DNA from: Robiginitomaculum sp. | Lineage (GTDB): Bacteria; Pseudomonadota; Alphaproteobacteria; Caulobacterales; Maricaulaceae | Assembly: GCA_021776565.1 (NCBI GenBank) | Contig: JAJFFQ010000016.1 | Span: 1 to 64,000, forward strand | Length of the DNA stretch: 64,000 nt | Direction: 5' to 3' | In this document: piece by piece, positions 1 through 64,000 of the stretch | How the letters are laid out: the number at the start of each line of letters is the position of its first letter | Position numbering within the stretch: the stretch's first letter is position 1 | Notes under the pieces: generated by a model | The model's input: only the letters and a program-made list of their open reading frames with translations | The model's database searches: none | Told to the model about the DNA's origin: nothing | Program-made: the position numbers and the translations under genes

Positions 1-152
1 GGGAGGTGCCGTAGCAAAGCGAAGGCGGAGGGGGCAGGAATGTCAAAAACCATGATTATCAATACGATGACCCGTCAGCCCCCCTCCGAGCGCATCCGCG
101 CCCACCTCCCCCGCTCCTTCGACAAGCTCAGGATGAGGGCAGGGGAGGAAAA
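1..152. repeat. REP-like inverted pair (gene-less REPIN-like unit)
   Basis: Bases 1 to about 43 read gggaggtgccg..cggagggggcagg, the orientation seen in the left flank of the DUF559 gene at 55.9 kb. Bases 77 to 152 carry the opposite orientation (cccccctccg..cgcccacctccccc..aggggagg). The second copy has a ctccttcgacaagctcagga-type palindrome (about 116-135) between its two hairpin arms. Only about 35 bases lie between the two copies. The element probably extends to the left of the window. No gene is present here. Confidence 0.65.
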
Positions 153-170
153 AGTTGGCGGTGCAAAAAT

Positions 171-274
171 CCTGTCCTGAAGAGCCTTTTTCATCATAAC
201 AGATTGTGTCTATTATTCTTTTTGACCCAAGTTAAATCTAAACCGGACAGTAGTGGGATGAACCGGTAATCCAG
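171..274 (+). repeat. 104-bp dispersed repeat, copy 1
   Basis: This 104-bp block runs from cctgtcctgaagag to ggtaatccag. It recurs in reverse orientation at 60669-60772 with only two mismatches that I can find by eye. Bases 152-170 also resemble the flank of the other copy, so the homology is somewhat longer. No open reading frame is apparent. The next feature to the right (257-323) belongs to the dispersed 82-bp family, so the block is a composite. Confidence 0.85.
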
Positions 275-323
275 AAAATTTTTGCAAATTGACTGGATTG
301 CCCGAACGAGTGGGGTAATGACA
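257..323. repeat. dispersed 82-bp family element, partial
   Basis: The pattern ggtaatccag, spacer, ctggattgcccgaac, then gtaatgacag matches elements at 12644-12720, 24051-24132, 51649-51730 and 60619-60687. The outer left arm of the family is replaced here by the end of the 104-bp repeat. Confidence 0.65.
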
Positions 324-355
324 GTTTGAGAATACTTGGGGTCAGAACCTGTTAA

Positions 356-1852
356 TCAAGCCAGTGCCATTTCCGGCCAAAGATGCGCCCAGGGGGCGGC
401 CTCCTCAATCTGGCTAGCCAGTGCAAAAAGATTGGCCTCATTACCCATATTCGCTTCAAACTGAACACCCACAGGTAAATGGTCTTTCGTCCACAAGGTA
501 GGTACAGACATGGCCGGATGCCCGGTGGCATTGGCATAGGGCGTAAAGGCCACATAGGACTTGAGCCATTCTCCCAAAGCATCCAGATCACCGCTTTGAT
601 CGATACGACCAATCTTCACCGGTGGCTCGCCCAAGACCGGGCTGAGATAAAAGTCAAAGTCTGAATGGAACGCGCGCGAGGCTTCACGCTCAACAGCAAA
701 TTGCGCATAAACCTCTTCCAGCACGCTAGGTTCTTTATCGGCAACTTGTGCATAGAGCCACCAGGTAAACGGCTCCATCAATTCCGGTGGCACAGGCTTG
801 CCGCCCAGTGCCTGGGAGACATTACCAACGACCTGTTTGGCACCAAATGACCATAACGTCATGAAAGCATCATAGAACCCTTGCGCGCTATAGGCCGGGG
901 CCGCCTCTTCCACATGGTGACCAAGTTCTGCACAGGTTTTGGCGGCATGTAATACTGCCCATTTACAATCCGGGTGAACTTCATTGCCCCAGGCATCCTT
1001 GGTAGAAAAGCCGATTTTGTATGGTTTTTCTGCTGCACCCGCTGGTAATACAGGCGATGGCAATCCATTGTCCGTTGCCGCCATCATCGCCATGGCGGTT
1101 TGCGAATCACGCACAGAATGGGTGACAAACCCCCGCACGCTCAACTCCCAAGGGGTGCCATCAGAATCCGGCCAGCGCCCCCGGGATGCCTTCATGCCAA
1201 ACAGGCCACAGCAATTGGACGGGATGCGGATTGATCCACCGCCATCGGAGGCCTGCGCCATGGGCACCACACCAGCGGCTACCGCCGCCGCCGAGCCGCC
1301 CGAAGAGCCACCCGAACTATGCTCAGGGTTCCACGGGTTGCGCGTCGGGCCAAACACCAGGGGTTCTGTAGTTGGCAAAAAGCCAAATTCAGGCGTCGAG
1401 GATTTGCCGATGGAGACCAGCCCGGCCTGTTCCATCACATCGGCAAAGCCATGGTTCGCCTTTGAAATGTTGTCTGCAAAAGCCCGTGAGCCATAGGCCG
1501 TGCGCAAACCTTTGGTGGCCACCAAATCCTTGGTCAGGGTGGGAATACCGGAAAACGGGCCAGCCGGTAATTCGCTCTGTGCCAGCATTCTGGCTTTTTC
1601 AAAACTGGGCGTAACCAGAAAATTCAGTGTCTTGTTGAGCCTCTCAGCCCGTGAAACAGCAACATTAGTCTGTTCCAGCGCGTTCATTTCGCCACTGGCA
1701 ATCATCTCACCATGGGCCAGCCCATCCTTCATCCATGAGGCTTGCTGTTTAATTTTTGGCGCGACCACCGCAACCGCCCCCTGACCTTTTGGCTTGCACC
1801 CGGCCAAAGCCCCCAATGCGGCTGCGCTATACAAAAACTCACGTCTTTTCAT
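356..1852 (-). CDS. amidase-signature family hydrolase, exported lipoprotein
   Basis: An amidase-signature enzyme that should hydrolyse amide bonds; the substrate is unknown. The catalytic Ser-cisSer-Lys triad is visible: Lys about 108 (PTLTKDL), cis-Ser about 183 (GGSSGGSA) and nucleophile Ser about 207 (GGGSIRIPS). The N-terminus (MKRREFLYSAAALGALAGC) combines a twin-arginine-like RR motif with a lipobox ending at Cys19, so the protein is probably Tat-exported and lipid-anchored. The ATG at 1852 follows a GGGGAGA ribosome site; an in-frame ATG or GTG six codons upstream lacks such a site. A second amidase gene lies 63 bp upstream in the same direction. Most family members are cytoplasmic, so export is notable. 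Confidence 0.85.
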   Translation of the reverse strand: MKRREFLYSAAALGALAGCKPKGQGAVAVVAPKIKQQASWMKDGLAHGEMIASGEMNALEQTNVAVSRAERLNKTLNFLVTPSFEKARMLAQSELPAGPFSGIPTLTKDLVATKGLRTAYGSRAFADNISKANHGFADVMEQAGLVSIGKSSTPEFGFLPTTEPLVFGPTRNPWNPEHSSGGSSGGSAAAVAAGVVPMAQASDGGGSIRIPSNCCGLFGMKASRGRWPDSDGTPWELSVRGFVTHSVRDSQTAMAMMAATDNGLPSPVLPAGAAEKPYKIGFSTKDAWGNEVHPDCKWAVLHAAKTCAELGHHVEEAAPAYSAQGFYDAFMTLWSFGAKQVVGNVSQALGGKPVPPELMEPFTWWLYAQVADKEPSVLEEVYAQFAVEREASRAFHSDFDFYLSPVLGEPPVKIGRIDQSGDLDALGEWLKSYVAFTPYANATGHPAMSVPTLWTKDHLPVGVQFEANMGNEANLFALASQIEEAAPWAHLWPEMALA

Positions 1853-1915
1853 GGCTTGTCTCCCCACCAATTGTATTTTGGACGGTAATGCCTGTCTGCT
1901 GCTTTCGCAAAGGTT

Positions 1916-3385
1916 TTATTGCGGCGGCGGCATAAATCCACCAAAAACCTTGCCCAGTTTTGTGGCAAAATCTATGCACGTATAATCTTCAAGATAGGGG
2001 CCGATGATCTGTACCGCAGCAGGAAAGCCGTCCTTGCTAATCCCGATAGGGGCAACACTGGCAGGCAAGTAACTGGCACCAGCCAACCCGGGCCAGACAA
2101 ACAGATCAAGATAACTGCGCGACACCCCGTCAATATCCAGCTTGCGTTTTACCACACTGCCTTTGGTGGTATGGGGGAAGGCATTGGTCGGTAATACCGG
2201 AGCGAGAAGTAGATCATATTCAGAGAAAAATTGATCCCAACCGGCGCGCAAATGCGCCCGCGCCTCATTCACCCCGATCCAGTCCTTGGCCTGTTGGGTT
2301 GCGCCCTTGGCATAGGCGGCCAGAGCCTCGGGTACCATGCCAAAGCGCGCCGCAAGCTTCAATAATGGCAGAGCGCGGCCCAGGTTTGAGAACACCTCGG
2401 GCGGCAGTCCAGCGGCGGCAACAGCGGCCAGCAAACTAAAATAAATTTCGTGGTTTTGTTGCAAGGAAAATGGCGGGCGGGCATTTCGATCTACCGTAAC
2501 GCCCTCAACTTCAAGTGCATTTGCCATCGCGTCCAGTTGATCGCGCAATGCGCCCAGCACCTGGCAATACGGATCATTAAACCAACATGCCACGCGATAG
2601 TTTTTTAGCGCCTTGTGCCGGGGTTTGGGAAATTTGAGTGACCAGGCCACGTCATCCCGCGCACCGGGGCCAGTCAGAACCTCCATGGCAAGTTTCAGAT
2701 CGTTTGCATCGCGCGCCAATGGCCCGGCAACGGCCAGATCGGCTTCGCTTAACGCCCCCGGAGGGCCGGGCACATGCCCCAGCATAGGGATGGCCCGAAA
2801 GCTTGGTTTGTGACCATAAACCCCGCACATGGCAGCCGGAACCCGGATGGACCCGGCCAGATCACTACCCAATTCCAAAGGCGTCATACCTGTGGCCAAT
2901 GCCGCCGCCGCACCGCCAGAGGATCCACCCGCAGTGCGGCTCTGATCCCAGGGGTTATTCGTTTTACCAAATAACGGGTTATCGGTTTGAATGTCAGCCG
3001 CATGGGCTGGCAAATTAGTTTTACCAAAGACAATGGCACCGGCGGCTTTTAAGCGCGCCACCGGCACTGCATCCACCCTGGGTACATGGTTCGCATAGTC
3101 TTTTGCCCCGGCAGTGGTACGCAAGTCTGCCGTTTCCCAACTATCCTTGATGGTCATGGGCAAGCCGTGCAATGGCCCCCAGTCTTCACCTCTGGCCAGA
3201 GCCTCATCGGCTTCTTTGGCGCGCATTATGGCGCGTTCCTCATCCAGCGTTACAATGGCATTGATCGCACCGTTACGGGTTTCTATACATGCCAGATGGG
3301 CTTGCAACACCTCTAGCACACTGACTTTTTTTGCCTTTATCGCTTTGACCAAAGCGGTTGCAGTTTCCCCGATTAGAGACCTCAT
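1916..3385 (-). CDS. amidase-signature family hydrolase, cytoplasmic
   Basis: A 489-residue amidase-signature protein. The catalytic residues expected for the family are Lys80 (MTIKDSW), cis-Ser155 (GGSSGG) and Ser179 (LAGSIRVPA). There is no signal peptide, unlike the paralogue downstream. The start is preceded by GGGGGAG at a good distance. It is probably cotranscribed with the exported amidase (63-bp gap). The pair shares fold and motifs but is clearly diverged in sequence. The substrate cannot be told; aryl or aliphatic amides and 6-aminohexanoate-like cyclic amides are all possible. It is not GatA, because a complete gatA lies in the gatCAB cluster. Confidence 0.87.
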   Translation of the reverse strand: MRSLIGETATALVKAIKAKKVSVLEVLQAHLACIETRNGAINAIVTLDEERAIMRAKEADEALARGEDWGPLHGLPMTIKDSWETADLRTTAGAKDYANHVPRVDAVPVARLKAAGAIVFGKTNLPAHAADIQTDNPLFGKTNNPWDQSRTAGGSSGGAAAALATGMTPLELGSDLAGSIRVPAAMCGVYGHKPSFRAIPMLGHVPGPPGALSEADLAVAGPLARDANDLKLAMEVLTGPGARDDVAWSLKFPKPRHKALKNYRVACWFNDPYCQVLGALRDQLDAMANALEVEGVTVDRNARPPFSLQQNHEIYFSLLAAVAAAGLPPEVFSNLGRALPLLKLAARFGMVPEALAAYAKGATQQAKDWIGVNEARAHLRAGWDQFFSEYDLLLAPVLPTNAFPHTTKGSVVKRKLDIDGVSRSYLDLFVWPGLAGASYLPASVAPIGISKDGFPAAVQIIGPYLEDYTCIDFATKLGKVFGGFMPPPQ

Positions 3386-3548
3386 ATAATTACTCCCCCT
3401 TATTCATGGCGAGTTTGATAGGGAATATGCCTCAATGGAAAGACCTTTGTTGAATTTTGTCTGTTTTCACCCTGCGACCCATGGTCTCTGTTCATTGCTC
3501 AACATCATCCCCATATTAGAGTCTGAACCTCAAGTTTGGGAGAGCAAA

Positions 3549-4037
3549 ATGAAATTTCAAACTATTGTCGCCGCGATTAACCTTGATGATGACCTTGCGC
3601 ACGGTGTGCTGCTAACCGCCGTCGCGCTGGCCAAACGCGACAAGGCTAAATTATGGGTTGTCGATGTCTGGCCGGATTTACATTATGCCATGACCACCGG
3701 CATTGCCGACCCACTGGGTGCCGCTGCCATGATCCCATCAGAAGCCAATGTGCAGGAAGACCACAAAGCCAAAGCCTCTCGGAGGGAAAAACTCGGCGCA
3801 TTGACTACCAGTATCTCACCCGGTGCAGAGGCTATTGTACTGAAAGGCGACCCAGCCAGAGAAATCGCTGAATTTGCCCAAAGCAAGGATGCAGACGTTA
3901 TCGTCGTAGGCACACACCAAAAAGGTGCATGGAAAGCCCTTTTCGATGGGGCCGCATCACGAGACATCGTGCGTGAAGCGCCTTGCGCCGTTTTTCTGGT
4001 ACCTAAATCCTATGCGCAGAAAATAACAGCGTCTTAG
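3549..4037 (+). CDS. universal stress protein (UspA family)
   Basis: A 162-residue single Usp domain. The N-terminus MKFQTIVAAINLDDD is the first beta strand with the family's acidic residue. The C-terminal stretch VVGTHQKGAWKALFDGAAS, followed by APCAVFLV, matches the G-2x-G-9x-G-S nucleotide-binding pattern, so it probably binds ATP. I chose the ATG at 3549 because GGGAG precedes it; the reading frame stays open a further 38 codons upstream, but that part does not look like Usp. It is divergent from the amidase operon and converges with the next gene, overlapping its stop codon by a few bases. Function in stress or energy limitation is inferred from the family. Confidence 0.9.
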   Translation: MKFQTIVAAINLDDDLAHGVLLTAVALAKRDKAKLWVVDVWPDLHYAMTTGIADPLGAAAMIPSEANVQEDHKAKASRREKLGALTTSISPGAEAIVLKGDPAREIAEFAQSKDADVIVVGTHQKGAWKALFDGAASRDIVREAPCAVFLVPKSYAQKITAS

Positions 4038-4471
4038 GCGGTTTTCACGTCCAGGTTTTGCACACCAGGTGCAACCGCTTTCATTGAGGCCAGCGCCGCA
4101 TGAAGCCCAAGCCGACCCAGTTTTTCGCTAGCGTTATCTGCATGGTGTATTACATCCTGCACCAGTGCCAGCACCAGTTTTTGCTCAGCCTGCACCGTCG
4201 CCAATGTGGCAATCAGCCAGTTTTCTGCGCCCTCTTGCAATGCACCATGTGATGGGCCTGGCAACAAATGCCGCCGCACTTCGTGCGTTACAATCTGCTG
4301 CCATCCAATGTCTGCACTGGAAAATAATGCCGAGACACCCAGCAGAATTTCGGCTTCCTCCCGGTTTGCCGGTTTGTCTCCAAACACCTTGTTTGCCAGA
4401 GTACAAGCCGCGTTAACGTTCATGGGTGAAAACTTGCCATATTGTTCGATTAATTTATCTGTGCGTGCCAT
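4034..4471 (-). CDS. small protein of unknown function
   Basis: A 145-residue soluble, mostly helical protein that I do not recognise. It begins MARTDKLIEQYGKFSP and has an Ala/Leu-rich helical middle and an Ala-rich C-terminal part. There is no signal peptide or membrane segment. The ATG at 4471 follows GAGGAGA; the frame is open another 42 codons upstream without a ribosome site. Its 3' end overlaps that of the usp gene tail to tail, so antisense interplay between the transcripts is possible. Coding character is supported by the ribosome site and the alanine-rich amphipathic pattern only. Confidence 0.6.
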   Translation of the reverse strand: MARTDKLIEQYGKFSPMNVNAACTLANKVFGDKPANREEAEILLGVSALFSSADIGWQQIVTHEVRRHLLPGPSHGALQEGAENWLIATLATVQAEQKLVLALVQDVIHHADNASEKLGRLGLHAALASMKAVAPGVQNLDVKTA

Positions 4472-4688
4472 GCTGTTCTCCTCATTGGAAAACGCATTGC
4501 AGCACAACTGGGTTACCGATGGGTTAGCACGCCTGAACAGGCCAGTATGCTTTTGTAACGCCAACCTATTCGCCACCAGAGTCAATTTAGGTAGCAACGG
4601 GAATTTTGCGTTATGTTTTGAATAAACCCGTCATATAAATTACACGATTATAGTTGCTCCTGAGGGGGTGGGGATAAGTTATTTTCGT

Positions 4689-4759
4689 GTGCTCATATAG
4701 CGAAGCGATAGCACAAGAATCACGTGCTCATATAGCGAGGTTTACCGTCGCGATAGCAC
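4689..4759. repeat. tandem gtgctcatatagcga repeat
   Basis: The word gtgctcatatagcga occurs at about 4689 and 4724, and each copy is followed by cgatagcac after a short variable spacer. Each unit has GTGCT/AGCAC ends that could pair. No function is evident. Confidence 0.7.
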
Positions 4760-4820
4760 CAGTAAACAAGGGACAATAAGGGGCATTTGAGTATCATTTA
4801 TGGGTCAAAAGTTGCGCCAT

Positions 4821-4884
4821 AAGGGTCACCCAAGGGTCACATAAAGGGTGCTCGAGGGTCAGGTCATACCCTTGGGTGACCCTT
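4821..4884. repeat. 17-bp perfect inverted repeat with GGGTCA words
   Basis: aagggtcacccaagggt (4821-4837) is the exact reverse complement of 4868-4884, with a 30-base loop. The word gggtca also recurs at 4802, 4823, 4834 and in the loop. It could form a strong hairpin or be a clustered protein-binding site. There is no T-run, so a simple terminator is unlikely. Confidence 0.75.
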
Positions 4885-5001
4885 GAGCGTGTGAGCGGGG
4901 ATAAGCGGTTGGTTATCTCCGGTTTCCCCCTCTCCTTCGACAGGCTCAGGATTGATTAGATACAGATATCTGCACGCTTGCGAGCATTTTTCAAATTGTG
5001 G

Positions 5002-6744
5002 CTAATCAAAACTGTCTGACCAGGCCGAAGTATTCCCTGATTCAAATCCATCAGAAAAAATGGCTGCATTGACACGATCAAAATCGCCATTCCCATTTCC
5101 AATACCATCAAAGAAAAACGGCCCGGAATACGTGCCATCAGTTACTTCACCCTGGCCGGTATTGGGGCAATTGGTTAAGGTACCAAATAAAACGGCTTGC
5201 TGACGATTGCCCATAAATTTAAGCACGTCCATATTCATGTCACAGCCCTCGATTTTGCCCTTGATGTTTCTAATGGCTCCGATACCTGTGTTTAGGAAAT
5301 CTTCTGATAGGTTCCATGTGTTGCCGGCTCTGGTTTGAACCGCTTTTTCTTCACCAAAAATACTATCCAGTACCGTTTCAACATCGTCACCATTTGAATC
5401 TGAAAACGCATATTGTATCGAAAAGAACCCATTGCCAGTCAGGGGGTTAACTGTTGGCCTGGCAAGCCCGTTTTCACCGCCCTTTTCTGGCCCTTCGGCA
5501 GCAGCCGTATTGTCGTAGGAAATCGACATAACCTGGCCATTGGTATAGCTAAGGGCAATTGGCGCACTAGCCTCGCCAAGGGTCCCCTTGGCAGCAAAAA
5601 TCATAGTACCGACAAGCGATTGGGTGTTGGTATCAAACTGTCCTATAATTCTGATCGGAACCGGGATTAACTTGCCCGTACCTGATGAGAAATCTTCGCG
5701 AAAAACAATACCCTCAACATTGCCGCCATCGGGAGGCACAACCAGATAACCCCGGCGTTCAAACGCCCCTGCCGGATCAGACAAATCACGCATAATCAAC
5801 TCCCACACACCAACCGGTTTATCAGAAGGGTTGGGCGGAGCCGCCGAATTCAAGGCCGCACTGGTTGAACCAACCAATTTCCCATTGGCATCTTTAAATG
5901 TAACTTTTAAGCGAAAATAATTGGGTATGAATGGCACCCCGCGCGCAGGGTCATCAGCTTTGACCGCAAAAGCACTGAATGTGCTGCCCCCGTCCCCAAT
6001 GTTGGCGTCCACACTCAATGCCAAAGGTGCCAGACAAACACCCCCGGCGTCGGTTTCACAGACAAATATCTGAATACCGGTATTGAGCAAAAACGCGCTA
6101 ATCTCCCCGGCTATTGTAATCACAGCTTCATTGGCTGCAGGTTTGGACAGACCTTCGGGTGTTTCGGCAGCAATTGCCGCCCCCACATTAATGGCGGCGA
6201 TACTCATCGCACCAAGGCGATTATTCAGATCAACATTAACAATACCGTCACCGGAAATAGTGGAACCCAGCGCAACAATATCCGGCCCGGCAGAGGACGT
6301 AACGCGCAAATCTGGTTGATTGACTGCGTTAAAAGAAAAAGCAGAACCCTCATCACAGATAAAGACGAGCGGAGCTTTGCCTTCAAAAGCTGCCGGTGAT
6401 GATACACGAACCAGATAATTCTGCGCCGCTCCGGCGGCAATACCCACTGCAGTATCTGTGGTTCCGGTCAATTGATTATTTGTATCAGTGGTTTGAAAAC
6501 CGGCACTCATCCCTGCCGGAGCAGTGCCAGCCAGGGCAATTCGGCAATTGGTAACGGCGCTGGTACCCGAGTTTGCCAATACGGCAAAAAAAGTTGCCTG
6601 TTCACCAATGGCAACGGCCCGGCTTGATGGCAATACGGCGGCATTTAGACCATTGATTTGGGCATGTAACGCAGTCGGTAAAGAAAAAGATAATAGCGCA
6701 ACAGCAATAAAATATATGGCGCTTAAACGTTTGTTGTTTAACAT
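5002..6744 (-). CDS. secreted protein of unknown function with DGFESG C-terminus
   Basis: A 580-residue protein with a clear signal peptide (MLNNKRLSAIYFIAVALLSF, cleavage near LHA-QIN). The N-terminal part (SSRAVAIGEQATFFAVLANSG) resembles DUF11/CARDB-like beta-sandwich domains found in surface proteins. The middle is beta-rich and Gly/Asn/Asp-rich. The last residues read FSDGFESGNTSAWSDSFD; short DGFESG..W endings recur on many unrelated secreted bacterial proteins, so this may be an export or anchoring tag (inference). The ATG at 6744 was chosen because it begins the signal peptide; the open frame extends 24 codons further upstream. The gene stands alone between two non-coding intervals. 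Confidence 0.65.
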   Translation of the reverse strand: MLNNKRLSAIYFIAVALLSFSLPTALHAQINGLNAAVLPSSRAVAIGEQATFFAVLANSGTSAVTNCRIALAGTAPAGMSAGFQTTDTNNQLTGTTDTAVGIAAGAAQNYLVRVSSPAAFEGKAPLVFICDEGSAFSFNAVNQPDLRVTSSAGPDIVALGSTISGDGIVNVDLNNRLGAMSIAAINVGAAIAAETPEGLSKPAANEAVITIAGEISAFLLNTGIQIFVCETDAGGVCLAPLALSVDANIGDGGSTFSAFAVKADDPARGVPFIPNYFRLKVTFKDANGKLVGSTSAALNSAAPPNPSDKPVGVWELIMRDLSDPAGAFERRGYLVVPPDGGNVEGIVFREDFSSGTGKLIPVPIRIIGQFDTNTQSLVGTMIFAAKGTLGEASAPIALSYTNGQVMSISYDNTAAAEGPEKGGENGLARPTVNPLTGNGFFSIQYAFSDSNGDDVETVLDSIFGEEKAVQTRAGNTWNLSEDFLNTGIGAIRNIKGKIEGCDMNMDVLKFMGNRQQAVLFGTLTNCPNTGQGEVTDGTYSGPFFFDGIGNGNGDFDRVNAAIFSDGFESGNTSAWSDSFD

Positions 6745-6875
6745 TATTCCCACAAATTCAGCAAAAGCAATAAAGGTTACTATGTACAATTTATACTTTT
6801 CAAGGTTGTTACCCAAACAGTATCGTCAATAAAATATATAGCAAATTTTGGTGAACTTTTCAAACAATAAGTTAT

Positions 6876-6922
6876 GGGGCTGTCCCAGATAACGCCGATT
6901 AGGTGTTATCTGGGACAGCCCC
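6876..6922. repeat. 18-bp perfect inverted repeat, 11-base loop
   Basis: ggggctgtcccagataac (6876-6893) and its exact complement (6905-6922) flank an 11-base loop. The G-rich start and perfect symmetry resemble terminal inverted repeats of a small transposable element. Neither strand shows the T-tract of a classical intrinsic terminator after the stem. Confidence 0.75.
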
Positions 6923-7030
6923 AAGGAAATTTCATAATTGCCCACCTTCGCGCTTAAGGCGCTTCGTCGTGGCATCCGCCTCGCACGCAACAACTTTGAC
7001 AGGGTTGCACCCAATCACGCCGTAGCTAGT

Positions 7031-7049
7031 TTTTTGGCGTTGCCAAAAA
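7031..7049 (-). terminator. possible terminator after tRNA-Pro
   Basis: TTTTTGGC and GCCAAAAA form a perfect 8-bp stem with a 3-base loop, 14 bases beyond the CCA end of the tRNA on its own strand. The T-tract is part of the stem, so it is an atypical terminator; position is good to a base or two. Confidence 0.4.
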
Positions 7050-7062
7050 CAGCGAAGGCGGA

Positions 7063-7140
7063 TGGTCGGAGCGATAGGATTTGAACCTACGACCCCCGGT
7101 CCCCCAGACCGGTGCGCTAACCGAGCTGCGCCACGCTCCG
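7063..7140 (-). tRNA. tRNA-Pro (anticodon GGG)
   Basis: The minus strand folds as a cloverleaf: acceptor CGGAGCG/CGCTCCG, D-stem GCGC/GCGC, anticodon stem CCGGT/ACCGG with loop CTGGGGG (anticodon GGG), T-stem GTAGG/CCTAT with loop TTCAAAT, discriminator A and an encoded CCA. It lies 60 bp downstream of the merR-like gene in the same direction and may be processed from the plsX-fabH-ihfA transcript. Confidence 0.95.
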
Positions 7141-7199
7141 ACATTCCACAAAGTGGAGGCGCATCTTATATGTGGCGCAAGGAAGGCACGCAATACTGC

Positions 7200-7661
7200 T
7201 CAGTGTTTTTCCAGAGTTTCATTCAGTTGCTTTCGGGCTTTAAGCAATTTTTCCAGTGCCCCGGAAAGACGTTCATGAGTTTCGCCCGGCTCGGACTCTG
7301 GCGTAGAACCGTCGTCTTCATCTTCGTCTGCGCCCGGATCAGAAACTGGTAATTCTGTATCACTGACGTCAGTTCTATGTGGCGAAGTTTGTTCTGCACG
7401 CGCAGCAACATCGGCAACACCTTCCGCCTTCAATTGCTTTTGAACATCCTTGATCGATAGCCCGTCATCATAAAGCAATGCGCGTATTCCAGACAAAAGC
7501 GTAATATCTTCGCGGCGATAATAGCGCCGCCCGCCGCCCTTTTTCATGGGGCTGATCTGAGAAAACCGACTTTCCCAAAACCGCAACACATGCGCTGGAA
7601 CGCCTACCTCCTGCGCAGCTTCGCTGATAGTGCGATAGGCATTTGGCTTTTTGTCAACCAG
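7200..7661 (-). CDS. MerR-family transcriptional regulator with non-canonical CTG start
   Basis: A 153-residue protein with a MerR-type winged helix at residues 9-75 (YRTISEAAQEVGVPAHVLRF, GGGRRYYRREDITLLSGI) and an acidic spacer followed by a Lys-rich coiled C-terminus. The helix-turn-helix begins upstream of the first GTG (7589), so that start would cut the DNA-binding domain. The frame is closed by TAA just upstream, and the only suitable start is CTG at 7661, six bases after AGGAG. It follows ihfA by 37 bp. In alphaproteobacteria this MerR-like gene commonly accompanies ihfA; its targets are unknown to me. Confidence 0.85.
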   Translation of the reverse strand: MVDKKPNAYRTISEAAQEVGVPAHVLRFWESRFSQISPMKKGGGRRYYRREDITLLSGIRALLYDDGLSIKDVQKQLKAEGVADVAARAEQTSPHRTDVSDTELPVSDPGADEDEDDGSTPESEPGETHERLSGALEKLLKARKQLNETLEKH

Positions 7662-7698
7662 TTTGCGCTCCTGTTATTCAGTGGCGTTTTCTACTCGG

Positions 7699-7989
7699 TT
7701 ACGAATCCACACGATCCTTCAATACCTGGGAAGCCTTGAACACCACCACCCGGCGCGCAGAAATTGGTACTTCCTGGCCAGTCTTCGGGTTACGGCCCAT
7801 ACGCTGATTTTTATCGCGCACGTGAAAAGCACCAAAAGAAGATAATTTTACACTTTCCCCTCGCACCAGCGCATCAGTAACCTTGCTGAGTATCGTATCA
7901 ACAAACTCCGCCGAATCCTGGCGTGACAACCCGACTTCGCGAACCACCGCGTTTGCAAGATCTACCCGTGTTAATGTTTTATTGCTCAT
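7699..7989 (-). CDS. ihfA: integration host factor subunit alpha
   Basis: A 96-residue HU/IHF-fold protein that bends DNA as a heterodimer with IhfB. The alpha-type N-terminus ([20 protein letters not shown]), the beta-arm tip [20 protein letters not shown] with the intercalating proline, and the C-terminal helix are complete. GGGAGAG precedes the ATG. It lies 83 bp downstream of fabH and upstream of the merR-like gene. The arm contains the usual RNPKTG motif with Pro. Roles include recombination, replication and transcription architecture. Confidence 0.95.
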
Positions 7990-8072
7990 TGGCCAACGCT
8001 CTCCCTGAACATAAGCTAAGTGGCAAAGGAAACGCCGTCAATACAATATCTTAGAAGATAGAACTATAATTC

Positions 8073-9050
8073 CTACATCCTCACCAGAGCAGCGCCCCAG
8101 GTAAACCCTCCACCCAGTGCCTCCATCAGCACCAGATCACCTTTTTTGATGCGCCCGTCCCTGACTGCGGTATCCAGTGCCAGCGGTATGGAGGCGGCAG
8201 AGGTGTTGCCATGCTCGGCCACGGTTGACACCACACGATCCTCGGGCAGGCCCAGACGACGTGAGATGCCTTCAAGAATACGCTGATTGGCCTGATGAGG
8301 AACAAACCAGTCCACATCACTAACGGTCAAACCGGCATCATCGAGCACCTTGGCAATCGAGGCCGAAATATTGGTAATGGCGTGGCGAAACACCTGATTG
8401 CCAGACATACGCAAATGGCCAACTGTCTGGGTTCGTGATGGCCCGCCATCCACATAGAGAAGGTCAGTAAAGCGCCCATCAGAACGAAGATAACTATGAA
8501 CAATTCCTCGTTCGCCCATACCGGGGGCACCTGGCTGACCGCTAAGAACAACGGCCCCGGCGCCATCGCCGAACAGCACGCAGGTTGAGCGATCTTCCCA
8601 GTCAAGAATACGTGAAAATGTCTCGGCCCCGATCACCAGGGCGTTGCGAGCCTGCCCCCGGGCAATAAAACTGTCCGCCGTGGCCAGCGCATATAGAAAG
8701 CCCGAACACACCGCGTTAATATCAAAGGCAAATCCGCGCACCATGCCAAGGTTAGCTTGAATCATTGTCGCCGTTGCCGGAAATGTAAGGTCTGGCGTCG
8801 CTGTGGCAAGAATAAGAAGATCCATATCGCCAGCTTCCATACCGGCTGCTTCTAGCGCCCGTTTGGCCGCATCTGTACCCAGATTAGCGGTGGTTTCACC
8901 ATCAGAGGCGATATGACGACGCTTGATCCCGGTGCGTTTTCTGATCCATTCGTCCGAGGTATCGACCATTTTTGCCAAGTCTGCATTGGACAATACTTTT
9001 TTGGGCAAGCAAGAGCCAACACCGGCAATTACGGAACGAAAACGGCTCAT
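8073..9050 (-). CDS. fabH: beta-ketoacyl-ACP synthase III
   Basis: KAS III starts type II fatty acid synthesis by condensing acetyl-CoA with malonyl-ACP. The 325-residue protein has the full Cys-His-Asn triad: Cys115 ([11 protein letters not shown]), His252 (VPHQANQRI) and Asn282 (EHGNTSAAS). The Gly-rich C-terminal motif [13 protein letters not shown] is intact. Its ATG overlaps the plsX stop (ATGA), so translation is coupled. The genes plsX, fabH and ihfA form a conserved cluster linking phospholipid and fatty acid synthesis. Confidence 0.97.
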
Positions 9051-10105
9051 TGGCTGACACCCTCCTGTTCGACCTTGCTTGTGACCTTGGCCAGTTCTTC
9101 AAGATTGATAGCAATATGTTCCGCATAATCGGAACGGGCCATATTCAAGGCCACGTTCAGGGCATTTGAAAACCCGTAACCGTCCGTGCCACCATGGCTT
9201 TTCACCACAACACCGCCCAGGCCCAAAAACACACCGCCGTTAAATTTTCTGGGATCCATGCGCGACTTCAATTCCTTAAAGGCACTTTTGCTCAAAAGCC
9301 CGCCCACCATGGTCAACAATGACCGCTTCATGCTTTGGCGCAAAAACTCTGCCGCCAACTTGGCCGTACCCTCGGCGGTTTTTAGGGCAACATTGCCGGT
9401 AAATCCATCAGTGACCACCACATCTACCGCGCCCATGGAAATACCATCACCCTCTATATATCCTTGATAGTTCAAACCAAGATCAGCCCGACGGATCAAG
9501 GCATCGGCCTCGCGCACGATACCATTGCCTTTCAGGTCTTCGGTGCCAATGTTCAAAAGGCCAATGCTGGGTTTTTTTGTGCCATGCAATGCCGAAAAAA
9601 ATGCCTCGCCCATTATGGCAAATTCGACCAGTTGTGATGCTGCACATTCAACATTAGCCCCGCAATCCAGCACCACAGAAGCACCGCGTGCTGTAGGCCA
9701 GCTGGCCGCAATCACCGGACGGTGCGCATTGGGTGCCATATGAAGCAGCACTTTGGAGAGCACCATCAAGGCACCGGTATTTCCCGCCGAAACACAGGCA
9801 TGAGCCTCGCCGGTTTTAACAGCCTCGATAGCGTTCCACATGCTGGAGCCACGCGCTTTGCGGATGGCCTGGCTGGGCTTGTCGGTCATCGCCACAAAGG
9901 TATCAGTGTGGCGCACCTGACTAATCCGGGCGGCGGCAGGGTTTTTAGCCAATAATGGCTCTATTTCAGAGGCCACGCCATGAAGCAGTATCTTCAGGGA
10001 ACCATTTTTGGCTTTTTTGGCCAGGATTTGCACGCCATCAACTACAATAGCCGGCGCATGATCTCCACCCATGGCGTCAATAGAAATTACTACAGATTTA
10101 GGCAT
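9047..10105 (-). CDS. plsX: phosphate acyltransferase PlsX
   Basis: It converts acyl-ACP to acyl-phosphate for PlsY-dependent glycerolipid synthesis at the membrane. The signature N-terminus [14 protein letters not shown] lies at residues 5-18, and the motifs [26 protein letters not shown] and [17 protein letters not shown] follow. Length (352 residues) is normal. I placed the start at the ATG just before PKSVVIS; an ATG two codons upstream is equally near the GGGATGG ribosome site. The frame is open a further 58 codons upstream without family similarity. A 75-bp gap separates it from the upstream chaperone gene; the DUF177/YceD gene commonly found in between in alphaproteobacteria is absent. 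Confidence 0.95.
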
Positions 10106-10179
10106 TTCCATCCCATACAGTTTCTTATCAAAGAAATCTTTGCTTCTTTTGTGCAAAAGACGATAGCCGACAAGTCGGA

Positions 10180-10713
10180 CTATGCAAACGGTGGATAACA
10201 GGGGCCAAATTTTATGATGTCTGCAAAATCCTGTTTCGCCAAAGACTGATCGGTGCCTTGCATATGTTGGGCAAGGCGGGTGCAAAACTTCTTGGGCAGC
10301 GGAGCCTCTGCAAATAAATTATGCTCCAGCGCGATCTTCAATGCCTGAATATCTGCTGTATCCAGGGCAGCATTATAAACCTCTGTCCGTCCATAAAACA
10401 CCTTGGCCATGTCCTTGATACGCTTGCCCACGGATGTGTCACTGGTACCCAGTTCTCGCAAGCTGTTGTCCATTTCGGAAAACATCGCATCAAAAACCCC
10501 CTGCCCCAGCGCCTGTGCATTTTCTTTGTTAAGGCGACGGATCAACAACCAGACATGGATAACCAACAGATCAAAGCGCCCATCAACCGTATCAGGAACA
10601 CCATTATTGGCATATAACACCACTTGTCGGGATGCGGTCAGTGCGTGGTCATAAAGTCTGCGTGCCAAAGCACGAGATTTACGATCCCCAAAAAAGTGAG
10701 AAAACAAGTTCAT
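10180..10713 (-). CDS. ubiquinol-cytochrome c chaperone family protein (CBP3/UQCC-like)
   Basis: A 177-residue helical protein matching the Ubiq_cyt_C_chap family by its layout: N-terminal FSHFFGDRKSRALARRLYDH, the central FDLLVIHVWLLIRRLNKEN and GKRIKDMAKVFYGRTEVYNA. Mitochondrial relatives (Cbp3/UQCC1) assist cytochrome b synthesis for the bc1 complex. In alphaproteobacteria the family commonly sits beside bamE and plsX, as here. The ATG at 10713 is preceded in frame by TTG; neither has a strong ribosome site. It is divergent from bamE across a 111-bp region that should hold both promoters. Confidence 0.85.
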   Translation of the reverse strand: MNLFSHFFGDRKSRALARRLYDHALTASRQVVLYANNGVPDTVDGRFDLLVIHVWLLIRRLNKENAQALGQGVFDAMFSEMDNSLRELGTSDTSVGKRIKDMAKVFYGRTEVYNAALDTADIQALKIALEHNLFAEAPLPKKFCTRLAQHMQGTDQSLAKQDFADIIKFGPCYPPFA

Positions 10714-10824
10714 CAACAGTCACATTCTTGCCTGGATTACGCATTAGGTCATGAACCCAAGACTTGAACTTATGCACGATGCCGGTTAGGTCAACCGGGC
10801 AATCCATTGCCAAGGACGTTTTCC

Positions 10825-11316
10825 ATGCATAAAGCCCTTTCCAAACTGCTTGCCACAGGTTGCCTCGCCCTACTTGCCAGTGCCTGCATGCCCATTTCGC
10901 GCAATCATGGTTTTGTCACGTCCAAGGAAGCACCTGGCGATATTGAATCTGGTGTTGATACCAAAACAACGGTGCTGTCCAAATTCGGCAACCCCTCGCT
11001 CACTGGCGTTTTTGAAAACAACAAATGGTATTATATGTCAGAACTGCGCGAGCAGCTTGGTTATTTACGGCCGCAAACCAAAACGCGAACCATTACCGCC
11101 GTCCTGTTTAGCGATGAGGGTATCGTTGATGATGTGTCCATTTACTCCATCAAGGATGGCCGCATTATCTCGCTCGTCGGGCGCAAAACCCCCACAAGGG
11201 GCCGCGAACTTTCAATCATGCAGCAATTGCTGGGCGGCGTTGGCCGACTGCCACAAGGCTCACTTGGCGACAACCAGAACCTGCCCGGCGGCGCTGGTGG
11301 CCCACGGCGGCAATAG
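10825..11316 (+). CDS. bamE: outer membrane protein assembly factor BamE (OmlA/SmpA)
   Basis: A 163-residue lipoprotein of the BAM complex that inserts beta-barrel proteins into the outer membrane. The signal peptide MHKALSKLLATGCLALLASAC ends in a lipobox Cys. The SmpA/OmlA domain follows: ESGVDTKTTVLSKFGNPSLTG, then a Trp-Tyr motif (NNKWYYMSE) and beta strands. The ATG at 10825 follows AAGGA; a TTG six codons upstream is unlikely. The Gly/Pro/Gln-rich tail (LPGGAGGPRRQ) looks disordered. It converges with the 11333-12109 gene, with 16 bp between stop codons and no obvious terminator. Confidence 0.93.
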   Translation: MHKALSKLLATGCLALLASACMPISRNHGFVTSKEAPGDIESGVDTKTTVLSKFGNPSLTGVFENNKWYYMSELREQLGYLRPQTKTRTITAVLFSDEGIVDDVSIYSIKDGRIISLVGRKTPTRGRELSIMQQLLGGVGRLPQGSLGDNQNLPGGAGGPRRQ

Positions 11317-11332
11317 GTTTTGAACCCATAAT

Positions 11333-12109
11333 TTATTTCAATCCCGTGGTGCTCGCACGTAGAAACAACAAAGCCGATCCAATCCACAGCGCAATGAACA
11401 ATCCATTGGACAACAAAATCGGCCCCAGGGGACTAACTACAGTATAATGTTTAATAACGGTCAGGACGATCAAGGCGATCAGTCCCTGTGCCAGTGCTGT
11501 GGCGAATAATGCGTACGCCATTGCGCGTGGCTGAAAGCGCGCGATGATGGCCCCAATGACCCCGACGGCGAGCACCCCGCCATAAATCAAGTCGAAGGCG
11601 TTGCCCTCTGCGCCGATAAGGCCGACGGCTCCGATCATCCAGACGAGAATGAGTGTCGCAGCAAGCGCGAGGCCAATAGCAATTCGATAGGCGATATTAC
11701 CCACATTCCTCGCTTTTCTCATGACCAGAACGAAAGCAACACCAATACCAACCAGCAAGATACCGGCGATAACAAAATCGCCCAGGTACCAGTTCACTTC
11801 ATTGGTAAATTGCATAGCCACCAGGGGAATGAGCAATATAAAGGCGGAGCCGAGGACGACACCAACAGTGGATTTATTTTGTTTTAACATAACTGGTACG
11901 GTCTCCCTTAATATGCCCATAAATGTTTCGACGAACATCCAAAGAACACACCCTAATAATCCTCTATCTGCTTCTGCGCGCTCCTGGAGAAGATCGTTGA
12001 AGGTTTGCTCCATCCCTTTCCCAAAACGCTCATAATACGGCCTGGAATAAAGGCGGAGCAGTTTTGCATACAAGTGCCGGTAGCGTCGTATTGGATGTTC
12101 AAATGCCAT
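11333..12109 (-). CDS. membrane protein coupled to PadR regulator
   Basis: A 258-residue inner-membrane protein. Residues 1-50 hold the soluble segment RRYRHLYAKLLRLYSRPYYE and a helix (MEQTFNDLLQERAEADRG). This layout is often seen on permeases and small membrane proteins cotranscribed with PadR regulators. About six to seven hydrophobic segments follow. Its ATG overlaps the padR stop by 11 bp (ATGGCATTTGA), indicating translational coupling; an ATG 16 codons upstream lies deeper inside padR and is less likely. It may export a compound or respond to membrane stress, but no transport motif is visible. Confidence 0.8.
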   Translation of the reverse strand: MAFEHPIRRYRHLYAKLLRLYSRPYYERFGKGMEQTFNDLLQERAEADRGLLGCVLWMFVETFMGILRETVPVMLKQNKSTVGVVLGSAFILLIPLVAMQFTNEVNWYLGDFVIAGILLVGIGVAFVLVMRKARNVGNIAYRIAIGLALAATLILVWMIGAVGLIGAEGNAFDLIYGGVLAVGVIGAIIARFQPRAMAYALFATALAQGLIALIVLTVIKHYTVVSPLGPILLSNGLFIALWIGSALLFLRASTTGLK

Positions 12110-12461
12110 AGGCAAAAATTCTCGGCGAAAGCAATTTCTGTTTTGCGACAGCGACAACGCCGCGATAGCGATCCAGTTCCGCCGTTAACGATTTTTGGCC
12201 AAGGCCGGTAATTTTATAATAAACTCGTCGCTCGTCGTTCATTTTCGGGTCTGTTTTATTATCGCTCTCGCGTATAAATCCGGCATCAATCATACGGCCA
12301 ATCGAGCCATAGAGCGTGCCCGGCCCCATCTTTACTTTTCCCTGCGAATCCGCTTCGACCTGCTTCATAATGCCATACCCGTGCCGCTCTCTTGTGCAAA
12401 GCGCGAGGAGGATATGAAGCACTGCCGGCGTGAGGGGTGCACTGGTTTTATTCTTTATCAT
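12099..12461 (-). CDS. PadR-family transcriptional regulator
   Basis: A 120-residue PadR protein with the winged helix at residues 10-75: LTPAVLHILLALCTRERHGYG, the conserved GPGTLYGSIGRMIDAGFI and a DERRVYYKITGLG wing. It is a typical repressor sensing small molecules or membrane stress. A perfect palindrome lies 9 bases upstream of the start (12470-12490), so autorepression is likely. The GTGAAG before the ATG is a moderate ribosome site. It forms a two-gene operon with the downstream membrane protein. Confidence 0.93.
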   Translation of the reverse strand: MIKNKTSAPLTPAVLHILLALCTRERHGYGIMKQVEADSQGKVKMGPGTLYGSIGRMIDAGFIRESDNKTDPKMNDERRVYYKITGLGQKSLTAELDRYRGVVAVAKQKLLSPRIFAYGI

Positions 12462-12469
12462 GCTTCACG

Positions 12470-12490
12470 ATATATCCGTAACGGATATAT
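12470..12490 (-). promoter_or_regulatory. probable PadR operator
   Basis: atatatccgt-a-acggatatat is a perfect 10-bp inverted repeat around one central base, immediately upstream of the padR start. Size and position suit a dimeric winged-helix repressor; binding by this PadR is inferred. Confidence 0.6.
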
Positions 12491-12527
12491 GTCAAATTAA
12501 GCCATATGGAGAGGATGAGCGTCCAAT

Positions 12528-12557
12528 GACTGGATTCCGATTTGCATCGGAATGACG
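12528..12557. repeat. half-element related to the 82-bp family
   Basis: gactggattccgatttgcatcggaatgacg contains ggattccgat/atcggaat pairing arms and the ctggatt..aatgac ends of the dispersed repeat family. It looks like a single arm. Confidence 0.5.
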
Positions 12558-12593
12558 TCCAGGGGAAAGTCTGCCGTATACCCTGCCACCAAC

Positions 12594-12626
12594 AAAAAAC
12601 CCCGACCGTGAAGGCCGGGGTTTTTC
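12594..12626 (-). terminator. intrinsic terminator downstream of hppA
   Basis: On the minus strand ccccggcc and ggtcgggg pair around a ttcacg loop (one mismatch) and are followed by a T-run; on the plus strand a T-run also follows, so it can act in both directions. It lies about 110 bp past the hppA stop, beyond a repeat element. Confidence 0.75.
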
Positions 12627-12643
12627 GTGAAAGCTCTACATTT

Positions 12644-12720
12644 GTCATTACCCGATTTATTCGGGTAATCCAGGCGAGCATCATAAGAACTGGATAGCCG
12701 GAACAAGCCCGGCTATGACA
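12644..12720. repeat. dispersed 82-bp family element
   Basis: gtcattacccg..tcgggtaatccag, a spacer of about 16 bases, then ctggatagccgg..ccggctatgacag. Both halves are hairpins whose outer ends are gtcat/atgac. It sits directly after the hppA stop. Confidence 0.8.
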
Positions 12721-12736
12721 GCCCCGATACTTATCT

Positions 12737-14848
12737 TCAACTCATTTGTGCCAAGACTGCCAATAGCAGCAAGGCAACAATGTTAGTAATCTTAATCATC
12801 GGGTTAACCGCCGGGCCGGCTGTATCCTTATAAGGATCACCAACCGTATCGCCGGTAACCGAGGCCTTGTGGGCCTCCGAACCTTTGCCGCCATGAGCAC
12901 CGTCTTCGATGTATTTTTTGGCATTGTCCCAGGCACCGCCACCGACGGTCATGGACACGGCCACAAAAAGACCATTGACGATCACACCCAGCAGCATTGC
13001 GCCCAGCGCCGAAAACGCAGCCGATTTATCGGCGAACATGGTAATGGCAAAGAACAGGATAACCGGGGAAAGAACAGGCAGCAGGGACGGCACGATCATT
13101 TCCTTGATCGCTGCCTTGGTCAGAAGATCAACAGCGCGGCCATAATCCGGCTTGGCCTTGTATTCCATAATGCCCGGGATTTCACGAAACTGGCGGCGAA
13201 CTTCGGCCACCACGGCGGTTGCGGCGCGGCCAACGGCCATCATCGACATGCCACCAAAGAGGTAAGGCAACAAACCACCAAACAACAACCCGACAATCAC
13301 GTATGGATTGGTCAGCGAGAAATCCACATTCACACCGGCAAAGAACGGGAAGTTCACTGCATCAGCAGAAAAGTGTTTGAGGTCTTCGGTGTAGGCGGCA
13401 AACAATACCAGCGCACCAAGACCGGCAGAGCCAATGGCATAGCCCTTGGTCACTGCCTTGGTAGTGTTGCCCACAGCATCCAGGGTATCGGTGGTTTTAC
13501 GAACCTCCTCATCCATTTGAGCCATTTCGGCAATACCGCCAGCATTATCGGTCACCGGGCCAAAGGCATCCAGTGCAACAATAAGCCCGGCTAGCGCCAG
13601 CATGGTGGTCACAGAAATGGCGATACCGAATAGACCGGCCAGGTTAAAGGTGACCAGAATACCAACAATGATAATCAAAGCCGGCAGAGCCGTGGATTCA
13701 AGCGATACCGCAAGCCCCTGAATGACGTTGGTGCCGTGACCGGATTCGGAAGCCTTGGCGATGGAGCGCACCGGGCGATAGTTTGTGCCCGTATAGTATT
13801 CGGTAACCCAGATGATGAGCGCCGTAACCACAAGGCCAACAATACCGGCCTGATAAAGCGCCATGCCCGTCATGTCTGTGCCTTCAATGGGGCCAAAGCC
13901 ATTGGGGAGCACCTTGTTGATGACAAGGCCAATGGCACCCACCGATAAAACACCGGCGGCAATAATGCCTTTATAAAGCGCGCCCATAACATTGTTTGAT
14001 TTACCCAGTTTGACAAAAAATGTGCCGATGATCGAGGTGATGATACAAACCCCGCCAATGGCCAATGGCAACAACATCATTTCGGACGAGCCGGAAAAAT
14101 AAATCGAGGCCAGAACCATGGTGGCGACAATAGTCACCGCATAGGTTTCAAACAGGTCGGCGGCCATACCGGCGCAATCGCCAACATTATCGCCTACGTT
14201 ATCGGCTATGGTGGCCGGGTTGCGTGGATCATCTTCGGGGATACCCGCTTCAACCTTGCCAACCATGTCGCCGCCAACGTCCGCACCCTTGGTGAAGATA
14301 CCGCCGCCAAGACGAGCAAAGATGGAAATCAGTGAGGCACCAAAGCCGAGCGCCACCAGCGCGTCAACAACGGTACGGTCAGTAATGTCAAAGCCCATAG
14401 GGCCGATCAACATGGCGTAATAACCGGCGACGCCAATAAGCGCGAAGCCCGCAACCAGCATGCCTGTTATGGCGCCGGCACGAAACGCCACGTCCAGACC
14501 TTTGGACAGTGAATTACGAGCTGCCTCTGCGGTGCGTACATTGGCGCGAACCGAAACCAGCATACCGATAAATCCGGCGGCACCAGAAAGAACAGCGCCG
14601 ATAATAAACCCAATTGCGACTTCCCAGCCAAGAAGGAAAAAGATCAGAACCAGGATAGCCACACCAACCATACCGATGGTGGTGTATTGCCGTTTCAGAT
14701 AGGCATTGGCCCCTTCCTGAATGGCTTTGGCAATTTCCTGCATCTTGTCCGAGCCAACACTGGCTTTCAGAAGTGTCTGCGTTTGTACCGCACTATAAAC
14801 CAGCGCAATCAGGCCGGCAGCAATAACCAGCATTAGTTCCATACTCAT
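12737..14848 (-). CDS. hppA: membrane-bound proton-translocating pyrophosphatase
   Basis: It couples pyrophosphate hydrolysis to proton pumping across the inner membrane. The 703-residue, roughly 16-helix protein has the substrate motif [20 protein letters not shown] and the acidic motifs [20 protein letters not shown], plus the C-terminal repeat [10 protein letters not shown] and [18 protein letters not shown]. The sequence [10 protein letters not shown] has Lys at the position that is Ala in potassium-dependent enzymes, which predicts a potassium-independent proton pump. A GGGAA ribosome site precedes the ATG. It is transcribed divergently from zapE. Confidence 0.96.
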
Positions 14849-14863
14849 AATGATTTTCCCATC

Positions 14864-14877
14864 TTGTCATTTGACAA
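14864..14877 (-). promoter_or_regulatory. palindrome upstream of hppA
   Basis: ttgtca-tt-tgacaa is a perfect inverted repeat 16 bases upstream of the hppA start, inside the 178-bp divergent hppA/zapE region. It may be an operator; no binding protein can be named. Confidence 0.3.
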
Positions 14878-15026
14878 TTACGGAGCCACACATGCGACGC
14901 ACTGCCCCAACTCTTGCGCGGACATAGCGTTAAAGCTTTTTATGTGCAAGCACTTACCCTGAGAAATTTGGAGGTTTCATTCAGTCCGACAATCGCTTTT
15001 TCATTCTTTGCCGTCATAGTGCATTT

Positions 15027-16169
15027 ATGAACACACCAATTTCACGATGGCGGGCGCTGGTTGCGCAGGGCGCACTGGAGCCAGACCCGGCCCAGGAACG
15101 CGCAGCGCAAATACTTAGCGTGCTGCACGGACGTCTTAAAGGCTGGCGTCCAGGCAAGCGACGTCTTCTATTTGGACGTCCCGAACCGGAACCCGAAGGC
15201 GTTTATCTTTATGGTGGTGTTGGGCGCGGTAAATCCATGTTGATGGATATGTTTTTTGAATCTGTGCCTTTTGAACAAAAACAGCGTGTGCACTTTCAGG
15301 AATTTATGCTGGCAACCCATGCTGCCCTTGCCCGCTGGCGCAAGCTGGATGATCGGGAAAGGCGCAAGCACCCTGATTTTGTGCGTGGATGTGGTGATGA
15401 CCCGATCCCCCCAATTGCCAAAGCCATAGCCAAAGTGACCTGGGTTCTATGCTTTGATGAAATGCAGGTGAACGATATTGCCGATGCCATGTTGCTGGGG
15501 CGTTTGTTTGAACAACTCTTTGAGCGCGGTGTGGTGGTTGTTACCACATCCAACCGCCCCCCGGATGACCTTTACAAGGACGGTCTGAACCGCCAGCGTT
15601 TTCTGCCCTTTATTGCCCAGATAAAATCCCGCCTTGCTGTTCACGCACTGGAATCAGTGCGCGATTACCGTCTGGGAAAGCTGCGCGAAGATAAAACCTG
15701 GTATGCGCCTCTGAATGAAGACACCCGCAAAAAAATTGACGCACTGGCGCAAAAACTGACCATGGGGCTTGGCCAACATGCCAGACGCATCAGCTTGTCT
15801 GGTCGTCATTGGGACATTGAAAACACGGCAGGCGGCGTTGCCCGTCTTTCTTTTGCGCAAGTATGCGAGGAAGCACGCGGTGCTGCCGATTATCTGGAAC
15901 TGGCCCGGCAATTCCATACATTGGTGCTGGATAATGTGCCCATTCTTGATGACGCACATGCAGGCGCGGCAAAACGTTTTGTCTCCCTGATTGATGCTTT
16001 ATATGAGGCCAGGGTAAAACTGATAATCAGTGCCGAGGCCGAGCCGGGCAAACTTTATCAGGCCAACACAGGCGAGTTTGAGTTTGAACGCACCGCCTCA
16101 CGGTTGATCGAAATGCAAAGCAGCGCATACCTCGCCGCCGGACATGGCAACAGCGCATTGGCGGTTTGA
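15027..16169 (+). CDS. zapE: cell division ATPase ZapE (AFG1 family)
   Basis: A 380-residue AFG1-like AAA-type ATPase; in E. coli ZapE acts at the Z-ring under stress and low oxygen. The Walker A motif YGGVGRGKSMLMD is at residues 62-74 and Walker B VLCFDEMQVND near 140. The family motifs VTTSNRPPDDLYKDGLNRQRFLPFI and the C-terminal FERTASRLIEMQS are present. No strong ribosome site precedes the ATG at 15027. The gene ends 7 bp before the converging dehydratase gene. Confidence 0.93.
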   Translation: MNTPISRWRALVAQGALEPDPAQERAAQILSVLHGRLKGWRPGKRRLLFGRPEPEPEGVYLYGGVGRGKSMLMDMFFESVPFEQKQRVHFQEFMLATHAALARWRKLDDRERRKHPDFVRGCGDDPIPPIAKAIAKVTWVLCFDEMQVNDIADAMLLGRLFEQLFERGVVVVTTSNRPPDDLYKDGLNRQRFLPFIAQIKSRLAVHALESVRDYRLGKLREDKTWYAPLNEDTRKKIDALAQKLTMGLGQHARRISLSGRHWDIENTAGGVARLSFAQVCEEARGAADYLELARQFHTLVLDNVPILDDAHAGAAKRFVSLIDALYEARVKLIISAEAEPGKLYQANTGEFEFERTASRLIEMQSSAYLAAGHGNSALAV

Positions 16170-16176
16170 CATCATA

Positions 16177-17160
16177 TCATGATGACAAAACACCAGCAAA
16201 CAACACAGGATCAACATTACCGCCGGTAGCCACAACACAAAGCGGGCCATTACCCGGCACTTTACCTTGTAAGGCGGCGGCCAAAGACACTGCGCCACCT
16301 GGCTCGATCACGATTTTGAGGTATTTGAAAGCAAAACGCATGGCCGCCCTCACCTCATCATCACTGACGGCAAAGCCTGCGCTAACAAGTTCCTTGTTGA
16401 TGGCAAACGGCATGGCGCCAGGCATCGGGGTCATGATCGCATCACAGATGGATTGCGCATCAGGCGCATTGCTCACCCTTTTACCCGCCAGGAATGAGCG
16501 TTTATGGTCATCAAAACCGTCCGGTTCCACAGTATATATTTTTGTCGTTGAACTTAATTCGCTCATAGCCAGCGAGATGCCGGCCATTAACCCGCCGCCC
16601 CCCGCACCACAGGCCAGCGCCTCAAGCTGAACGCCTGTTTCACCACACTGTTTTGCAATTTCCAACCCGACACTGCCTTGCCCGGCAATAATAAGCGGAT
16701 CATCATAGGAAGGGATCAGCAGTGCCTTGCGCCGAGCTGCAAGGTCTCGGGCAATGCGTTCACGATCATCACTGGCGCGATTATAACTCACCACCTCGGC
16801 CCCCAGATAACGCACGCCTTCGCTTTTCACCAAAGGTGCATCTTCTGGCATAACGATAGCGGCCTTCAGGCTAGCCTCGGCAGCCGCAGCGGCCACCCCT
16901 TGCGCATGATTGCCCGATGAAAATGCGACAACCCCACCGGGATATGCCTGGGGATCAACTTGCATCAACCGGTTGCTGGCCCCGCGATATTTGAACGAGC
17001 CGGTTTTTTGCAAACATTCAGCCTTGATGAATACGGCCCGATTGGCCTTTTCATCCAGCATATCGCAACGCAATAGCGGCGTGCGTACAACACGGCTCTT
17101 TATGCGCTCATATGCCGCCTCTACATCAGCAAAATCAGGTGGAATAATTTTTTCAGTCAT
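16177..17160 (-). CDS. PLP-dependent serine/threonine dehydratase family enzyme
   Basis: A 327-residue fold-type II PLP enzyme. Lys57 in GSFKYRGA forms the Schiff base, SSGNHAQG (81-88) holds the substrate carboxylate, and the CGAGGGGL loop binds the PLP phosphate. There is no C-terminal ACT domain, so it is not the feedback-regulated biosynthetic IlvA; it is closer to catabolic threonine dehydratase or serine racemase. It would deaminate L-threonine or L-serine to 2-oxoacids. It stands between zapE (convergent) and the acyl-CoA operon, 41 bp beyond the end of that operon, and may be its last gene. Confidence 0.85.
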   Translation of the reverse strand: MTEKIIPPDFADVEAAYERIKSRVVRTPLLRCDMLDEKANRAVFIKAECLQKTGSFKYRGASNRLMQVDPQAYPGGVVAFSSGNHAQGVAAAAAEASLKAAIVMPEDAPLVKSEGVRYLGAEVVSYNRASDDRERIARDLAARRKALLIPSYDDPLIIAGQGSVGLEIAKQCGETGVQLEALACGAGGGGLMAGISLAMSELSSTTKIYTVEPDGFDDHKRSFLAGKRVSNAPDAQSICDAIMTPMPGAMPFAINKELVSAGFAVSDDEVRAAMRFAFKYLKIVIEPGGAVSLAAALQGKVPGNGPLCVVATGGNVDPVLFAGVLSS

Positions 17161-17201
17161 ACAACATCTAAAGCGGAAATTATGAAAACATTATGAGCAA
17201 A

Positions 17202-18179
17202 TCAGGACGAAACAAGGACGAGCTTGCCCTTGGCTTCGCGATTGGCCAGTGCATCAAAGCCTTGCATGAAATCTTCCAGCGCATAGCGTTTGGTCACCGT
17301 TGCCTTGATTTTACCCTGGGCAAACATATCAAAAATTTCTGCCATGTTCTGTACATGGGCCGCCGGATCACGCATGGCCCATGCGCCCCAGAATACACCA
17401 ACAATTGACGCTGTTTTGAGAAGCACCAGATTAAGCGGTATTTTGGGAATATCGCCCGCTGCAAAACCGATAACCAGATAACGTCCTTTCCAGCTGATAG
17501 CGCGCAAGGCCGGTTCTGCGTATTTGCCTCCAACAGGATCATAGATCACGTCGGCACCCTTGCCGCCGGTGGCATCCTTGATGGCAGCTTTCAGGTCTTC
17601 TTTTTCGTAATTTATCAAACTGTCAGCACCATGCGCTTTGGTCAGCGTCAGCTTCTCATCTGTACTGGCCGCCGCAATCACCTTTGCGCCCATGGCAACA
17701 CCCAGTTCAACCGCCGCAAGACCAACACCGCCCGCCGCACCCAATACAGCCAGAGTTTCACCTGCTTGCAAATTGGCCCGCTGTTTCAAGGCATAATATG
17801 AGGTCGCATAGGTGGTGGTAATCCCCGCACCCACATCAAAGTCCATGCCTTCGGGCAGACGCGCCAAGGCCTCCTGTGCCACCACAATTTTTTGCGCAAA
17901 AGCGCCATTCATGGCATAGGCAATCACCCGGTCACCAATGTCATAGCGCGTCACGCCTTCGCCAAGCGCACTAATGACACCGGCACATTCCGCACCCGGG
18001 ACAAATGGCGTGGGCGGTTTCATTTGATATAGACCCTGTACCAGTAACAGGTCTGGAAAATTCATCCCTGCTGCACGCACATCGATAAGCACCTGACCGG
18101 GGCCGGGTGCCGGGTCATCCATGTCCTCAAGGGCAAGATCACGGTAATTTCCGTATGCTTTGCAAATGACCGCCTTCAT
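17202..18179 (-). CDS. zinc-independent MDR oxidoreductase (NADPH:quinone reductase-like)
   Basis: A 325-residue medium-chain dehydrogenase. The N-terminal GroES-like domain has NFPDLLLVQGLYQMKP and PGAECAGVI but lacks the catalytic-zinc Cys/His set, placing it with quinone oxidoreductases and enoyl reductases. The NADPH motif GAAGGVGLAAVELG is present. The ATG overlaps the upstream SDR stop (ATGA); the frame stays open 37 codons further upstream inside that gene. It is probably the last of the acyl-CoA catabolic operon and may reduce an enoyl-CoA or quinone. Confidence 0.88.
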   Translation of the reverse strand: MKAVICKAYGNYRDLALEDMDDPAPGPGQVLIDVRAAGMNFPDLLLVQGLYQMKPPTPFVPGAECAGVISALGEGVTRYDIGDRVIAYAMNGAFAQKIVVAQEALARLPEGMDFDVGAGITTTYATSYYALKQRANLQAGETLAVLGAAGGVGLAAVELGVAMGAKVIAAASTDEKLTLTKAHGADSLINYEKEDLKAAIKDATGGKGADVIYDPVGGKYAEPALRAISWKGRYLVIGFAAGDIPKIPLNLVLLKTASIVGVFWGAWAMRDPAAHVQNMAEIFDMFAQGKIKATVTKRYALEDFMQGFDALANREAKGKLVLVSS

Positions 18180-19099
18180 CGTTTCAAATCCAGGCCGAGC
18201 GCCTTGCTGGCCTTTTCCAGAAACTTCATCGATTGTTGCGCGCCCATGGTATATTCCTCGGCACCCTCCGGGGCAGTAATGGCATCCCACTGGGCAGCAA
18301 TATTTTCAGGGGACTGATCCTCCGGTTTGAGATAAATTCCGGGTGTTTCTGTGATCCTGGCGCACGCATACCCGCCAGAACCTGCAGCCAGAATGGTGCG
18401 CTTTGGCCCATCCTCGCTCACCAGATAGATCAGACCCGCCGAAACAGACTCGGGCGTCATCACGTCCAGCACTTCTTGCGGCATGATGTCTTCTGTCATG
18501 CGCGTTCCGGCAACCGGGGACAGGGCGTTGACGCGTATGTCATACTTGGCACCTTCCAGATGAAGCGTATTCATAAAACCCACCAAACCCAGTTTGGCAG
18601 CGCCATAATTAGCCTGACCAAAGTTCCCATACAGCCCGGATGATGATGTGGTCATGGCGATACGGCCATATCCCTGCTCACGCATGATCTCCCACACGGC
18701 CCTGGTGCAATTGACCGATCCCATGAGGTGCACATCAACGACGCTTTGAAAATCTAAAATGCCCATTTTAAGAAAAGTTTTGTCGCGCAATATACCGGCA
18801 TTATTGACCAGAATATCAACCCGACCCCATAGTTTCATGGCCTCAGCGACCATGGCGTTAACTTCATCTGCATTGGTTACATTGGCACCGTTGGCAATGG
18901 CTTCGCCGCCCGCCGCCTTGATCTGCGCCACCACAGTCTCGGCGGCAGATAATGAGCCACCCGTACCATCACGGGCACCGCCCAGATCGTTGACCACCAC
19001 CTTGGCACCTCGTGCGGCCAGTCCCAGTGCATGGGTGCGTCCAAGACCATTTCCCGCCCCGGTGACAATCGCCACCCTGTTATCAAATCGTATGCTCAT
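18176..19099 (-). CDS. SDR of the multifunctional beta-oxidation type (3-hydroxyacyl-CoA dehydrogenase-like)
   Basis: A 307-residue short-chain dehydrogenase resembling the dehydrogenase part of peroxisomal multifunctional enzyme type 2. The cofactor motif VTGAGNGLGRTHALGLAARG and the acidic VVNDLGG are followed by NNAGILRDKTFLKM, Ser of TTSSSGLYGNFGQ and the YGAAK catalytic Tyr-Lys. The long C-terminal extension is typical of that subgroup. It would oxidise (3R)-hydroxyacyl-CoA with NAD. Partner genes in the operon (MaoC hydratase, acyl-CoA dehydrogenases) supply the other steps. Confidence 0.9.
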   Translation of the reverse strand: MSIRFDNRVAIVTGAGNGLGRTHALGLAARGAKVVVNDLGGARDGTGGSLSAAETVVAQIKAAGGEAIANGANVTNADEVNAMVAEAMKLWGRVDILVNNAGILRDKTFLKMGILDFQSVVDVHLMGSVNCTRAVWEIMREQGYGRIAMTTSSSGLYGNFGQANYGAAKLGLVGFMNTLHLEGAKYDIRVNALSPVAGTRMTEDIMPQEVLDVMTPESVSAGLIYLVSEDGPKRTILAAGSGGYACARITETPGIYLKPEDQSPENIAAQWDAITAPEGAEEYTMGAQQSMKFLEKASKALGLDLKR

Positions 19100-19127
19100 G
19101 TTCTTGTCCTTTTGTCATATTCTCATA

Positions 19128-19171
19128 ACCCCCTCATCCTGAGCTTGTCGAAGGATGAGGGATAAAAAGAG
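19128..19171. repeat. cttcgacaagctcagg-type palindromic repeat within operon
   Basis: ccccctcatcctgagcttgtcgaaggatgagggataaaaagag forms a hairpin through cctcatcct/aggatgagg. The core is the tcctgagcttgtcgaagga word also seen near 116-135 and 4930-4950, and its gataaaaagag tail matches the tail of the repeat at 55876-55929. It fills the gap between two operon genes. Confidence 0.75.
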
Positions 19172-19176
19172 TAAAC

Positions 19177-19638
19177 CTACCCGGTAAAACTCATCCCCAG
19201 CCATTCGGCGACCAAAGCAGGCTTGTCAGCGCCTTCAATTTCAATGCTAACCATATAGGTCACCAGAAACTGGCCGGGCTTCTTTTCTACAACGTCCTTG
19301 ATGGTTGCAGCGGCACGTATTTTTGAATTAACCACCACCGGGTTCAAAAACCGCAAACTGTTAAAACCATAATTCACCCCCATGACGATATTTTCAGGGA
19401 TCAGGGTCAGATCTTTCATCAAATACGGCAACATCGAGAGGGTCAAAAACCCGTGGGCGATAGTGCCGCCAAACGGAGTTTTGGCTGCTGCCTCAACGTC
19501 AACATGGATAAACTGGTGATCCAGTGTTGCATCGGCAAATGTATTGATGCGATCCTGATCGATTGTAAACCAGTCCGAATGACCCAAATCCTTGCCATTG
19601 GCGGCCAGAAGCTCTTCTTTTGAAACGATTTTTACCAT
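19177..19638 (-). CDS. MaoC-like (R)-specific enoyl-CoA hydratase
   Basis: A 153-residue single hot-dog domain. The hydratase-2 motif with catalytic Asp and His is visible in FADATLDHQFIHVDVEAA and GGTIAHGFLTLSML. It would hydrate trans-2-enoyl-CoA to (3R)-hydroxyacyl-CoA, matching the SDR encoded directly downstream. The ATG at 19638 follows AAGGA; a longer open frame runs back into the upstream SDR and is not credible. It lies 10 bp after that SDR. Confidence 0.92.
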   Translation of the reverse strand: MVKIVSKEELLAANGKDLGHSDWFTIDQDRINTFADATLDHQFIHVDVEAAAKTPFGGTIAHGFLTLSMLPYLMKDLTLIPENIVMGVNYGFNSLRFLNPVVVNSKIRAAATIKDVVEKKPGQFLVTYMVSIEIEGADKPALVAEWLGMSFTG

Positions 19639-19648
19639 TTTTTTTCCT

Positions 19649-20443
19649 TCACGGTTTTGCGGACATGCCGCCATCAAGCGGAATGATTGCGCCGTTAACA
19701 TAGGCACCGGCACGGCTGCATAAAAACTGTAATACCCCGGCCACATCATCAGGCTCACCCAGACGGCCAAGTGGCACATCGGCACGTGCCAAAGCAGCCA
19801 GCTCTTCATTTTCGGTAACAAAAGCCATCATCCGCGAGGGAAATGGCCCCGGCGCAATGGCATTGACGGTAATATTACGCGCCGCCAGCTCGTTCGAGAG
19901 AACTTTGGTCAGATGATGCACTGCCGCCTTTGATGCGGTGTAGGAATAGGCATTATTGCCCACCGCCCGGGTGCCAACAATAGAGCCAACATTAACAATT
20001 CGTGCCGGATCAGCCACGCTTGCAGACTTTTCAAGCAAGGGTAGCAAGGCCTGGGTTAGCATAAATACGCCGGTGACATTGACATTCATGATCTTGTCCC
20101 AGCCCGAGCGTGGAAATTGCCCCATGGGGGCACCCCAGGTGGCACCGGCATTGTTCATCAAAATATCCAGCTTGTCAGTACGGGCCGAAACTGCCGCTTC
20201 CACCGCTGCAATGCCTTCATCAGATGAAAGGTCAGCCGCAAACCCGTGTGCCGCTTCACGGCCAAGCTCTTCGTTAATGACCGCTGCTGCGCCCTCGCAT
20301 ACTGCACCCTTGCGAGACGCAATCATGACCGTGCACCTGGCAGAGGCAAAAGCCCGAGCGGCCATCAGGCCAATGCCCGATGCGCCGCCGGTTACAAGAA
20401 CTGTTTTTCCTGCAATATCAAATAGTTTTGACATTAACTTCAT
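19649..20443 (-). CDS. short-chain dehydrogenase/reductase
   Basis: A 264-residue classical SDR: VLVTGGASGIGLMAARAFAS cofactor motif, NNAGATWGAP, catalytic Ser of VNVGSIVGTRAV and YSYTASKAA. It resembles RhlG/2,4-dienoyl or 3-oxoacyl reductases; the exact substrate is unclear. The first ATG overlaps the stop of the upstream acyl-CoA dehydrogenase gene (ATGA); a second ATG three codons later has better AAGG spacing, so the start is ambiguous. It belongs to the acyl-CoA operon. Confidence 0.88.
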   Translation of the reverse strand: MKLMSKLFDIAGKTVLVTGGASGIGLMAARAFASARCTVMIASRKGAVCEGAAAVINEELGREAAHGFAADLSSDEGIAAVEAAVSARTDKLDILMNNAGATWGAPMGQFPRSGWDKIMNVNVTGVFMLTQALLPLLEKSASVADPARIVNVGSIVGTRAVGNNAYSYTASKAAVHHLTKVLSNELAARNITVNAIAPGPFPSRMMAFVTENEELAALARADVPLGRLGEPDDVAGVLQFLCSRAGAYVNGAIIPLDGGMSAKP

Positions 20444-21675
20444 ACCTTTTCATTGACATATTGGCGCAATTCCTGACGGGCGACTTGCATACGGTGCACC
20501 GCATCCGGGCCATCGGCAAAACGCAAAGTGCGCAGCGCCGTCCACATGCCAGCCAATGGTGTATCCTGGCTAACACCAAAACCACCGTGCATCTGCATGG
20601 CTTCATCCACCACTTGTAATGCCACACTGGGTGCCGCCACCTTAATCATGGAAATAAACGTCTGCGCCTCTTTTACGCCCCGGGTATCCATCATCCAGGC
20701 CGCTTTCAGGCATAACAGCCGAGCCTGTTCAATCTCGATGCGGCAATTGGCAATAATATCGTAATTTGCCCCAAGTTTTGCCAAAGGACGCCCGAAGGCT
20801 ATGCGGCTGACGGATCGCTTGCACAGAAGTTCCAGCGCCCGTTCTGCCTGGCCGATCGCACGCATACAATGGTGAATACGGCCAGGGCCAAGACGCCCCT
20901 GCGCGACTTCAAAGCCGCGCCCCGGCCCGGCAATCATGTGATCTTCGGGAACTTTCACATCGGTAAAGCGCAAGTGCATATGTCCATGGGGGGCATCATC
21001 GGCGCCAAAAATGGTCATGGCGCGCAGACTTTCCAGCCCCGGCGTATCGGCGGGAACCAGGATCATTGAATGTTGCGCATGGCGCGGCCCATCGGGGTTG
21101 GTTTTGACCATAACAATATGAATTTTACAGCGCGGGTCGCCCGCGCCTGATGACCAGACTTTTTCACCATTCATCACCCAATAACCGTCTTTTAGAACAG
21201 CCGGCATACAAATATTGGTAGCATCCGATGAGGCCACATCTGGCTCGGTCATGACATAGGCAGAGCGAATTTTGCCCTCAAGCAATGGTTTTAACCATTT
21301 TTCCTTTTGCTCTTTCGTGCCATAACGTTCAATCACCTCCATATTGCCGGTATCCGGCGCGGCACAGTTAAACACCTCTGGCGCCAGATGTGACCAACCC
21401 ATTTCCTCAGCCAGATGAGCATATTCCACCGTACTGAGACCATAACCACGTTTTGAATCCGTTAGCCAGAAATTCCACAAGCCTTTTTTACGTGCCTTGG
21501 CCTTCAGGCCTTCGCGAATTTCCTCCTGCCGGGGCGTAAAGACAAAGCGTTCGCCGCCAGGGGCTGTGCCAACTTGCGCAAAGTATTCCTCCTCCAGCGG
21601 CATGATGTCGTTTCGCACCATGGCGCGAACCTGATCCAGCAATGGTTGAACTTTCTTTGAAATCCCTAAATCCAT
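20440..21675 (-). CDS. acyl-CoA dehydrogenase, ACAD10/11 (LvaC)-like
   Basis: A 411-residue FAD-dependent acyl-CoA dehydrogenase. Flavin and substrate motifs include MTEPDVASSDATN, GEKVWSSGAGDPRCKI and QMHGGFGVSQDTPLA. The C-terminal FADGPDAVH matches the ADGPDEVH-type ending I associate with ACAD11. ACAD10/11 and bacterial LvaC act with an aminoglycoside-phosphotransferase-like kinase on 4-hydroxyacyl-CoA; such a kinase gene is in this operon (24159-25217). I chose the ATG at 21675 after GGGGA; a TTG two codons upstream overlaps the previous stop. Confidence 0.88.
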   Translation of the reverse strand: MDLGISKKVQPLLDQVRAMVRNDIMPLEEEYFAQVGTAPGGERFVFTPRQEEIREGLKAKARKKGLWNFWLTDSKRGYGLSTVEYAHLAEEMGWSHLAPEVFNCAAPDTGNMEVIERYGTKEQKEKWLKPLLEGKIRSAYVMTEPDVASSDATNICMPAVLKDGYWVMNGEKVWSSGAGDPRCKIHIVMVKTNPDGPRHAQHSMILVPADTPGLESLRAMTIFGADDAPHGHMHLRFTDVKVPEDHMIAGPGRGFEVAQGRLGPGRIHHCMRAIGQAERALELLCKRSVSRIAFGRPLAKLGANYDIIANCRIEIEQARLLCLKAAWMMDTRGVKEAQTFISMIKVAAPSVALQVVDEAMQMHGGFGVSQDTPLAGMWTALRTLRFADGPDAVHRMQVARQELRQYVNEKV

Positions 21676-21677
21676 AA

Positions 21678-22814
21678 TCAAAATCCCCGTAAACTGGCCA
21701 GCCTGTCGGCCTGAAAGGCGTAATCGCCCAGAAGTTCCTGTGCTGCGCGAATACGCTTCATATAAAACCCGATATCAAATTCATCGGTCATGCCAATACC
21801 GCCGTGCATTTGCACCGCCTCATTGGCCGCCAGAATAGCCACCTCTCCCGCCTTGGCTTTGGCCAGCGCCGCACCGGCCCCAGCCATAGTCGGAGCATCA
21901 GCAAACATTTGCAAGGCTTTCAGCACCGCTGATTTGACCAGTTCAATCTCGGAATACAAATGTGCCGAGCGATGTTGCAATCCCTGGAACGTGCCCACAA
22001 TGGTACCGAATTGCTTGCGCTCCTTGAGATAATCCACGGTCATGTCAAAGCTTTGCTCTGCTGCCCCCAGCATCTCTGCCGCAAGGCCGGTGCGCCCAAC
22101 ATTCAACACGCTTTCCAGTAAGCCAAACCCTTCATCCAGCGTGCCAATAAGCGCATCCCCGGCCACATCAACATCGTCAAAGGCATTCAAGGCATAATTG
22201 CGCGAATCCAGCAGTTTGGTGCGCAAAGATGATAGCCCCTCGGTATCTTTTTCAACAATAAACAATGATATACCCGCCTCATCGCCCGGCTCACCAGAGG
22301 TGCGCGCCGCCACAATCAGGGCATCGGCATCAAATCCGTCAATGACATAGGCTTTGCTGCCATTCAGGCGATACCCATTGCCGTAAGCTTCTGCCTTCAG
22401 TGCGGTTTTGGCCGGGTCATGCTTGACGCCTTCATCCACGGCCATAGCGATAATGCTTTTGCCTTCGGCTATGGCGGGCAACCATTTCTGTTTTTGTTCC
22501 TCGCTACCCGCACGCAACGCCGTCACCGCCATCATCGCGGTGCTGATAAACGGTGAAGCGGTCAAATTACGGCCCATTTCCTGAACAATTAACCCGGCAC
22601 CCACCATGCCATAATCAATGCCACCATATTCCTCTGGCACCAAAATGCCTGCCCAGCCCATCTGCGCCATCTCGGCCCAAAGCGCCCGTGACCAGCCCAG
22701 TGGATCATCCTCATCACGTAATTTACGCAAAGCCGCCACAGGTGCCTTGTCGGCCAGAAACCCCCTTGCCGCATCACGCAGCATGTCGTCTTCTTCGTTT
22801 AGTACAAGTGCCAT
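21678..22814 (-). CDS. acyl-CoA dehydrogenase (FadE-like, small type)
   Basis: A 378-residue acyl-CoA dehydrogenase that should introduce a 2,3-double bond into an acyl-CoA with electrons passing to ETF. It has the N-terminal helical domain (LNEEDDMLRDAARGFLADKA), the central beta domain and the C-terminal RKQFGTIVGTFQGLQHR and MHGGIGMTDEFDIGFYMKR. It pairs with the adjacent 396-residue paralogue; such pairs often form alpha2beta2 heterotetramers in steroid or branched-chain catabolism (known for several actinobacterial FadE pairs; inferred here). AGGGA precedes the ATG. Confidence 0.9.
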   Translation of the reverse strand: MALVLNEEDDMLRDAARGFLADKAPVAALRKLRDEDDPLGWSRALWAEMAQMGWAGILVPEEYGGIDYGMVGAGLIVQEMGRNLTASPFISTAMMAVTALRAGSEEQKQKWLPAIAEGKSIIAMAVDEGVKHDPAKTALKAEAYGNGYRLNGSKAYVIDGFDADALIVAARTSGEPGDEAGISLFIVEKDTEGLSSLRTKLLDSRNYALNAFDDVDVAGDALIGTLDEGFGLLESVLNVGRTGLAAEMLGAAEQSFDMTVDYLKERKQFGTIVGTFQGLQHRSAHLYSEIELVKSAVLKALQMFADAPTMAGAGAALAKAKAGEVAILAANEAVQMHGGIGMTDEFDIGFYMKRIRAAQELLGDYAFQADRLASLRGF

Positions 22815-22826
22815 AAAAGTTGTCCC

Positions 22827-24017
22827 TTATGAGGCTGGAAGCCCCAAAATGCGTTTGGAAATAATGTTTAGTTGCACCTCTGATGTGCCACCTTCAATGG
22901 AATTGCCCTTGGTGCGCAACCACGCCCTGGGCAATTCACCATCACGGGATTTTTCGCCCTCCCATTCCAGCCCCGCATGACCCTTTGAGGCCATAAGTAG
23001 CTCATATCGGCGCTTGTTCAGCTCGGTACCATAGTATTTGAGCATCGACGACCGCGCGCCAATGCCCTGCCCGGCTTTGGCCTCATCCTTCATGCGCTCC
23101 ATAGTCAGCATAAAGGCCCATCCATCAATTTCTGCACGTGCCAGATCGGCCCGTAAGGCGCTATCGGCCAGACGCCCTTGCGCATCCGTTCCCAGGCTAT
23201 CCACCGTAATCTGCCCAATTGAACGCCCGCCTATATCGCCGCCGCTGCCCGAATCGCCAATCATGGCGCGTTCATGGGTCAGCAGATATTTGGCGATGTC
23301 CCAGCCCTTGTTCAGTGTGCCAACAAGGTTTTCTTTTGGCACCTTGACCGCATCAAAAAATGTCTCGCAAAACGGCGAGCGACCAGAGATCAGAGTAATT
23401 GGTTTGACGGTAGCTCCCTTGCTCTGCATGTCAAAAAGGATAAACGAAATGCCGTTATGTTTTGGCACGTCACGATCCGTACGCACCAGACAGAAAATCC
23501 AGTCGGCCTTGTCTGCGTAGGATGTCCAGACCTTTTGCCCGGTAATTTCATAAAAGTCGCCCTTGTCCTCGCAACGGGTTTGCAAGCTCGCCAGGTCTGA
23601 TCCGGCATTAGGCTCTGAATAACCCTGACACCAACGAATTTCACCGCGCACAATCTGTGGTAAATAATGTTTTTTCTGTTGCTCAGAGCCATACTTGAGA
23701 AGCGCCGGGCCAAGCATCCAGATGCCAAAACTCACCAGAGGGCTACGTGCCTTGATGGCTGCCATTTCCTCTTTGAGGATTTTGGCTTGTTCGCGTGTTA
23801 AACCGCCACCGCCATACTCGATTGGCCATTCGGGCGCTGTCCACCCCTTGGCCCCGGCACGTTCCATCCACAATTTTTGTTCATCGCAGGTAAACACCGC
23901 ATTACGCCCACCCCAACAGGCATCGGCTTCACTTCGCATGGGTTTGCGCATGGCGGCAGGGCAGTTTTCCTCCAGCCATGCACAAGTTTCCTTGCGAAAT
24001 TCTTCTAAATCACTCAA
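22827..24017 (-). CDS. acyl-CoA dehydrogenase (FadE-like), TTG start
   Basis: A 396-residue acyl-CoA dehydrogenase. Visible motifs are the flavin region WCQGYSEPNAGSDLASLQTR, GQKVWTSYADKADW and the C-terminal EGGTSEVQLNIISKRILGLP. The first codon is TTG, seven bases after AAGGAGAG, and no nearer ATG fits. It lies 12 bp upstream of the 378-residue paralogue, with which it may form a heteromer. The upstream 141-bp gap to the kinase gene contains a repeat element, which may divide the operon or add RNA stability. Confidence 0.9.
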   Translation of the reverse strand: MSDLEEFRKETCAWLEENCPAAMRKPMRSEADACWGGRNAVFTCDEQKLWMERAGAKGWTAPEWPIEYGGGGLTREQAKILKEEMAAIKARSPLVSFGIWMLGPALLKYGSEQQKKHYLPQIVRGEIRWCQGYSEPNAGSDLASLQTRCEDKGDFYEITGQKVWTSYADKADWIFCLVRTDRDVPKHNGISFILFDMQSKGATVKPITLISGRSPFCETFFDAVKVPKENLVGTLNKGWDIAKYLLTHERAMIGDSGSGGDIGGRSIGQITVDSLGTDAQGRLADSALRADLARAEIDGWAFMLTMERMKDEAKAGQGIGARSSMLKYYGTELNKRRYELLMASKGHAGLEWEGEKSRDGELPRAWLRTKGNSIEGGTSEVQLNIISKRILGLPAS

Positions 24018-24050
24018 TTTGTCTCTCCTTTAGAAACATCCAAAAAAACT

Positions 24051-24132
24051 GTCATTACCGGGCTTGTCCCGGTAATCCAGTCATGGTGACAGGACGAAAT
24101 ACTGGATTACCCGAATAAATCGGGTAATGACA
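24051..24132. repeat. dispersed 82-bp family element inside the operon
   Basis: An 82-bp element of the form gtcattaccgg..ggtaatccag, spacer, ctggattaccc..gggtaatgaca. It has the same length and layout as 51649-51730. It lies between the kinase-like gene and the acyl-CoA dehydrogenase genes, on the transcribed strand of the operon. Confidence 0.85.
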
Positions 24133-24158
24133 GCAAGGTCTGTTCAACTCAGACACAC

Positions 24159-25217
24159 TCATGATTTTTCAATAACCGAACGGCAGTATTGCCCCAGGCC
24201 ATTTACACCCTTGGCAAAATTCGCAAAAGCAGCATTTTTGGTCTGCCCATGATAAAACCGATAATAAATTTGTTGCAAAATCACCGCAAGCCGCCAAATA
24301 CCATAAGCGTAATAGAACGAAAAGTTACTGACGTCACGACCTGTTTTTTGCGCATAATATTCAAGCACTTCTGCACGGTTCATCATGCCGGGCGCCCAAC
24401 TGGGCTGGCGCGCCAGTTCGCGCATGGATTGCGGGTCACCCGCCTCTGTCCAATAGGCCAGCGTATTGCCAAGATCCATAAGCGGATCACCCAGCGCCGA
24501 AATTTCCCAATCCAGCACAGCGCGGATTTCAAACGGGTTATTGGCGTCCAGGATCATGTTATCAATACGAAAATCACCATGCAAAATAGCTGGCGCGTGC
24601 TCCACCGCCGGGATATTATCTTTCAGCCATGCTCGCACATCGTCAAAGGCATCGACATCGGGGGTGCGCGCACGATCATAACGTCGATCCCACCCCATAA
24701 TCTGACGCTCAACATAGCCCTCTGGCTTGCCAAAATCGGCCAGACCCACAGCTTTATAATCTATGGCGTGCAATTCGATCAGCTTGTCGAAAAACGCCGT
24801 GCATAGTTTGCGCCCCTCAATCTCGCTCCACCCCCACTCTTTGGGAATATCACCTTTAATCAATACACCCTCGGCGCGTTCCATCACGTAAAATGGTGCG
24901 CCGATAATGCTGGTATCTTCAGTGTAATAGAAGGTTTCTGGAACCGCATAGACATCCTTGAGGGCGTTCATGATGCGGTATTCCCGGCCCATGTCATGAC
25001 CGGACTTTGGCTTGTCCCCGGCGGGTGGCCGGCGCAACACCAATGAGCGTCCCGGATAGTTTACCGCATAGGTCAGATTTGAAGCACCAGAGGGGTATTG
25101 ACGAATTGTCGGCGTGCCGGTCAGGCCATCAATATGCGCCTTCAGGCAGTCATCAACGGCATTTACGTCCAGTTCCTCACCCTTGCGCACTTCAATAGAG
25201 GTATTTTCAACGCTCAA
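24159..25217 (-). CDS. APH-family phosphotransferase (ACAD10 N-domain/LvaA-like kinase)
   Basis: A 352-residue aminoglycoside-phosphotransferase-fold kinase. Visible are the substrate-binding start SGASNLTYAVNYPGRSLVLRR, the Brenner motif LHGDFRIDNMILD and the metal motif DWEISALGDPLMDLG. In ACAD10/11 this domain is fused to an acyl-CoA dehydrogenase; in bacteria LvaA phosphorylates 4-hydroxyvaleryl-CoA. With acyl-CoA dehydrogenases in the same operon, an acyl-CoA rather than antibiotic substrate is likely. The start is TTG, overlapping the upstream SDR stop (TTGA) and preceded by GGAGG. Confidence 0.88.
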   Translation of the reverse strand: MSVENTSIEVRKGEELDVNAVDDCLKAHIDGLTGTPTIRQYPSGASNLTYAVNYPGRSLVLRRPPAGDKPKSGHDMGREYRIMNALKDVYAVPETFYYTEDTSIIGAPFYVMERAEGVLIKGDIPKEWGWSEIEGRKLCTAFFDKLIELHAIDYKAVGLADFGKPEGYVERQIMGWDRRYDRARTPDVDAFDDVRAWLKDNIPAVEHAPAILHGDFRIDNMILDANNPFEIRAVLDWEISALGDPLMDLGNTLAYWTEAGDPQSMRELARQPSWAPGMMNRAEVLEYYAQKTGRDVSNFSFYYAYGIWRLAVILQQIYYRFYHGQTKNAAFANFAKGVNGLGQYCRSVIEKS

Positions 25218-25981
25218 AGCAAGTATCCTCCATCCACAAGAATTTGCGCGCCGGTGGTATAAGATGCCTCATCAGAGGCCAGATACAATACCGCGCCGAC
25301 CATTTCTTCTGGTTGCGCCATACGGTTCATGGGCACATTCTCATCCAGCAGGGTTTTCAGGCCATCCTCATCAGCCTTGAAAACAGCGGTCATTTTCGTA
25401 TCGGTAAAGCCCGGCAAGATTGCATTAACGCGAATGTTGTTGCGGGCGTTTTCCTTGGCCAGCGCCTTGGTCATGTTTATCAGCGCCGCCTTGGTCATGG
25501 AATATACCGCCTGATTGAGGCCCGGTTCCACAGCATTGATCGATGAAATATTGACGATCGCACCACCCCCGCCTTCGCGCATCAGGGGAATCGCCTGCGC
25601 GCAAAAGAAAAACGGCCCCTTGAGATTGACCTCAATGGTTTTGTCAAATGCGCTCTCTGGTGTATCAATGCCTGGGCCAAAATACGGATTGGTCGCGGCA
25701 TTATTGACAAGAATATCCAGTTTTCCATGAGTGGTTCTAATGAGGTCAATGACGGCGGTAATTTGCTCCATATCGCCAGCATGGCAGGCCAATGCGTGGG
25801 CACTGCCGCCCGCATCAATAATGCCCTGTGCAACGGTGGAACACCCCTCCAGCTTGCGGCTGGCGCAAATCACATGCGCACCGCGTGCCGCCAGACCGTG
25901 CGCAATCGCCGCACCTATGCCGCGCGACGCCCCATTCACAAAGGCAATCTTGCCTGTAAAGTCAAAATTATAAAGTGGCAT
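25214..25981 (-). CDS. short-chain dehydrogenase/reductase
   Basis: A 255-residue classical SDR. The cofactor motif FVNGASRGIGAAIAHGLAARG, NNAATNPYFGP, catalytic Ser of VNISSINAVEPG and YSMTKAA are complete. AGGGGCGAG precedes the ATG. It is probably the first gene of the acyl-CoA operon. The neighbouring kinase and dehydrogenase suggest an oxidation of a hydroxy- or oxo-acyl intermediate. The substrate is unknown. Confidence 0.88.
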   Translation of the reverse strand: MPLYNFDFTGKIAFVNGASRGIGAAIAHGLAARGAHVICASRKLEGCSTVAQGIIDAGGSAHALACHAGDMEQITAVIDLIRTTHGKLDILVNNAATNPYFGPGIDTPESAFDKTIEVNLKGPFFFCAQAIPLMREGGGGAIVNISSINAVEPGLNQAVYSMTKAALINMTKALAKENARNNIRVNAILPGFTDTKMTAVFKADEDGLKTLLDENVPMNRMAQPEEMVGAVLYLASDEASYTTGAQILVDGGYLL

Positions 25982-26087
25982 ACTCGCCCCTGAGCAATTG
26001 TGCTAACAGTGTTCACTTTAGAGGGAACCTTTTGGGCTGCAAGTTTTTTTGCTAGCATAGGCAATCAGAAAACATCGGGAGGCAATT

Positions 26088-26888
26088 TTGAACAATAAAA
26101 AACCGGCAGATGCCCAGCAAATACGGCATATGGAGAAACTCACTCTCAAGGCCCCCACTATGGGTTCACCCATGCGGTGGATCGGGGCCGGTTGGGACGA
26201 TGTTTTGCGACATCCGGCCTACTCACTTGGCTATGGCTTTACCTTTACCGCCGGCGGTCTCCTCATAATGTATGTGCTGTTCAAGCTGGGCTGGGCCGCT
26301 TTAATACCCGCAGCCGCCGGGGGATTTATCATGCTGGCACCACTTCTGGCTGTTGGGCTATACGGCATTTCGCGGCGCGATGAAGAGGGTAAGCCTCTGG
26401 ACTTGTCAGTGCTGATTCCCAACCGTTTTGCCGAACCAAAACAGCTTGCCTATGTGGCCCTTGCCCTGACGCTCGCTTTTATTGTCTGGATGCAGGTGGC
26501 GCTTTTACTGTTTGCACTATTCTCTCATGGTCACACGCTGGCCTTGCAAGATTTCACCTCCTATGTGTTTAGCACCAAAGCAGGGCTTACCATGGCCAGC
26601 ATTGGCAGCCTCATTGGCCTGGTTATCTCGATTTTCGTATTTTCCATCAGCGCCTTGTCGATCCCGATATTGCTAGAGCATCATGTGGATGCGGTCACTG
26701 CCATTTCAGCCAGTGTGCGCATGGTGTTAAAACACCCCGGCCCCATGTTGGTCTGGGCATGGCTGATTGCGCTTTACACCGCCTTTGGGCTGGCATTCGC
26801 GTTTTTGGGGCTGATTTTTGTGTTTCCGATCATGGGCCACGCCACCTGGCACGCCTATCGGGAAATGGTTGGCCCGATCGAGGAATAG
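26088..26888 (+). CDS. DUF2189-like integral membrane protein, TTG start
   Basis: A 266-residue inner-membrane protein with about six hydrophobic segments. The N-terminal motif RWIGAGWDDVLRHPAYSLGYG followed by paired helices matches the DUF2189 type (function unknown). The first codon is TTG, six bases after GGGAGGC, a strong ribosome site; the next Met is 14 codons in. It stands alone, divergent from the acyl-CoA operon over about 106 bp. Confidence 0.85.
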   Translation: MNNKKPADAQQIRHMEKLTLKAPTMGSPMRWIGAGWDDVLRHPAYSLGYGFTFTAGGLLIMYVLFKLGWAALIPAAAGGFIMLAPLLAVGLYGISRRDEEGKPLDLSVLIPNRFAEPKQLAYVALALTLAFIVWMQVALLLFALFSHGHTLALQDFTSYVFSTKAGLTMASIGSLIGLVISIFVFSISALSIPILLEHHVDAVTAISASVRMVLKHPGPMLVWAWLIALYTAFGLAFAFLGLIFVFPIMGHATWHAYREMVGPIEE

Positions 26889-27014
26889 CTCTGCAACGCC
26901 TCCTTTATCGGCTCATTTAATTTTGTTTGATGAGTTCTCATTCTGGCTTGAAGTTCCATTTTCCTTCTGACCCCTGATGATTATCTTAACGCCAGTGGTC
27001 TTTAGTCACATCTC

Positions 27015-27038
27015 GTTAATAAAGATTATCTTTACTGG
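27015..27038 (+). promoter_or_regulatory. promoter-proximal GTTAA-N11-TTTACTGG box
   Basis: gttaataaagattatctttactgg lies 27 bases before the CpsD-like gene and resembles gttaaccataagcatttttactgg at 28896-28919. Within it taaagat-t-atcttta is a perfect palindrome (27020-27034). It may be a shared promoter or operator for the polysaccharide genes. Confidence 0.35.
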
Positions 27039-27064
27039 ACGTATGGGATTCGGACAAAAATTCT

Positions 27065-27775
27065 ATGATTGATCTTAGCAGAGAGCTGGCTGGCCTTTGC
27101 CAGGTTTATGAACAATTTGCCACGCGCAAAAATGGCGTCGTGTTGCAGTTCATGGGCGTGCGCACAGGTGTTGGTGTTTCAACATGCGCTCGAGCTTTTG
27201 CCCGCATGATAACACCAAGGACACGGCGTGGTGTCTGGCTGTTTGATCTTGATTTTTATGCCAATACACAATTTCAGGCATTGGCCAGCAAAAAGGCGCA
27301 GGCACTTTATGGTGCCGTTGGGCCAGCCCGTGATGCCAGCATGGGCAATGCCCCGCTATTTTGGCGTATCCACCCTGAACTGGTGCGCAAGGATGGCCGA
27401 AAGGCTGGTGATCGTTATTACCTTAACATGCACCAAATTGGCACTCATTGCCTTTACGTTAGTCGCTTTCGCAATGACCTTTTACGGGCAAAGCAACACG
27501 TCAACCTCCGGCCCGCAAAACAGTATTGGGCAATGGTTCGGGCAAAAACTGACCTCGCCATTATTGACTCGCCAGTATTGAACCGGGGGCGTGGCGGGTT
27601 GACCACCGCCGCTGATTCAGATGGTGTTTTCATTGTTGCTCACCCAACAGACGCCGGTGCGCCGGTATCACATTTGCGCCAACAAATCGAAGGCAGAGGC
27701 GGACGATGCCTGGGAGTTATTTTTAACGATGCAACCGGACAAGGACTTGATACGGCGCAATATGCCGCCCAGTAA
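27065..27775 (+). CDS. CpsD/ParA-like ATPase fold protein with degenerate P-loop
   Basis: A 236-residue protein of the MinD/ParA/CpsD fold. The position of Walker A reads GVRTGVGVST (residues 31-40), with Val38 where the invariant Lys of GK[ST] should be. The A' strand RRGVWLFDLDF (55-64) and the B strand LAIIDSPVL are retained. CpsD-type tyrosine kinases pair with Wzz/GumC membrane proteins in polysaccharide export; a GumC-like gene lies at 43.9 kb. The Tyr-rich C-terminal tail of active kinases is absent. It is the first gene of the plus-strand polysaccharide group. It is likely a non-catalytic partner. Confidence 0.75.
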   Translation: MIDLSRELAGLCQVYEQFATRKNGVVLQFMGVRTGVGVSTCARAFARMITPRTRRGVWLFDLDFYANTQFQALASKKAQALYGAVGPARDASMGNAPLFWRIHPELVRKDGRKAGDRYYLNMHQIGTHCLYVSRFRNDLLRAKQHVNLRPAKQYWAMVRAKTDLAIIDSPVLNRGRGGLTTAADSDGVFIVAHPTDAGAPVSHLRQQIEGRGGRCLGVIFNDATGQGLDTAQYAAQ

Positions 27776-27809
27776 GTGAACCGGCAAATGATCGTTTGAC
27801 CCCGAGATA

Positions 27810-28871
27810 GTGACCAAAATGTCCCAAAAAGGTTTTTATATACAATCGCTTGACGGGCTGCGCGCTGTTGCTGTGCTGCTGGTTTTTGTGGGCCATGCAG
27901 GGTTTGGTCATATCGTTCCTGGCGGGTTGGGGGTAACGATATTCTTCTTCCTGAGTGGGTTTTTAATCACCACATTGATGCGTCAGGAGTATGAAAAAAA
28001 CGGCAGCATCAGTTTTTCAAAGTTTTATCTGCGACGGGTTTATCGCATTTTCCCGCCCTTTTATCTGGTTTTAGGTCTTGTGGTTCTGTTGGCACTGACC
28101 GGTATTTTGCCCAACGATATGAAGTGGGACGCACTGTTGGCGCAAAGTGCTCAACTCACCAACTATTATCTTATTTATGGCAATGCAGACCATACGGCAC
28201 CGGGGTTGACGGTTTTGTGGTCACTATCGGTAGAGGAGCATTTTTATCTGCTTTTCCCGTTGGTCTTTATGGTGCTGGCAAGGCGGTTTGGTCATGGGGG
28301 AATGGCGGGGGTGATTGCGTCGATTTGCCTTCTTGTTTTGCTCTGGCGAATTTATCTGGTGTACGGGCAAAATGCACCGCAATTGCGCACCTATTATGCC
28401 ACCGATACGCGCATTGATTCCATTATGTTTGGTTGCCTTATGGCGTTGTGGAATAATCCGGTGCTCGACCCGGTCAAGGACAGGAGCCAGGTTGTGGTTT
28501 TGAGCATACTGGCCGGTGCCGGGGCGGTGTTGCTGTTTTGCCTGTTGTATCGTGATCCGGCCTTTCGCGAGACATATCGATACAGCTTGCAAGGCCTTGC
28601 CTTGTTCCCGGTGTTTTATTTTGCCATTACCAAAAGTCACTGGCCGCTGTTTGCCTGGCTCAACTGGAGCGTATTGCGCTATATAGGTAAAATTTCCTAC
28701 ACCGCTTACCTGATTCACCCCACAGCAATTACGCTGAGTCATAACTACCTGCAAACACAGGGTATTTTAGCAATTATCCTTGCCTTTGCTCTTACCATCG
28801 GGTTTTCGGCATTGATGTATCAACTGGTCGAGCGGCATATGTCTGCCTTGCGGGCAAAATTGCACCAGTGA
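27810..28871 (+). CDS. acyltransferase 3 family membrane O-acyltransferase
   Basis: A protein of about 350 residues with ten or so membrane segments. The family signature SLDGLRAVAVLLVFVGHAGFG has the catalytic-type His in GHAG, and FFLSGFLITTLM and KFYLRRVYRIFPPFYLVL follow. Such enzymes O-acetylate or otherwise O-acylate polysaccharide on the periplasmic side. The start is either GTG at 27810 or ATG at 27819; the ribosome site GAGAT fits neither perfectly. It belongs to the polysaccharide group, 34 bp after the CpsD-like gene. Confidence 0.9.
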   Translation: MTKMSQKGFYIQSLDGLRAVAVLLVFVGHAGFGHIVPGGLGVTIFFFLSGFLITTLMRQEYEKNGSISFSKFYLRRVYRIFPPFYLVLGLVVLLALTGILPNDMKWDALLAQSAQLTNYYLIYGNADHTAPGLTVLWSLSVEEHFYLLFPLVFMVLARRFGHGGMAGVIASICLLVLLWRIYLVYGQNAPQLRTYYATDTRIDSIMFGCLMALWNNPVLDPVKDRSQVVVLSILAGAGAVLLFCLLYRDPAFRETYRYSLQGLALFPVFYFAITKSHWPLFAWLNWSVLRYIGKISYTAYLIHPTAITLSHNYLQTQGILAIILAFALTIGFSALMYQLVERHMSALRAKLHQ

Positions 28872-28895
28872 AACCAGATCTGACGTCCACACCTT

Positions 28896-28919
28896 GTTAA
28901 CCATAAGCATTTTTACTGG
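28896..28919 (+). promoter_or_regulatory. second GTTAA-N11-TTTACTGG box
   Basis: gttaaccataagcatttttactgg matches the box upstream of the CpsD-like gene at 16 of 24 positions, including both ends. It lies just before the polymerase-like gene. Confidence 0.3.
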
Positions 28920-28931
28920 CCTCGCAGCAAT

Positions 28932-30227
28932 GTGGATTTTCTTATGAGTCTGGCTTTGGAATATACGCCCCGGACAGCCGGGCGCCCGTTCACACTGGGT
29001 CAGGTTGGCGGCGTGCTGGAATGGGGCGTAACGCTGGGGTTTCTGCTGGTGTTTTCGGGAATTTTCTTTGGCCCATTGTTGGAGAGTAAAATCTCTGCTT
29101 CCGATACGCCTTTGGCAAAATTGTTGTACTATCCGATTTATGCTCTGGTAATTATACTGGCGCTTAGACGCCCAATGACCACGGCAAGCAGTTTTATCCG
29201 CAGCTTTTTGCTACTTCTTCCTGTGTTTCTGGCTATGGCTTCTACTTTTTGGTCTCTTGATTCAGGCTACACATTTCGCCGCTCCATTGCCTTGATGATG
29301 ACGACGGCTTTCGCGATTTATCTGGCATCGCGATATGACTGGGCCGGGTTGATAGAAGTCCTGGCGGCAACCTATGGCTTGCTGGCGGTGTTCAGTTTGC
29401 TGTTCGTGTTGTTGGTGCCCGACAAGGGCATCATGCAAACAACCCATGTCGGTGCATGGTCGGGCCTGTGGTGGGAAAAAAACGATCTTGGCATGAACAT
29501 GGCCAAGGCCACGCATTTATGTCTGTGTGCGCTGATTTTCAGACCGCAGCGTAAATGGATATGGGGTGCCTTGTTGCTCTTGTCTGTTGCACTGGTTTTG
29601 TTATCAACATCCAAAACGTCATTGCTGGCCATGATATTGGCAATTGGCGGTGTTGGCGCACTTTATATTTTCAAACGCAGTCCGATCATTGGAATACCTT
29701 TGGTCTATTTTGGGGTGATATTTGGCACAGCCCTGGTACTTGGAATTGAGTTTGCGCCCAAGTTTATGTTTGGCCTGATTGGCAAAGACCCGACGCTAAC
29801 CGGTCGCACAGATATTTGGGCGGCGCTTTTTGCGCAAATCAAGGATCATCCGTGGTTTGGCCACGGTTACGCAGTATTCTGGCTGGACGAGACCGGCCCG
29901 GCATTTTGGGTGCGCCAACGTACAGAATGGCTGGTACCAACGGCGCATAATGGCTGGCTGGAGACCTGGTTGTCGATTGGACTTCTTGGTGTCTTTCTCT
30001 TTGCGTTGACTTATATCAGCGCCATCATTGCGGCTTTGCGCGGTGTATTGCGTGATAAAACCGCCTATTGGGCGCTTATTTCTACACTGGTGTTTTTCTT
30101 GTTCTCAATGTCAGAGAGCAATATCTTGCAACAAAACAATCTGGGATGGATTGTTTTTGCGGCAACAGCAGCCAAGTTGTTCGGCGCGGGGCCACGCCGC
30201 AAAAATCACAGAGCAGAAGCGCCGTAA
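28932..30227 (+). CDS. O-antigen ligase/polymerase-like membrane protein (Wzy/WaaL/ExoQ)
   Basis: A 431-residue protein with ten or more membrane segments and one large periplasmic loop. The sequence GRTDIWAALFAQIKDHPWFGHG, followed by an HNGWLE motif, is typical of the Wzy_C family (O-antigen ligase and ExoQ). It would polymerise repeat units or ligate glycan on the periplasmic face. Start codons GTG 28932 or ATG 28944 are both possible and neither has a clear ribosome site. Its last 22 bases overlap the converging glycosyltransferase gene. Confidence 0.88.
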   Translation: MDFLMSLALEYTPRTAGRPFTLGQVGGVLEWGVTLGFLLVFSGIFFGPLLESKISASDTPLAKLLYYPIYALVIILALRRPMTTASSFIRSFLLLLPVFLAMASTFWSLDSGYTFRRSIALMMTTAFAIYLASRYDWAGLIEVLAATYGLLAVFSLLFVLLVPDKGIMQTTHVGAWSGLWWEKNDLGMNMAKATHLCLCALIFRPQRKWIWGALLLLSVALVLLSTSKTSLLAMILAIGGVGALYIFKRSPIIGIPLVYFGVIFGTALVLGIEFAPKFMFGLIGKDPTLTGRTDIWAALFAQIKDHPWFGHGYAVFWLDETGPAFWVRQRTEWLVPTAHNGWLETWLSIGLLGVFLFALTYISAIIAALRGVLRDKTAYWALISTLVFFLFSMSESNILQQNNLGWIVFAATAAKLFGAGPRRKNHRAEAP

Positions 30228-31120
30228 AAACGCGGCTCCAGACCTTTGAACCACAACAGTTTGCCAAGCCCCTGTGCTGCACGATCCAGTAATTCTGGTC
30301 GCTTTTTTGCCCGCACGACCCACCGCAGTGCGTAAAGACCACCAAATACACAAAATTGCCCAAGGCCAACCGCCATCCAGTAGATAACGCCAAAGATTTT
30401 ACGGCGTTGCCAACAGGTTTGAGATGGCCCCTGACCAAAAGCAAAGGCCTTGGAAAGGGAATAGGACAATGTGGCGCGTTCTGGCAAAATCTCTTCATAA
30501 ACAAGGGCGCTAGCCGCCCAGGCAATCTTGGCCCCATCGGCCAGAGCCTTCGAGAACAAGGCATCATCCTCGCCGCCTATTTCATTCATGGCCGGATCAA
30601 AAATGGGTGAATCAGAAAAGAATTTGGCACGCTTGAGCAGCGAGTTTCCGCATCCGTAATACGTGTCAATCAGGCCTGACTGTTCTGGCCCTTCACGGGT
30701 AAAGCGGGCCTCGATATAGGCCTTGTGTGGAACGTTTCCCTCTACCCTTCCCTGCACCGGCCCAAAAACCAGATCAGCCCCGGTTTGCGCCTGAACATCC
30801 AGCAAATTTTCAAGCCAGTTTTCACTGGCGGCTGTTTCATCATCGTCCAGAAAAACAATCAGCTTTGCCTGCGCCAGTTTCATGGCTGCATTGCGGGCAT
30901 TGGCGACACCTGGTTCCGGTTCGTGTCCATAAACAATAGGCCAGCGTATACCAGCGGCCAATGAGCGCACCATATCTCGTGCAGAAGCATCCGGATCATT
31001 ATCCAGCACCACAATCTCAACCAGTGCATGAATTTTTTGGGCCAGCACGCTGTTGACGGCGCGTTTTATCCTGTCCGGTCGCCTAAATGTTGGTATGACC
31101 ACTGATACATCAGGTTTCAT
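30206..31120 (-). CDS. family 2 glycosyltransferase
   Basis: A 304-residue GT-A enzyme. The nucleotide-sugar motifs VSVVIPTFRRPDRIKRAVNS and the metal-binding FLDDDE are present, with an EIGGEDDALFSKAL segment carrying the likely catalytic base. A C-terminal hydrophobic stretch (FGVIYWMAVGLGQFCVFGGLY) suggests membrane attachment. Its first codon overlaps the stop of the upstream deacetylase gene (ATGA). It is last in the minus-strand polysaccharide operon 34306-30206. Confidence 0.92.
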   Translation of the reverse strand: MKPDVSVVIPTFRRPDRIKRAVNSVLAQKIHALVEIVVLDNDPDASARDMVRSLAAGIRWPIVYGHEPEPGVANARNAAMKLAQAKLIVFLDDDETAASENWLENLLDVQAQTGADLVFGPVQGRVEGNVPHKAYIEARFTREGPEQSGLIDTYYGCGNSLLKRAKFFSDSPIFDPAMNEIGGEDDALFSKALADGAKIAWAASALVYEEILPERATLSYSLSKAFAFGQGPSQTCWQRRKIFGVIYWMAVGLGQFCVFGGLYALRWVVRAKKRPELLDRAAQGLGKLLWFKGLEPRFYGASAL

Positions 31121-31890
31121 GCTGCTTTCTCCGCAGTAGAGAGGGCTTCAAACGCACCACCCACGGTCATGACCTCAAATTCGGCCCTTTGCACCGCCGA
31201 GCAAATGGCTTTGAACAGCTCTGGTGTGCATCCCCATTCGCTTGGATTATTGCGCACGTCATGGGTATAAAAGATCAGCCAGCCCGGTTCTGCCTCAAGG
31301 CTCTTGACATAGGAAAGCGCCAAACCCTTTGCCGCAAAATCACCCTCTATTGGCACGGCATTTAGTTGATGAGCGTCGCTGTGGCGGCGGTTAATGCCCG
31401 GGCGCACACCGCGCAAAGACGCATAATGTTGTCCCAGTATATCTTTTGCCGCCGCCGAGGTCTCACCATAAGGATAAGCGAAAGAGCGTGAGGCCGGTAT
31501 GCCCAGTGTGCGCAGGTGTTTCTGGTTGCGGCGTATTTCGCGCTCAATAACGATGGGCGGATTAAGGGCGCAATCGATATGGTGTTCTGTATGACAACCA
31601 ATTTCATGGCCGTTTGAAGCCAGCGTGCCAAGATCATCAGTACGAAAAAGATTGCCTAAATGGTTGGATGAATTCTCAAAGGCAGCACTGGCATAATATG
31701 TACCGCGCCAGCCAAATTGTTCCAGAATTTGTGCGCCGGTGCTGGCGGCACTATGAGGAAAGTCATCAAAGCTGAAGCTGACCAGAAAACGCTTTTGTGC
31801 ACCATCAAAGGGTTTGCGCGCCTGTAGTCTTGTTAACCGGCGTTTCAAGGCACTCACAAGGCCTTTTGAAGGAATATAGGGTGCGTTCAT
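31117..31890 (-). CDS. polysaccharide deacetylase (CE4/NodB family)
   Basis: A 257-residue NodB-fold protein. Motif 1 SFSFDDFPHSA contains the catalytic and metal Asp (42-43), and motif 2 HEIGCHTEHH gives the HTxxH metal ligands (His100, His104). YPYGETS corresponds to motif 3 (RxPYG-like). It would remove N-acetyl groups from a glycan. The ATG overlaps the upstream GT2 stop (ATGA); the frame stays open 20 codons further upstream. There is no clear signal peptide, so it may act in the cytoplasm on a lipid-linked intermediate. Confidence 0.9.
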   Translation of the reverse strand: MNAPYIPSKGLVSALKRRLTRLQARKPFDGAQKRFLVSFSFDDFPHSAASTGAQILEQFGWRGTYYASAAFENSSNHLGNLFRTDDLGTLASNGHEIGCHTEHHIDCALNPPIVIEREIRRNQKHLRTLGIPASRSFAYPYGETSAAAKDILGQHYASLRGVRPGINRRHSDAHQLNAVPIEGDFAAKGLALSYVKSLEAEPGWLIFYTHDVRNNPSEWGCTPELFKAICSAVQRAEFEVMTVGGAFEALSTAEKAA

Positions 31891-32840
31891 GACAGGGCCT
31901 GCGCATACCAGCAGGAACGCCACAGTTTTAACGCCAAAACGCGCAACCACAGCGGCAAAACACCAACTTTATCACGGGCTATAACGGCAAAAACGGGGAG
32001 GAAAACCGAAACACCCGGAATTTTGCGGATCATTTGTGCGGCTTTCCAGCTAGGCAGTGTTTGCGCCAGCGCCGGGTGCTGTTGCACAAACCGGGCATAG
32101 TTCGGGGCTGACTGTTTGAACCTGCGCACCAGTGTGTCGGCACTTTCCAGGCCAAGATGACGGGCCGGGTTATCTATATGACTGACAGACCAGGTTTTGG
32201 ATGCCCGTGCAGCCCATTCCACATCCTCCCAACCCCAACCGGAGAAGCCATTATCAAACGGGCAATCATGCAACACATCGCGCCGCACCAGCAAGTTTGA
32301 CGTGCAGACATGTTTGGCAGGGTTCACTGCACGCACTTGCGCGGGCAGGCAGTCAGAACTTTGTGAAAATGCCTGATGCAAGGCCAGTGCCGGCTCAATG
32401 CTCTCTATGGTCTCAACGCTAAAACCACCAAAAACAATGGCCGGGTTTTGTTGCGCAATACAGTCACACCAGTTTTGCAGAAAATTTTCGTCTTCTGGCA
32501 TCATGTCCGCATCAAGAAACAAAACCCATTGCCCGCGTGCCGCTTTGATAAGGGCATTGCGGGCGGCAGATCGTCCCCGATTGACTGCGCCGTTGATGAG
32601 TTGAACCGGCAGGGACAAACCGGATACGGCTGTGCTCATGTTCTTGCGTAAAAGTGGATCATCACTGCCATCGTTATAGAAGATAATTTCGCACTGTGCT
32701 GGCAGATTTCGCCCAAGTTGATGTAACAGAGTTTGCGGGTCATCATTATAAAAAGGAATGAGCACGCTTAATGTAATCCCTGCTCTTTGTTGCCAGGCCG
32801 TATTGGTGATGATGTCAGGCGTTGGTAATGGGGCGTTCAT
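31887..32840 (-). CDS. family 2 glycosyltransferase with galactosyltransferase-type C-domain
   Basis: A 317-residue GT-A protein: LSVLIPFYNDDPQTLLHQLG, NRGRSAARNALIKAARG, metal motif LFLDADMMPEDE, and a GFSGWGWEDVEWAARA segment typical of the Glyco_transf_7C domain. The C-terminal part is basic and hydrophobic and could associate with the membrane. Start and stop overlap both neighbours (TGATG upstream, ATGA downstream), so the operon is tightly coupled. Confidence 0.92.
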   Translation of the reverse strand: MNAPLPTPDIITNTAWQQRAGITLSVLIPFYNDDPQTLLHQLGRNLPAQCEIIFYNDGSDDPLLRKNMSTAVSGLSLPVQLINGAVNRGRSAARNALIKAARGQWVLFLDADMMPEDENFLQNWCDCIAQQNPAIVFGGFSVETIESIEPALALHQAFSQSSDCLPAQVRAVNPAKHVCTSNLLVRRDVLHDCPFDNGFSGWGWEDVEWAARASKTWSVSHIDNPARHLGLESADTLVRRFKQSAPNYARFVQQHPALAQTLPSWKAAQMIRKIPGVSVFLPVFAVIARDKVGVLPLWLRVLALKLWRSCWYAQALS

Positions 32841-34306
32841 CAGGCCACCATCGCGGCGCGCTTGCGCAACCGCCCTATGAATTTCATCAGATAATCACGA
32901 CAACCGGCAAGGTTAAGTGCAATGGCCGCACCACCATATAGAAGCCCGCCAAACCCGACCTGTCCAAATAACAACACAAACGCAGGCCAGGTCTGTGGCC
33001 AGGGGATAACCAGAATGCCAATAGCCATGACGGCACAGGCCACAAGTGTTTTGGTTGCCGCCATAACAGGCACGGGAAGTGGGAAATAGCGCAAACCGAT
33101 CACGGCGCTGGCCAGCAATCCAAAGAAATAGGCAATGACGGTGGCAATCACCGCGCCCTGTATACCAAAGCGTGGCAGTAAAATGATATTGAGTACAATA
33201 TTCAAAAGCGCCGGAAATGCCATGACGGCAGCCATCATTCCGGTGCGTTTGGCAAGGGTGAAGGCCTCATGAAAATAATAGGTCATGACCCCGTTCATCA
33301 CCCCTGCGAGGGTAATCCAGGGGATAATCTGCGCAGCTTGTTCGCGAAAGGCTGGCCCAATCATAACTGTGGCCAGTGGCCCGGCCACCAGCGCCAGTCC
33401 AGTAGCCGCAGGAAATGTGGCCAGCGCCATCAGACCAAAGGCCTTGCGAGCCATGGCCCGAGCGTCCTCAAGTCCGCCATGTTCCAGGGCAGCAATGGTC
33501 AGGGGCGCCGCCGCCATACCAGCCCAGATAAAGATAATATCCAGGGTTCTGTTGGCCAGATTATAACCGGCGGTATAAACGCCCACTGAAGCAGTGTCCA
33601 AAAATCCGGCAATTAAAAACCGATCTGCAGAGGACATAGCCAGTGCCAACACCAAAGACAGTGAGATCGGCAAACCATAAACGGCAAAACCCTTGAAATC
33701 TGCAAATGAGCCATTTCCACCTTTGGCACGCCTTAGCATGTGTGGCAGGTCAAATAATAATGCCATACCAGCAGCAACTACCATGCCGGCAAATGGCCCG
33801 GCGGCACGAAGGTCTGTGGCCACGACCAGCAAAATACCAAGGCTAAAACCCGTTATGATATGAAAAAATTCGATCAGGCTATAGCGACTGACCTCGCGGG
33901 CTGCACGGCGAGCCTCCATGGTCAGGTTCATCGCTGCGCGCAAGATAGCGGCGGCAAGAGCAAACCCCAATATGGACTTGAAATCAGTAGAAAGCGGTAA
34001 AAATGTTATGAGCAACCCACCAACCAGACCACCAGCAACAGCTAAAACCGCCAACACACTATAGGCGCTGGTTAAATGATCCTGAAGTTTGTGTTTGGCC
34101 TCGGCATGGGCATAAAAGCGCGCCATTGCGCCTTCCAGCCAGGTAAACAGCAGAGAATGAAACAGCGTCATCACGGCAAAGGCCAAGCCATAACGACCGT
34201 AATCTTCTGGCGTTAACAGGCGTGTCAGCAAAAATATGCTGCCAAAACCGGCCAGTGCCTGGGCAATGTTAACCGGTAAATATCCAAGTAAATGGCGCCA
34301 GAGCAT
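32840..34306 (-). CDS. polysaccharide flippase (Wzx/RfbX-like)
   Basis: A 488-residue inner-membrane protein with about 12-14 helices. The start LLGYLPVNIAQALAGFGSIF followed by LLTPEDYGRYGLAFAVMTL is the typical Wzx/PST opening. It should flip undecaprenyl-linked repeat units to the periplasm. It is the first gene of the minus-strand operon with two GT2s and the deacetylase. A 110-bp divergent region separates it from the FemAB-like gene. Confidence 0.9.
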   Translation of the reverse strand: MLWRHLLGYLPVNIAQALAGFGSIFLLTRLLTPEDYGRYGLAFAVMTLFHSLLFTWLEGAMARFYAHAEAKHKLQDHLTSAYSVLAVLAVAGGLVGGLLITFLPLSTDFKSILGFALAAAILRAAMNLTMEARRAAREVSRYSLIEFFHIITGFSLGILLVVATDLRAAGPFAGMVVAAGMALLFDLPHMLRRAKGGNGSFADFKGFAVYGLPISLSLVLALAMSSADRFLIAGFLDTASVGVYTAGYNLANRTLDIIFIWAGMAAAPLTIAALEHGGLEDARAMARKAFGLMALATFPAATGLALVAGPLATVMIGPAFREQAAQIIPWITLAGVMNGVMTYYFHEAFTLAKRTGMMAAVMAFPALLNIVLNIILLPRFGIQGAVIATVIAYFFGLLASAVIGLRYFPLPVPVMAATKTLVACAVMAIGILVIPWPQTWPAFVLLFGQVGFGGLLYGGAAIALNLAGCRDYLMKFIGRLRKRAAMVA

Positions 34307-34416
34307 GTTTTATCCCGTATTCCGTCCGCGCTAGCGCGTTGTTAGGGATTTGATGTTATGACAAACGCACTAATTCCTGGTGAACAAAACCAATAAAGTT
34401 GTGAAAGTCATTTATT

Positions 34417-35496
34417 GTGGAAGTTGAAGTCAAAAGGCCGTCTGCTCTATCCGAAATTGAAATTGATGCCTGGCGCACTTTTCAGGTTGCTGACCCGGCA
34501 TTGCACAGCCCGTATTTCACCATTGAGTTTGCATTGGCGTGCGATCAGGTACGCAGCGATACGCGGGTGGCGGTGTTACGTGACAACGGCGTTGTAAAGG
34601 GTTTTTTGCCCTTTCATCGCGGGCCTTTGGGGTATGGTCTGCCTTTGGGCGGCCCGCTTGGTGATTTTCAGGGCTTGATTGCCGCAAAAGGTTTGAAGCT
34701 GGACTTGCCCGCGATCATGCGTGCATCTGGTATAAGCGTATATCCTTTTGGCTTTGTACCTGTCACCCAGGAGAGTTTCACTTCAAGTTTTGAAACGCAG
34801 GATGATTGCCATAGCGCCAATTTGAAATCCGGTTTTGATGCCTGGTATGCGGATCGTATGGCGGCCCATAAAAAAAGCCTGAAACGCTATGAGGCCAAAG
34901 CCCGGCAAATGGAAAAGGCCCATGGAGAGCTAATTTTCACTATGGATGACCGTGACCCGGCAGCATTTGAAACATTGCTTGCCTGGAAAAGTGCACAATA
35001 TCACGCCACCAAATTTTTTGATGTTTTTTCTGTTCCCTGGACAAGTGCCCTGTTGCGCGCCATTTGGGGGGTGCAAAGTGATGATTTTGCCGGACATCTT
35101 TCAACCTTGCGTGCAGATGGGCGTCTGGTCGCTGTGCATTTTGGCATGAGAAGCAGGCACGCCGCGCATTACTGGTTTCCCGCATATGACCCAGAGTTTG
35201 CACGCTTTGGCCCAGGGCATAGATTGCTGCTGGGTATGATTAAAGATCACGCCACATCCGGGATCAGCCAGGTGCATTTGGGTGTCGGTGACTTTCGCTA
35301 TAAGCATCAATTTGGCGGTGAAACTGTCAGCCTTGGCTCCGGCACCGCCATGTCGCCATCCCTTGGCGCTTTTTGTCGCCAGAGTGCACACATGGTGCAA
35401 AAAGGTTTTGAGGCCTTGCCATTAGGGCCAGTGTCGCATCTGCCGGGGCGCGTGCTAAGGCGTTTGGATCGAACAATGGCATTTAGACTGGCGTAA
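34417..35496 (+). CDS. FemAB/BcsL-type GNAT acyltransferase
   Basis: A 359-residue protein with the double-GNAT layout of Acetyltransf_6 (CelD/BcsL) proteins. Motifs include MAAHKKSLKRYEAKARQ, ETLLAWKSAQYHATKFFDVF and the C-terminal SRHAAHYWFPAYDPEFARFG with a Gly-rich HLGVGDFRYKHQFG. Relatives occur in polysaccharide and cellulose clusters and transfer acyl or aminoacyl groups. The start is GTG at 34417 without a strong ribosome site. It is divergent from the flippase operon. Confidence 0.85.
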   Translation: MEVEVKRPSALSEIEIDAWRTFQVADPALHSPYFTIEFALACDQVRSDTRVAVLRDNGVVKGFLPFHRGPLGYGLPLGGPLGDFQGLIAAKGLKLDLPAIMRASGISVYPFGFVPVTQESFTSSFETQDDCHSANLKSGFDAWYADRMAAHKKSLKRYEAKARQMEKAHGELIFTMDDRDPAAFETLLAWKSAQYHATKFFDVFSVPWTSALLRAIWGVQSDDFAGHLSTLRADGRLVAVHFGMRSRHAAHYWFPAYDPEFARFGPGHRLLLGMIKDHATSGISQVHLGVGDFRYKHQFGGETVSLGSGTAMSPSLGAFCRQSAHMVQKGFEALPLGPVSHLPGRVLRRLDRTMAFRLA

Positions 35497-35499
35497 ACT

Positions 35500-35769
35500 T
35501 TATTGTTTAGGCGGCACGATGAGTGCAGCAAGGCCAAGTCCCGCCCCCAGATAACACCAGGTGCAATGCCCCAACAACAAAAATACGCCTATTTCAGGCG
35601 TTTGAACAGCACCACCAAAACAGATTTTTATGTGGGCAAATGGATCCTGATAAAGTGCGGTCATGGAAATACATGAGGCAATCAGGGCCAGCACAGCGAG
35701 TGTGCCGAGCCATTGCTTTGCGCTCACATCTTGTGTGAACGTCATTGCTTGCGATATGTGTGAATTCAT
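35500..35769 (-). CDS. small membrane protein of unknown function
   Basis: An 89-residue protein with two hydrophobic segments (WLGTLAVLALIASCISMTAL and, after a loop, a C-terminal helix YLGAGLGLAALIV). The second helix is preceded by GHCTWC, a Cys-x-x-Cys with His that could bind a metal or haem or form a disulfide. GGAGG precedes the ATG at 35769; an ATG eight codons upstream is less well placed. It ends 3 bp after the FemAB-like gene (convergent) and is divergent from ccoN. I do not recognise the family. Confidence 0.6.
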   Translation of the reverse strand: MNSHISQAMTFTQDVSAKQWLGTLAVLALIASCISMTALYQDPFAHIKICFGGAVQTPEIGVFLLLGHCTWCYLGAGLGLAALIVPPKQ

Positions 35770-35847
35770 TTTGCCCGGCCTCCGAATCTGCATTTAACGC
35801 TATACTGTGACGTAAGAATTTGCTTCTGCGAAGGGTTATCGTCTGTA

Positions 35848-35866
35848 TTGCGACATATTAACGCAA
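35848..35866 (+). promoter_or_regulatory. TTGCG-N9-CGCAA inverted repeat upstream of ccoN
   Basis: ttgcgacatattaacgcaa lies about 105 bp before the ccoN start in the 201-bp region between the small membrane protein and ccoN. It is not an FNR/ANR box (TTGAT-N4-ATCAA), which I could not find, so oxygen control here may use another regulator. Confidence 0.35.
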
Positions 35867-35970
35867 CCAAATGTATGCGTCGGTTTTACCCTTGAGAAAC
35901 TGCGCGAACTAGCGTTCAAGTGGTATGAATTGCTGTGACTGGTCATGGCGAAACAAGGGGGAGGCTCACG

Positions 35971-37626
35971 ATGAGCGACTCTAGTGCCCGCAAGGGTATG
36001 GGATTGGACGTTATAACACTGGGCTTGTTCTTGAGTGTTATGGCTTTGGTCAGCCTGTTTTTGACGGCCAACACTCATGATCCCTTGATGAAAGTTCATG
36101 CGGTCATTCTATTGGCTGCTTCTGTGTTGGGCATTGTCGGCCTGTTTATGCGCGCCGCAGGGGGGCTGAATTTCGATCAGTCCCGTTATGAGGAGGGTAT
36201 TATCAAGGCCGGGGTAATTGCGACAACCTTATGGGGGTTGGTGGGGTTTTTGGTCGGCGTTATTATCGCCTCACAGCTTGCGTTTCCAAACCTCTTGTAT
36301 TTTGAAAATATCGGCTGGCTGAACTTTGGGCGCTTGCGTCCTGTACACACCTCGGCGGTAATATTTGCCTTTGGCGGTAATGCGCTGATGGTCACCTCGT
36401 TTTACGTTGTGCAACGTACCAATCATGCACGTCTTGCCGGTGGTGTCTGGCCATGGTTTGTCTTTTGGGGTTATCAGCTGTTTATCGTTTTGGCGGCAAC
36501 GGGCTATGTCAGCGGCGTAACCCAGGGCAAGGAATATGCCGAACCGGAATGGTATATTGACATCTGGCTTACCATTGTCTGGGTGACGTATTTACTGGTG
36601 TTTCTTGGCACATTATGGAAGCGCAAAATCAAGCACATTTACGTGGCAAACTGGTTTTATCTGTCCTTCATTGTTACCGTTGCCATGTTGCACATCATCA
36701 ACAACATCTCGATCCCCATCGGGCTTACCGAGCACAAGAGTTATTCGCTCTTTGCAGGGGTTCAGGATGCCATGACCCAATGGTGGTATGGTCATAATGC
36801 TGTTGGCTTTTTTCTGACCTCCGGGTTTTTGGGCATTATGTATTACTTTGTGCCCAAGCGGGCAGAGCGACCTGTTTATTCTTATCGGTTGTCCATCGTT
36901 CACTTCTGGTCATTGATCTTTATCTACATCTGGGCCGGGCCACACCATTTGCACTATACCGCACTGCCCATGTGGGCGCAGACCCTGGGGATGACGTTCT
37001 CGATCATGTTGTGGATGCCATCCTGGGGCGGGATGATAAATGGCCTGATGACCCTTTCTGGTGCCTGGGACAAGCTGCGCACTGACCCGGTCATGCGTAT
37101 GCTGGTTGTCTCGGTGGCCTTTTATGGCATGAGCACCTTTGAAGGGCCGGTCATGTCCATCCGTGCCGTAAACTCACTGTCGCATTATACAGACTGGACA
37201 ATCGGCCACGTACATTCCGGGGCGCTTGGCTGGGTAGCCTATGTCAGCTTTGGTGCGCTTTATTGTCTGGTACCCTGGGTATGGAAACGGGCACGACTGT
37301 ATTCCAATGATCTGGTAGAATGGCATTTCTGGATTTCCACCATCGGCATTGTGTTTTACATCACATCCATGTGGGTCAGTGGCATCATGCAAGGCCTGAT
37401 GTGGCGCGCCTATAACAGCTTCGGATTTCTGGAATACTCTTTTGTGGAAACTGTCGAAGCCATGCACCCGTATTATATCATTCGGGCCATAGGTGGTCTG
37501 CTGTTCCTGATCGGTGCCTTGATTATGGCTTATAATCTGTGGCGCACGGCACGCGGGGATGTCCGCAAGGGCGAAAACGTGCCCGATGCAGCGCCGCTTT
37601 CTATCGCCATTCCAGCCGTGCAATAG
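35971..37626 (+). CDS. ccoN: cbb3-type cytochrome c oxidase subunit I
   Basis: The catalytic subunit of the high-affinity oxygen reductase; it holds haem b and the haem b3-CuB centre. The 551-residue protein has 12 or more helices. Conserved elements include [17 protein letters not shown], the CuB region [25 protein letters not shown] (Tyr-His), [12 protein letters not shown] and the haem ligands in [11 protein letters not shown]. The ATG at 35971 follows AAGGGGGAGG; the frame extends 12 codons upstream. It is first in the order ccoN-O-Q-P-G-H-I-S. Confidence 0.97.
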
Positions 37627-37637
37627 AGGAGAGAATA

Positions 37638-38372
37638 ATGGCTTTCAAACATGAAATACTGGAAAAAAATTCCATTCTTCTCACCCTGGCTATTCTGGTT
37701 GTGGTGTCCATAGGCGGCCTGGTTGAGATCGCACCACTGTTCTACCTCTCAAGCACAATTGAGAAGGTGGATGGTATGCGACCCTATACGCCGCTGGAGT
37801 TGACCGGACGTGATGTTTATGTCCGCGAAGGATGTTATCTGTGTCATAGCCAGATGATCCGCCCCTTGCGCGATGAAGCCGAGCGTTACGGCCATTACTC
37901 TCTGGCCGCAGAAAGCATGTATGACCACCCGTTCCAATGGGGATCCAAACGCACCGGGCCTGATCTGGCACGTGTTGGTGCCAAGTATTCAGATGAATGG
38001 CATCTGGCGCATATGAACCGCCCACAGTCGGTGGTGCCAGAATCCGTTATGCCACCCTACCGCTTTTTGAATGATAACATTCTGGACGGTCGAACAATCG
38101 AAGCACAGCTAAAAACCAACCGTATAGTTGGCGTGCCCTACACAGATGAGCAAATCGCTGCGGCAAAGGCTGATCTGTTCACGCAAGTAGATGAATATGC
38201 CGATGGTTTTGATGGGTTCATGGCCCGCTATCCCGGTGCCAATGTTCGTGATTTTGATGGTGATCCAGAACATTTAACCGAGATGGATGCGCTGATCGCG
38301 TATTTGCAAATGCTGGGTACACTGGTCGATTTTTCGACCTATGAAGCCAATTCCGAAGACAATTTGCGCTAG
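37638..38372 (+). CDS. ccoO: cbb3 oxidase subunit II, monohaem cytochrome c
   Basis: A 244-residue membrane-anchored cytochrome c that feeds electrons to CcoN. One N-terminal helix ([20 protein letters not shown]) precedes the haem site [14 protein letters not shown] (Cys66, Cys69, His70). Met ligands are likely in the [12 protein letters not shown] segment. GAGGAGAG precedes the ATG, 11 bp after ccoN. The length matches the family. Confidence 0.97.
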
Positions 38373-38381
38373 GAAATCGTC

Positions 38382-38561
38382 ATGACATACGAAACTGTTG
38401 CCACATTCGCGCAGACCTGGGGTCTGGTCTATTTTGCCCTGATTTTTGCCCTGGTGCTGGTGTATGCGCTTTGGCCTGGAAACCAGAAACAGTTTGATGA
38501 AGCGGCACGTATACCGCTTGAAGACGGGCCTCTTGACGATGGGGAGAATAAAAATGACTGA
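38382..38561 (+). CDS. ccoQ: cbb3 oxidase subunit CcoQ
   Basis: A 59-residue protein with one helix (WGLVYFALIFALVLVYALWP) followed by a charged cytoplasmic tail (NQKQFDEAARIPLEDGPLDD). CcoQ stabilises the assembled oxidase. It begins 9 bp after ccoO, preceded by AGGAAA, and its last eight bases overlap the ccoP start. The Trp-Pro after the helix and the acidic tail are typical. Confidence 0.93.
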   Translation: MTYETVATFAQTWGLVYFALIFALVLVYALWPGNQKQFDEAARIPLEDGPLDDGENKND

Positions 38562-39429
38562 CCGTCCAGAAGTTGACGACCATTCAGGAACCGAAACCAC
38601 CGGTCATACCTGGGATGAGATTAAAGAACTGAATACCCCGTTGCCACGGTGGTGGATGACCATATGGCTAGGCACAATTGCCATTGCCCTCGTTTATATG
38701 GTGCTGATGCCTTCATGGCCATTGCCTTGGGCAGACACCTATTTGAAAGGCCTGCGCAATTATTCTGAACGGGCAAATTTTGAGAAGGATATGGTCAAGC
38801 TGGCCGCATCACGTGGCCCGGCTGAGCAAAAACTGGCCAATACGGCGCTGGACGCGGTGGAGAATGACCCTGAATTGCTCAATTTTGCCATGGCCGCTGG
38901 CAAATCCGCATTTGGTGATAATTGCGCCACATGCCATGGCTCTGGTGGCGTGGGTACGATCGGTTATCCGGCATTGGTTGATGATGTATGGCTGTGGGGT
39001 GGCTCGCTGGAAGACATCAAATTTACCATCACTCATGGTATTCGTGGCACCAGTGAAGACACACGCTTTTCACAAATGCCTGCGTTTGGCAGAGACGAAA
39101 TGCTGACCAAAGGTGAAATCAATGACCTGGTTGAATATGTGGTGAGTGTTTCTGGCGGCGAAGCTGATGTAAAAGCGGCCCAGCGTGCGCAACTCACGTT
39201 TGAAGATAATTGTTCGGTCTGTCACGGTGAAACGGCCAAGGGCATGCGCGAATTGGGTGCTCCTGACCTGACAGACGCTGACTGGCTTTTTGGTGGTGAT
39301 CGTGCGTCAATTGCCGAGACAATAACCAATAGCCGTAATGGCGTTATGCCAACCTGGTCTGGCCGATTGGAGCCTTGGACTATTGATGCGCTGGCGGTTT
39401 ATGTTCACGCGCTTGGCGGCGGGGAATAA
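38554..39429 (+). CDS. ccoP: cbb3 oxidase subunit III, dihaem cytochrome c
   Basis: A 291-residue protein with an N-terminal helix (MTIWLGTIAIALVYMVLMPS) and two haem-c sites: CATCH at 124-128 and CSVCH at 220-224. It takes electrons from soluble or membrane cytochrome c. GGGGAG precedes the ATG, which lies inside ccoQ. The N-terminal HTWDEIKELNTPLPRWW is the family signature. Confidence 0.97.
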   Translation: MTDRPEVDDHSGTETTGHTWDEIKELNTPLPRWWMTIWLGTIAIALVYMVLMPSWPLPWADTYLKGLRNYSERANFEKDMVKLAASRGPAEQKLANTALDAVENDPELLNFAMAAGKSAFGDNCATCHGSGGVGTIGYPALVDDVWLWGGSLEDIKFTITHGIRGTSEDTRFSQMPAFGRDEMLTKGEINDLVEYVVSVSGGEADVKAAQRAQLTFEDNCSVCHGETAKGMRELGAPDLTDADWLFGGDRASIAETITNSRNGVMPTWSGRLEPWTIDALAVYVHALGGGE

Positions 39430-39452
39430 GTCGGCACGCTCTGGAGGCCAAA

Positions 39453-40973
39453 TTGTCAAAAACCACGATTATTGGAGGCTCGCCGGGTAAAACCGGCGGG
39501 CCTCAAATCGCAGCACCTGGCATCAAAAAAATTGATGTCACAGCCGTAAACACGCCTGAACACCGCGAGCTTTACCAAAAACGCATCCCGATTTATCCAA
39601 AGTTGGCGCACGGGATATTTCGTAAAATAAAATGGGCGTTCCTGTTTGTCCTGCTGGGGGTGTATTACATTGTCCCGTACATCCGCTGGGATCGGGGCGA
39701 GGGCGCGCCAGATCAAGCAGTTCTTGCGGATTTTTCCGGGCGTCGTTTTTATTTTTTCTTTATCGAGATATGGCCACAGGAAGTCTATTATATTACCGGT
39801 CTTTTGATGCTGGCTTCCTTTGGCCTTTTCATGGCCACCTCATTATTTGGCCGGGTCTGGTGCGGCTATGCCTGTCCGCAAACCGTGTGGACTGATCTGT
39901 TTATTGCCGTTGAACGCATGGTCGAGGGTGACCGTAATGCGCGCATCAAACTTGCCCGTCAGCCACTCAAAGGCGCAAAACTGGTCAAAAAAGTCATTAA
40001 ACATGCAGCGTGGGTGCTGATTTCCTTTCTGACCGGCGGCGTATTTGTTCTCTACTTTCATGATGCGCCGACGGTCACACTCGGGTTTTTTACCGGCCAT
40101 GCGCCTCTGTCCGCTTACCTCTTTGCCGGCATGCTGACCTTCACCACCTATTCACTGGCCGGCATCATGCGTGAACAGGTGTGCACCTATATGTGTCCCT
40201 GGCCGCGAATACAGGGCGCTCTGACTGACGAGGATAGCTTTGAGGTCACTTACCGCGCCTGGCGTGGTGAACCGCGCGCACCACATAAAAAGAACGATAG
40301 TTGGGACGGACGCGGGGATTGTATCGATTGCAAGTTATGCGTTGCCGTATGCCCCATGGGTATTGATATTCGTGATGGCGACCAGCTTGAATGTATCAAT
40401 TGCGCCTTGTGTATTGATGCCTGTGATAACGTGATGGTGAAAATTGGCCGTCCCAAGGGGCTGATCGCCTATGATACAGATCGCAATCGTAAGCTTTTGT
40501 CCGTGGGTAAAAAGCCGGTTTACAAGCCGTTTCGCATTCGCATTGTGCTTTATGCCATACTCGTCGGCGGCATTGCTGCAATTATGGTTTACGGCCTTAT
40601 GTCCCGTTCAACGCTTGATCTGAATACCTTGCGTGATCGCAGCCCGACATTCGTGCGCCTTTCCGATGGGGCTGTTCGCAATGGCTACACACTAAAAATA
40701 ATCAATAAAGCGACCATTGCCCGTGATTTTTTTGTGCGGTTGGATGGGATTGAGGGCGCGACGTTAAAAGCCATTGGCCTGAACAGTGATGGCAGTTCCG
40801 TATTTGTCAGTGCTGAACCGGACAGGGTACGTGCCTTGAAAATCTATATCACCGTGCCCGCTCCAATCACCAAAGACTTGAATGAGTCTACGCCCATCGC
40901 CATTATTGTAGAGGAGGTTGATGGCGGTGAGCGAGCCATCAACAACACCGTTTTTCTGTCAGGTAATAAATGA
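39453..40973 (+). CDS. ccoG: cytochrome c oxidase accessory protein CcoG (FixG), TTG start
   Basis: A 506-residue membrane iron-sulfur protein; CcoG reduces Cu(II) for delivery to the cbb3 centre. It has about five helices, the motif CGYACPQTVWTDLF, two 4Fe-4S sets (CIDCKLCVAVCPMGID and CINCALCIDACD) and a C-terminal Ig-like domain. The first codon is TTG, six bases after GGAGG. Its 3' end overlaps ccoH by 4 bp (ATGA). Confidence 0.96.
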   Translation: MSKTTIIGGSPGKTGGPQIAAPGIKKIDVTAVNTPEHRELYQKRIPIYPKLAHGIFRKIKWAFLFVLLGVYYIVPYIRWDRGEGAPDQAVLADFSGRRFYFFFIEIWPQEVYYITGLLMLASFGLFMATSLFGRVWCGYACPQTVWTDLFIAVERMVEGDRNARIKLARQPLKGAKLVKKVIKHAAWVLISFLTGGVFVLYFHDAPTVTLGFFTGHAPLSAYLFAGMLTFTTYSLAGIMREQVCTYMCPWPRIQGALTDEDSFEVTYRAWRGEPRAPHKKNDSWDGRGDCIDCKLCVAVCPMGIDIRDGDQLECINCALCIDACDNVMVKIGRPKGLIAYDTDRNRKLLSVGKKPVYKPFRIRIVLYAILVGGIAAIMVYGLMSRSTLDLNTLRDRSPTFVRLSDGAVRNGYTLKIINKATIARDFFVRLDGIEGATLKAIGLNSDGSSVFVSAEPDRVRALKIYITVPAPITKDLNESTPIAIIVEEVDGGERAINNTVFLSGNK

Positions 40974-41449
40974 GTAGCGAACCATTCAGGATCAAAGGCT
41001 GGTATGTTCTGGCCGGGTTAATTGCCTTCTTCGGCATTATAATTGCCGTCAATGTGACCTTTATTACGTTTGCTGCCCGCTCTTTTCCAGGTGAAAGTGT
41101 GGAACGTCCCTATGAAAAAGGCTTGCGGTATAATCTGACATTGCAACAGCGCCAGCAGGCTGAGGCAGGAAATTGGCAAGCCAACATAACGATAAGCAAT
41201 TCAAGTCTACTTGTTATCCATATCACCAATGAGAATGGCCCGGTTGATGGTCTTGAGGTCAATATACACCTTGTTTGGCCAGGGTTACCTGATCGGGATC
41301 GTAGGTTGACATTATTGGCCAGCGGGCCAGGCACGTATCAGGTTACCCTGGATGAGTTTGAACGGCTCAAAGGGCGTAAATTACTCATCATCGGTAATGC
41401 GATATGGCCTTCAACCGATTGGGCCTTTGCATTTGAAGGACACCTGTGA
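40970..41449 (+). CDS. ccoH: cbb3 oxidase accessory protein CcoH (FixH)
   Basis: A 159-residue protein with one N-terminal helix (GWYVLAGLIAFFGIIIAVNV) and a periplasmic beta domain. The motif SFPGESVERPYEKGLRYN is the FixH signature. It is needed to assemble the oxidase, working with the CcoI copper transporter. Start overlaps ccoG (ATGA) and the end overlaps ccoI. Confidence 0.94.
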   Translation: MSSEPFRIKGWYVLAGLIAFFGIIIAVNVTFITFAARSFPGESVERPYEKGLRYNLTLQQRQQAEAGNWQANITISNSSLLVIHITNENGPVDGLEVNIHLVWPGLPDRDRRLTLLASGPGTYQVTLDEFERLKGRKLLIIGNAIWPSTDWAFAFEGHL

Positions 41450-43692
41450 GTATCAACGATACAAACGATGCCCGGGGCTGCCCGACCATGGGCGGGCCAG
41501 TTGCGGCCAAAGGCGCAGCGGCAGACCCATCTGCCTTTGTGCGAACCGAAGATGATGGTCTTGAACATCTTGACCTGCTGGTGCGCGGTGCGCGGTGCGC
41601 TGGATGTATCTCAAAGATTGAAAAAGGCATCAATGCCATAACCGGTGTGCAAACCTGCCAGTTTAATCTGAGTACCGGCAAACTTTTCGTAAACTGGTCA
41701 CCGGGGTCAGCAGACCCTGGCGTTATTGCACGCACGGTGGCTGATCTTGGCTATCAGGTCTCGCCCTATGATCCGGGTGAGGCCGAGATCGAGCGCGATA
41801 AGCACGGACGGTTCTTGTTGCTCTGCATGGCCGTGTCCGGCTTTGCCGCGATGAACATCATGTTATTTTCAGTGTCGGTCTGGGCCGGGTTTTCCGGCGA
41901 AATGCAGGATAATACCCGCACATTGTTTCACTGGTTGTCGGCTCTGATTGCCATGCCCGCCGCCGCCTTTGCCGGGCAACCGTTTTTCCGCTCTGCCTTT
42001 GCGTCATTGCATAAAGGCAAGGCCAATATGGATGTGCCCATATCTCTGGCGGTGTTGTTGGCATTGGGCGTCAGCCTTTATGAAACCATTATTGGCGGTT
42101 CCGAGACCTATTTTGATGCCGCCGTTATGCTGTTGTTCTTCCTGCTTATCGGACGTTGGCTGGATCATCGTCTTCGCGGACAGACACGCCTTGCCGCGCA
42201 AGAGCTTTTGTCATTGCAATCGGCAACGGCTAACCGGCAGCAAAGCGATGGTACGGTGCGTGCTGTGCAAGCTCGCGACATTGTGCCTGGCGATACCATC
42301 ATCCTCTGGCCCGGTGATCGCACGCCGGTGGACGGGCAGATTCTTGAAGGTACATCGGATGTGGACATGGCGCTGGTCAGCGGTGAAAGCGCGCCGGAAC
42401 TGGTGCAAAAGGGCAAAACAATTCGCGCCGGCATGGTCAATCTGACTGACAAGCTGGTGATGATGGCCAGTGCGAGCACCGAAGATTCCCTGCTGGCAGA
42501 GCTGACTCGCCTTGTAGAGGCAGGCGAAACCGCACGCGGGCGTTTCGTCAAACTGGCTGATCGTGCGGCGCAAGCCTATGTACCAATAGTCCACACTCTG
42601 GCCCTTTTGTCATTTATAGGTTGGTTGATTGCCGGCGCCGGGGCGCACCACGCGATCCTGACGGCGGCGGCGGTGCTCATCATTACCTGCCCGTGCGCGC
42701 TCGGCTTGGCGGCACCAGCGGTGCAGATCGTGGCTGTGGGGCGATTATTCAAGCGCGGCGTGCTGGTAAAATCCGGCGACGCGCTGGAACGCCTTGCCGA
42801 AATAGACACAGTATTACTGGACAAGACCGGCACGCTCACCCTTGGCAAACCTCATCTGGTCAATGCGAAAGGTATTAGCGCCGACGTTTTGGAACTAGCG
42901 GCCAAACTGGCCCGTTCCAGTCGTCATCCGTTATCGCGCGCCATTGCCGATCTGGCCGGGCCGGGTGCTATCGCTACTAAAACAAAAGAAACTCCGGGGT
43001 ATGGCGTTGAAGGGAAAATTGATGGTGTATCGGTACGTCTTGGGCGTGCTGAGTGGGCCGGGGCAAAGGCCTGTACAAAGGACGGTGCAGACAACACCAG
43101 CGGGTTGTGGCTGGTGGTAAAAGGCCGCGACCCTGTTCATTTTATTTTTGAGGATACATTACGTGTGGACGCGGCGAAAATGGTTGCCGGACTGGTTTCA
43201 CGCGGCCTTGGTGTTGAAATGCTTTCCGGTGACCGCGAGAAGCCAGCCCGCGCCGCCGCCTTTGAGGCAGGCATAGACAAGGTTTCATTTGGCATGACAC
43301 CACAAGAGAAAATTTCCCGCGTCGAAACTCTTGTTCGGGATGGCAAGAAAGTTTTGATGATTGGCGACGGGCTAAACGATGCCCCGTCATTGGCCGCAGC
43401 CAATGTATCCATGTCGCTGGCCAGTGCCGCCGATGCCAGTCAGGCCGCCGCCGACATGGTGTTGCAGGGCGAAACCTTGTCACCCGTGCTGGCGGCGATT
43501 GATATTTCCCGCGCTGCACGGCGGCGCATTTTGCAAAACTTTGGCTTTGCCGCTGTCTATAACGTTATTGCGGTACCATTGGCCGTGTTTGGCTTTGTTA
43601 CGCCGATGATTGCGGCCATTGCCATGTCGTCTTCGTCCATCGTGGTGACCTTAAATGCCTTGCGGCCATTTTTGCATAAAGAAAAATCATGA
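41446..43692 (+). CDS. ccoI: copper-transporting P-type ATPase CcoI (FixI), GTG start
   Basis: A 748-residue P1B-type ATPase delivering copper to the cbb3 oxidase. An N-terminal heavy-metal domain has CAGC (51-54). The transmembrane Cu motif ITCPCALGLAAP, the phosphorylation site DKTGTLTLG, the HP-locus SSRHPLSRAI and the hinge GDGLNDAPSL are all present. A short extra N-terminus (residues 1-40, DARGCPTMGG) contains another Cys. GTG follows AAGGA and overlaps the ccoH stop. Confidence 0.97.
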   Translation: MSINDTNDARGCPTMGGPVAAKGAAADPSAFVRTEDDGLEHLDLLVRGARCAGCISKIEKGINAITGVQTCQFNLSTGKLFVNWSPGSADPGVIARTVADLGYQVSPYDPGEAEIERDKHGRFLLLCMAVSGFAAMNIMLFSVSVWAGFSGEMQDNTRTLFHWLSALIAMPAAAFAGQPFFRSAFASLHKGKANMDVPISLAVLLALGVSLYETIIGGSETYFDAAVMLLFFLLIGRWLDHRLRGQTRLAAQELLSLQSATANRQQSDGTVRAVQARDIVPGDTIILWPGDRTPVDGQILEGTSDVDMALVSGESAPELVQKGKTIRAGMVNLTDKLVMMASASTEDSLLAELTRLVEAGETARGRFVKLADRAAQAYVPIVHTLALLSFIGWLIAGAGAHHAILTAAAVLIITCPCALGLAAPAVQIVAVGRLFKRGVLVKSGDALERLAEIDTVLLDKTGTLTLGKPHLVNAKGISADVLELAAKLARSSRHPLSRAIADLAGPGAIATKTKETPGYGVEGKIDGVSVRLGRAEWAGAKACTKDGADNTSGLWLVVKGRDPVHFIFEDTLRVDAAKMVAGLVSRGLGVEMLSGDREKPARAAAFEAGIDKVSFGMTPQEKISRVETLVRDGKKVLMIGDGLNDAPSLAAANVSMSLASAADASQAAADMVLQGETLSPVLAAIDISRAARRRILQNFGFAAVYNVIAVPLAVFGFVTPMIAAIAMSSSSIVVTLNALRPFLHKEKS

Positions 43693-43850
43693 CGGCGCTG
43701 ATCTATCTTATCCCTGCGGCCTTGTTTTTGGCCTTGTTGGGCCTTGGCGCCTTTATCTGGACGGTAAAATCCGGCCAGTATGATGATATGGAAGGTGCCA
43801 AATGGCGTATCTTCATTGATGACTATCGGGATGACAACATCCCGGACTAG
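43689..43850 (+). CDS. ccoS: cbb3 oxidase maturation protein CcoS
   Basis: A 53-residue protein with one helix (LIYLIPAALFLALLGLGAFI) followed by the signature WTVKSGQYDDMEGAKWRI. CcoS is required for haem and copper insertion into CcoN. The ATG overlaps the ccoI stop (ATGA). It ends the operon and converges with the GumC-like gene after 37 bp. Confidence 0.95.
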   Translation: MTALIYLIPAALFLALLGLGAFIWTVKSGQYDDMEGAKWRIFIDDYRDDNIPD

Positions 43851-43887
43851 ATGACGCCAGCAGCATTTAACGCGCTTTCCATAAATC

Positions 43888-45525
43888 CTATGCCCGGTTA
43901 GCAATATTGCCCAAAACCGGCAAATCCTGATCGTGCGTGCCGGCCACACGCGGATCCTGTGTCTGGATATAGGGGTATGACGGGGCCATATGCTGGGCCG
44001 GTGGCGGCGTGGCATAGGGGTTCACACCCGGCGCAACTGGCCTTGCCGGGTCAAACCTATCACCAGCATCAACACGAACAGGAATTGCCCGTGCTGGCAT
44101 GCGCATCAGGGCAATCAGGGAAGAAAAAAGCCCCACACTAAGTGCGGTAAAACCAGCAAACAAAACCGCCAGAACTGCCGCCGGTTTTTTTAAGGACTTG
44201 CCTTGAACCGGCACGACGGGGCGCTCAATGATGCGTATATTATCAGATTGCAAGGCCGCAAGATTTCGCAAGGTTTTGTTTTCCTGCTCTCGAGTGGCAA
44301 ATTGCACATAATTGCTCTCCATAATTAGGGCCTGGCTGGAAAGGCGTTGATATTCTGGAAACAGTTTTTGAAACCGTTGTTGTCGGGCATTTATTTTTGC
44401 GATTTGCGCGCTAAGCACCACAATCCTAGCGGCATTGGATCTTTGCTCGGTCTCCAGCGTCATCTTGTTGGTTTGCAAGCTCTGATAAACTGTATTGATA
44501 CCCGTGCGCTTGGTGCCGGTGCTGCGGCTTGCCCCACCTTGCAGGTAGCGTTCCAAACGGGTGATTCGCGCATTGATTTCCTGCACCGGGCTTGATTGCG
44601 GCTTGTAGCGGGCCAACAGCTGCTCCCGCTCCAGTTTTAAGTTCGCTAACTGACCAGAACTGGCGTCATCGGTAAATTGTTCAATTGTTTGTGGCGTTTG
44701 TTGTATTTTCACGTTCACAACGGACAGGGAACCTGAAATTTCCTGGCGGCGGGCTTCGGCAACCAGCAATTGCTCGCGCAGTGTGGCAATACTGGCGCCA
44801 AGTGATATACGCTCGGCGACAAAATCACCAATGCCATTGCGCGTTAAAAATCGTTCCATTTTCGTATTGACTTCACGCAAGGCTTTTTCGGATGACTTGC
44901 GCTCTGCCTCAAATCCACCCTCACTGTCATCCAGCAAAATTTCACGGCGGTAGGCCTGGTATTCCTCAATAAAGGCACTGAGCGCAATTTGAGCCGTTTG
45001 CGGGTCAGTATGGCGAAATGTTATTGTGACCATAGGCTGGTTAGGTGCGGTAAAGGCACCAAGAGCCTTATCCATGTTCTCAAGAGCCAGGCCGCGTATC
45101 TCGTCCCTTTTGCCCGGCTCGGTCTCAAAGTCCAATGCCAGTTTTGGATAAAGCCGCCTCAGGCCTATTTTGTTCAAAACCCGTTCTTTCAGTTCGGCAG
45201 CTGTTATGAACCCGACTTCGGCCTGAATCATCTGATCTGCGGAATAGGCCGTACCCTGCCCCGCAGTGCCGATAATGGGGTTATAAATATATTCCTCGCC
45301 AAACTGCACCAGCACCCTGCCCTTGGCTGTATAGGTTTTCTTCAGGGTCATGACCCCCGCCATAGCGGCCCCAAAGACCAGGACAAATACCAGCAACATC
45401 AGAAGTTTACGCGCCCACAAAAATGACAAAAGTTCAGCAAAAGATACACCTGCAAGACGCGACCAACCATTTGCACTCGCCGAGTTTGGTATATGCTTTG
45501 ATGTTGTTGTCGTGTAATGCGTCAT
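43888..45525 (-). CDS. GumC/Wzz-type polysaccharide chain-length and export protein
   Basis: A 545-residue inner-membrane protein. Helix 1 spans about residues 40-62 (LLMLLVFVLVFGAAMAGVMT), a large periplasmic coiled-coil region follows (for example REQLLVAEARRQEISGSLSV and LANLKLEREQLLARYKPQ), and helix 2 lies near 450-480 with an adjacent Pro-rich motif (ERPVVPVQGKSLKKPAAV). The tail is Pro-rich and lacks a kinase domain, so a separate CpsD-like partner is expected. It is divergent from the Wza-like gene. Wzz proteins set polymer length and bridge to the outer-membrane export pore. Confidence 0.9.
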   Translation of the reverse strand: MTHYTTTTSKHIPNSASANGWSRLAGVSFAELLSFLWARKLLMLLVFVLVFGAAMAGVMTLKKTYTAKGRVLVQFGEEYIYNPIIGTAGQGTAYSADQMIQAEVGFITAAELKERVLNKIGLRRLYPKLALDFETEPGKRDEIRGLALENMDKALGAFTAPNQPMVTITFRHTDPQTAQIALSAFIEEYQAYRREILLDDSEGGFEAERKSSEKALREVNTKMERFLTRNGIGDFVAERISLGASIATLREQLLVAEARRQEISGSLSVVNVKIQQTPQTIEQFTDDASSGQLANLKLEREQLLARYKPQSSPVQEINARITRLERYLQGGASRSTGTKRTGINTVYQSLQTNKMTLETEQRSNAARIVVLSAQIAKINARQQRFQKLFPEYQRLSSQALIMESNYVQFATREQENKTLRNLAALQSDNIRIIERPVVPVQGKSLKKPAAVLAVLFAGFTALSVGLFSSLIALMRMPARAIPVRVDAGDRFDPARPVAPGVNPYATPPPAQHMAPSYPYIQTQDPRVAGTHDQDLPVLGNIANRA

Positions 45526-45605
45526 CGAATCTTTTAGAACCTAAACCATCAATGTCGCTATCATTCGCGCACCATCTTTAATAATTCCTAACCATTTTTG
45601 TTAAC

Positions 45606-45617
45606 ATTTACGTAAAT
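45606..45617. promoter_or_regulatory. ATTTACGTAAAT palindrome in the wzz/wza divergent region
   Basis: A 12-bp perfect palindrome preceded by TTGTTAAC lies within the 116-bp region between the divergent chain-length and export genes. It could be an operator controlling both. Confidence 0.35.
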
Positions 45618-45641
45618 TCTTTTTTGAACAGGAAAATCACA

Positions 45642-46439
45642 GTGATTGGGCAAGGAAAATCCGCATTATTTGCCATTGGCGCATTGTTGTTTGTTAGCGC
45701 ATGTACCAGTGGCAGCGGTTATCAACGCTACCCCACAGGCACGGCTGGCAAATATCGGGATGGTGCCAATGCCCAGACTGACGGTTTTAACACAGGCCAA
45801 AACACCATTCCGGCAGGATTTCGCACCTGGAAAATTACTGATCCTCAATACCGCCTGTTGCCGGGCGATCAGCTGGATATTATCGTCTATTCTGCACCGG
45901 AACTGTCACGCTTGCTGCTGGTCGGGCCGGATGGACGGGTGCAAATGCCTCTGGCCCCGGCTGTCATGGCCGCCAACTTAACAATCGATCAATTAAAACG
46001 CACTCTTAGCGCCGCCCTTTCCACCCAGTTGATAAACCCCAGCGTTGAAATCACACCACGCGCTTTTGGCTCACAGCGTATTTATGTGGGCGGAGAGGTT
46101 GGGCAACCGGGCATGTTTGAACTACCGGGGCAGATCGGGGCACTGGAAGCGGTGATGATGGCCGGCGGCATGACTGAGACGGCCAAATCCAGCCGGGTTA
46201 TTCTGGTACGGCGTCACCCGGATGGTGGCCCGATGATGAAGGTTATCAATCTGAAATCTGTTCTTCATAAAGGCGCCCCACAAGATATTTTGCCCCTGCA
46301 ACGCGGCGATGTGGTTTTTGTCCCGCGCTCAAATATCGCGGAAATCAACCTCTTTATGCGGCAATATATCCGCGATGCCCTGCCGATCAGCTTTGGCTTC
46401 ACCTATGACCTGGCCTCATCAGGATCGTCAGGGCAGTAA
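45642..46439 (+). CDS. polysaccharide export outer-membrane lipoprotein (Wza-like)
   Basis: A 265-residue protein with a lipoprotein signal (GTG-initiated VIGQGKSALFAIGALLFVSAC, lipobox Cys). The Poly_export domain starts ITDPQYRLLPGDQLDIIVYS and an SLBB-type domain follows (YVGGEVGQPGMFELPGQIGA). It should form the export pore for the polysaccharide. I chose GTG at 45642, six bases after AGGAAA; TTG at 45624 is an alternative with no ribosome site. The C-terminal amphipathic helix of the E. coli Wza pore is probably represented by RQYIRDALPISFGFTYDL. Confidence 0.92.
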   Translation: MIGQGKSALFAIGALLFVSACTSGSGYQRYPTGTAGKYRDGANAQTDGFNTGQNTIPAGFRTWKITDPQYRLLPGDQLDIIVYSAPELSRLLLVGPDGRVQMPLAPAVMAANLTIDQLKRTLSAALSTQLINPSVEITPRAFGSQRIYVGGEVGQPGMFELPGQIGALEAVMMAGGMTETAKSSRVILVRRHPDGGPMMKVINLKSVLHKGAPQDILPLQRGDVVFVPRSNIAEINLFMRQYIRDALPISFGFTYDLASSGSSGQ

Positions 46440-46440
46440 A

Positions 46441-46466
46441 AAACCCCGCAAATGCGGGGCTTTAAG
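46441..46466. terminator. bidirectional intrinsic terminator
   Basis: ccccgca-aa-tgcgggg forms a tight hairpin directly after the Wza-like stop. It is flanked by A6 on the left, which is a T-run on the minus strand, and by cttta on the right. It can end both the Wza-like gene and the converging 46501-46776 gene. Confidence 0.8.
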
Positions 46467-46500
46467 TAGATTGTTTAATACTCATATATCTCTCGCAGGA

Positions 46501-46776
46501 TTAGCAATTATGTCCTTGCAGCCATTTGCGAGCCGCACGCTGCGCCTTGACAATCTGGCTGTTGTCCATTTGGTCTGAAACTTCCTGCCGGTAAATTTTG
46601 GCGGCGTCAAACCCCAGCACTGCGGCCAGATTGAACCATTTATGCGCTTCTACCAGATCCAGCTCCTGACCTTCACCGGACGAGTAAATCAGACCCAGCC
46701 GATTTAGGTCTTCAGCTTCCGGTGCCCCGGTTATTGCACTATGTGCCTCTTGCACTTCGACATCCGTAAACGCCAT
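46501..46776 (-). CDS. small Sel1-like repeat protein
   Basis: A 91-residue protein with one Sel1-type helix pair (LNRLGLIYSSGEGQELDLVE, AHKWFNLAAVLGFDAA) followed by a basic helix (KAQRAARKWLQGHNC). The ATG at 46776 follows GGGGAGA; the frame is open 29 codons further upstream but lacks a ribosome site. Sel1 repeats mediate protein contacts; the partner is unknown. Confidence 0.85.
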   Translation of the reverse strand: MAFTDVEVQEAHSAITGAPEAEDLNRLGLIYSSGEGQELDLVEAHKWFNLAAVLGFDAAKIYRQEVSDQMDNSQIVKAQRAARKWLQGHNC

Positions 46777-47084
46777 TTTTATCTCCCCTGTTTCAAGTCC
46801 CGCCCTGATTTTCTCCCAAGGGTCGAGTTTGTTTTCACCATTCGTGGTCAAGCCACAGACCACATTTTTCCTTCATACGGTTGCAAATAAGTTAAAGTAA
46901 TAAAGATTTTTTATTCGTAAAAACAATGACTTCTAGTTACATTTGATTCATGGTTCTTAACCAGCAATTACTCCGGACTACGCATTTCCTTGTTTCATAA
47001 CCTTTATGTGTATTGACAAGACTGCCGTGCAACCGTCTTTACCCACAACAACACCCGTTATTTGACGCCCGAAGGAAATGTAAT

Positions 47085-48860
47085 ATGCGCCTGCCCCCCT
47101 CCATTGCAGTACTCGTCTTAATCATTTTTGGCCTTTCAGCCTGTCAAAAAACATCAAAAACCCCTGAATTGCCGCAAGCGAGCAGCAAAACACTGCGCCA
47201 TATTGAAACCGGAGATGTTGTTGGTTCAATCACCAGCCCAACAGGTGCCTATCAATGGGCAGCCATTCCATATGCAGCACCACCGGTTGGCGATTTACGC
47301 TGGCGCGCACCTCGTCCGCCAGTGTCTTGGGATGGGCAAAAACAAGTCATTGATACAAGCGTGCGCTGCATTCAGCGCGCCCGCTCGGCTGATATTTATG
47401 ATGATCTGGGTGCATTGGTCGGCAGCGAGGATTGTCTGGTCTTGAATGTCTGGACTCCAGCCTTTGATCCAGACGCCATACCAAAAGCCAATGACCGGCT
47501 GCCCGTTATGCTCTTTATCCATGGCGGCAGTAACGTATGGGGCTATGGTGGTCAGTATGATGGCCAACACCTGGCCACGCGCCATAACCTGATCGTAATT
47601 TCGATCAATTACAGACTGGGGGCATTTGGCTGGTTTGCCCACCCGGCCGTGCGCGAAACTGCACTTAGCGGGCCTGACCAAAGCCCAAATTTCGCAAATT
47701 ATGATATGATTGCCGCCCTTGAATGGGTAAAGCGCAACATATCCAGTTTTGGTGGCGATCCGGCACGGGTTACTATTTTTGGCGAATCTGCCGGCGGGCA
47801 TGATGTGGCAAGCCTTATTGCCCTGCCCCGCGCTCAGGGACTTTTCAAAGGGGCGATCATCCAAAGCGGATATTTCACCTCTCATGCTCTCGATAGTGCT
47901 GAAAACGGTGTACCCAAGGACACAGGGTGGAATTACAAAGGCGCCAGGGCCATTCTGGATGCTCTTGATCCTCCTGCCGGGTTGAATGACCTTGAACTGG
48001 CTGCCTTTATGCGTGATGCCTCTGCGGAGGACATTTATGTGGCTTCGCAAGAAGATGGCGATACAGAGCCAGGGTCTCCGTTGATTATTGCGGATGGCAT
48101 TTTGCTGACCGCAACGAGCCTTGAAGCGGCGCTGGATAATCCCGGATTTACTGTTGTGCCGGTCATTACCGGCACTAATCGCGATGAAACCAAACTTTTC
48201 AACGTCACCAACAAACTGCTGGTCAAAAAACTGTTTGGTATCCTGCCACGGCCTCGCAATGCCAACACCTATGCCCTGCAGGCCGAGTATGAAAGTGCTA
48301 TGTGGCGGGCACGTTCCGTTGACACACAAGCAAGGCGGTTAAACGCAGCAGGCAATTCTGCGCTCTATGCTTATCGTTTTGACTGGGATGAAGAAGGCTC
48401 ATTTCTGGGTACGGATTTCTCCCTTCTGTTGGGCGCAGGTCATGCAATGGAACTTCCTTTTGTCTTTAATGGCTTTGAAAACTTCCCGGTTGGTGGCGGA
48501 CGAATTTTCCCAAAATCCAAAGCAGTGGAGCGTGATGCGCTGTCCCAAGCCATGATGTCTTATTGGGCCGCCTTTGCCACAAACGGACAACCAGGGCGCG
48601 GTATGAATGGTAATTTACCGCAATGGCGGTTTTGGGGAGATCAACAAGCCCGCCTCATGATGCTGGATACCACATCAGGCGGGGGGGTACGCATGTCTCC
48701 TGAGGAGATTAGTGTAGACAGTGTTCTGGCTGATTTGGGAAATGATCCCCGCTTTAAATCCCTCAAGGAAAAGTGCATGGCTTTTCTTGGCGTAAAGGGT
48801 TGGTTCCCGGAAATTCGTGCTCAAGTCGCCAAATTTGCGCACGCAGATTGTAAACTTTGA
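47085..48860 (+). CDS. type-B carboxylesterase, lipoprotein
   Basis: A 591-residue alpha/beta-hydrolase of the carboxylesterase/cholinesterase class. The signal MRLPPSIAVLVLIIFGLSAC ends in a lipobox Cys20. The type-B signature SEDCLVLNVWTP, the oxyanion loop HGGSNVWG, the nucleophile elbow FGESAGG (Ser235) and an acid/His pair (GTNRDETKLF, GAGHAMELP) are intact. The ATG at 47085 follows AAGGA. It precedes the TonB-dependent receptor by 112 bp in the same direction, which suggests surface hydrolysis and uptake of the same ester substrate. Confidence 0.92.
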   Translation: MRLPPSIAVLVLIIFGLSACQKTSKTPELPQASSKTLRHIETGDVVGSITSPTGAYQWAAIPYAAPPVGDLRWRAPRPPVSWDGQKQVIDTSVRCIQRARSADIYDDLGALVGSEDCLVLNVWTPAFDPDAIPKANDRLPVMLFIHGGSNVWGYGGQYDGQHLATRHNLIVISINYRLGAFGWFAHPAVRETALSGPDQSPNFANYDMIAALEWVKRNISSFGGDPARVTIFGESAGGHDVASLIALPRAQGLFKGAIIQSGYFTSHALDSAENGVPKDTGWNYKGARAILDALDPPAGLNDLELAAFMRDASAEDIYVASQEDGDTEPGSPLIIADGILLTATSLEAALDNPGFTVVPVITGTNRDETKLFNVTNKLLVKKLFGILPRPRNANTYALQAEYESAMWRARSVDTQARRLNAAGNSALYAYRFDWDEEGSFLGTDFSLLLGAGHAMELPFVFNGFENFPVGGGRIFPKSKAVERDALSQAMMSYWAAFATNGQPGRGMNGNLPQWRFWGDQQARLMMLDTTSGGGVRMSPEEISVDSVLADLGNDPRFKSLKEKCMAFLGVKGWFPEIRAQVAKFAHADCKL

Positions 48861-48972
48861 AGAAATTCCCCATTTAGACGCAATAATTCCCCAAAACAGC
48901 ACTGGACGAACCGCAAACAAAATGGTGTAAAGAAGCAAGGCGTGTTGAATCGCTATTTTCGAGGGGAAGAAA

Positions 48973-51561
48973 ATGAGTAAGCTTAAACTAAGAGCCATTG
49001 CAACAACTGCACTGGTAGCATCCTTTGCTATGCCGGGCGTCGTATTTGCCCAAATGGAAGACGAGATTGTCGTCACCGCAACCAAGCGTGAAAAAACGCT
49101 GCAACAAACACCTGTTGCTGTTACGGTAACATCTGCCGACACCATTCAGAAAACACAAATACTTGATATAAATGATTTGCAATCCGTGGCTCCGTCCTTG
49201 CGGGTTTATTCGCTGCAAACATCTGCAAACACCAACTTTATCATTCGCGGCTTTGGTAACGGTGCCAATAATGCCGGCATCGAGCCTTCGGTTGGCGTAT
49301 TCATTGACGGCGTGTACCGGTCACGCTCTGCGGCTCAGATCGGCGATCTTCCAAAGCTCAACCGTATTGAAGTGCTAAGAGGGCCGCAAAGCACTCTGTT
49401 TGGTAAAAACGCATCTGCCGGTGTTATCAGCATTGTTACGGAAAAGCCTTCCTTTGAAAGAACCGGCTATGTTGAGCTCGGTACCGGTAATCACCAATTG
49501 CGCCTTGTCAAAGGTTACATTTCTGGCCCGGTGTCTGAAAATATTGCAGCCAGTATTGGCGGTAGCGTGAATAAACGCAGAGGCTATACAGAAAGCGCCA
49601 CTGGTGGCAGCAAACTCAATGACCGCGACAGGTTTAACATTCGCGCTCAAGTGCTGATCCAGCCTTCTGATAATCTTGATGTTCGCTTTATCGCAGACTA
49701 TAGCGAGATTGACGAAGTTTGCTGTACAGTGGCCAACTTTACAAACGGCCCAACCGCAGGTGCCATTGCCTTACTTGGCGGTGCTGTTGCCCCAGATAAC
49801 GATCCGTTTGGCTTTGTATCTTTCACCAATAAAGATCCAAGAAACAAAGTCGAGGACGGTGGCATTTCCATGCACATTGACCGCGATTTTGACAGCTTCA
49901 CCGTCACTTCGATTACCTCTTATCGTTCTAATAAACTAGATTCCAGCTATGATGCTGATTTCAGCACCGCTGAATTGCTCAGCGATGTAAGTATCAGAAA
50001 TGAGATTGATACTTTCACCCAGGAATTACGACTTACCTCAACCGGTGATGATCGTGTAGACTGGATGGTCGGTGGCTATTACTTCAATGAAGATGTTGTT
50101 GTCGAAGACGACGTTGTTGTTGGTAGTGATTTCAGGGCTTTTGCAGATATTCTTGCTGGCGGCCCTGCCGCTTTGGGAGCTATTGAAGCTGCCAACGGTT
50201 TTGCTCCTGGCGCTTTCTATGCACCGGGCACCGGTTTGTTTGATACCTTTACCCAGGATAATGAAGCCTGGTCTGCATTTGCAACGCTTGATTTTCATCT
50301 CACCGATCGTTTAACCCTGACAGGCGGCGTAAACTATACCGATGACAAAAAGACCGTCACCGGCAGCGCCCTGGTTACAGAACCATTCTCCGGTGTTGAT
50401 CTGGCCGGTGCGGGCGGCTTCAATTCCCTCGTCCTTGCTGGCCTGGCCGCGAATTTTCCAAACATAGCCGCTGCTTGCGGACTTGGTTTCTTGCCATTCT
50501 CACCAGCTAATGTCGGCGCCGTTCTTGGCGTTGCCTCCTGCCCTGCTTTGGGCGGAATTCCCGGTGCCGTCGCTTTTGGTGGTTTACAGCAACAAGTTGC
50601 TGCAGGTGTTGGGTCGCTTGATCTTTCTGATCCAGCACAGAATCCTTTCCTGGCTTTTCAGGCATTTCAATTCCTGCCACCATTCCTTGGCTTCCCCAAT
50701 GCAGTGGAAAATGGCAAGACCCATGATAACAAGCTGACCTGGACTGCGCGTCTGGCCTATGACGCCAGTGACAGTGTCAGCGTCTATGCCAGTGCCGCCA
50801 CCGGTTATAAAGCCACGTCCTGGAACTTGTCACGGGATTCCCGTCCGGCCACTAGCGATGCAGCCGCAATCAACGGCGGTGGATTGGCTTTGGCTAACCA
50901 GAGCTTCGGCACGCGCTTCGCCGGGCCTGAAGAAGCCACAGTGTTTGAACTGGGTTTGAAAGCCCGCTTCGAGAGAGGCGCAATTAACATTGCCGTTTTC
51001 GATCAAACCATTAAAGGCTTCCAGTCCAATACCTTCCTTGGCACAGGCTTTGTTCTGGGTAATGCCGGTAAACAGTCCACACAAGGTATCGAGCTTGACG
51101 CAACATATGTTCCTGTTGATCCTCTGAAACTTACCTTTGCGATGACCTTGCTGGATCCTGTGTTTGACTCCTTTGTTAACGGCCCTGGGCCTAACAGCAC
51201 CGTAGTTGATCTTTCCGGTCAAAAACCGGCTGGTATTCCATCGGTCAGTATTGCCACCGCGGCGACCTATACCCATAATTACGCAAATGGGACGACCGGT
51301 TTCCTTCGTGCTGACTATCAGTATGAAAGCGGCGTTCAGGTCGTGGAAGCCATCACTGGCCCACGGCGCAAGGTTAGCACGGTAAACGCCAGTGCCGGTC
51401 TGAACTGGGAAAATGGTCTGGACATTCGCTTCTGGGCAAGAAACTTGTTTAACGACAAAAACTTCCTCAGCGCCTTCCCGGGTGTTGTGCAAGCCGGAAC
51501 GGTTAACGTCTATCCGAACCAGCCACGCACATACGGTGTATCTTTACGCAAAAACTTCTAA
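48973..51561 (+). CDS. TonB-dependent outer-membrane receptor
   Basis: An 862-residue receptor with a signal peptide (cleavage near FAQ-ME), a TonB box (DEIVVTATKRE), a plug (PSLRVYSLQTSANTNFIIRG, RIEVLRGPQSTLFGKNASAG) and a 22-strand-type barrel ending in an aromatic residue (SLRKNF). It belongs to the environmental family with the LRGPQ..FGKNASAG signature that imports organic ligands. A long Ala/Gly/Phe-rich stretch around residues 475-590, with two Cys, would be an unusual hydrophobic surface loop. GAGGGGAAGAAA precedes the ATG. Confidence 0.95.
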   Translation: MSKLKLRAIATTALVASFAMPGVVFAQMEDEIVVTATKREKTLQQTPVAVTVTSADTIQKTQILDINDLQSVAPSLRVYSLQTSANTNFIIRGFGNGANNAGIEPSVGVFIDGVYRSRSAAQIGDLPKLNRIEVLRGPQSTLFGKNASAGVISIVTEKPSFERTGYVELGTGNHQLRLVKGYISGPVSENIAASIGGSVNKRRGYTESATGGSKLNDRDRFNIRAQVLIQPSDNLDVRFIADYSEIDEVCCTVANFTNGPTAGAIALLGGAVAPDNDPFGFVSFTNKDPRNKVEDGGISMHIDRDFDSFTVTSITSYRSNKLDSSYDADFSTAELLSDVSIRNEIDTFTQELRLTSTGDDRVDWMVGGYYFNEDVVVEDDVVVGSDFRAFADILAGGPAALGAIEAANGFAPGAFYAPGTGLFDTFTQDNEAWSAFATLDFHLTDRLTLTGGVNYTDDKKTVTGSALVTEPFSGVDLAGAGGFNSLVLAGLAANFPNIAAACGLGFLPFSPANVGAVLGVASCPALGGIPGAVAFGGLQQQVAAGVGSLDLSDPAQNPFLAFQAFQFLPPFLGFPNAVENGKTHDNKLTWTARLAYDASDSVSVYASAATGYKATSWNLSRDSRPATSDAAAINGGGLALANQSFGTRFAGPEEATVFELGLKARFERGAINIAVFDQTIKGFQSNTFLGTGFVLGNAGKQSTQGIELDATYVPVDPLKLTFAMTLLDPVFDSFVNGPGPNSTVVDLSGQKPAGIPSVSIATAATYTHNYANGTTGFLRADYQYESGVQVVEAITGPRRKVSTVNASAGLNWENGLDIRFWARNLFNDKNFLSAFPGVVQAGTVNVYPNQPRTYGVSLRKNF

Positions 51562-51603
51562 ACCGGGTTTGCTAGATATGCAGCTTTGGCTGTAAATAAT
51601 ATG

Positions 51604-51635
51604 AGGGGCTGACAGCAATGTCGGCCCCTTTTTAT
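51604..51635 (+). terminator. intrinsic terminator of TonB-dependent receptor gene
   Basis: ggggctgaca-gcaa-tgtcggcccc forms a 10-bp stem with one wobble pair and is followed by TTTTTATT, about 45 bp after the stop. Confidence 0.9.
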
Positions 51636-51648
51636 TATACCATAGTTT

Positions 51649-51730
51649 GTCATTGCCGGACTTGTTCCGGCAATCCAGATTACAATCATGACAACAAAAC
51701 TGGATTACCCGGATAAACCGGGTAATGACA
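51649..51730. repeat. dispersed 82-bp family element
   Basis: gtcattgccgg..ggcaatccag, a spacer of about 22 bases, then ctggattaccc..gggtaatgaca. It lies directly after the receptor terminator and 17 bp from the pyrC-like stop. Confidence 0.85.
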
Positions 51731-51746
51731 CTGGAAAATTTTTCAA

Positions 51747-53048
51747 CTAAACTCTGTCCTGGGCGTTAAATACGCAATGCCCACCAACAAAGGTCATGAC
51801 CGCCCTGCCCTGCATGCGGCGACCGTCAAAAGGTGTATTCTTGGATTTTGAGCGCAGCTTGTTTGCATCACAGACCCACGGCTTGTCCAGATCAAACAAA
51901 ACCAGATCGGCGACGGCTCCCGGTGCGATTTTCCCCGATGGCAATCCAAGCATTTTAGCAGGCCCTTTGGTGAGGGCGCGCAATATATTCAAAAGCGAAG
52001 CATCACCATTATGGACAAGTGATAATGCCCCGCTCAATAGCGTTTCCAGCCCTACTGCCCCGGGAGAGCTTTGTGCAAATGGCAGGCGTTTTTCTTCTGC
52101 CGGGCGCGGATCATGCCCTGATACAATTGCATCAATCGTGCCGTCTTTTAGTCCTACGATCAATGCATTGCGGTCTTCTTCGGTACGCAGCGGCGGAGAC
52201 AGTCTGGCAAAGGTACGATAATCACCCACATCCAGCTCATTCAATGTCAAATGATGTATAGACGTCGAACAATAAACCTGCACACCGCGTGCCTTGGCAC
52301 GGCGCACAGCATCAAGTGCTGCCCCGGTTGAAAGCTGGTCTATTAAAATTCTCGCGCCGTATGTTTCAGCAAGGGCAATGTCGCGCTCGACCATGATGCG
52401 TTCAGCCACGGCAGGGATGCCGCCCAGGCCCAGGCGAGAGGCAAAATCCCCCCCGTTCATGACCCCATTGATGCCAAGATCAGGCTCAACAGGACGATTG
52501 CTCACCAGTGCGTTCATACCATGAGCATAAACAAGAACATTGCGCATAATTGCTGTATTACCGATGGCCTTGTCCCCGTTGGAAAACAACACCGCACCCG
52601 CCTCTTGCATCAGCCCGATTTCGGCCAACCCGTTACCAGCAAGCCCCGGGGTTAAGCCCCCTGCGGGGATGATATGCACAACGGCGCGCTCTCGCCCCCT
52701 GCGCATAATAAAATCCACCATGGCCGGATCATCTATCGCAGGTGTGCTTTGCGGTGAAATAATCAGGGTTGTTACCCCGCCAGCCGCCGCTGCATTGCCC
52801 GCAGAGCGCAAGGTTTCACGCTGCTCTGCGCCTGGCTCACCGGTTTTAACCAAAACATCAATCAGGCCCGGGGCAAGGATCAAACCACTCGCATTAATTT
52901 TTTCAACGCCTTTGCTTTGCACACCCGCCCCGAGCGCACTGATCTGGCCGTTTTCAATCAAAACATCTGTGATCTCATCGCGCCCGCTTGCCGGATCCAT
53001 CACCCGCGCACCCGTAATCAGCACAGAATTGGCTTTGCGTGCTGTCAT
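51747..53048 (-). CDS. pyrC': dihydroorotase-like protein, catalytically degenerate (PyrC')
   Basis: A 433-residue amidohydrolase-fold protein of the pyrimidine pathway. In active enzymes the motif after GLID reads V-H-V-H-L-R-EPG; here it is [13 protein letters not shown], so both His metal ligands (positions 66 and 68) and the Arg are replaced by Leu, Lys and Gly. The later catalytic motif TDHAPH reads SGHDPR. The protein is therefore probably inactive and serves as structural partner of PyrB, as known for pseudomonad PyrC'. Start overlaps the pyrB stop (ATGA). An active dihydroorotase should exist elsewhere. Confidence 0.9.
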
Positions 53049-53989
53049 GTCCGCCCCTCTGCCAATGCAGCCAGCACCGCCATGCGTAATGCCACACCGG
53101 ATTCCACCTGTTCAGTAATCAGACTGATATTAGGGTCGTCAGCTATTTCAGAATCAATTTCCACGCCCCGGTTCATTGGCCCGGGATGCATGACCAGCGC
53201 GCTTTCCTTGGCGGCGCTAAGTTTGGCCCGATCCAGACCATAATATCGAAAATATTCACGCGTGGAGGGTACACACGCACTGGTCATACGCTCCCGCTGT
53301 AGACGCAGCACCATCACCACATCGCAACCATCAAGCGCCTCGCCCATATTGTAAAACACCTGAACACCCCACTCCCGCGCACTACCCGGCAATAGGGTTG
53401 GCGGTGCGCACAGGCGCACCTCAGCCCCCAATAAGGTCAGCAGGGTAATATCAGAACGCGCTACGCGGCTGTGAACCACATCGCCGCAGATGGCGATGCG
53501 CAACCCGGCCAGATCACCAAAATGCGCCCGTAGGGTAAAGGCGTCCAAAAGCGCCTGTGTCGGGTGTTCATGAGAACCATCGCCCGCATTGATAACCGCA
53601 CAATCCACTTTCTGACTAAGCAGTTCTGCCGCACCAGAGGCGCTATGGCGCACAACCAGCAAATCCGGATGCATGGCATTCAATGTGACCGCCGTATCAA
53701 TCAGCGTCTCGCCTTTGGCCACGGATGAAGACTTGATGGCCATATTGATGACATCGGCGCCAAGGCGCTTGCCCGCCAGCTCGAATGATCCTTGGGTGCG
53801 GGTAGAGGGTTCAAAGAAAAGATTGATCAGTGTTTGCCCGCCAAGCACGTCTGAATGTTTGTTGCGCTGCCGGTTAAGCACCATGAAGTCTGCAGTACGA
53901 TCCAGAAGCGAATCCACTTCCAGCCGGTTTAATCCGGCAATGCCCAGCAAATGTGGGCCGGTGAAAGTATCGCGATACGAATTTGCCAT
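53045..53989 (-). CDS. pyrB: aspartate carbamoyltransferase catalytic chain
   Basis: A 314-residue enzyme joining carbamoyl phosphate and aspartate. The carbamoyl-phosphate motif [20 protein letters not shown], the [12 protein letters not shown] motif and the MVLRLQRER segment with PGPMNRGVE are intact. The ATG at 53989 begins MANSYRDTF; the frame runs 133 codons further upstream through gatC on the other strand and is not credible. It is divergent from gatC (124 bp) and coupled to pyrC'. Confidence 0.96.
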
Positions 53990-54113
53990 GCAAAGAGACC
54001 CTCTAGCGCGCTTGATCGCCAAGTGCAAGCTGCCTTGCGCCGCACGCCCTGCTTGCCCTTTCAGCCGGGCTTTGTTAGGCCAGCATCCTGTATGGAAATT
54101 TAGGATTTCGCCC

Positions 54114-54401
54114 ATGTCTGTTGACGCAAAAACCGTGCGCAAAATTGCCCATCTGGCCCGCATTGAGGTGGCCGAAGAACGGCTTGCCCCGCTCGCCGAT
54201 GAACTCAATGGTATTTTGCACTGGATCGAACAATTGAACGAGGTGGATGTAGAGGGCATTGCCCCCATGGCGTCGGTAGAGGATGTTTCAACGCCGGTTC
54301 GCAAGGATGTGGTGAGCATTGACAATACCCGCGAAGATGTTCTGGCCAATGCGCCGCGCACAGAAGAAGGCTTTTTTGTTATGCCCAAGGCGGTTGAATA
54401 A
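54114..54401 (+). CDS. gatC: Asp-tRNA(Asn)/Glu-tRNA(Gln) amidotransferase subunit C
   Basis: A 95-residue small subunit that stabilises GatA in the amidotransferase. The sequence [20 protein letters not shown], the central [15 protein letters not shown] and C-terminal [20 protein letters not shown] are the family pattern. AGGA precedes the ATG. It overlaps gatA by one base (TAATG). Confidence 0.96.
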
Positions 54402-55873
54402 TGAGCACGCTAAATGAGCTGACCCTGGCGGGTGCAATCAGCGGCATGAAGAACAAGGATTTTTCATCGCGGGAACTCACCCAGACCCATCTGGATGCTA
54501 TTGCTGATGCCGATGCGCTGAATGCTTTTTTGGTGACCACCAAAGAAGCGGCACTGAACATGGCAGATGCTTCGGATGTACGGCGCGCCAGAGGCGATGT
54601 TGGCCCACTGGATGGTATCCCCCTGGGGATCAAGGATTTGTTTTGCACCAAGGGTACGCGCACTACGGCTGGCAGTAAAATTCTGGGTGAATTTACACCG
54701 ACTTATGAAAGCACCGTCAGTGCCAATTTATGGCGCGATGGCGCGGTGATGCTGGGCAAGTTGAACATGGATGAATTTGCCATGGGTTCGTCCAATGAGA
54801 ATTCGGCCTTTGGCCCGGTGGTTAACCCCTGGCGCGCCAAAGGTAAAACACAAAAACTGGTGCCGGGCGGCTCCTCTGGCGGCTCTGCGGCTGCCGTTAC
54901 CGCCGGGCTATGCCTTGGGGCCACGGCCACTGACACCGGCGGTTCGATCCGTCAACCGGCCAGTTTTACCGGCACGGTGGGCATTAAACCCACCTATGGA
55001 CGCTGCTCCCGGTGGGGTATCGTCGCCTTTGCCTCATCGCTGGATCAGGCTGGGCCAATTACCCGCACCGTCAAAGATGCCGCCATTATGCTCGGCTCCA
55101 TGGCCGGATATGACCCAAAGGATTCCACCTCGATCAAGGCCGAGGTCCCCGACTTTGCCGCGTCTTGCACGCGCTCGCTCAAAGGCTTGCGCATAGGTGT
55201 TCCAAAAGAATACCGGGTAGAAGGAATGCCCGCTGAGATCGAAAAACTTTGGGCCGATGGCATGAACTGGTTGCGCGCGGAAGGCTGTGAGATTGTTGAT
55301 GTCAGCCTGCCACACACTAAATACGCCCTGCCCGCTTATTATATTATTGCCCCGGCAGAAGCTTCATCGAACCTCGCCCGTTATGACGGCATGCGTTATG
55401 GCGTTCGTGTTGACGGAACTGATCTGACAGAAACTTACGAAAAATCACGCGGACAGGGATTTGGCGAAGAAGTGCGCCGCCGCATTATGATCGGTGCCTA
55501 TGTGCTCTCTGCCGGGTTCTATGATGCCTATTACATTCGCGCCCAAAAAGTGCGAGCGCGCATTGCCGAAGACTTCAAAAATGTCTTTGAGAGGTGCGAT
55601 GCGCTGCTCACCCCCACGGCACCAAGTGCCGCCTTTGGTATCGGATCACGCCTGAATGACCCGGTGCAAATGTATCTGAACGACATTTTCACGGTGACCG
55701 CCAACCTTGCCGGGTTGCCGGGCATCTCTGTTCCCGCCGCTCTGGATAGTTCCGGCTTGCCGCTCGGGCTACAGGTGATTGGCAAGGCGCTGGATGAAGA
55801 AACCTGCTTTGCAATTGGTGGTGCGTTAGAGCGCGCTGCTGATTTTAATGCCAAACCGGATAAGTGGTGGTGA
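54401..55873 (+). CDS. gatA: Asp/Glu-tRNA amidotransferase subunit A
   Basis: The glutaminase of the indirect pathway to Gln-tRNA and Asn-tRNA. The 490-residue amidase has Lys78 (LGIKDLF), cis-Ser158 (PGGSSGG) and nucleophile Ser182 ([10 protein letters not shown]). GatA-specific [20 protein letters not shown] and DGMRYGVR support the assignment over a general amidase. It follows gatC directly; gatB lies 540 bp downstream beyond the DUF559 insertion. Confidence 0.97.
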
Positions 55874-55875
55874 CG

Positions 55876-55929
55876 ACCCCCTCCGGGTGCTACGCACCCA
55901 CCTCCCCCATAAAGGGGGAGGATAAAAAG
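55876..55929 (+). repeat. REP-like hairpin repeat, direct copy 1
   Basis: accccctccgggtgctacgc..acctccccc-ata-aagggggaggat: a G/C-rich arm and a hairpin CCTCCCCC/GGGGGAGG. It is nearly identical to 56345-56397 and begins 2 bp after the gatA stop. Confidence 0.85.
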
Positions 55930-55943
55930 AGACGCAGCGTTAC

Positions 55944-56003
55944 TTTCCTCCCCCTTGATGGGGGAGGTGCCGCGCCAAATACTTTGGCGGGGCGGAGGGG
56001 GTG
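55944..56003 (-). repeat. REP-like hairpin repeat, inverted copy
   Basis: cctccccc-ttga-tgggggagg hairpin followed by tgccgcgccaaatactttggcggggcggagggggtgac. The tail itself holds a second hairpin (gccaaa-tac-tttggc). It is in the opposite orientation to the flanking copies at 55876 and 56345. Confidence 0.8.
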
Positions 56004-56381
56004 ACACATCGGTTAAAAAAACTGGCGCGGGCTATGCGCAAGAAAATGACGCCACAAGAAGTCAAATTATGGGTTCACCTGAAAACATTCAAAAAACAAG
56101 GTCATCATTTTCGTCGCCAAGCGCCTTTTCAGAACTACATCCTTGATTTTGTATGTTATTTTTCAAGATTGGTGATTGAAATTGATGGTGGGCAACATAA
56201 TGAAGAAAAGCATCAGAAACGGGATAATTTGCGTGATAAAATTCTCCAATCCGAAGGATTTACGGTTTTGAGATTCTGGAATAATGAAGTCGACCATAAT
56301 ATCGATGGCGTGCTGACCAAAATCAACGAAAACCTTATTACAGTACCCCCTCCTGGTGCTTCGCACCCACCTCCCCCATAA
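56001..56381 (+). CDS. DUF559 (Vsr-like PD-(D/E)xK) endonuclease family protein
   Basis: A 126-residue protein. The N-terminal helix (MRKKMTPQEVKLWVHLKTFK) and the nuclease-type core FRRQAPFQNYILDFVCY with EIDGGQH match DUF559, a family with the very-short-patch-repair fold. The acidic pair Asp of ILDFV and Glu/Asp of IEIDG are in place. A GTG start (56001) and the stop (56379-56381) both lie in repeat sequence, and the tail TVPPPGASHPPPP is translated repeat. Met12 (56034) is an alternative start. The activity and target are unknown. Confidence 0.8.
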   Translation: MTHRLKKLARAMRKKMTPQEVKLWVHLKTFKKQGHHFRRQAPFQNYILDFVCYFSRLVIEIDGGQHNEEKHQKRDNLRDKILQSEGFTVLRFWNNEVDHNIDGVLTKINENLITVPPPGASHPPPP

Positions 56382-56397
56382 AGGGGGAGGATTAAAA
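56345..56397 (+). repeat. REP-like hairpin repeat, direct copy 2
   Basis: accccctcctggtgcttcgcac.. with the hairpin cctccccc-ata-aagggggagg. The loop contains the TAA stop codon of the DUF559 gene. Nearly identical to 55876-55929 (a few mismatches). It ends 17 bp before the gatB start. Confidence 0.85.
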
Positions 56398-56413
56398 AAG
56401 AAGAGAAAAAGTA

Positions 56414-57892
56414 ATGTTTACTGCTGAACGCGTTGCCGACAAATCTGACTGGATCACCACAGATACCGGTGATTGGGAAATCATTATCGGTCTGGAAATC
56501 CATGCACAAGTGGCCTCAGAAGCCAAACTATTTTCTGGCGCGCCAACGCAATATGGCGCGGAACCAAACACACAAGTGACACTGGTCGATGCGGCTATGC
56601 CTGGCATGTTGCCTGTTCTGAACGAGTATTGCGTGGAACAGGCCGTGCGCACCGGCATGGGTATGAAGGCGCAAATCAATTCATTTTCGCGCTTTGACCG
56701 CAAAAACTATTTCTATCCCGACCTGCCCCAGGGCTATCAAATCAGTCAGCTCTATCACCCCATTGTTGGCGAAGGTAAAATGTTGGTTGAGCTGGATGAG
56801 GGTGAGAGTATCACCGTGGGTATTGAACGGTTGCACCTTGAACAGGACGCCGGTAAATCCATACACGATCTGGACCCAAACTCCACGTATGTTGATCTGA
56901 ACCGGTGCGGCGTGGCCTTGATGGAAATTGTCTCCAAGCCAGACATGCGCTCATCCCGCGAGGCCGCCGCCTATGTGCGTAAACTGCGGGCGTTGGTGCG
57001 GTACCTGGGTACATGTGATGGCGATATGGAAAAGGGCAATTTGCGCGCCGATGTGAATGTGTCCGTGCGTCGCCCCGGCGGCGAGCTTGGCACACGGTGT
57101 GAGATCAAAAATCTAAACTCCATGAGGTTTATCCAGCAAGCTATTGAATATGAAGCCCGTCGTCAGATTGAAATTCTGGAAAATGGTGGCGAAATCGATC
57201 AGGAAACCCGGCTATATAATACCGATACCGGCGAAACGAGAACCATGCGCTCCAAGGAAGATGCCCATGATTATCGTTATTTCCCTGATCCGGATTTGTT
57301 GCCGGTAAAGTTAAGTGAGCAATGGCTGGCGGCAATCAAGGCTGATTTACCTGAATTGCCCGACGAGAAGAAAGCCCGCTTTGTCAGTGATTACGGATTA
57401 TCAGATTACGATGCCAGCGTGCTGGTCAGTGATCGCGAAAAGGCTGCCTATTATGAAGAGGTCGCCGAGGGTAATGACAAAAAACTGGCTGCAAACTGGC
57501 TTCTGAACGAGGTCTTTGGCAAGCTCAACAAGGAAAATGTGGACATATTGGACAGCCCGGTTTCCGCTGTCGCCAACCGCGCCATTGTCGGCATGATTTC
57601 TGATAAAACCATTTCTGGAAAAATTGCAAAGCAGGTCTTTGAAATTTGCTGGGAAGATGGCGGAGATCCGGCAGGCATTGTCGAAGAACGCGGCCTGAAA
57701 CAGGTCACTGATACCGGTGCGATCGAGGCCATGATTGATGAAATTATTACTGCAAACCCGGATCAGGCCGCCAAGGTCAGGGATAAACCCAAAACGCTCG
57801 GCTGGTTTGTTGGTCAGGTGATGCAGGTCAGTAAAGGCAAAGCCAACCCGCAAGCAGTGAATGAAATTTTGCGTAAAAAACTGCTGGATTAG
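56414..57892 (+). CDS. gatB: Asp/Glu-tRNA amidotransferase subunit B
   Basis: The 492-residue kinase/amidase-acceptor subunit that phosphorylates and amidates mischarged tRNA. The N-terminal [20 protein letters not shown], the [20 protein letters not shown] and [14 protein letters not shown] motifs and the C-terminal YqeY-like tail ([15 protein letters not shown]) are intact. AAGAGAAAAAG precedes the ATG. Transcription from gatC-gatA must cross 540 bp of repeats and the DUF559 gene, or an internal promoter is used. Confidence 0.97.
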
Positions 57893-59643
57893 CCAGTTTT
57901 CAGGCGTTCCAGCGCCCCGTTTTTCAAGACCTCAACCATGCCGCGATACCCGGCCTCAACGGCAGCGTCATAGGCTTTCCAGTCACGTAGTTCGATGCCT
58001 TCAATATCGGGAAGAACCAAAACATCGACATTCTGGCGGGCTGTTGCCGGGTCACCATGAGAGATGGTTGCGGTGCGCATCAATAGACTGGCGATGGGCG
58101 GCGCTTCCGACAAGCCATGTTGCAAAGCCCAGCCAAAGAAGCCCGGGGGATTGATAAAATCTTCGGCATTAAGCCCTTTTTGGCGCGCCACATCCACGCC
58201 AACGGTCAATCCGCGGTGTAAATGTGCCATCACATCAACGGGAAAATTATTAACCACCGCACCATCAACATGCACGGCGCCATTCATCACCAATGGTGGT
58301 AATATGCCCGGCAAGGCAATGGATGCCCGTAGCGCATCACGCAAAAGCCCTTCGCGGTGAATTGTTGCACAGCCATCGGCCAGATTGCTGGAAATACAAA
58401 AAAAGGGCATAGCCAGATTTTCAATCCTGGTATCACCAAAAAATCGCTTGAGCCTTCGATTGACTTTAAGCCCTTTGGTCAACGCAACCACTGGCAGCGT
58501 GTAATCATTAAGCGGGTTGGAATGGACAAAGGCTTCGCAAATGTTGGCCTCCATGGTGTCATCATCCCAGCCCAGCGCCAACCCGGCGGCAATGATACCA
58601 CCCATAGACGTACCACCGGCAAAATCTATGGTTATGCCCGCCTCGTTCAAGGCCCGGATTGCGCCGATGTGCGCGTAACACCGTGCCCCCCCACCCGAAA
58701 GCACCAGTCCGACCGAACGCCCGGCGGCGGTACGGGCAATGCTGGCCACGTCATTCTTGCTGCCCTGATGCCAGTGAAACACCCGTTCGGCATTGGCGGC
58801 ACGTTTCCAGTCACAGCCGTCCGAAACCGCCCGTTCGCCCTGATTATGCAGCAAGATAACATCAATCAGGCGAAACATCCGTGCCGGAGATCGATCGGGA
58901 GGCAATAATGGCTCTGATGGCCGGGCATCGGGGCGCGCCAGTATCCATAACCTGTCGGCCTGGCGCAAACACAGGCGGAACCAGTGCGTATCGGCCACCG
59001 GCGCGTGAAGAAGCACAACATCATGAGACTGTTCCAACTGGTCAAACCACTCACTGGGGCTGTCCTCTGCCTCGGGGCCAACAATAACCGAACTGCGCCC
59101 AAGCTGCCCCAAAGCATCGGCCAGTTGTCCGGCGATATGTTGGCAATTGATCGTTGGTGAGGTGGCCAACAGAGCAAAGACTTTGGGTTCACTACGGGCA
59201 CCAAAAGCCTCCCTGCGGTTCAGCCTCATTCGGGTGACCATCATTTGCGCGAGCGAACGCATCAGGGTCGGATGACGTTTTATCAGTTTTTCAAAACCAG
59301 CACGTGGCAAGCGAACAATCTCTGAATCGCGCATGGCAAAAACAGAAGCCGTATGGGGCGCACCGCCCAAAAACGCCATTTCACCCACCGGCTCACCTGT
59401 GCGAATATGACCAACAAATTCTGGCTTGCCATCGGCACCGGCATTAAAAACACCAAGCACACCTGAGCGCAAAAAATAAATGCTATCGGCAACCTCGCCG
59501 GGATGAAATAGCGCACGGCCACCGGGCAGGGAAAACCATTCAACCTGTTTGGCTGCCGCCTTCAATGCCCCTTTTGGAGCATCGGCAAGGATAGAAATTT
59601 CGGCCAGGTCTTCCGCGTTCAGTATTGGGGAGGTTGTAGCCAT
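57889..59643 (-). CDS. patatin-like phospholipase with cyclic-nucleotide-binding domain
   Basis: A 584-residue protein resembling bacterial neuropathy-target-esterase relatives. Residues 15-130 form a cNMP-binding beta-roll ([39 protein letters not shown]). The patatin domain (about 310-560) has [18 protein letters not shown], the nucleophile GGTSMGG and the dyad Asp in VDGAVVNN. It likely hydrolyses phospholipids near the membrane, gated by a nucleotide or by the inactive roll. It overlaps gatB by 4 bp tail to tail. Confidence 0.93.
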
Positions 59644-59749
59644 TGCTCAGGCACCCTCACGCAAGAGCAAGGTAAAACCACCTGTTGGAATCATTTGAGC
59701 CATGCCCCAGACTATAAAATTCAGGCTTCACAAGAAAGGGGGTAATGGA

Positions 59750-60577
59750 TCAATTCTCCTTGCCTACAGGCGTGAGATCAGCAAAAGTTGCGTTTGCCCC
59801 CTCTGCTCGTGAAGAAACAGCAGTCAGTATGTCAGCCGGATTAAATACCCCCGCTTGCAACGCCCGCATATAGCGCATGGACTCTGCCACACCATGATCG
59901 CGGGCATGGTTGATGCAATCCTTTGAGGCGGCAATGGCGATAGGCGGCTTTTGTGCAATTTGCTCCGCCATGGTATTGGCCTGAACCAGCAATTCCTCAG
60001 TATCCTGGCAAAGCACATTTACAAACCCAAGGGCGTGGCCACGCTCCGCAGACAGGGTATTCCCGGTAAAGGCCAGTTCACGCACAATGCCCAAAGGCAA
60101 CATTTTGGGTAATCGCTGCAAGGTGCCCACATCGGCCATCATGCCCACATTGATTTCCTCAATACGAAACCAGGCGTCTTTTGTGGCAAGACGGATATCA
60201 CAGGCGCTGACCATATCCACACCGGCACCAATACAGCAGCCTTGTATGGCAGCAATAACCGGAAAACGCGCCGCCTCAAGCGCATCAAACCCGCTCTGCA
60301 TATAGGACAGCTTGTGGGTGAAGGCTTCGCGGGCCTGTGCATCATCGGTGGCGGCACTCATATCGGCAAACATGGCCAGGTCTATCCCGGCGGTAAAATG
60401 CGGCCCCTGTGCATCAATAATCAGCACCCGGGTTTTCCCGGCATTGGAAAGCGCCCTGATACATCCTGGAAATTGTTGCCAGAAATGTGCATTCAGGGCA
60501 TTGCGCTTGTTGGGGCGGTTCAAGGTCAGACGAGCAACCGGCCCGTCCTGAGATATTTGAAAAGAATTGTCACTCAT
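59750..60577 (-). CDS. delta3,5-delta2,4-dienoyl-CoA isomerase-like crotonase
   Basis: A 275-residue crotonase-fold protein. The acidic set of dienoyl-CoA isomerase (ECH1) is visible with the right spacing: Asp121 (GAGVDMVSAC), Glu141 and Asp149 (IEEINVGMMADVGTLQRLPK). The ADVGTLQRLPK motif is typical of ECH1. It would shift conjugated double bonds during breakdown of odd-position unsaturated acyl-CoA. The start is the ATG at 60577 after GGAG; a TTG four codons upstream overlaps that site. Confidence 0.88.
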   Translation of the reverse strand: MSDNSFQISQDGPVARLTLNRPNKRNALNAHFWQQFPGCIRALSNAGKTRVLIIDAQGPHFTAGIDLAMFADMSAATDDAQAREAFTHKLSYMQSGFDALEAARFPVIAAIQGCCIGAGVDMVSACDIRLATKDAWFRIEEINVGMMADVGTLQRLPKMLPLGIVRELAFTGNTLSAERGHALGFVNVLCQDTEELLVQANTMAEQIAQKPPIAIAASKDCINHARDHGVAESMRYMRALQAGVFNPADILTAVSSRAEGANATFADLTPVGKEN

Positions 60578-60618
60578 AGGTTGCTCCAATGCTCAGGATC
60601 AAGACATACCTTTTGATT

Positions 60619-60687
60619 GTCATTGCACGACTGGTTCGGGCAATCCAGAGCAGAAGCGACACGATAGACTGGATTACCGGTTCATCC
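60619..60687. repeat. dispersed 82-bp family element, partial
   Basis: gtcattgcacgactggttcgggcaatccag, spacer, gactggattaccggttcatccc. The right half overlaps the 104-bp repeat. Relative to the copy at 257-323 it is reversed. Confidence 0.65.
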
Positions 60688-60772
60688 CACTACTGTCCGG
60701 TTTAGATTTAACTTGGGTCAAAAAGAATAATAGACACAATCTGTTCTGGTGAAAAAGGCTCTTCAGGACAGG
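60669..60772 (-). repeat. 104-bp dispersed repeat, copy 2 (inverted)
   Basis: The reverse complement of bases 171-274 with two mismatches (near the loop of gcctttttca..aacag). The two copies are 60 kb apart in opposite orientation. Confidence 0.85.
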
Positions 60773-60789
60773 ATTTCGTTCCCACAGTT

Positions 60790-60870
60790 CTTTCCTCCCC
60801 TGCTTGCGGAGGAGGAAAACAAAAATAATCGCTAAACCGGACAGCAGTGGAACAAGCCCGGCATGACATT
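60790..60870. repeat. hairpin and arm flanking the 104-bp repeat
   Basis: tttcctcccctgcttgcggaggaggaaa resembles the hairpin of the REP-like family; ggacagcagtggaacaagcccggcatgaca (about 60840-60869) resembles an outer arm of the 82-bp family. Confidence 0.5.
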
Positions 60871-60981
60871 CAAAATGAATATGCTCCACCTCATAAACTC
60901 ATAAACAGGGTATAGAGATTGAGCAAATGCTCAGCACCTGCTTTAGTCTGCCCATGTGAGTCTCTGGCAAAGGGAAACAAG

Positions 60982-62586
60982 ATGACCGTCCTTACATCAA
61001 GCGTGGATACCAGCGATAAAACTTTCAAGGCCAATGCCAAAGCCATGGGACTGTTGCTTGATACCTTACGCCAAACAACTGCACAGGCGGCCCTTGGCGG
61101 GCCACAACGATCCCGGGACAAGCATTTGGCACGCGGCAAACTGCTGCCCAGACAGCGCGTCGAGCATCTGCTGGATCCCGGCACACCATTTCTGGAGCTT
61201 TCTGCACTGGCCGCAAATGATATGTATGGCGGCGGCATTAACGGTGCCGGACTGATCGCCGGGATTGGCCGGGTTGAGGGCCGAGAGGTGATGGTGCTGG
61301 CCAATGATGCGACGGTCAAGGGCGGCACCTATTACCCGATGACGGTTAAGAAGCATTTGCGGGCGCAGGAAATCGCGCTGGAGAACCATTTACCGTGCAT
61401 ATACCTGGTCGATTCGGGTGGTGCCAACCTGCCCCATCAGGCAGAAGTATTCCCGGATCGTGAGCATTTTGGCCGCATTTTTTATAATCAGGCGATCATG
61501 TCTTCCAAAGGCATTGCCCAGATCGCCGTGGTGATGGGGTCATGCACGGCAGGGGGGGCTTATGTGCCGGCCATGTCGGATGAAACCATCATTGTGCGTA
61601 AACAAGGCACTATCTTTCTGGCCGGGCCGCCTTTGGTTAAAGCAGCAACGGGAGAGGTGATCTCGGCTGAGGATTTGGGCGGCGCAGATGTCCATGCGCG
61701 CAAATCCGGCGTTGTCGATCATTATGCCAATGATGATGAACACGCGCTTTATCTGGCCCGGCGCATTGTTCGCCACCTCAACTTGCCGCGCAGCGCCGGT
61801 GTGTCACAGACATCGCAAGAGCCGCTATTTGCCGCCGACGAACTGAACGGCATTGTACCCGACGATGTTCGTGCGCCCTATGACGTGCGTGAGGTAATCG
61901 CCCGCATCGTTGATGGCAGTGAATTTGACGAGTTCAAAAAACTGTACGGTGAAACCCTGGTCACCGGTTTTGCCCGCATTTACGGCCAACGCGTCGGCAT
62001 TATTGCCAATAATGGCATCCTGTTTTCCGAATCTGCACAAAAGGCAGCGCATTTCATAGAATTATGCTGCCAGCGTAATATCCCGCTGGTGTTCCTGCAA
62101 AATATTTCCGGATTTATGGTCGGCGGCAAGTATGAGGCCGGCGGTATCGCCAAGGATGGCGCCAAAATGGTCATGGCCGTGGCCTGCGCCAAAGTTCCAA
62201 AATTTACAATGGTCATTGGTGGCTCATATGGGGCGGGCAATTATGGCATGTGCGGGCGGGCATACAGTCCGCGTTTCCTGTTCATGTGGCCAAATGCGCG
62301 TATATCGGTGATGGGCGGCGAACAGGCCGCCAGCGTTCTGGCCACCGTCAAGCGCGACGGCATGGAAGCGCGAGGCGAAAAATGGAGCAAAAAAGAAGAA
62401 GCAGAGTTTCAGGCACCCATTCGCGAAAAATATGAGCAAGAAGGCTCGCCTTATTACTCTACAGCACGGCTCTGGGATGATGGCATTATCGCCCCGGCAG
62501 ATACCCGCCGGGTGTTGGGTATGGCCATAACCGCCAGCAAAAATGCGCCGGTTGAAGACACCAGATTTGGGGTGTTTCGGATGTAG
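60982..62586 (+). CDS. mccB: methylcrotonyl-CoA carboxylase beta subunit
   Basis: A 534-residue carboxyltransferase of leucine/isoprenoid catabolism that carboxylates 3-methylcrotonyl-CoA with the biotin-bearing MccA. The start [21 protein letters not shown], then [20 protein letters not shown], and the C-terminal [20 protein letters not shown] and [18 protein letters not shown] are typical of MccB rather than PccB. AAAGGGAAAC precedes the ATG at 60982; the frame extends 21 codons upstream. No mccA follows; a decarboxylase gene comes next. Confidence 0.92.
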
Positions 62587-62674
62587 GTCAGATTCCCAAT
62601 AGCAATATTCGGGTGTCTTGCTTTTATATTTTCATCAACAATCAAGTTTCTTTCGTGTGAGAACAGGAAAACTT

Positions 62675-64000
62675 ATGCCTACAGCACTTCAACAAGCCTT
62701 CACATACGCCAGTAACTGGCTTTCGGGCCTGGATCAGCGTCACGTTGGCGCAACATCCGGCCTGAAGAAGCTGCAAGAACGACTAAACGTAGAGTTCCCC
62801 GAGACAGGCACACCACCAGAGCAAGTCATCGATGACTTAGTAGCCATGACCAAAGGTGGCCTGCTTGGTAACGCCAGCGGTCGTTTTTTTGCCTGGGTCA
62901 TTGGTGGGTCAACCGAATCGGCTCTGGCGGCTGACTGGTTAGTTTCCACTTGGGATCAAAATGCTGCACTATACGGCTGTGGCCCTGCTGTTTCCGTTAT
63001 TGAAGAAATAGCGGGCAACTGGATGAAAGAATTACTCGATCTACCACGTGAAGCCTCCTTTGCCTTTACCACCGGGTGTCAGCTTGCGCACTTTACTGCT
63101 CTGGCAGCAGCACGTCACGCCGTATTGAAACGCGTAGGTTGGAATGTTGCAGAAAACGGCTTGTTTGGAGCACCAAAAATAAGGATTTTGGTGAGCGATC
63201 AAAAACATGGCTCTGTCGAACGGGCGGTTAATTATTTAGGGCTTGGAAGCCGTTGCATTGTCCCGTTGCGCACGAACCCCCAAGGTCAGATTGTTTACGA
63301 AGAACTTGCAGGTGCTTTAGATGATAGCCCGACCATTCTTATTCTTAACGCCGCAGACCTGAATATTGGTGCTTGCGATTTATTCAATGACCTTATTCCT
63401 CTGGCGCATAAAGCGGGTGCATGGGTTCACATTGATGGTGCGTTTGGCTTGTTTGCCAGAACCAGCCGCGCCCGAAGACACATGCTTGATGGAGTTGATC
63501 TGGCCGATAGCTGGGCAACCGACGCTCACAAATGGCTTAATGTGCCCTTTGATTGCGGTATGGCAATCATAAAGGATGCAGATGCCCATAAGGCGGCTAT
63601 GACACTATCTGCTTCATACATTACAGCCAATGATGGTGCGCGCGATCAACTTGACTGGAATCCTGAATGGTCCAGACGCGCGCGTGGCGTGCCTGTTTAT
63701 GCAGCACTCAGAGAGCTTGGCCGCCAAGGCGTGGAAGACCTGGTAGATCGATGTTGTGATTATTGCTCCACCCTCACCACCGGCATAGGTGAACTTCATG
63801 GTGCGGATATCGTTGTACAACCAACGCTTAATCAAGGGCTTGTGTGCTTTATTCACCCCGATTCAAATGCAACACCCGAAGATCAAGATACCTATAATGA
63901 TAAAATCATTGAGGCCATCAACACCAATGGCGAAGCATTTTTCTCCGGTACCACATGGCAAGGGCGACGAACTATGCGGATTAGTGTGGTTAACTGGCGC
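62675..64000 (+). CDS. PLP-dependent group II decarboxylase family protein (3' end outside window)
   Basis: 442 codons are visible and the frame is open to the last base. Motifs of group II amino acid decarboxylases are present: the cofactor-stacking region FAFTTGCQLAHFTALAAARH, VHIDGAFGLFAR with Asp254, and DAHKWLNVPFD with the Schiff-base Lys286. The ending TMRISVVNWR is close to the usual C-terminus, so only a short tail is missing. AGGAAAAC precedes the ATG. Substrate (aromatic amino acid or glutamate type) cannot be told. Confidence 0.9.
   Translation, partial: MPTALQQAFTYASNWLSGLDQRHVGATSGLKKLQERLNVEFPETGTPPEQVIDDLVAMTKGGLLGNASGRFFAWVIGGSTESALAADWLVSTWDQNAALYGCGPAVSVIEEIAGNWMKELLDLPREASFAFTTGCQLAHFTALAAARHAVLKRVGWNVAENGLFGAPKIRILVSDQKHGSVERAVNYLGLGSRCIVPLRTNPQGQIVYEELAGALDDSPTILILNAADLNIGACDLFNDLIPLAHKAGAWVHIDGAFGLFARTSRARRHMLDGVDLADSWATDAHKWLNVPFDCGMAIIKDADAHKAAMTLSASYITANDGARDQLDWNPEWSRRARGVPVYAALRELGRQGVEDLVDRCCDYCSTLTTGIGELHGADIVVQPTLNQGLVCFIHPDSNATPEDQDTYNDKIIEAINTNGEAFFSGTTWQGRRTMRISVVNWR

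Follow-up and report, generated by a model that had tools for sequence, protein, structure and literature searches.

Known REPINs are inverted pairs of REP sequences that are mobilised by RAYT transposases. In the REPIN-RAYT system the end of the REP is defined by a GTAG (or CGTC) tag (PMC3733652). A separate description exists for the BoxC element, also known as the PIT element and as the TM_ECO intrastrand-triplex motif, which is present in 23 copies in E. coli (Holder et al. 2015, PMC4666352). Triplex formation by TM_ECO has been demonstrated in vitro and the motif has been linked to genome instability by the same authors, who found no mobility gene near it and whose paper mentions neither DUF559 nor endonucleases (PMC4666352). 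Hundreds of bacterial genomes, that of E. coli K-12 among them, contain BoxC/PIT/TM repeats, for which neither a mobilising gene nor a function was known. Two groups of enzymes are also relevant here. The EDxHD enzymes are a recognised family of homing endonucleases (PMC3943268), and the DUF559-type protein VsrA of Caulobacter triggers an SOS response once a methylase is lost (PMC12907096). A search of the literature outside subscription papers found no publication that links DUF559 to REPs or to triplex repeats.

The DNA analysed here (the window) is a 64,000-nucleotide stretch of a Robiginitomaculum sp. contig that contains a DUF559 gene (PF04480; 56001..56381, forward strand) with a GTG start, predicted to encode a Vsr-fold nuclease of 126 amino acids. 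The left neighbour is gatA (54401..55873, forward strand), an amidase gene assigned by profile match (PF01425), and the right neighbour is gatB (PF02934 and PF02637; 56414..57892, forward strand). The initial annotation had placed the DUF559 gene between inverted copies of one repeat in a unit that splits gatA from gatB, and this arrangement is confirmed with three repeat copies rather than two. Repeat R1 (55876..55932, reverse strand) reads tail, linker, hairpin, with the hairpin at 55901–55921. Repeat R2 (55946..56003, forward strand) carries a hairpin at 55947–55967 followed by a covarying linker hairpin and a gene-facing G-rich tail, CGGAGGGGG, and repeat R3 (56345..56401, reverse strand), which also has a gene-facing tail, carries its hairpin at 56370–56390. 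R2 is in the opposite orientation to R1 and R3, and R1 and R2 form a REPIN-like pair with tails outward. In all three copies CCTCCCCC and GGGGGAGG pair perfectly as a hairpin, a pattern that has only these three matches in the 64-kb window, all at the gatA-gatB locus, and three matches were reached in 0 of 100 shuffles. As single strands, R1, R2 and R3 fold far better than shuffled DNA (z-scores of -4.4, -6.2 and -3.7 respectively).

The GTG start of the DUF559 gene (56001–56003) is the end of R2 and its TAA stop (56379–56381) lies inside the R3 loop ATAAA, as had been noted from the sequence, and the final eleven residues of the protein, PPPGASHPPPP, are indeed R3 in translation. The provision of start and stop codons by the repeats is not general, and is regarded as an incidental, local accident because the ORF of other DUF559 members often ends ahead of the right repeat. 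The host genome encodes only one further DUF559 gene, on another contig (C28:22857-23180), which is bracketed by inverted copies of a repeat akin to, but distinct from, that of the window and whose protein tail is also translated repeat. A Shine-Dalgarno-like GGAGG derived from the G-rich repeat tail is found upstream of the DUF559 start at both loci of the genome (window 55993–56003; L006). Genome-wide repeat counts were made by pattern searches, in which the exact variant of the window repeat had no occurrence elsewhere in the genome and the looser hairpin form was found 23 times, compared with once for a reversed-pattern control. The only neighbouring pair among these 23 hairpins that is spaced at a gene-sized distance (200–1500 bp) brackets the window DUF559 gene; the repeats around the second DUF559 gene are variants missed by the exact pattern.

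The window ORF scores 128.1 bits against PF04480 (cut-off 20.6), and the AF2 model of its product has a pLDDT of 90.6. The fold of the model matches NGO0050 of N. gonorrhoeae (PDB 3hrl; Z 14.5), the catalytic domain of I-Bth0305I (3r3p; Z 11.5) and Vsr (1cw0; Z 10.2), and the link to I-Bth0305I was also obtained from a sequence profile (E 1e-4). The alignment-invariant residues D49, E60, D62, H66 and D75 are intact in the window protein. NGO0050 and E. coli YcjD are both uncharacterised DUF559 members. In E. coli K-12, ycjD (1351407-1351760; NC_000913.3, L296 1720-2300) is the DUF559 gene located between sapF and fabI. An inverted repeat upstream of ycjD ends at its GTG start, and a BoxC/TM copy lies approximately 170 bp downstream, before fabI.

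In the repeat unit a hairpin is followed by TG, then by another small hairpin and finally by a G-rich tail. The sequence of the second, or linker, hairpin is free to vary with its pairing kept; across 82 distinct linkers the outer pairs are 91% complementary, compared with 51% when the 3' ends are re-dealt. The tail mirrors the purine arm of the first hairpin. When G is matched over G, and A or T over A, 369 of approximately 430 perfect hairpins have a tail on one side that fits exactly as a third strand; in a control that exchanged tails among different stems the share was only 14.5%. In R1 to R3 of the window, the GGGGGAGG stem and the GGAGGGGG tail supply a pyrimidine arm, a purine arm and a mirroring purine third strand. 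The covariation of stem with tail, together with that of the linker, is strongly supported and favours a folded form, for whose predicted triplex it is indirect evidence. Rfam returned no real match for the repeat, which is nevertheless already known as the BoxC, PIT or TM_ECO element. Two classes were distinguished by the presence of AGA in the purine arm (GGGAGAGGG, GGGAGAAGG) or its absence (GGGGGAGG, GGGGGAAGG). Repeats of the AGA class fit the TM_ECO consensus CCCTCNCCC-N3-6-GGGNGAGGG-N3-GGGNGAGGG; the CCTCCCCC class of the window has the same stem and mirror-tail design, although the letter consensus of TM_ECO fits the AGA class only. Of the undescribed REP-associated nuclease element proposed in the initial annotation, the nuclease association stands, whereas the repeat itself had been described before (PMC4666352).

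DUF559 is present in 73 of the 119 genomes of the same family. Among the 130 family genes with full flanks, 124 (95%) are accompanied by a hairpin no more than 260 bp away on one flank or both, compared with 4.0% of random positions in the same loci, and 71 have a hairpin on both sides, compared with 0% of random positions. A broader set of 80 named loci from Pseudomonadota, Planctomycetota, Chloroflexota, Omnitrophota and other phyla consists of best-scoring hits to a DUF559 alignment whose members are mostly repeat-flanked. In these loci, which favour the repeat-flanked clade because of how they were searched for and selected, the left and right flanks form an inverted repeat with each other in 57 of 80 cases (56 of 79 without L112, which has an N run) and at 4 of 1197 random positions drawn from all DNA of the loci, intergenic or not. 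Among 75 named genes, 46 (61%) are flanked by hairpins both upstream and downstream, compared with 0.49% of random positions. Up to 250 bp from the gene, the named loci contain 3.5–4.1 hairpins per kb; more than 500 bp away the density is mostly 0.1–0.3 per kb. Of 29 DUF559 genes sampled across the class, 25 have a hairpin on any side, and none was found beside the 25 true Vsr genes of the same sample. Where pairs of repeats bracket DUF559, both tails face the gene in 57 of 73 cases, and neighbouring pairs with no gene between them are mostly tails-out. The association of DUF559 with the repeat is strongly supported by these counts.

A dependence of the repeats on RAYTs was rejected, since Y1 transposase genes are rare in the family (22 of 119 genomes) and no such hairpins occur beside them at 7 loci. 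Several contigs labelled as viral (L147-L166, L173) carry a DUF559 gene that these repeats flank on one side or on both, and repeats are absent beside distant DUF559-like genes on phage contigs. In two Legionella loci (L072, L099) DUF559 lies between long inverted repeats whose CCCTCTCCC/GGGAGAGGG hairpin, with a loop of approximately 40 nt, was missed by the hairpin finder; in a third Legionella locus of the same clade (L094) the scan detected no repeat.

The repeat class changes 7 times on a tree built from 131 DUF559 domains of the family, compared with a mean of 26.6 changes in within-genome shuffles (minimum 16; 0 of 500 as low). The broad set gave 12 changes against 30.1, a comparison in which host relatedness is uncontrolled because the shuffles were global. 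The upstream and downstream arms of the same gene are also more alike than the arms of different genes (0.54 vs 0.34, p = 2e-4). At the gatA-gatB junction, four genomes (G000, G053, G023, G089) carry the repeat without AGA and one DUF559 lineage, and two (G128, G126) carry AGA-type repeats and another DUF559 lineage, which is decayed in G127 and G006. Lineage specificity is strongly supported by these comparisons, with the repeat type following the nuclease tree and not the host. The co-evolution of repeat and nuclease suggested in the initial annotation gains support, as even inside single genomes the type of repeat goes with the lineage of its nuclease. DUF559 genes are flanked by repeats far more often than random positions and control genes, as had been anticipated, but the variant belongs to the nuclease lineage; a repeat variant proper to each host is rejected on the basis of 20 genomes that carry both classes, sorted by nuclease lineage.

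Relatives with an empty gatA-gatB junction (13–23 bp), a comparison proposed in the initial annotation, do exist (G063, G035, G073). In G104 and G045 a lone repeat occupies the junction, and G125 has an apparent right-arm remnant there. The insertion is common to at least four species of the genus. From these junction states it follows that the window insertion is old, shared and sometimes lost, and no readable target-site duplication was seen at the site. The gatA-gatB gap of five genomes of genus g1 (G128, G126, G127, G089, G006; L235, L237, L240-L243) contains an extra open stretch for a small hydrophobic protein beside the DUF559 gene or its remnant. A similar stretch with repeat remains, and with no DUF559 match, is found in the gap of G114.

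A sign of movement, whose absence from relatives would have told against the initial annotation, comes from a relative with a complete genome (G026), in which two 672-bp units, each composed of a repeat pair, a DUF559 gene and a second repeat pair, are 98.8% identical and lie at unrelated sites on opposite strands. Similarity between the two copies stops close to the outer tails CCCCTCA...TGAGGGG, the flanking repeat pairs form direct repeats of approximately 120 bp, and no target-site duplication was seen. This duplication is a clear indication of recent movement of the whole cassette. At site A, the position of the cassette is occupied in the close relatives G123 and G076 by one repeat pair, a different one, and by no pair in more distant relatives; in G026 the pair appears to have been replaced and not simply interrupted, at this one site. 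At the other site the cassette is present in G106 and a lone pair in G099. These states fit cassettes that land at repeat pairs, either through nuclease-driven repair or through plain recombination. Across the genomes, DUF559 presence is patchy, with decayed copies and several lineages per genome. Repeat pairs in the genus of L037 (4744-5415) and in L186 have unlike ends, CCCTCTCCC with the tail GGGTGAGGGG and CCTTCTCCC with GGATGAGGGG, which resemble the left and right ends of a transposon.

The number of dispersed hairpins per genome, after exact local subtraction, has a median of 17 with DUF559 and 5 without (p = 1.2e-4; within genus p = 0.022). This link is gone when four hairpins are subtracted per gene, and its type-specific form is not significant (p = 0.15). 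Genome-wide abundance was downgraded as proof of a dependence of the repeats on DUF559 for these reasons, and leans only weakly in that direction. Most hairpins (2824 of 3065) are away from any DUF559 gene. Three family genomes without a detected DUF559 gene are rich in repeats, with 58–125 hairpins (G118, G010 and G076; 125 in G118); in these, either the enzyme was lost or missed, or the repeats are maintained by something else.

The explanation preferred here, to which about an even chance is given, is that DUF559 and the BoxC/PIT-type repeat form one mobile system in which the cognate repeat would be cut and would spread by break repair in a homing-like manner. The nuclease would recognise its own repeat variant, probably in a folded form in which hairpin and linker hairpin are joined by the G-rich tail as a third strand in the hairpin groove, and would cut at this cognate repeat. 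Repair of the break from another copy would spread the repeat, and would copy the gene too where the template is a repeat-nuclease-repeat cassette. Repeat pairs would act as landing sites, as in homing, and the gatA-gatB unit would be an old copy. The sequence itself shows the association, its dependence on nuclease lineage, the covariation of the folded form and the occurrence of the entire cassette twice in G026, whereas recognition, cutting and break-repair copying by DUF559 are inferred. Homing alone gives no account of how repeats reach repeat-free sites, and the replacement of a lone pair comes from one site only. The main rival, which is possible but doubtful, is a RAYT-like nuclease that mobilises folded repeat pairs in trans as small single-stranded elements, by excision or copying, its own gene being normally immobile like a REP-flanked RAYT gene. 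The REPIN-RAYT layout of few enzyme genes and many dispersed repeats, as seen in the 2824 hairpins away from DUF559, agrees with it, as do the lone repeat pairs where relatives have none, the conserved folded structure and the vertical retention of the gatA-gatB copy in several species. It is countered by the enzyme itself, which is no HUH transposase and has its nearest folds in NGO0050, a homing endonuclease and Vsr, by the duplication in G026 of the gene together with its repeats, and by the scarcity in the family of Y1 transposases, the known REP mobilisers, with no hairpins at the 7 loci analysed.

A domesticated nuclease of repair or genome maintenance would need no mobility if it is retained next to the repeats because it acts on their unusual DNA structures or on mismatches of the Vsr type. 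The Vsr-like fold, the SOS response triggered by Caulobacter VsrA on methylase loss (PMC12907096) and the ycjD-region DNA, which 4700 of 5426 complete E. coli genomes carry, mostly at one place, speak for such a role, and no recent insertion polymorphism of ycjD was found in E. coli genomes at the level examined. It is judged unlikely, as true Vsr genes have no such repeats and the patchy presence, the decayed copies, the several lineages per genome and the two near-identical cassettes at unrelated sites stand against it. An association could also arise passively if foreign genes tend to land at the repeats, which would be recombination hot spots, insulators or terminators, and DUF559 is often among the genes caught there. 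This would accord with the widespread repeats without DUF559 and with the tie of the motif to genome instability (Holder et al., PMC4666352). A passive association is improbable and largely refuted by the lineage specificity, since repeat type tracks the nuclease inside single genomes; the tails-in orientation, the lack of repeats at other small nuclease and transposase genes, and the DUF559 gene within the only 200–1500 bp pair among the 23 hairpins of the host genome also stand against it. The slightest chance of all is given to plain homologous recombination between repeats, with no part for the nuclease. The approximately 120-bp direct repeats in G026 and the lone pair at the same point in relatives would suit this process, which leaves unexplained why DUF559 rather than other genes is carried and why the repeat type is lineage-specific across phyla.

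In the broadest reading, DUF559 proteins would be the dedicated spreading enzymes of the triplex-forming BoxC/PIT repeats across bacteria, with a mobilisation of REPs unrelated to RAYTs by an enzyme that may read an intrastrand triplex or a hairpin; this claim appears about evenly balanced between true and false. DUF559 is the first candidate for the spreader of these long-known, unexplained repeats, and a lineage-matched nuclease partner turns the open question into a direct test on one gene, K-12 ycjD or a relative. If true, a second, unrelated enzyme class for the spread of REPs in bacteria would stand beside the one known way. The stem-tail covariation also offers comparative evidence for selection of a triplex-capable form in living cells, which footprinting had not shown.

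Compared with the published BoxC/PIT/TM motif, the nuclease link, the lineage-specific classes and the covarying linker hairpin are added here. The ycjD gene of K-12 resembles the window gene in its GTG start, where an inverted repeat ends, and in the nearby BoxC, and differs in that it is not bracketed by two full repeats. Vsr mismatch endonucleases share the fold, but belong to a separate Pfam family (PF03852) and had the repeats at 0 of 25 genes. The EDxHD homing endonuclease I-Bth0305I is the second-best fold match and has a similar line-up of invariant acidic and His residues; the DUF559 gene likewise lies inside its presumed target, with lone-target sites in relatives. Unlike I-Bth0305I, DUF559 is without an intron, an intein or an added DNA-binding domain, and its target would be a multi-copy folding repeat and not one conserved gene. 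With REPIN-RAYT systems the element shares short folding repeats in dispersed inverted pairs of many copies, few enzyme genes each flanked by its own variant, and an enzyme and repeat that diversify together. It differs in the enzyme, a Vsr-fold DUF559 nuclease with no Y1/HUH transposase in the element, in the repeat end, which is a G-rich third-strand tail (CGGAGGGGG, GGGTGAGGGG) with no GTAG or CGTC tag, and in the duplication of the whole cassette. The DUF559 element is not a RAYT system, but it would work like a RAYT or a homing system.
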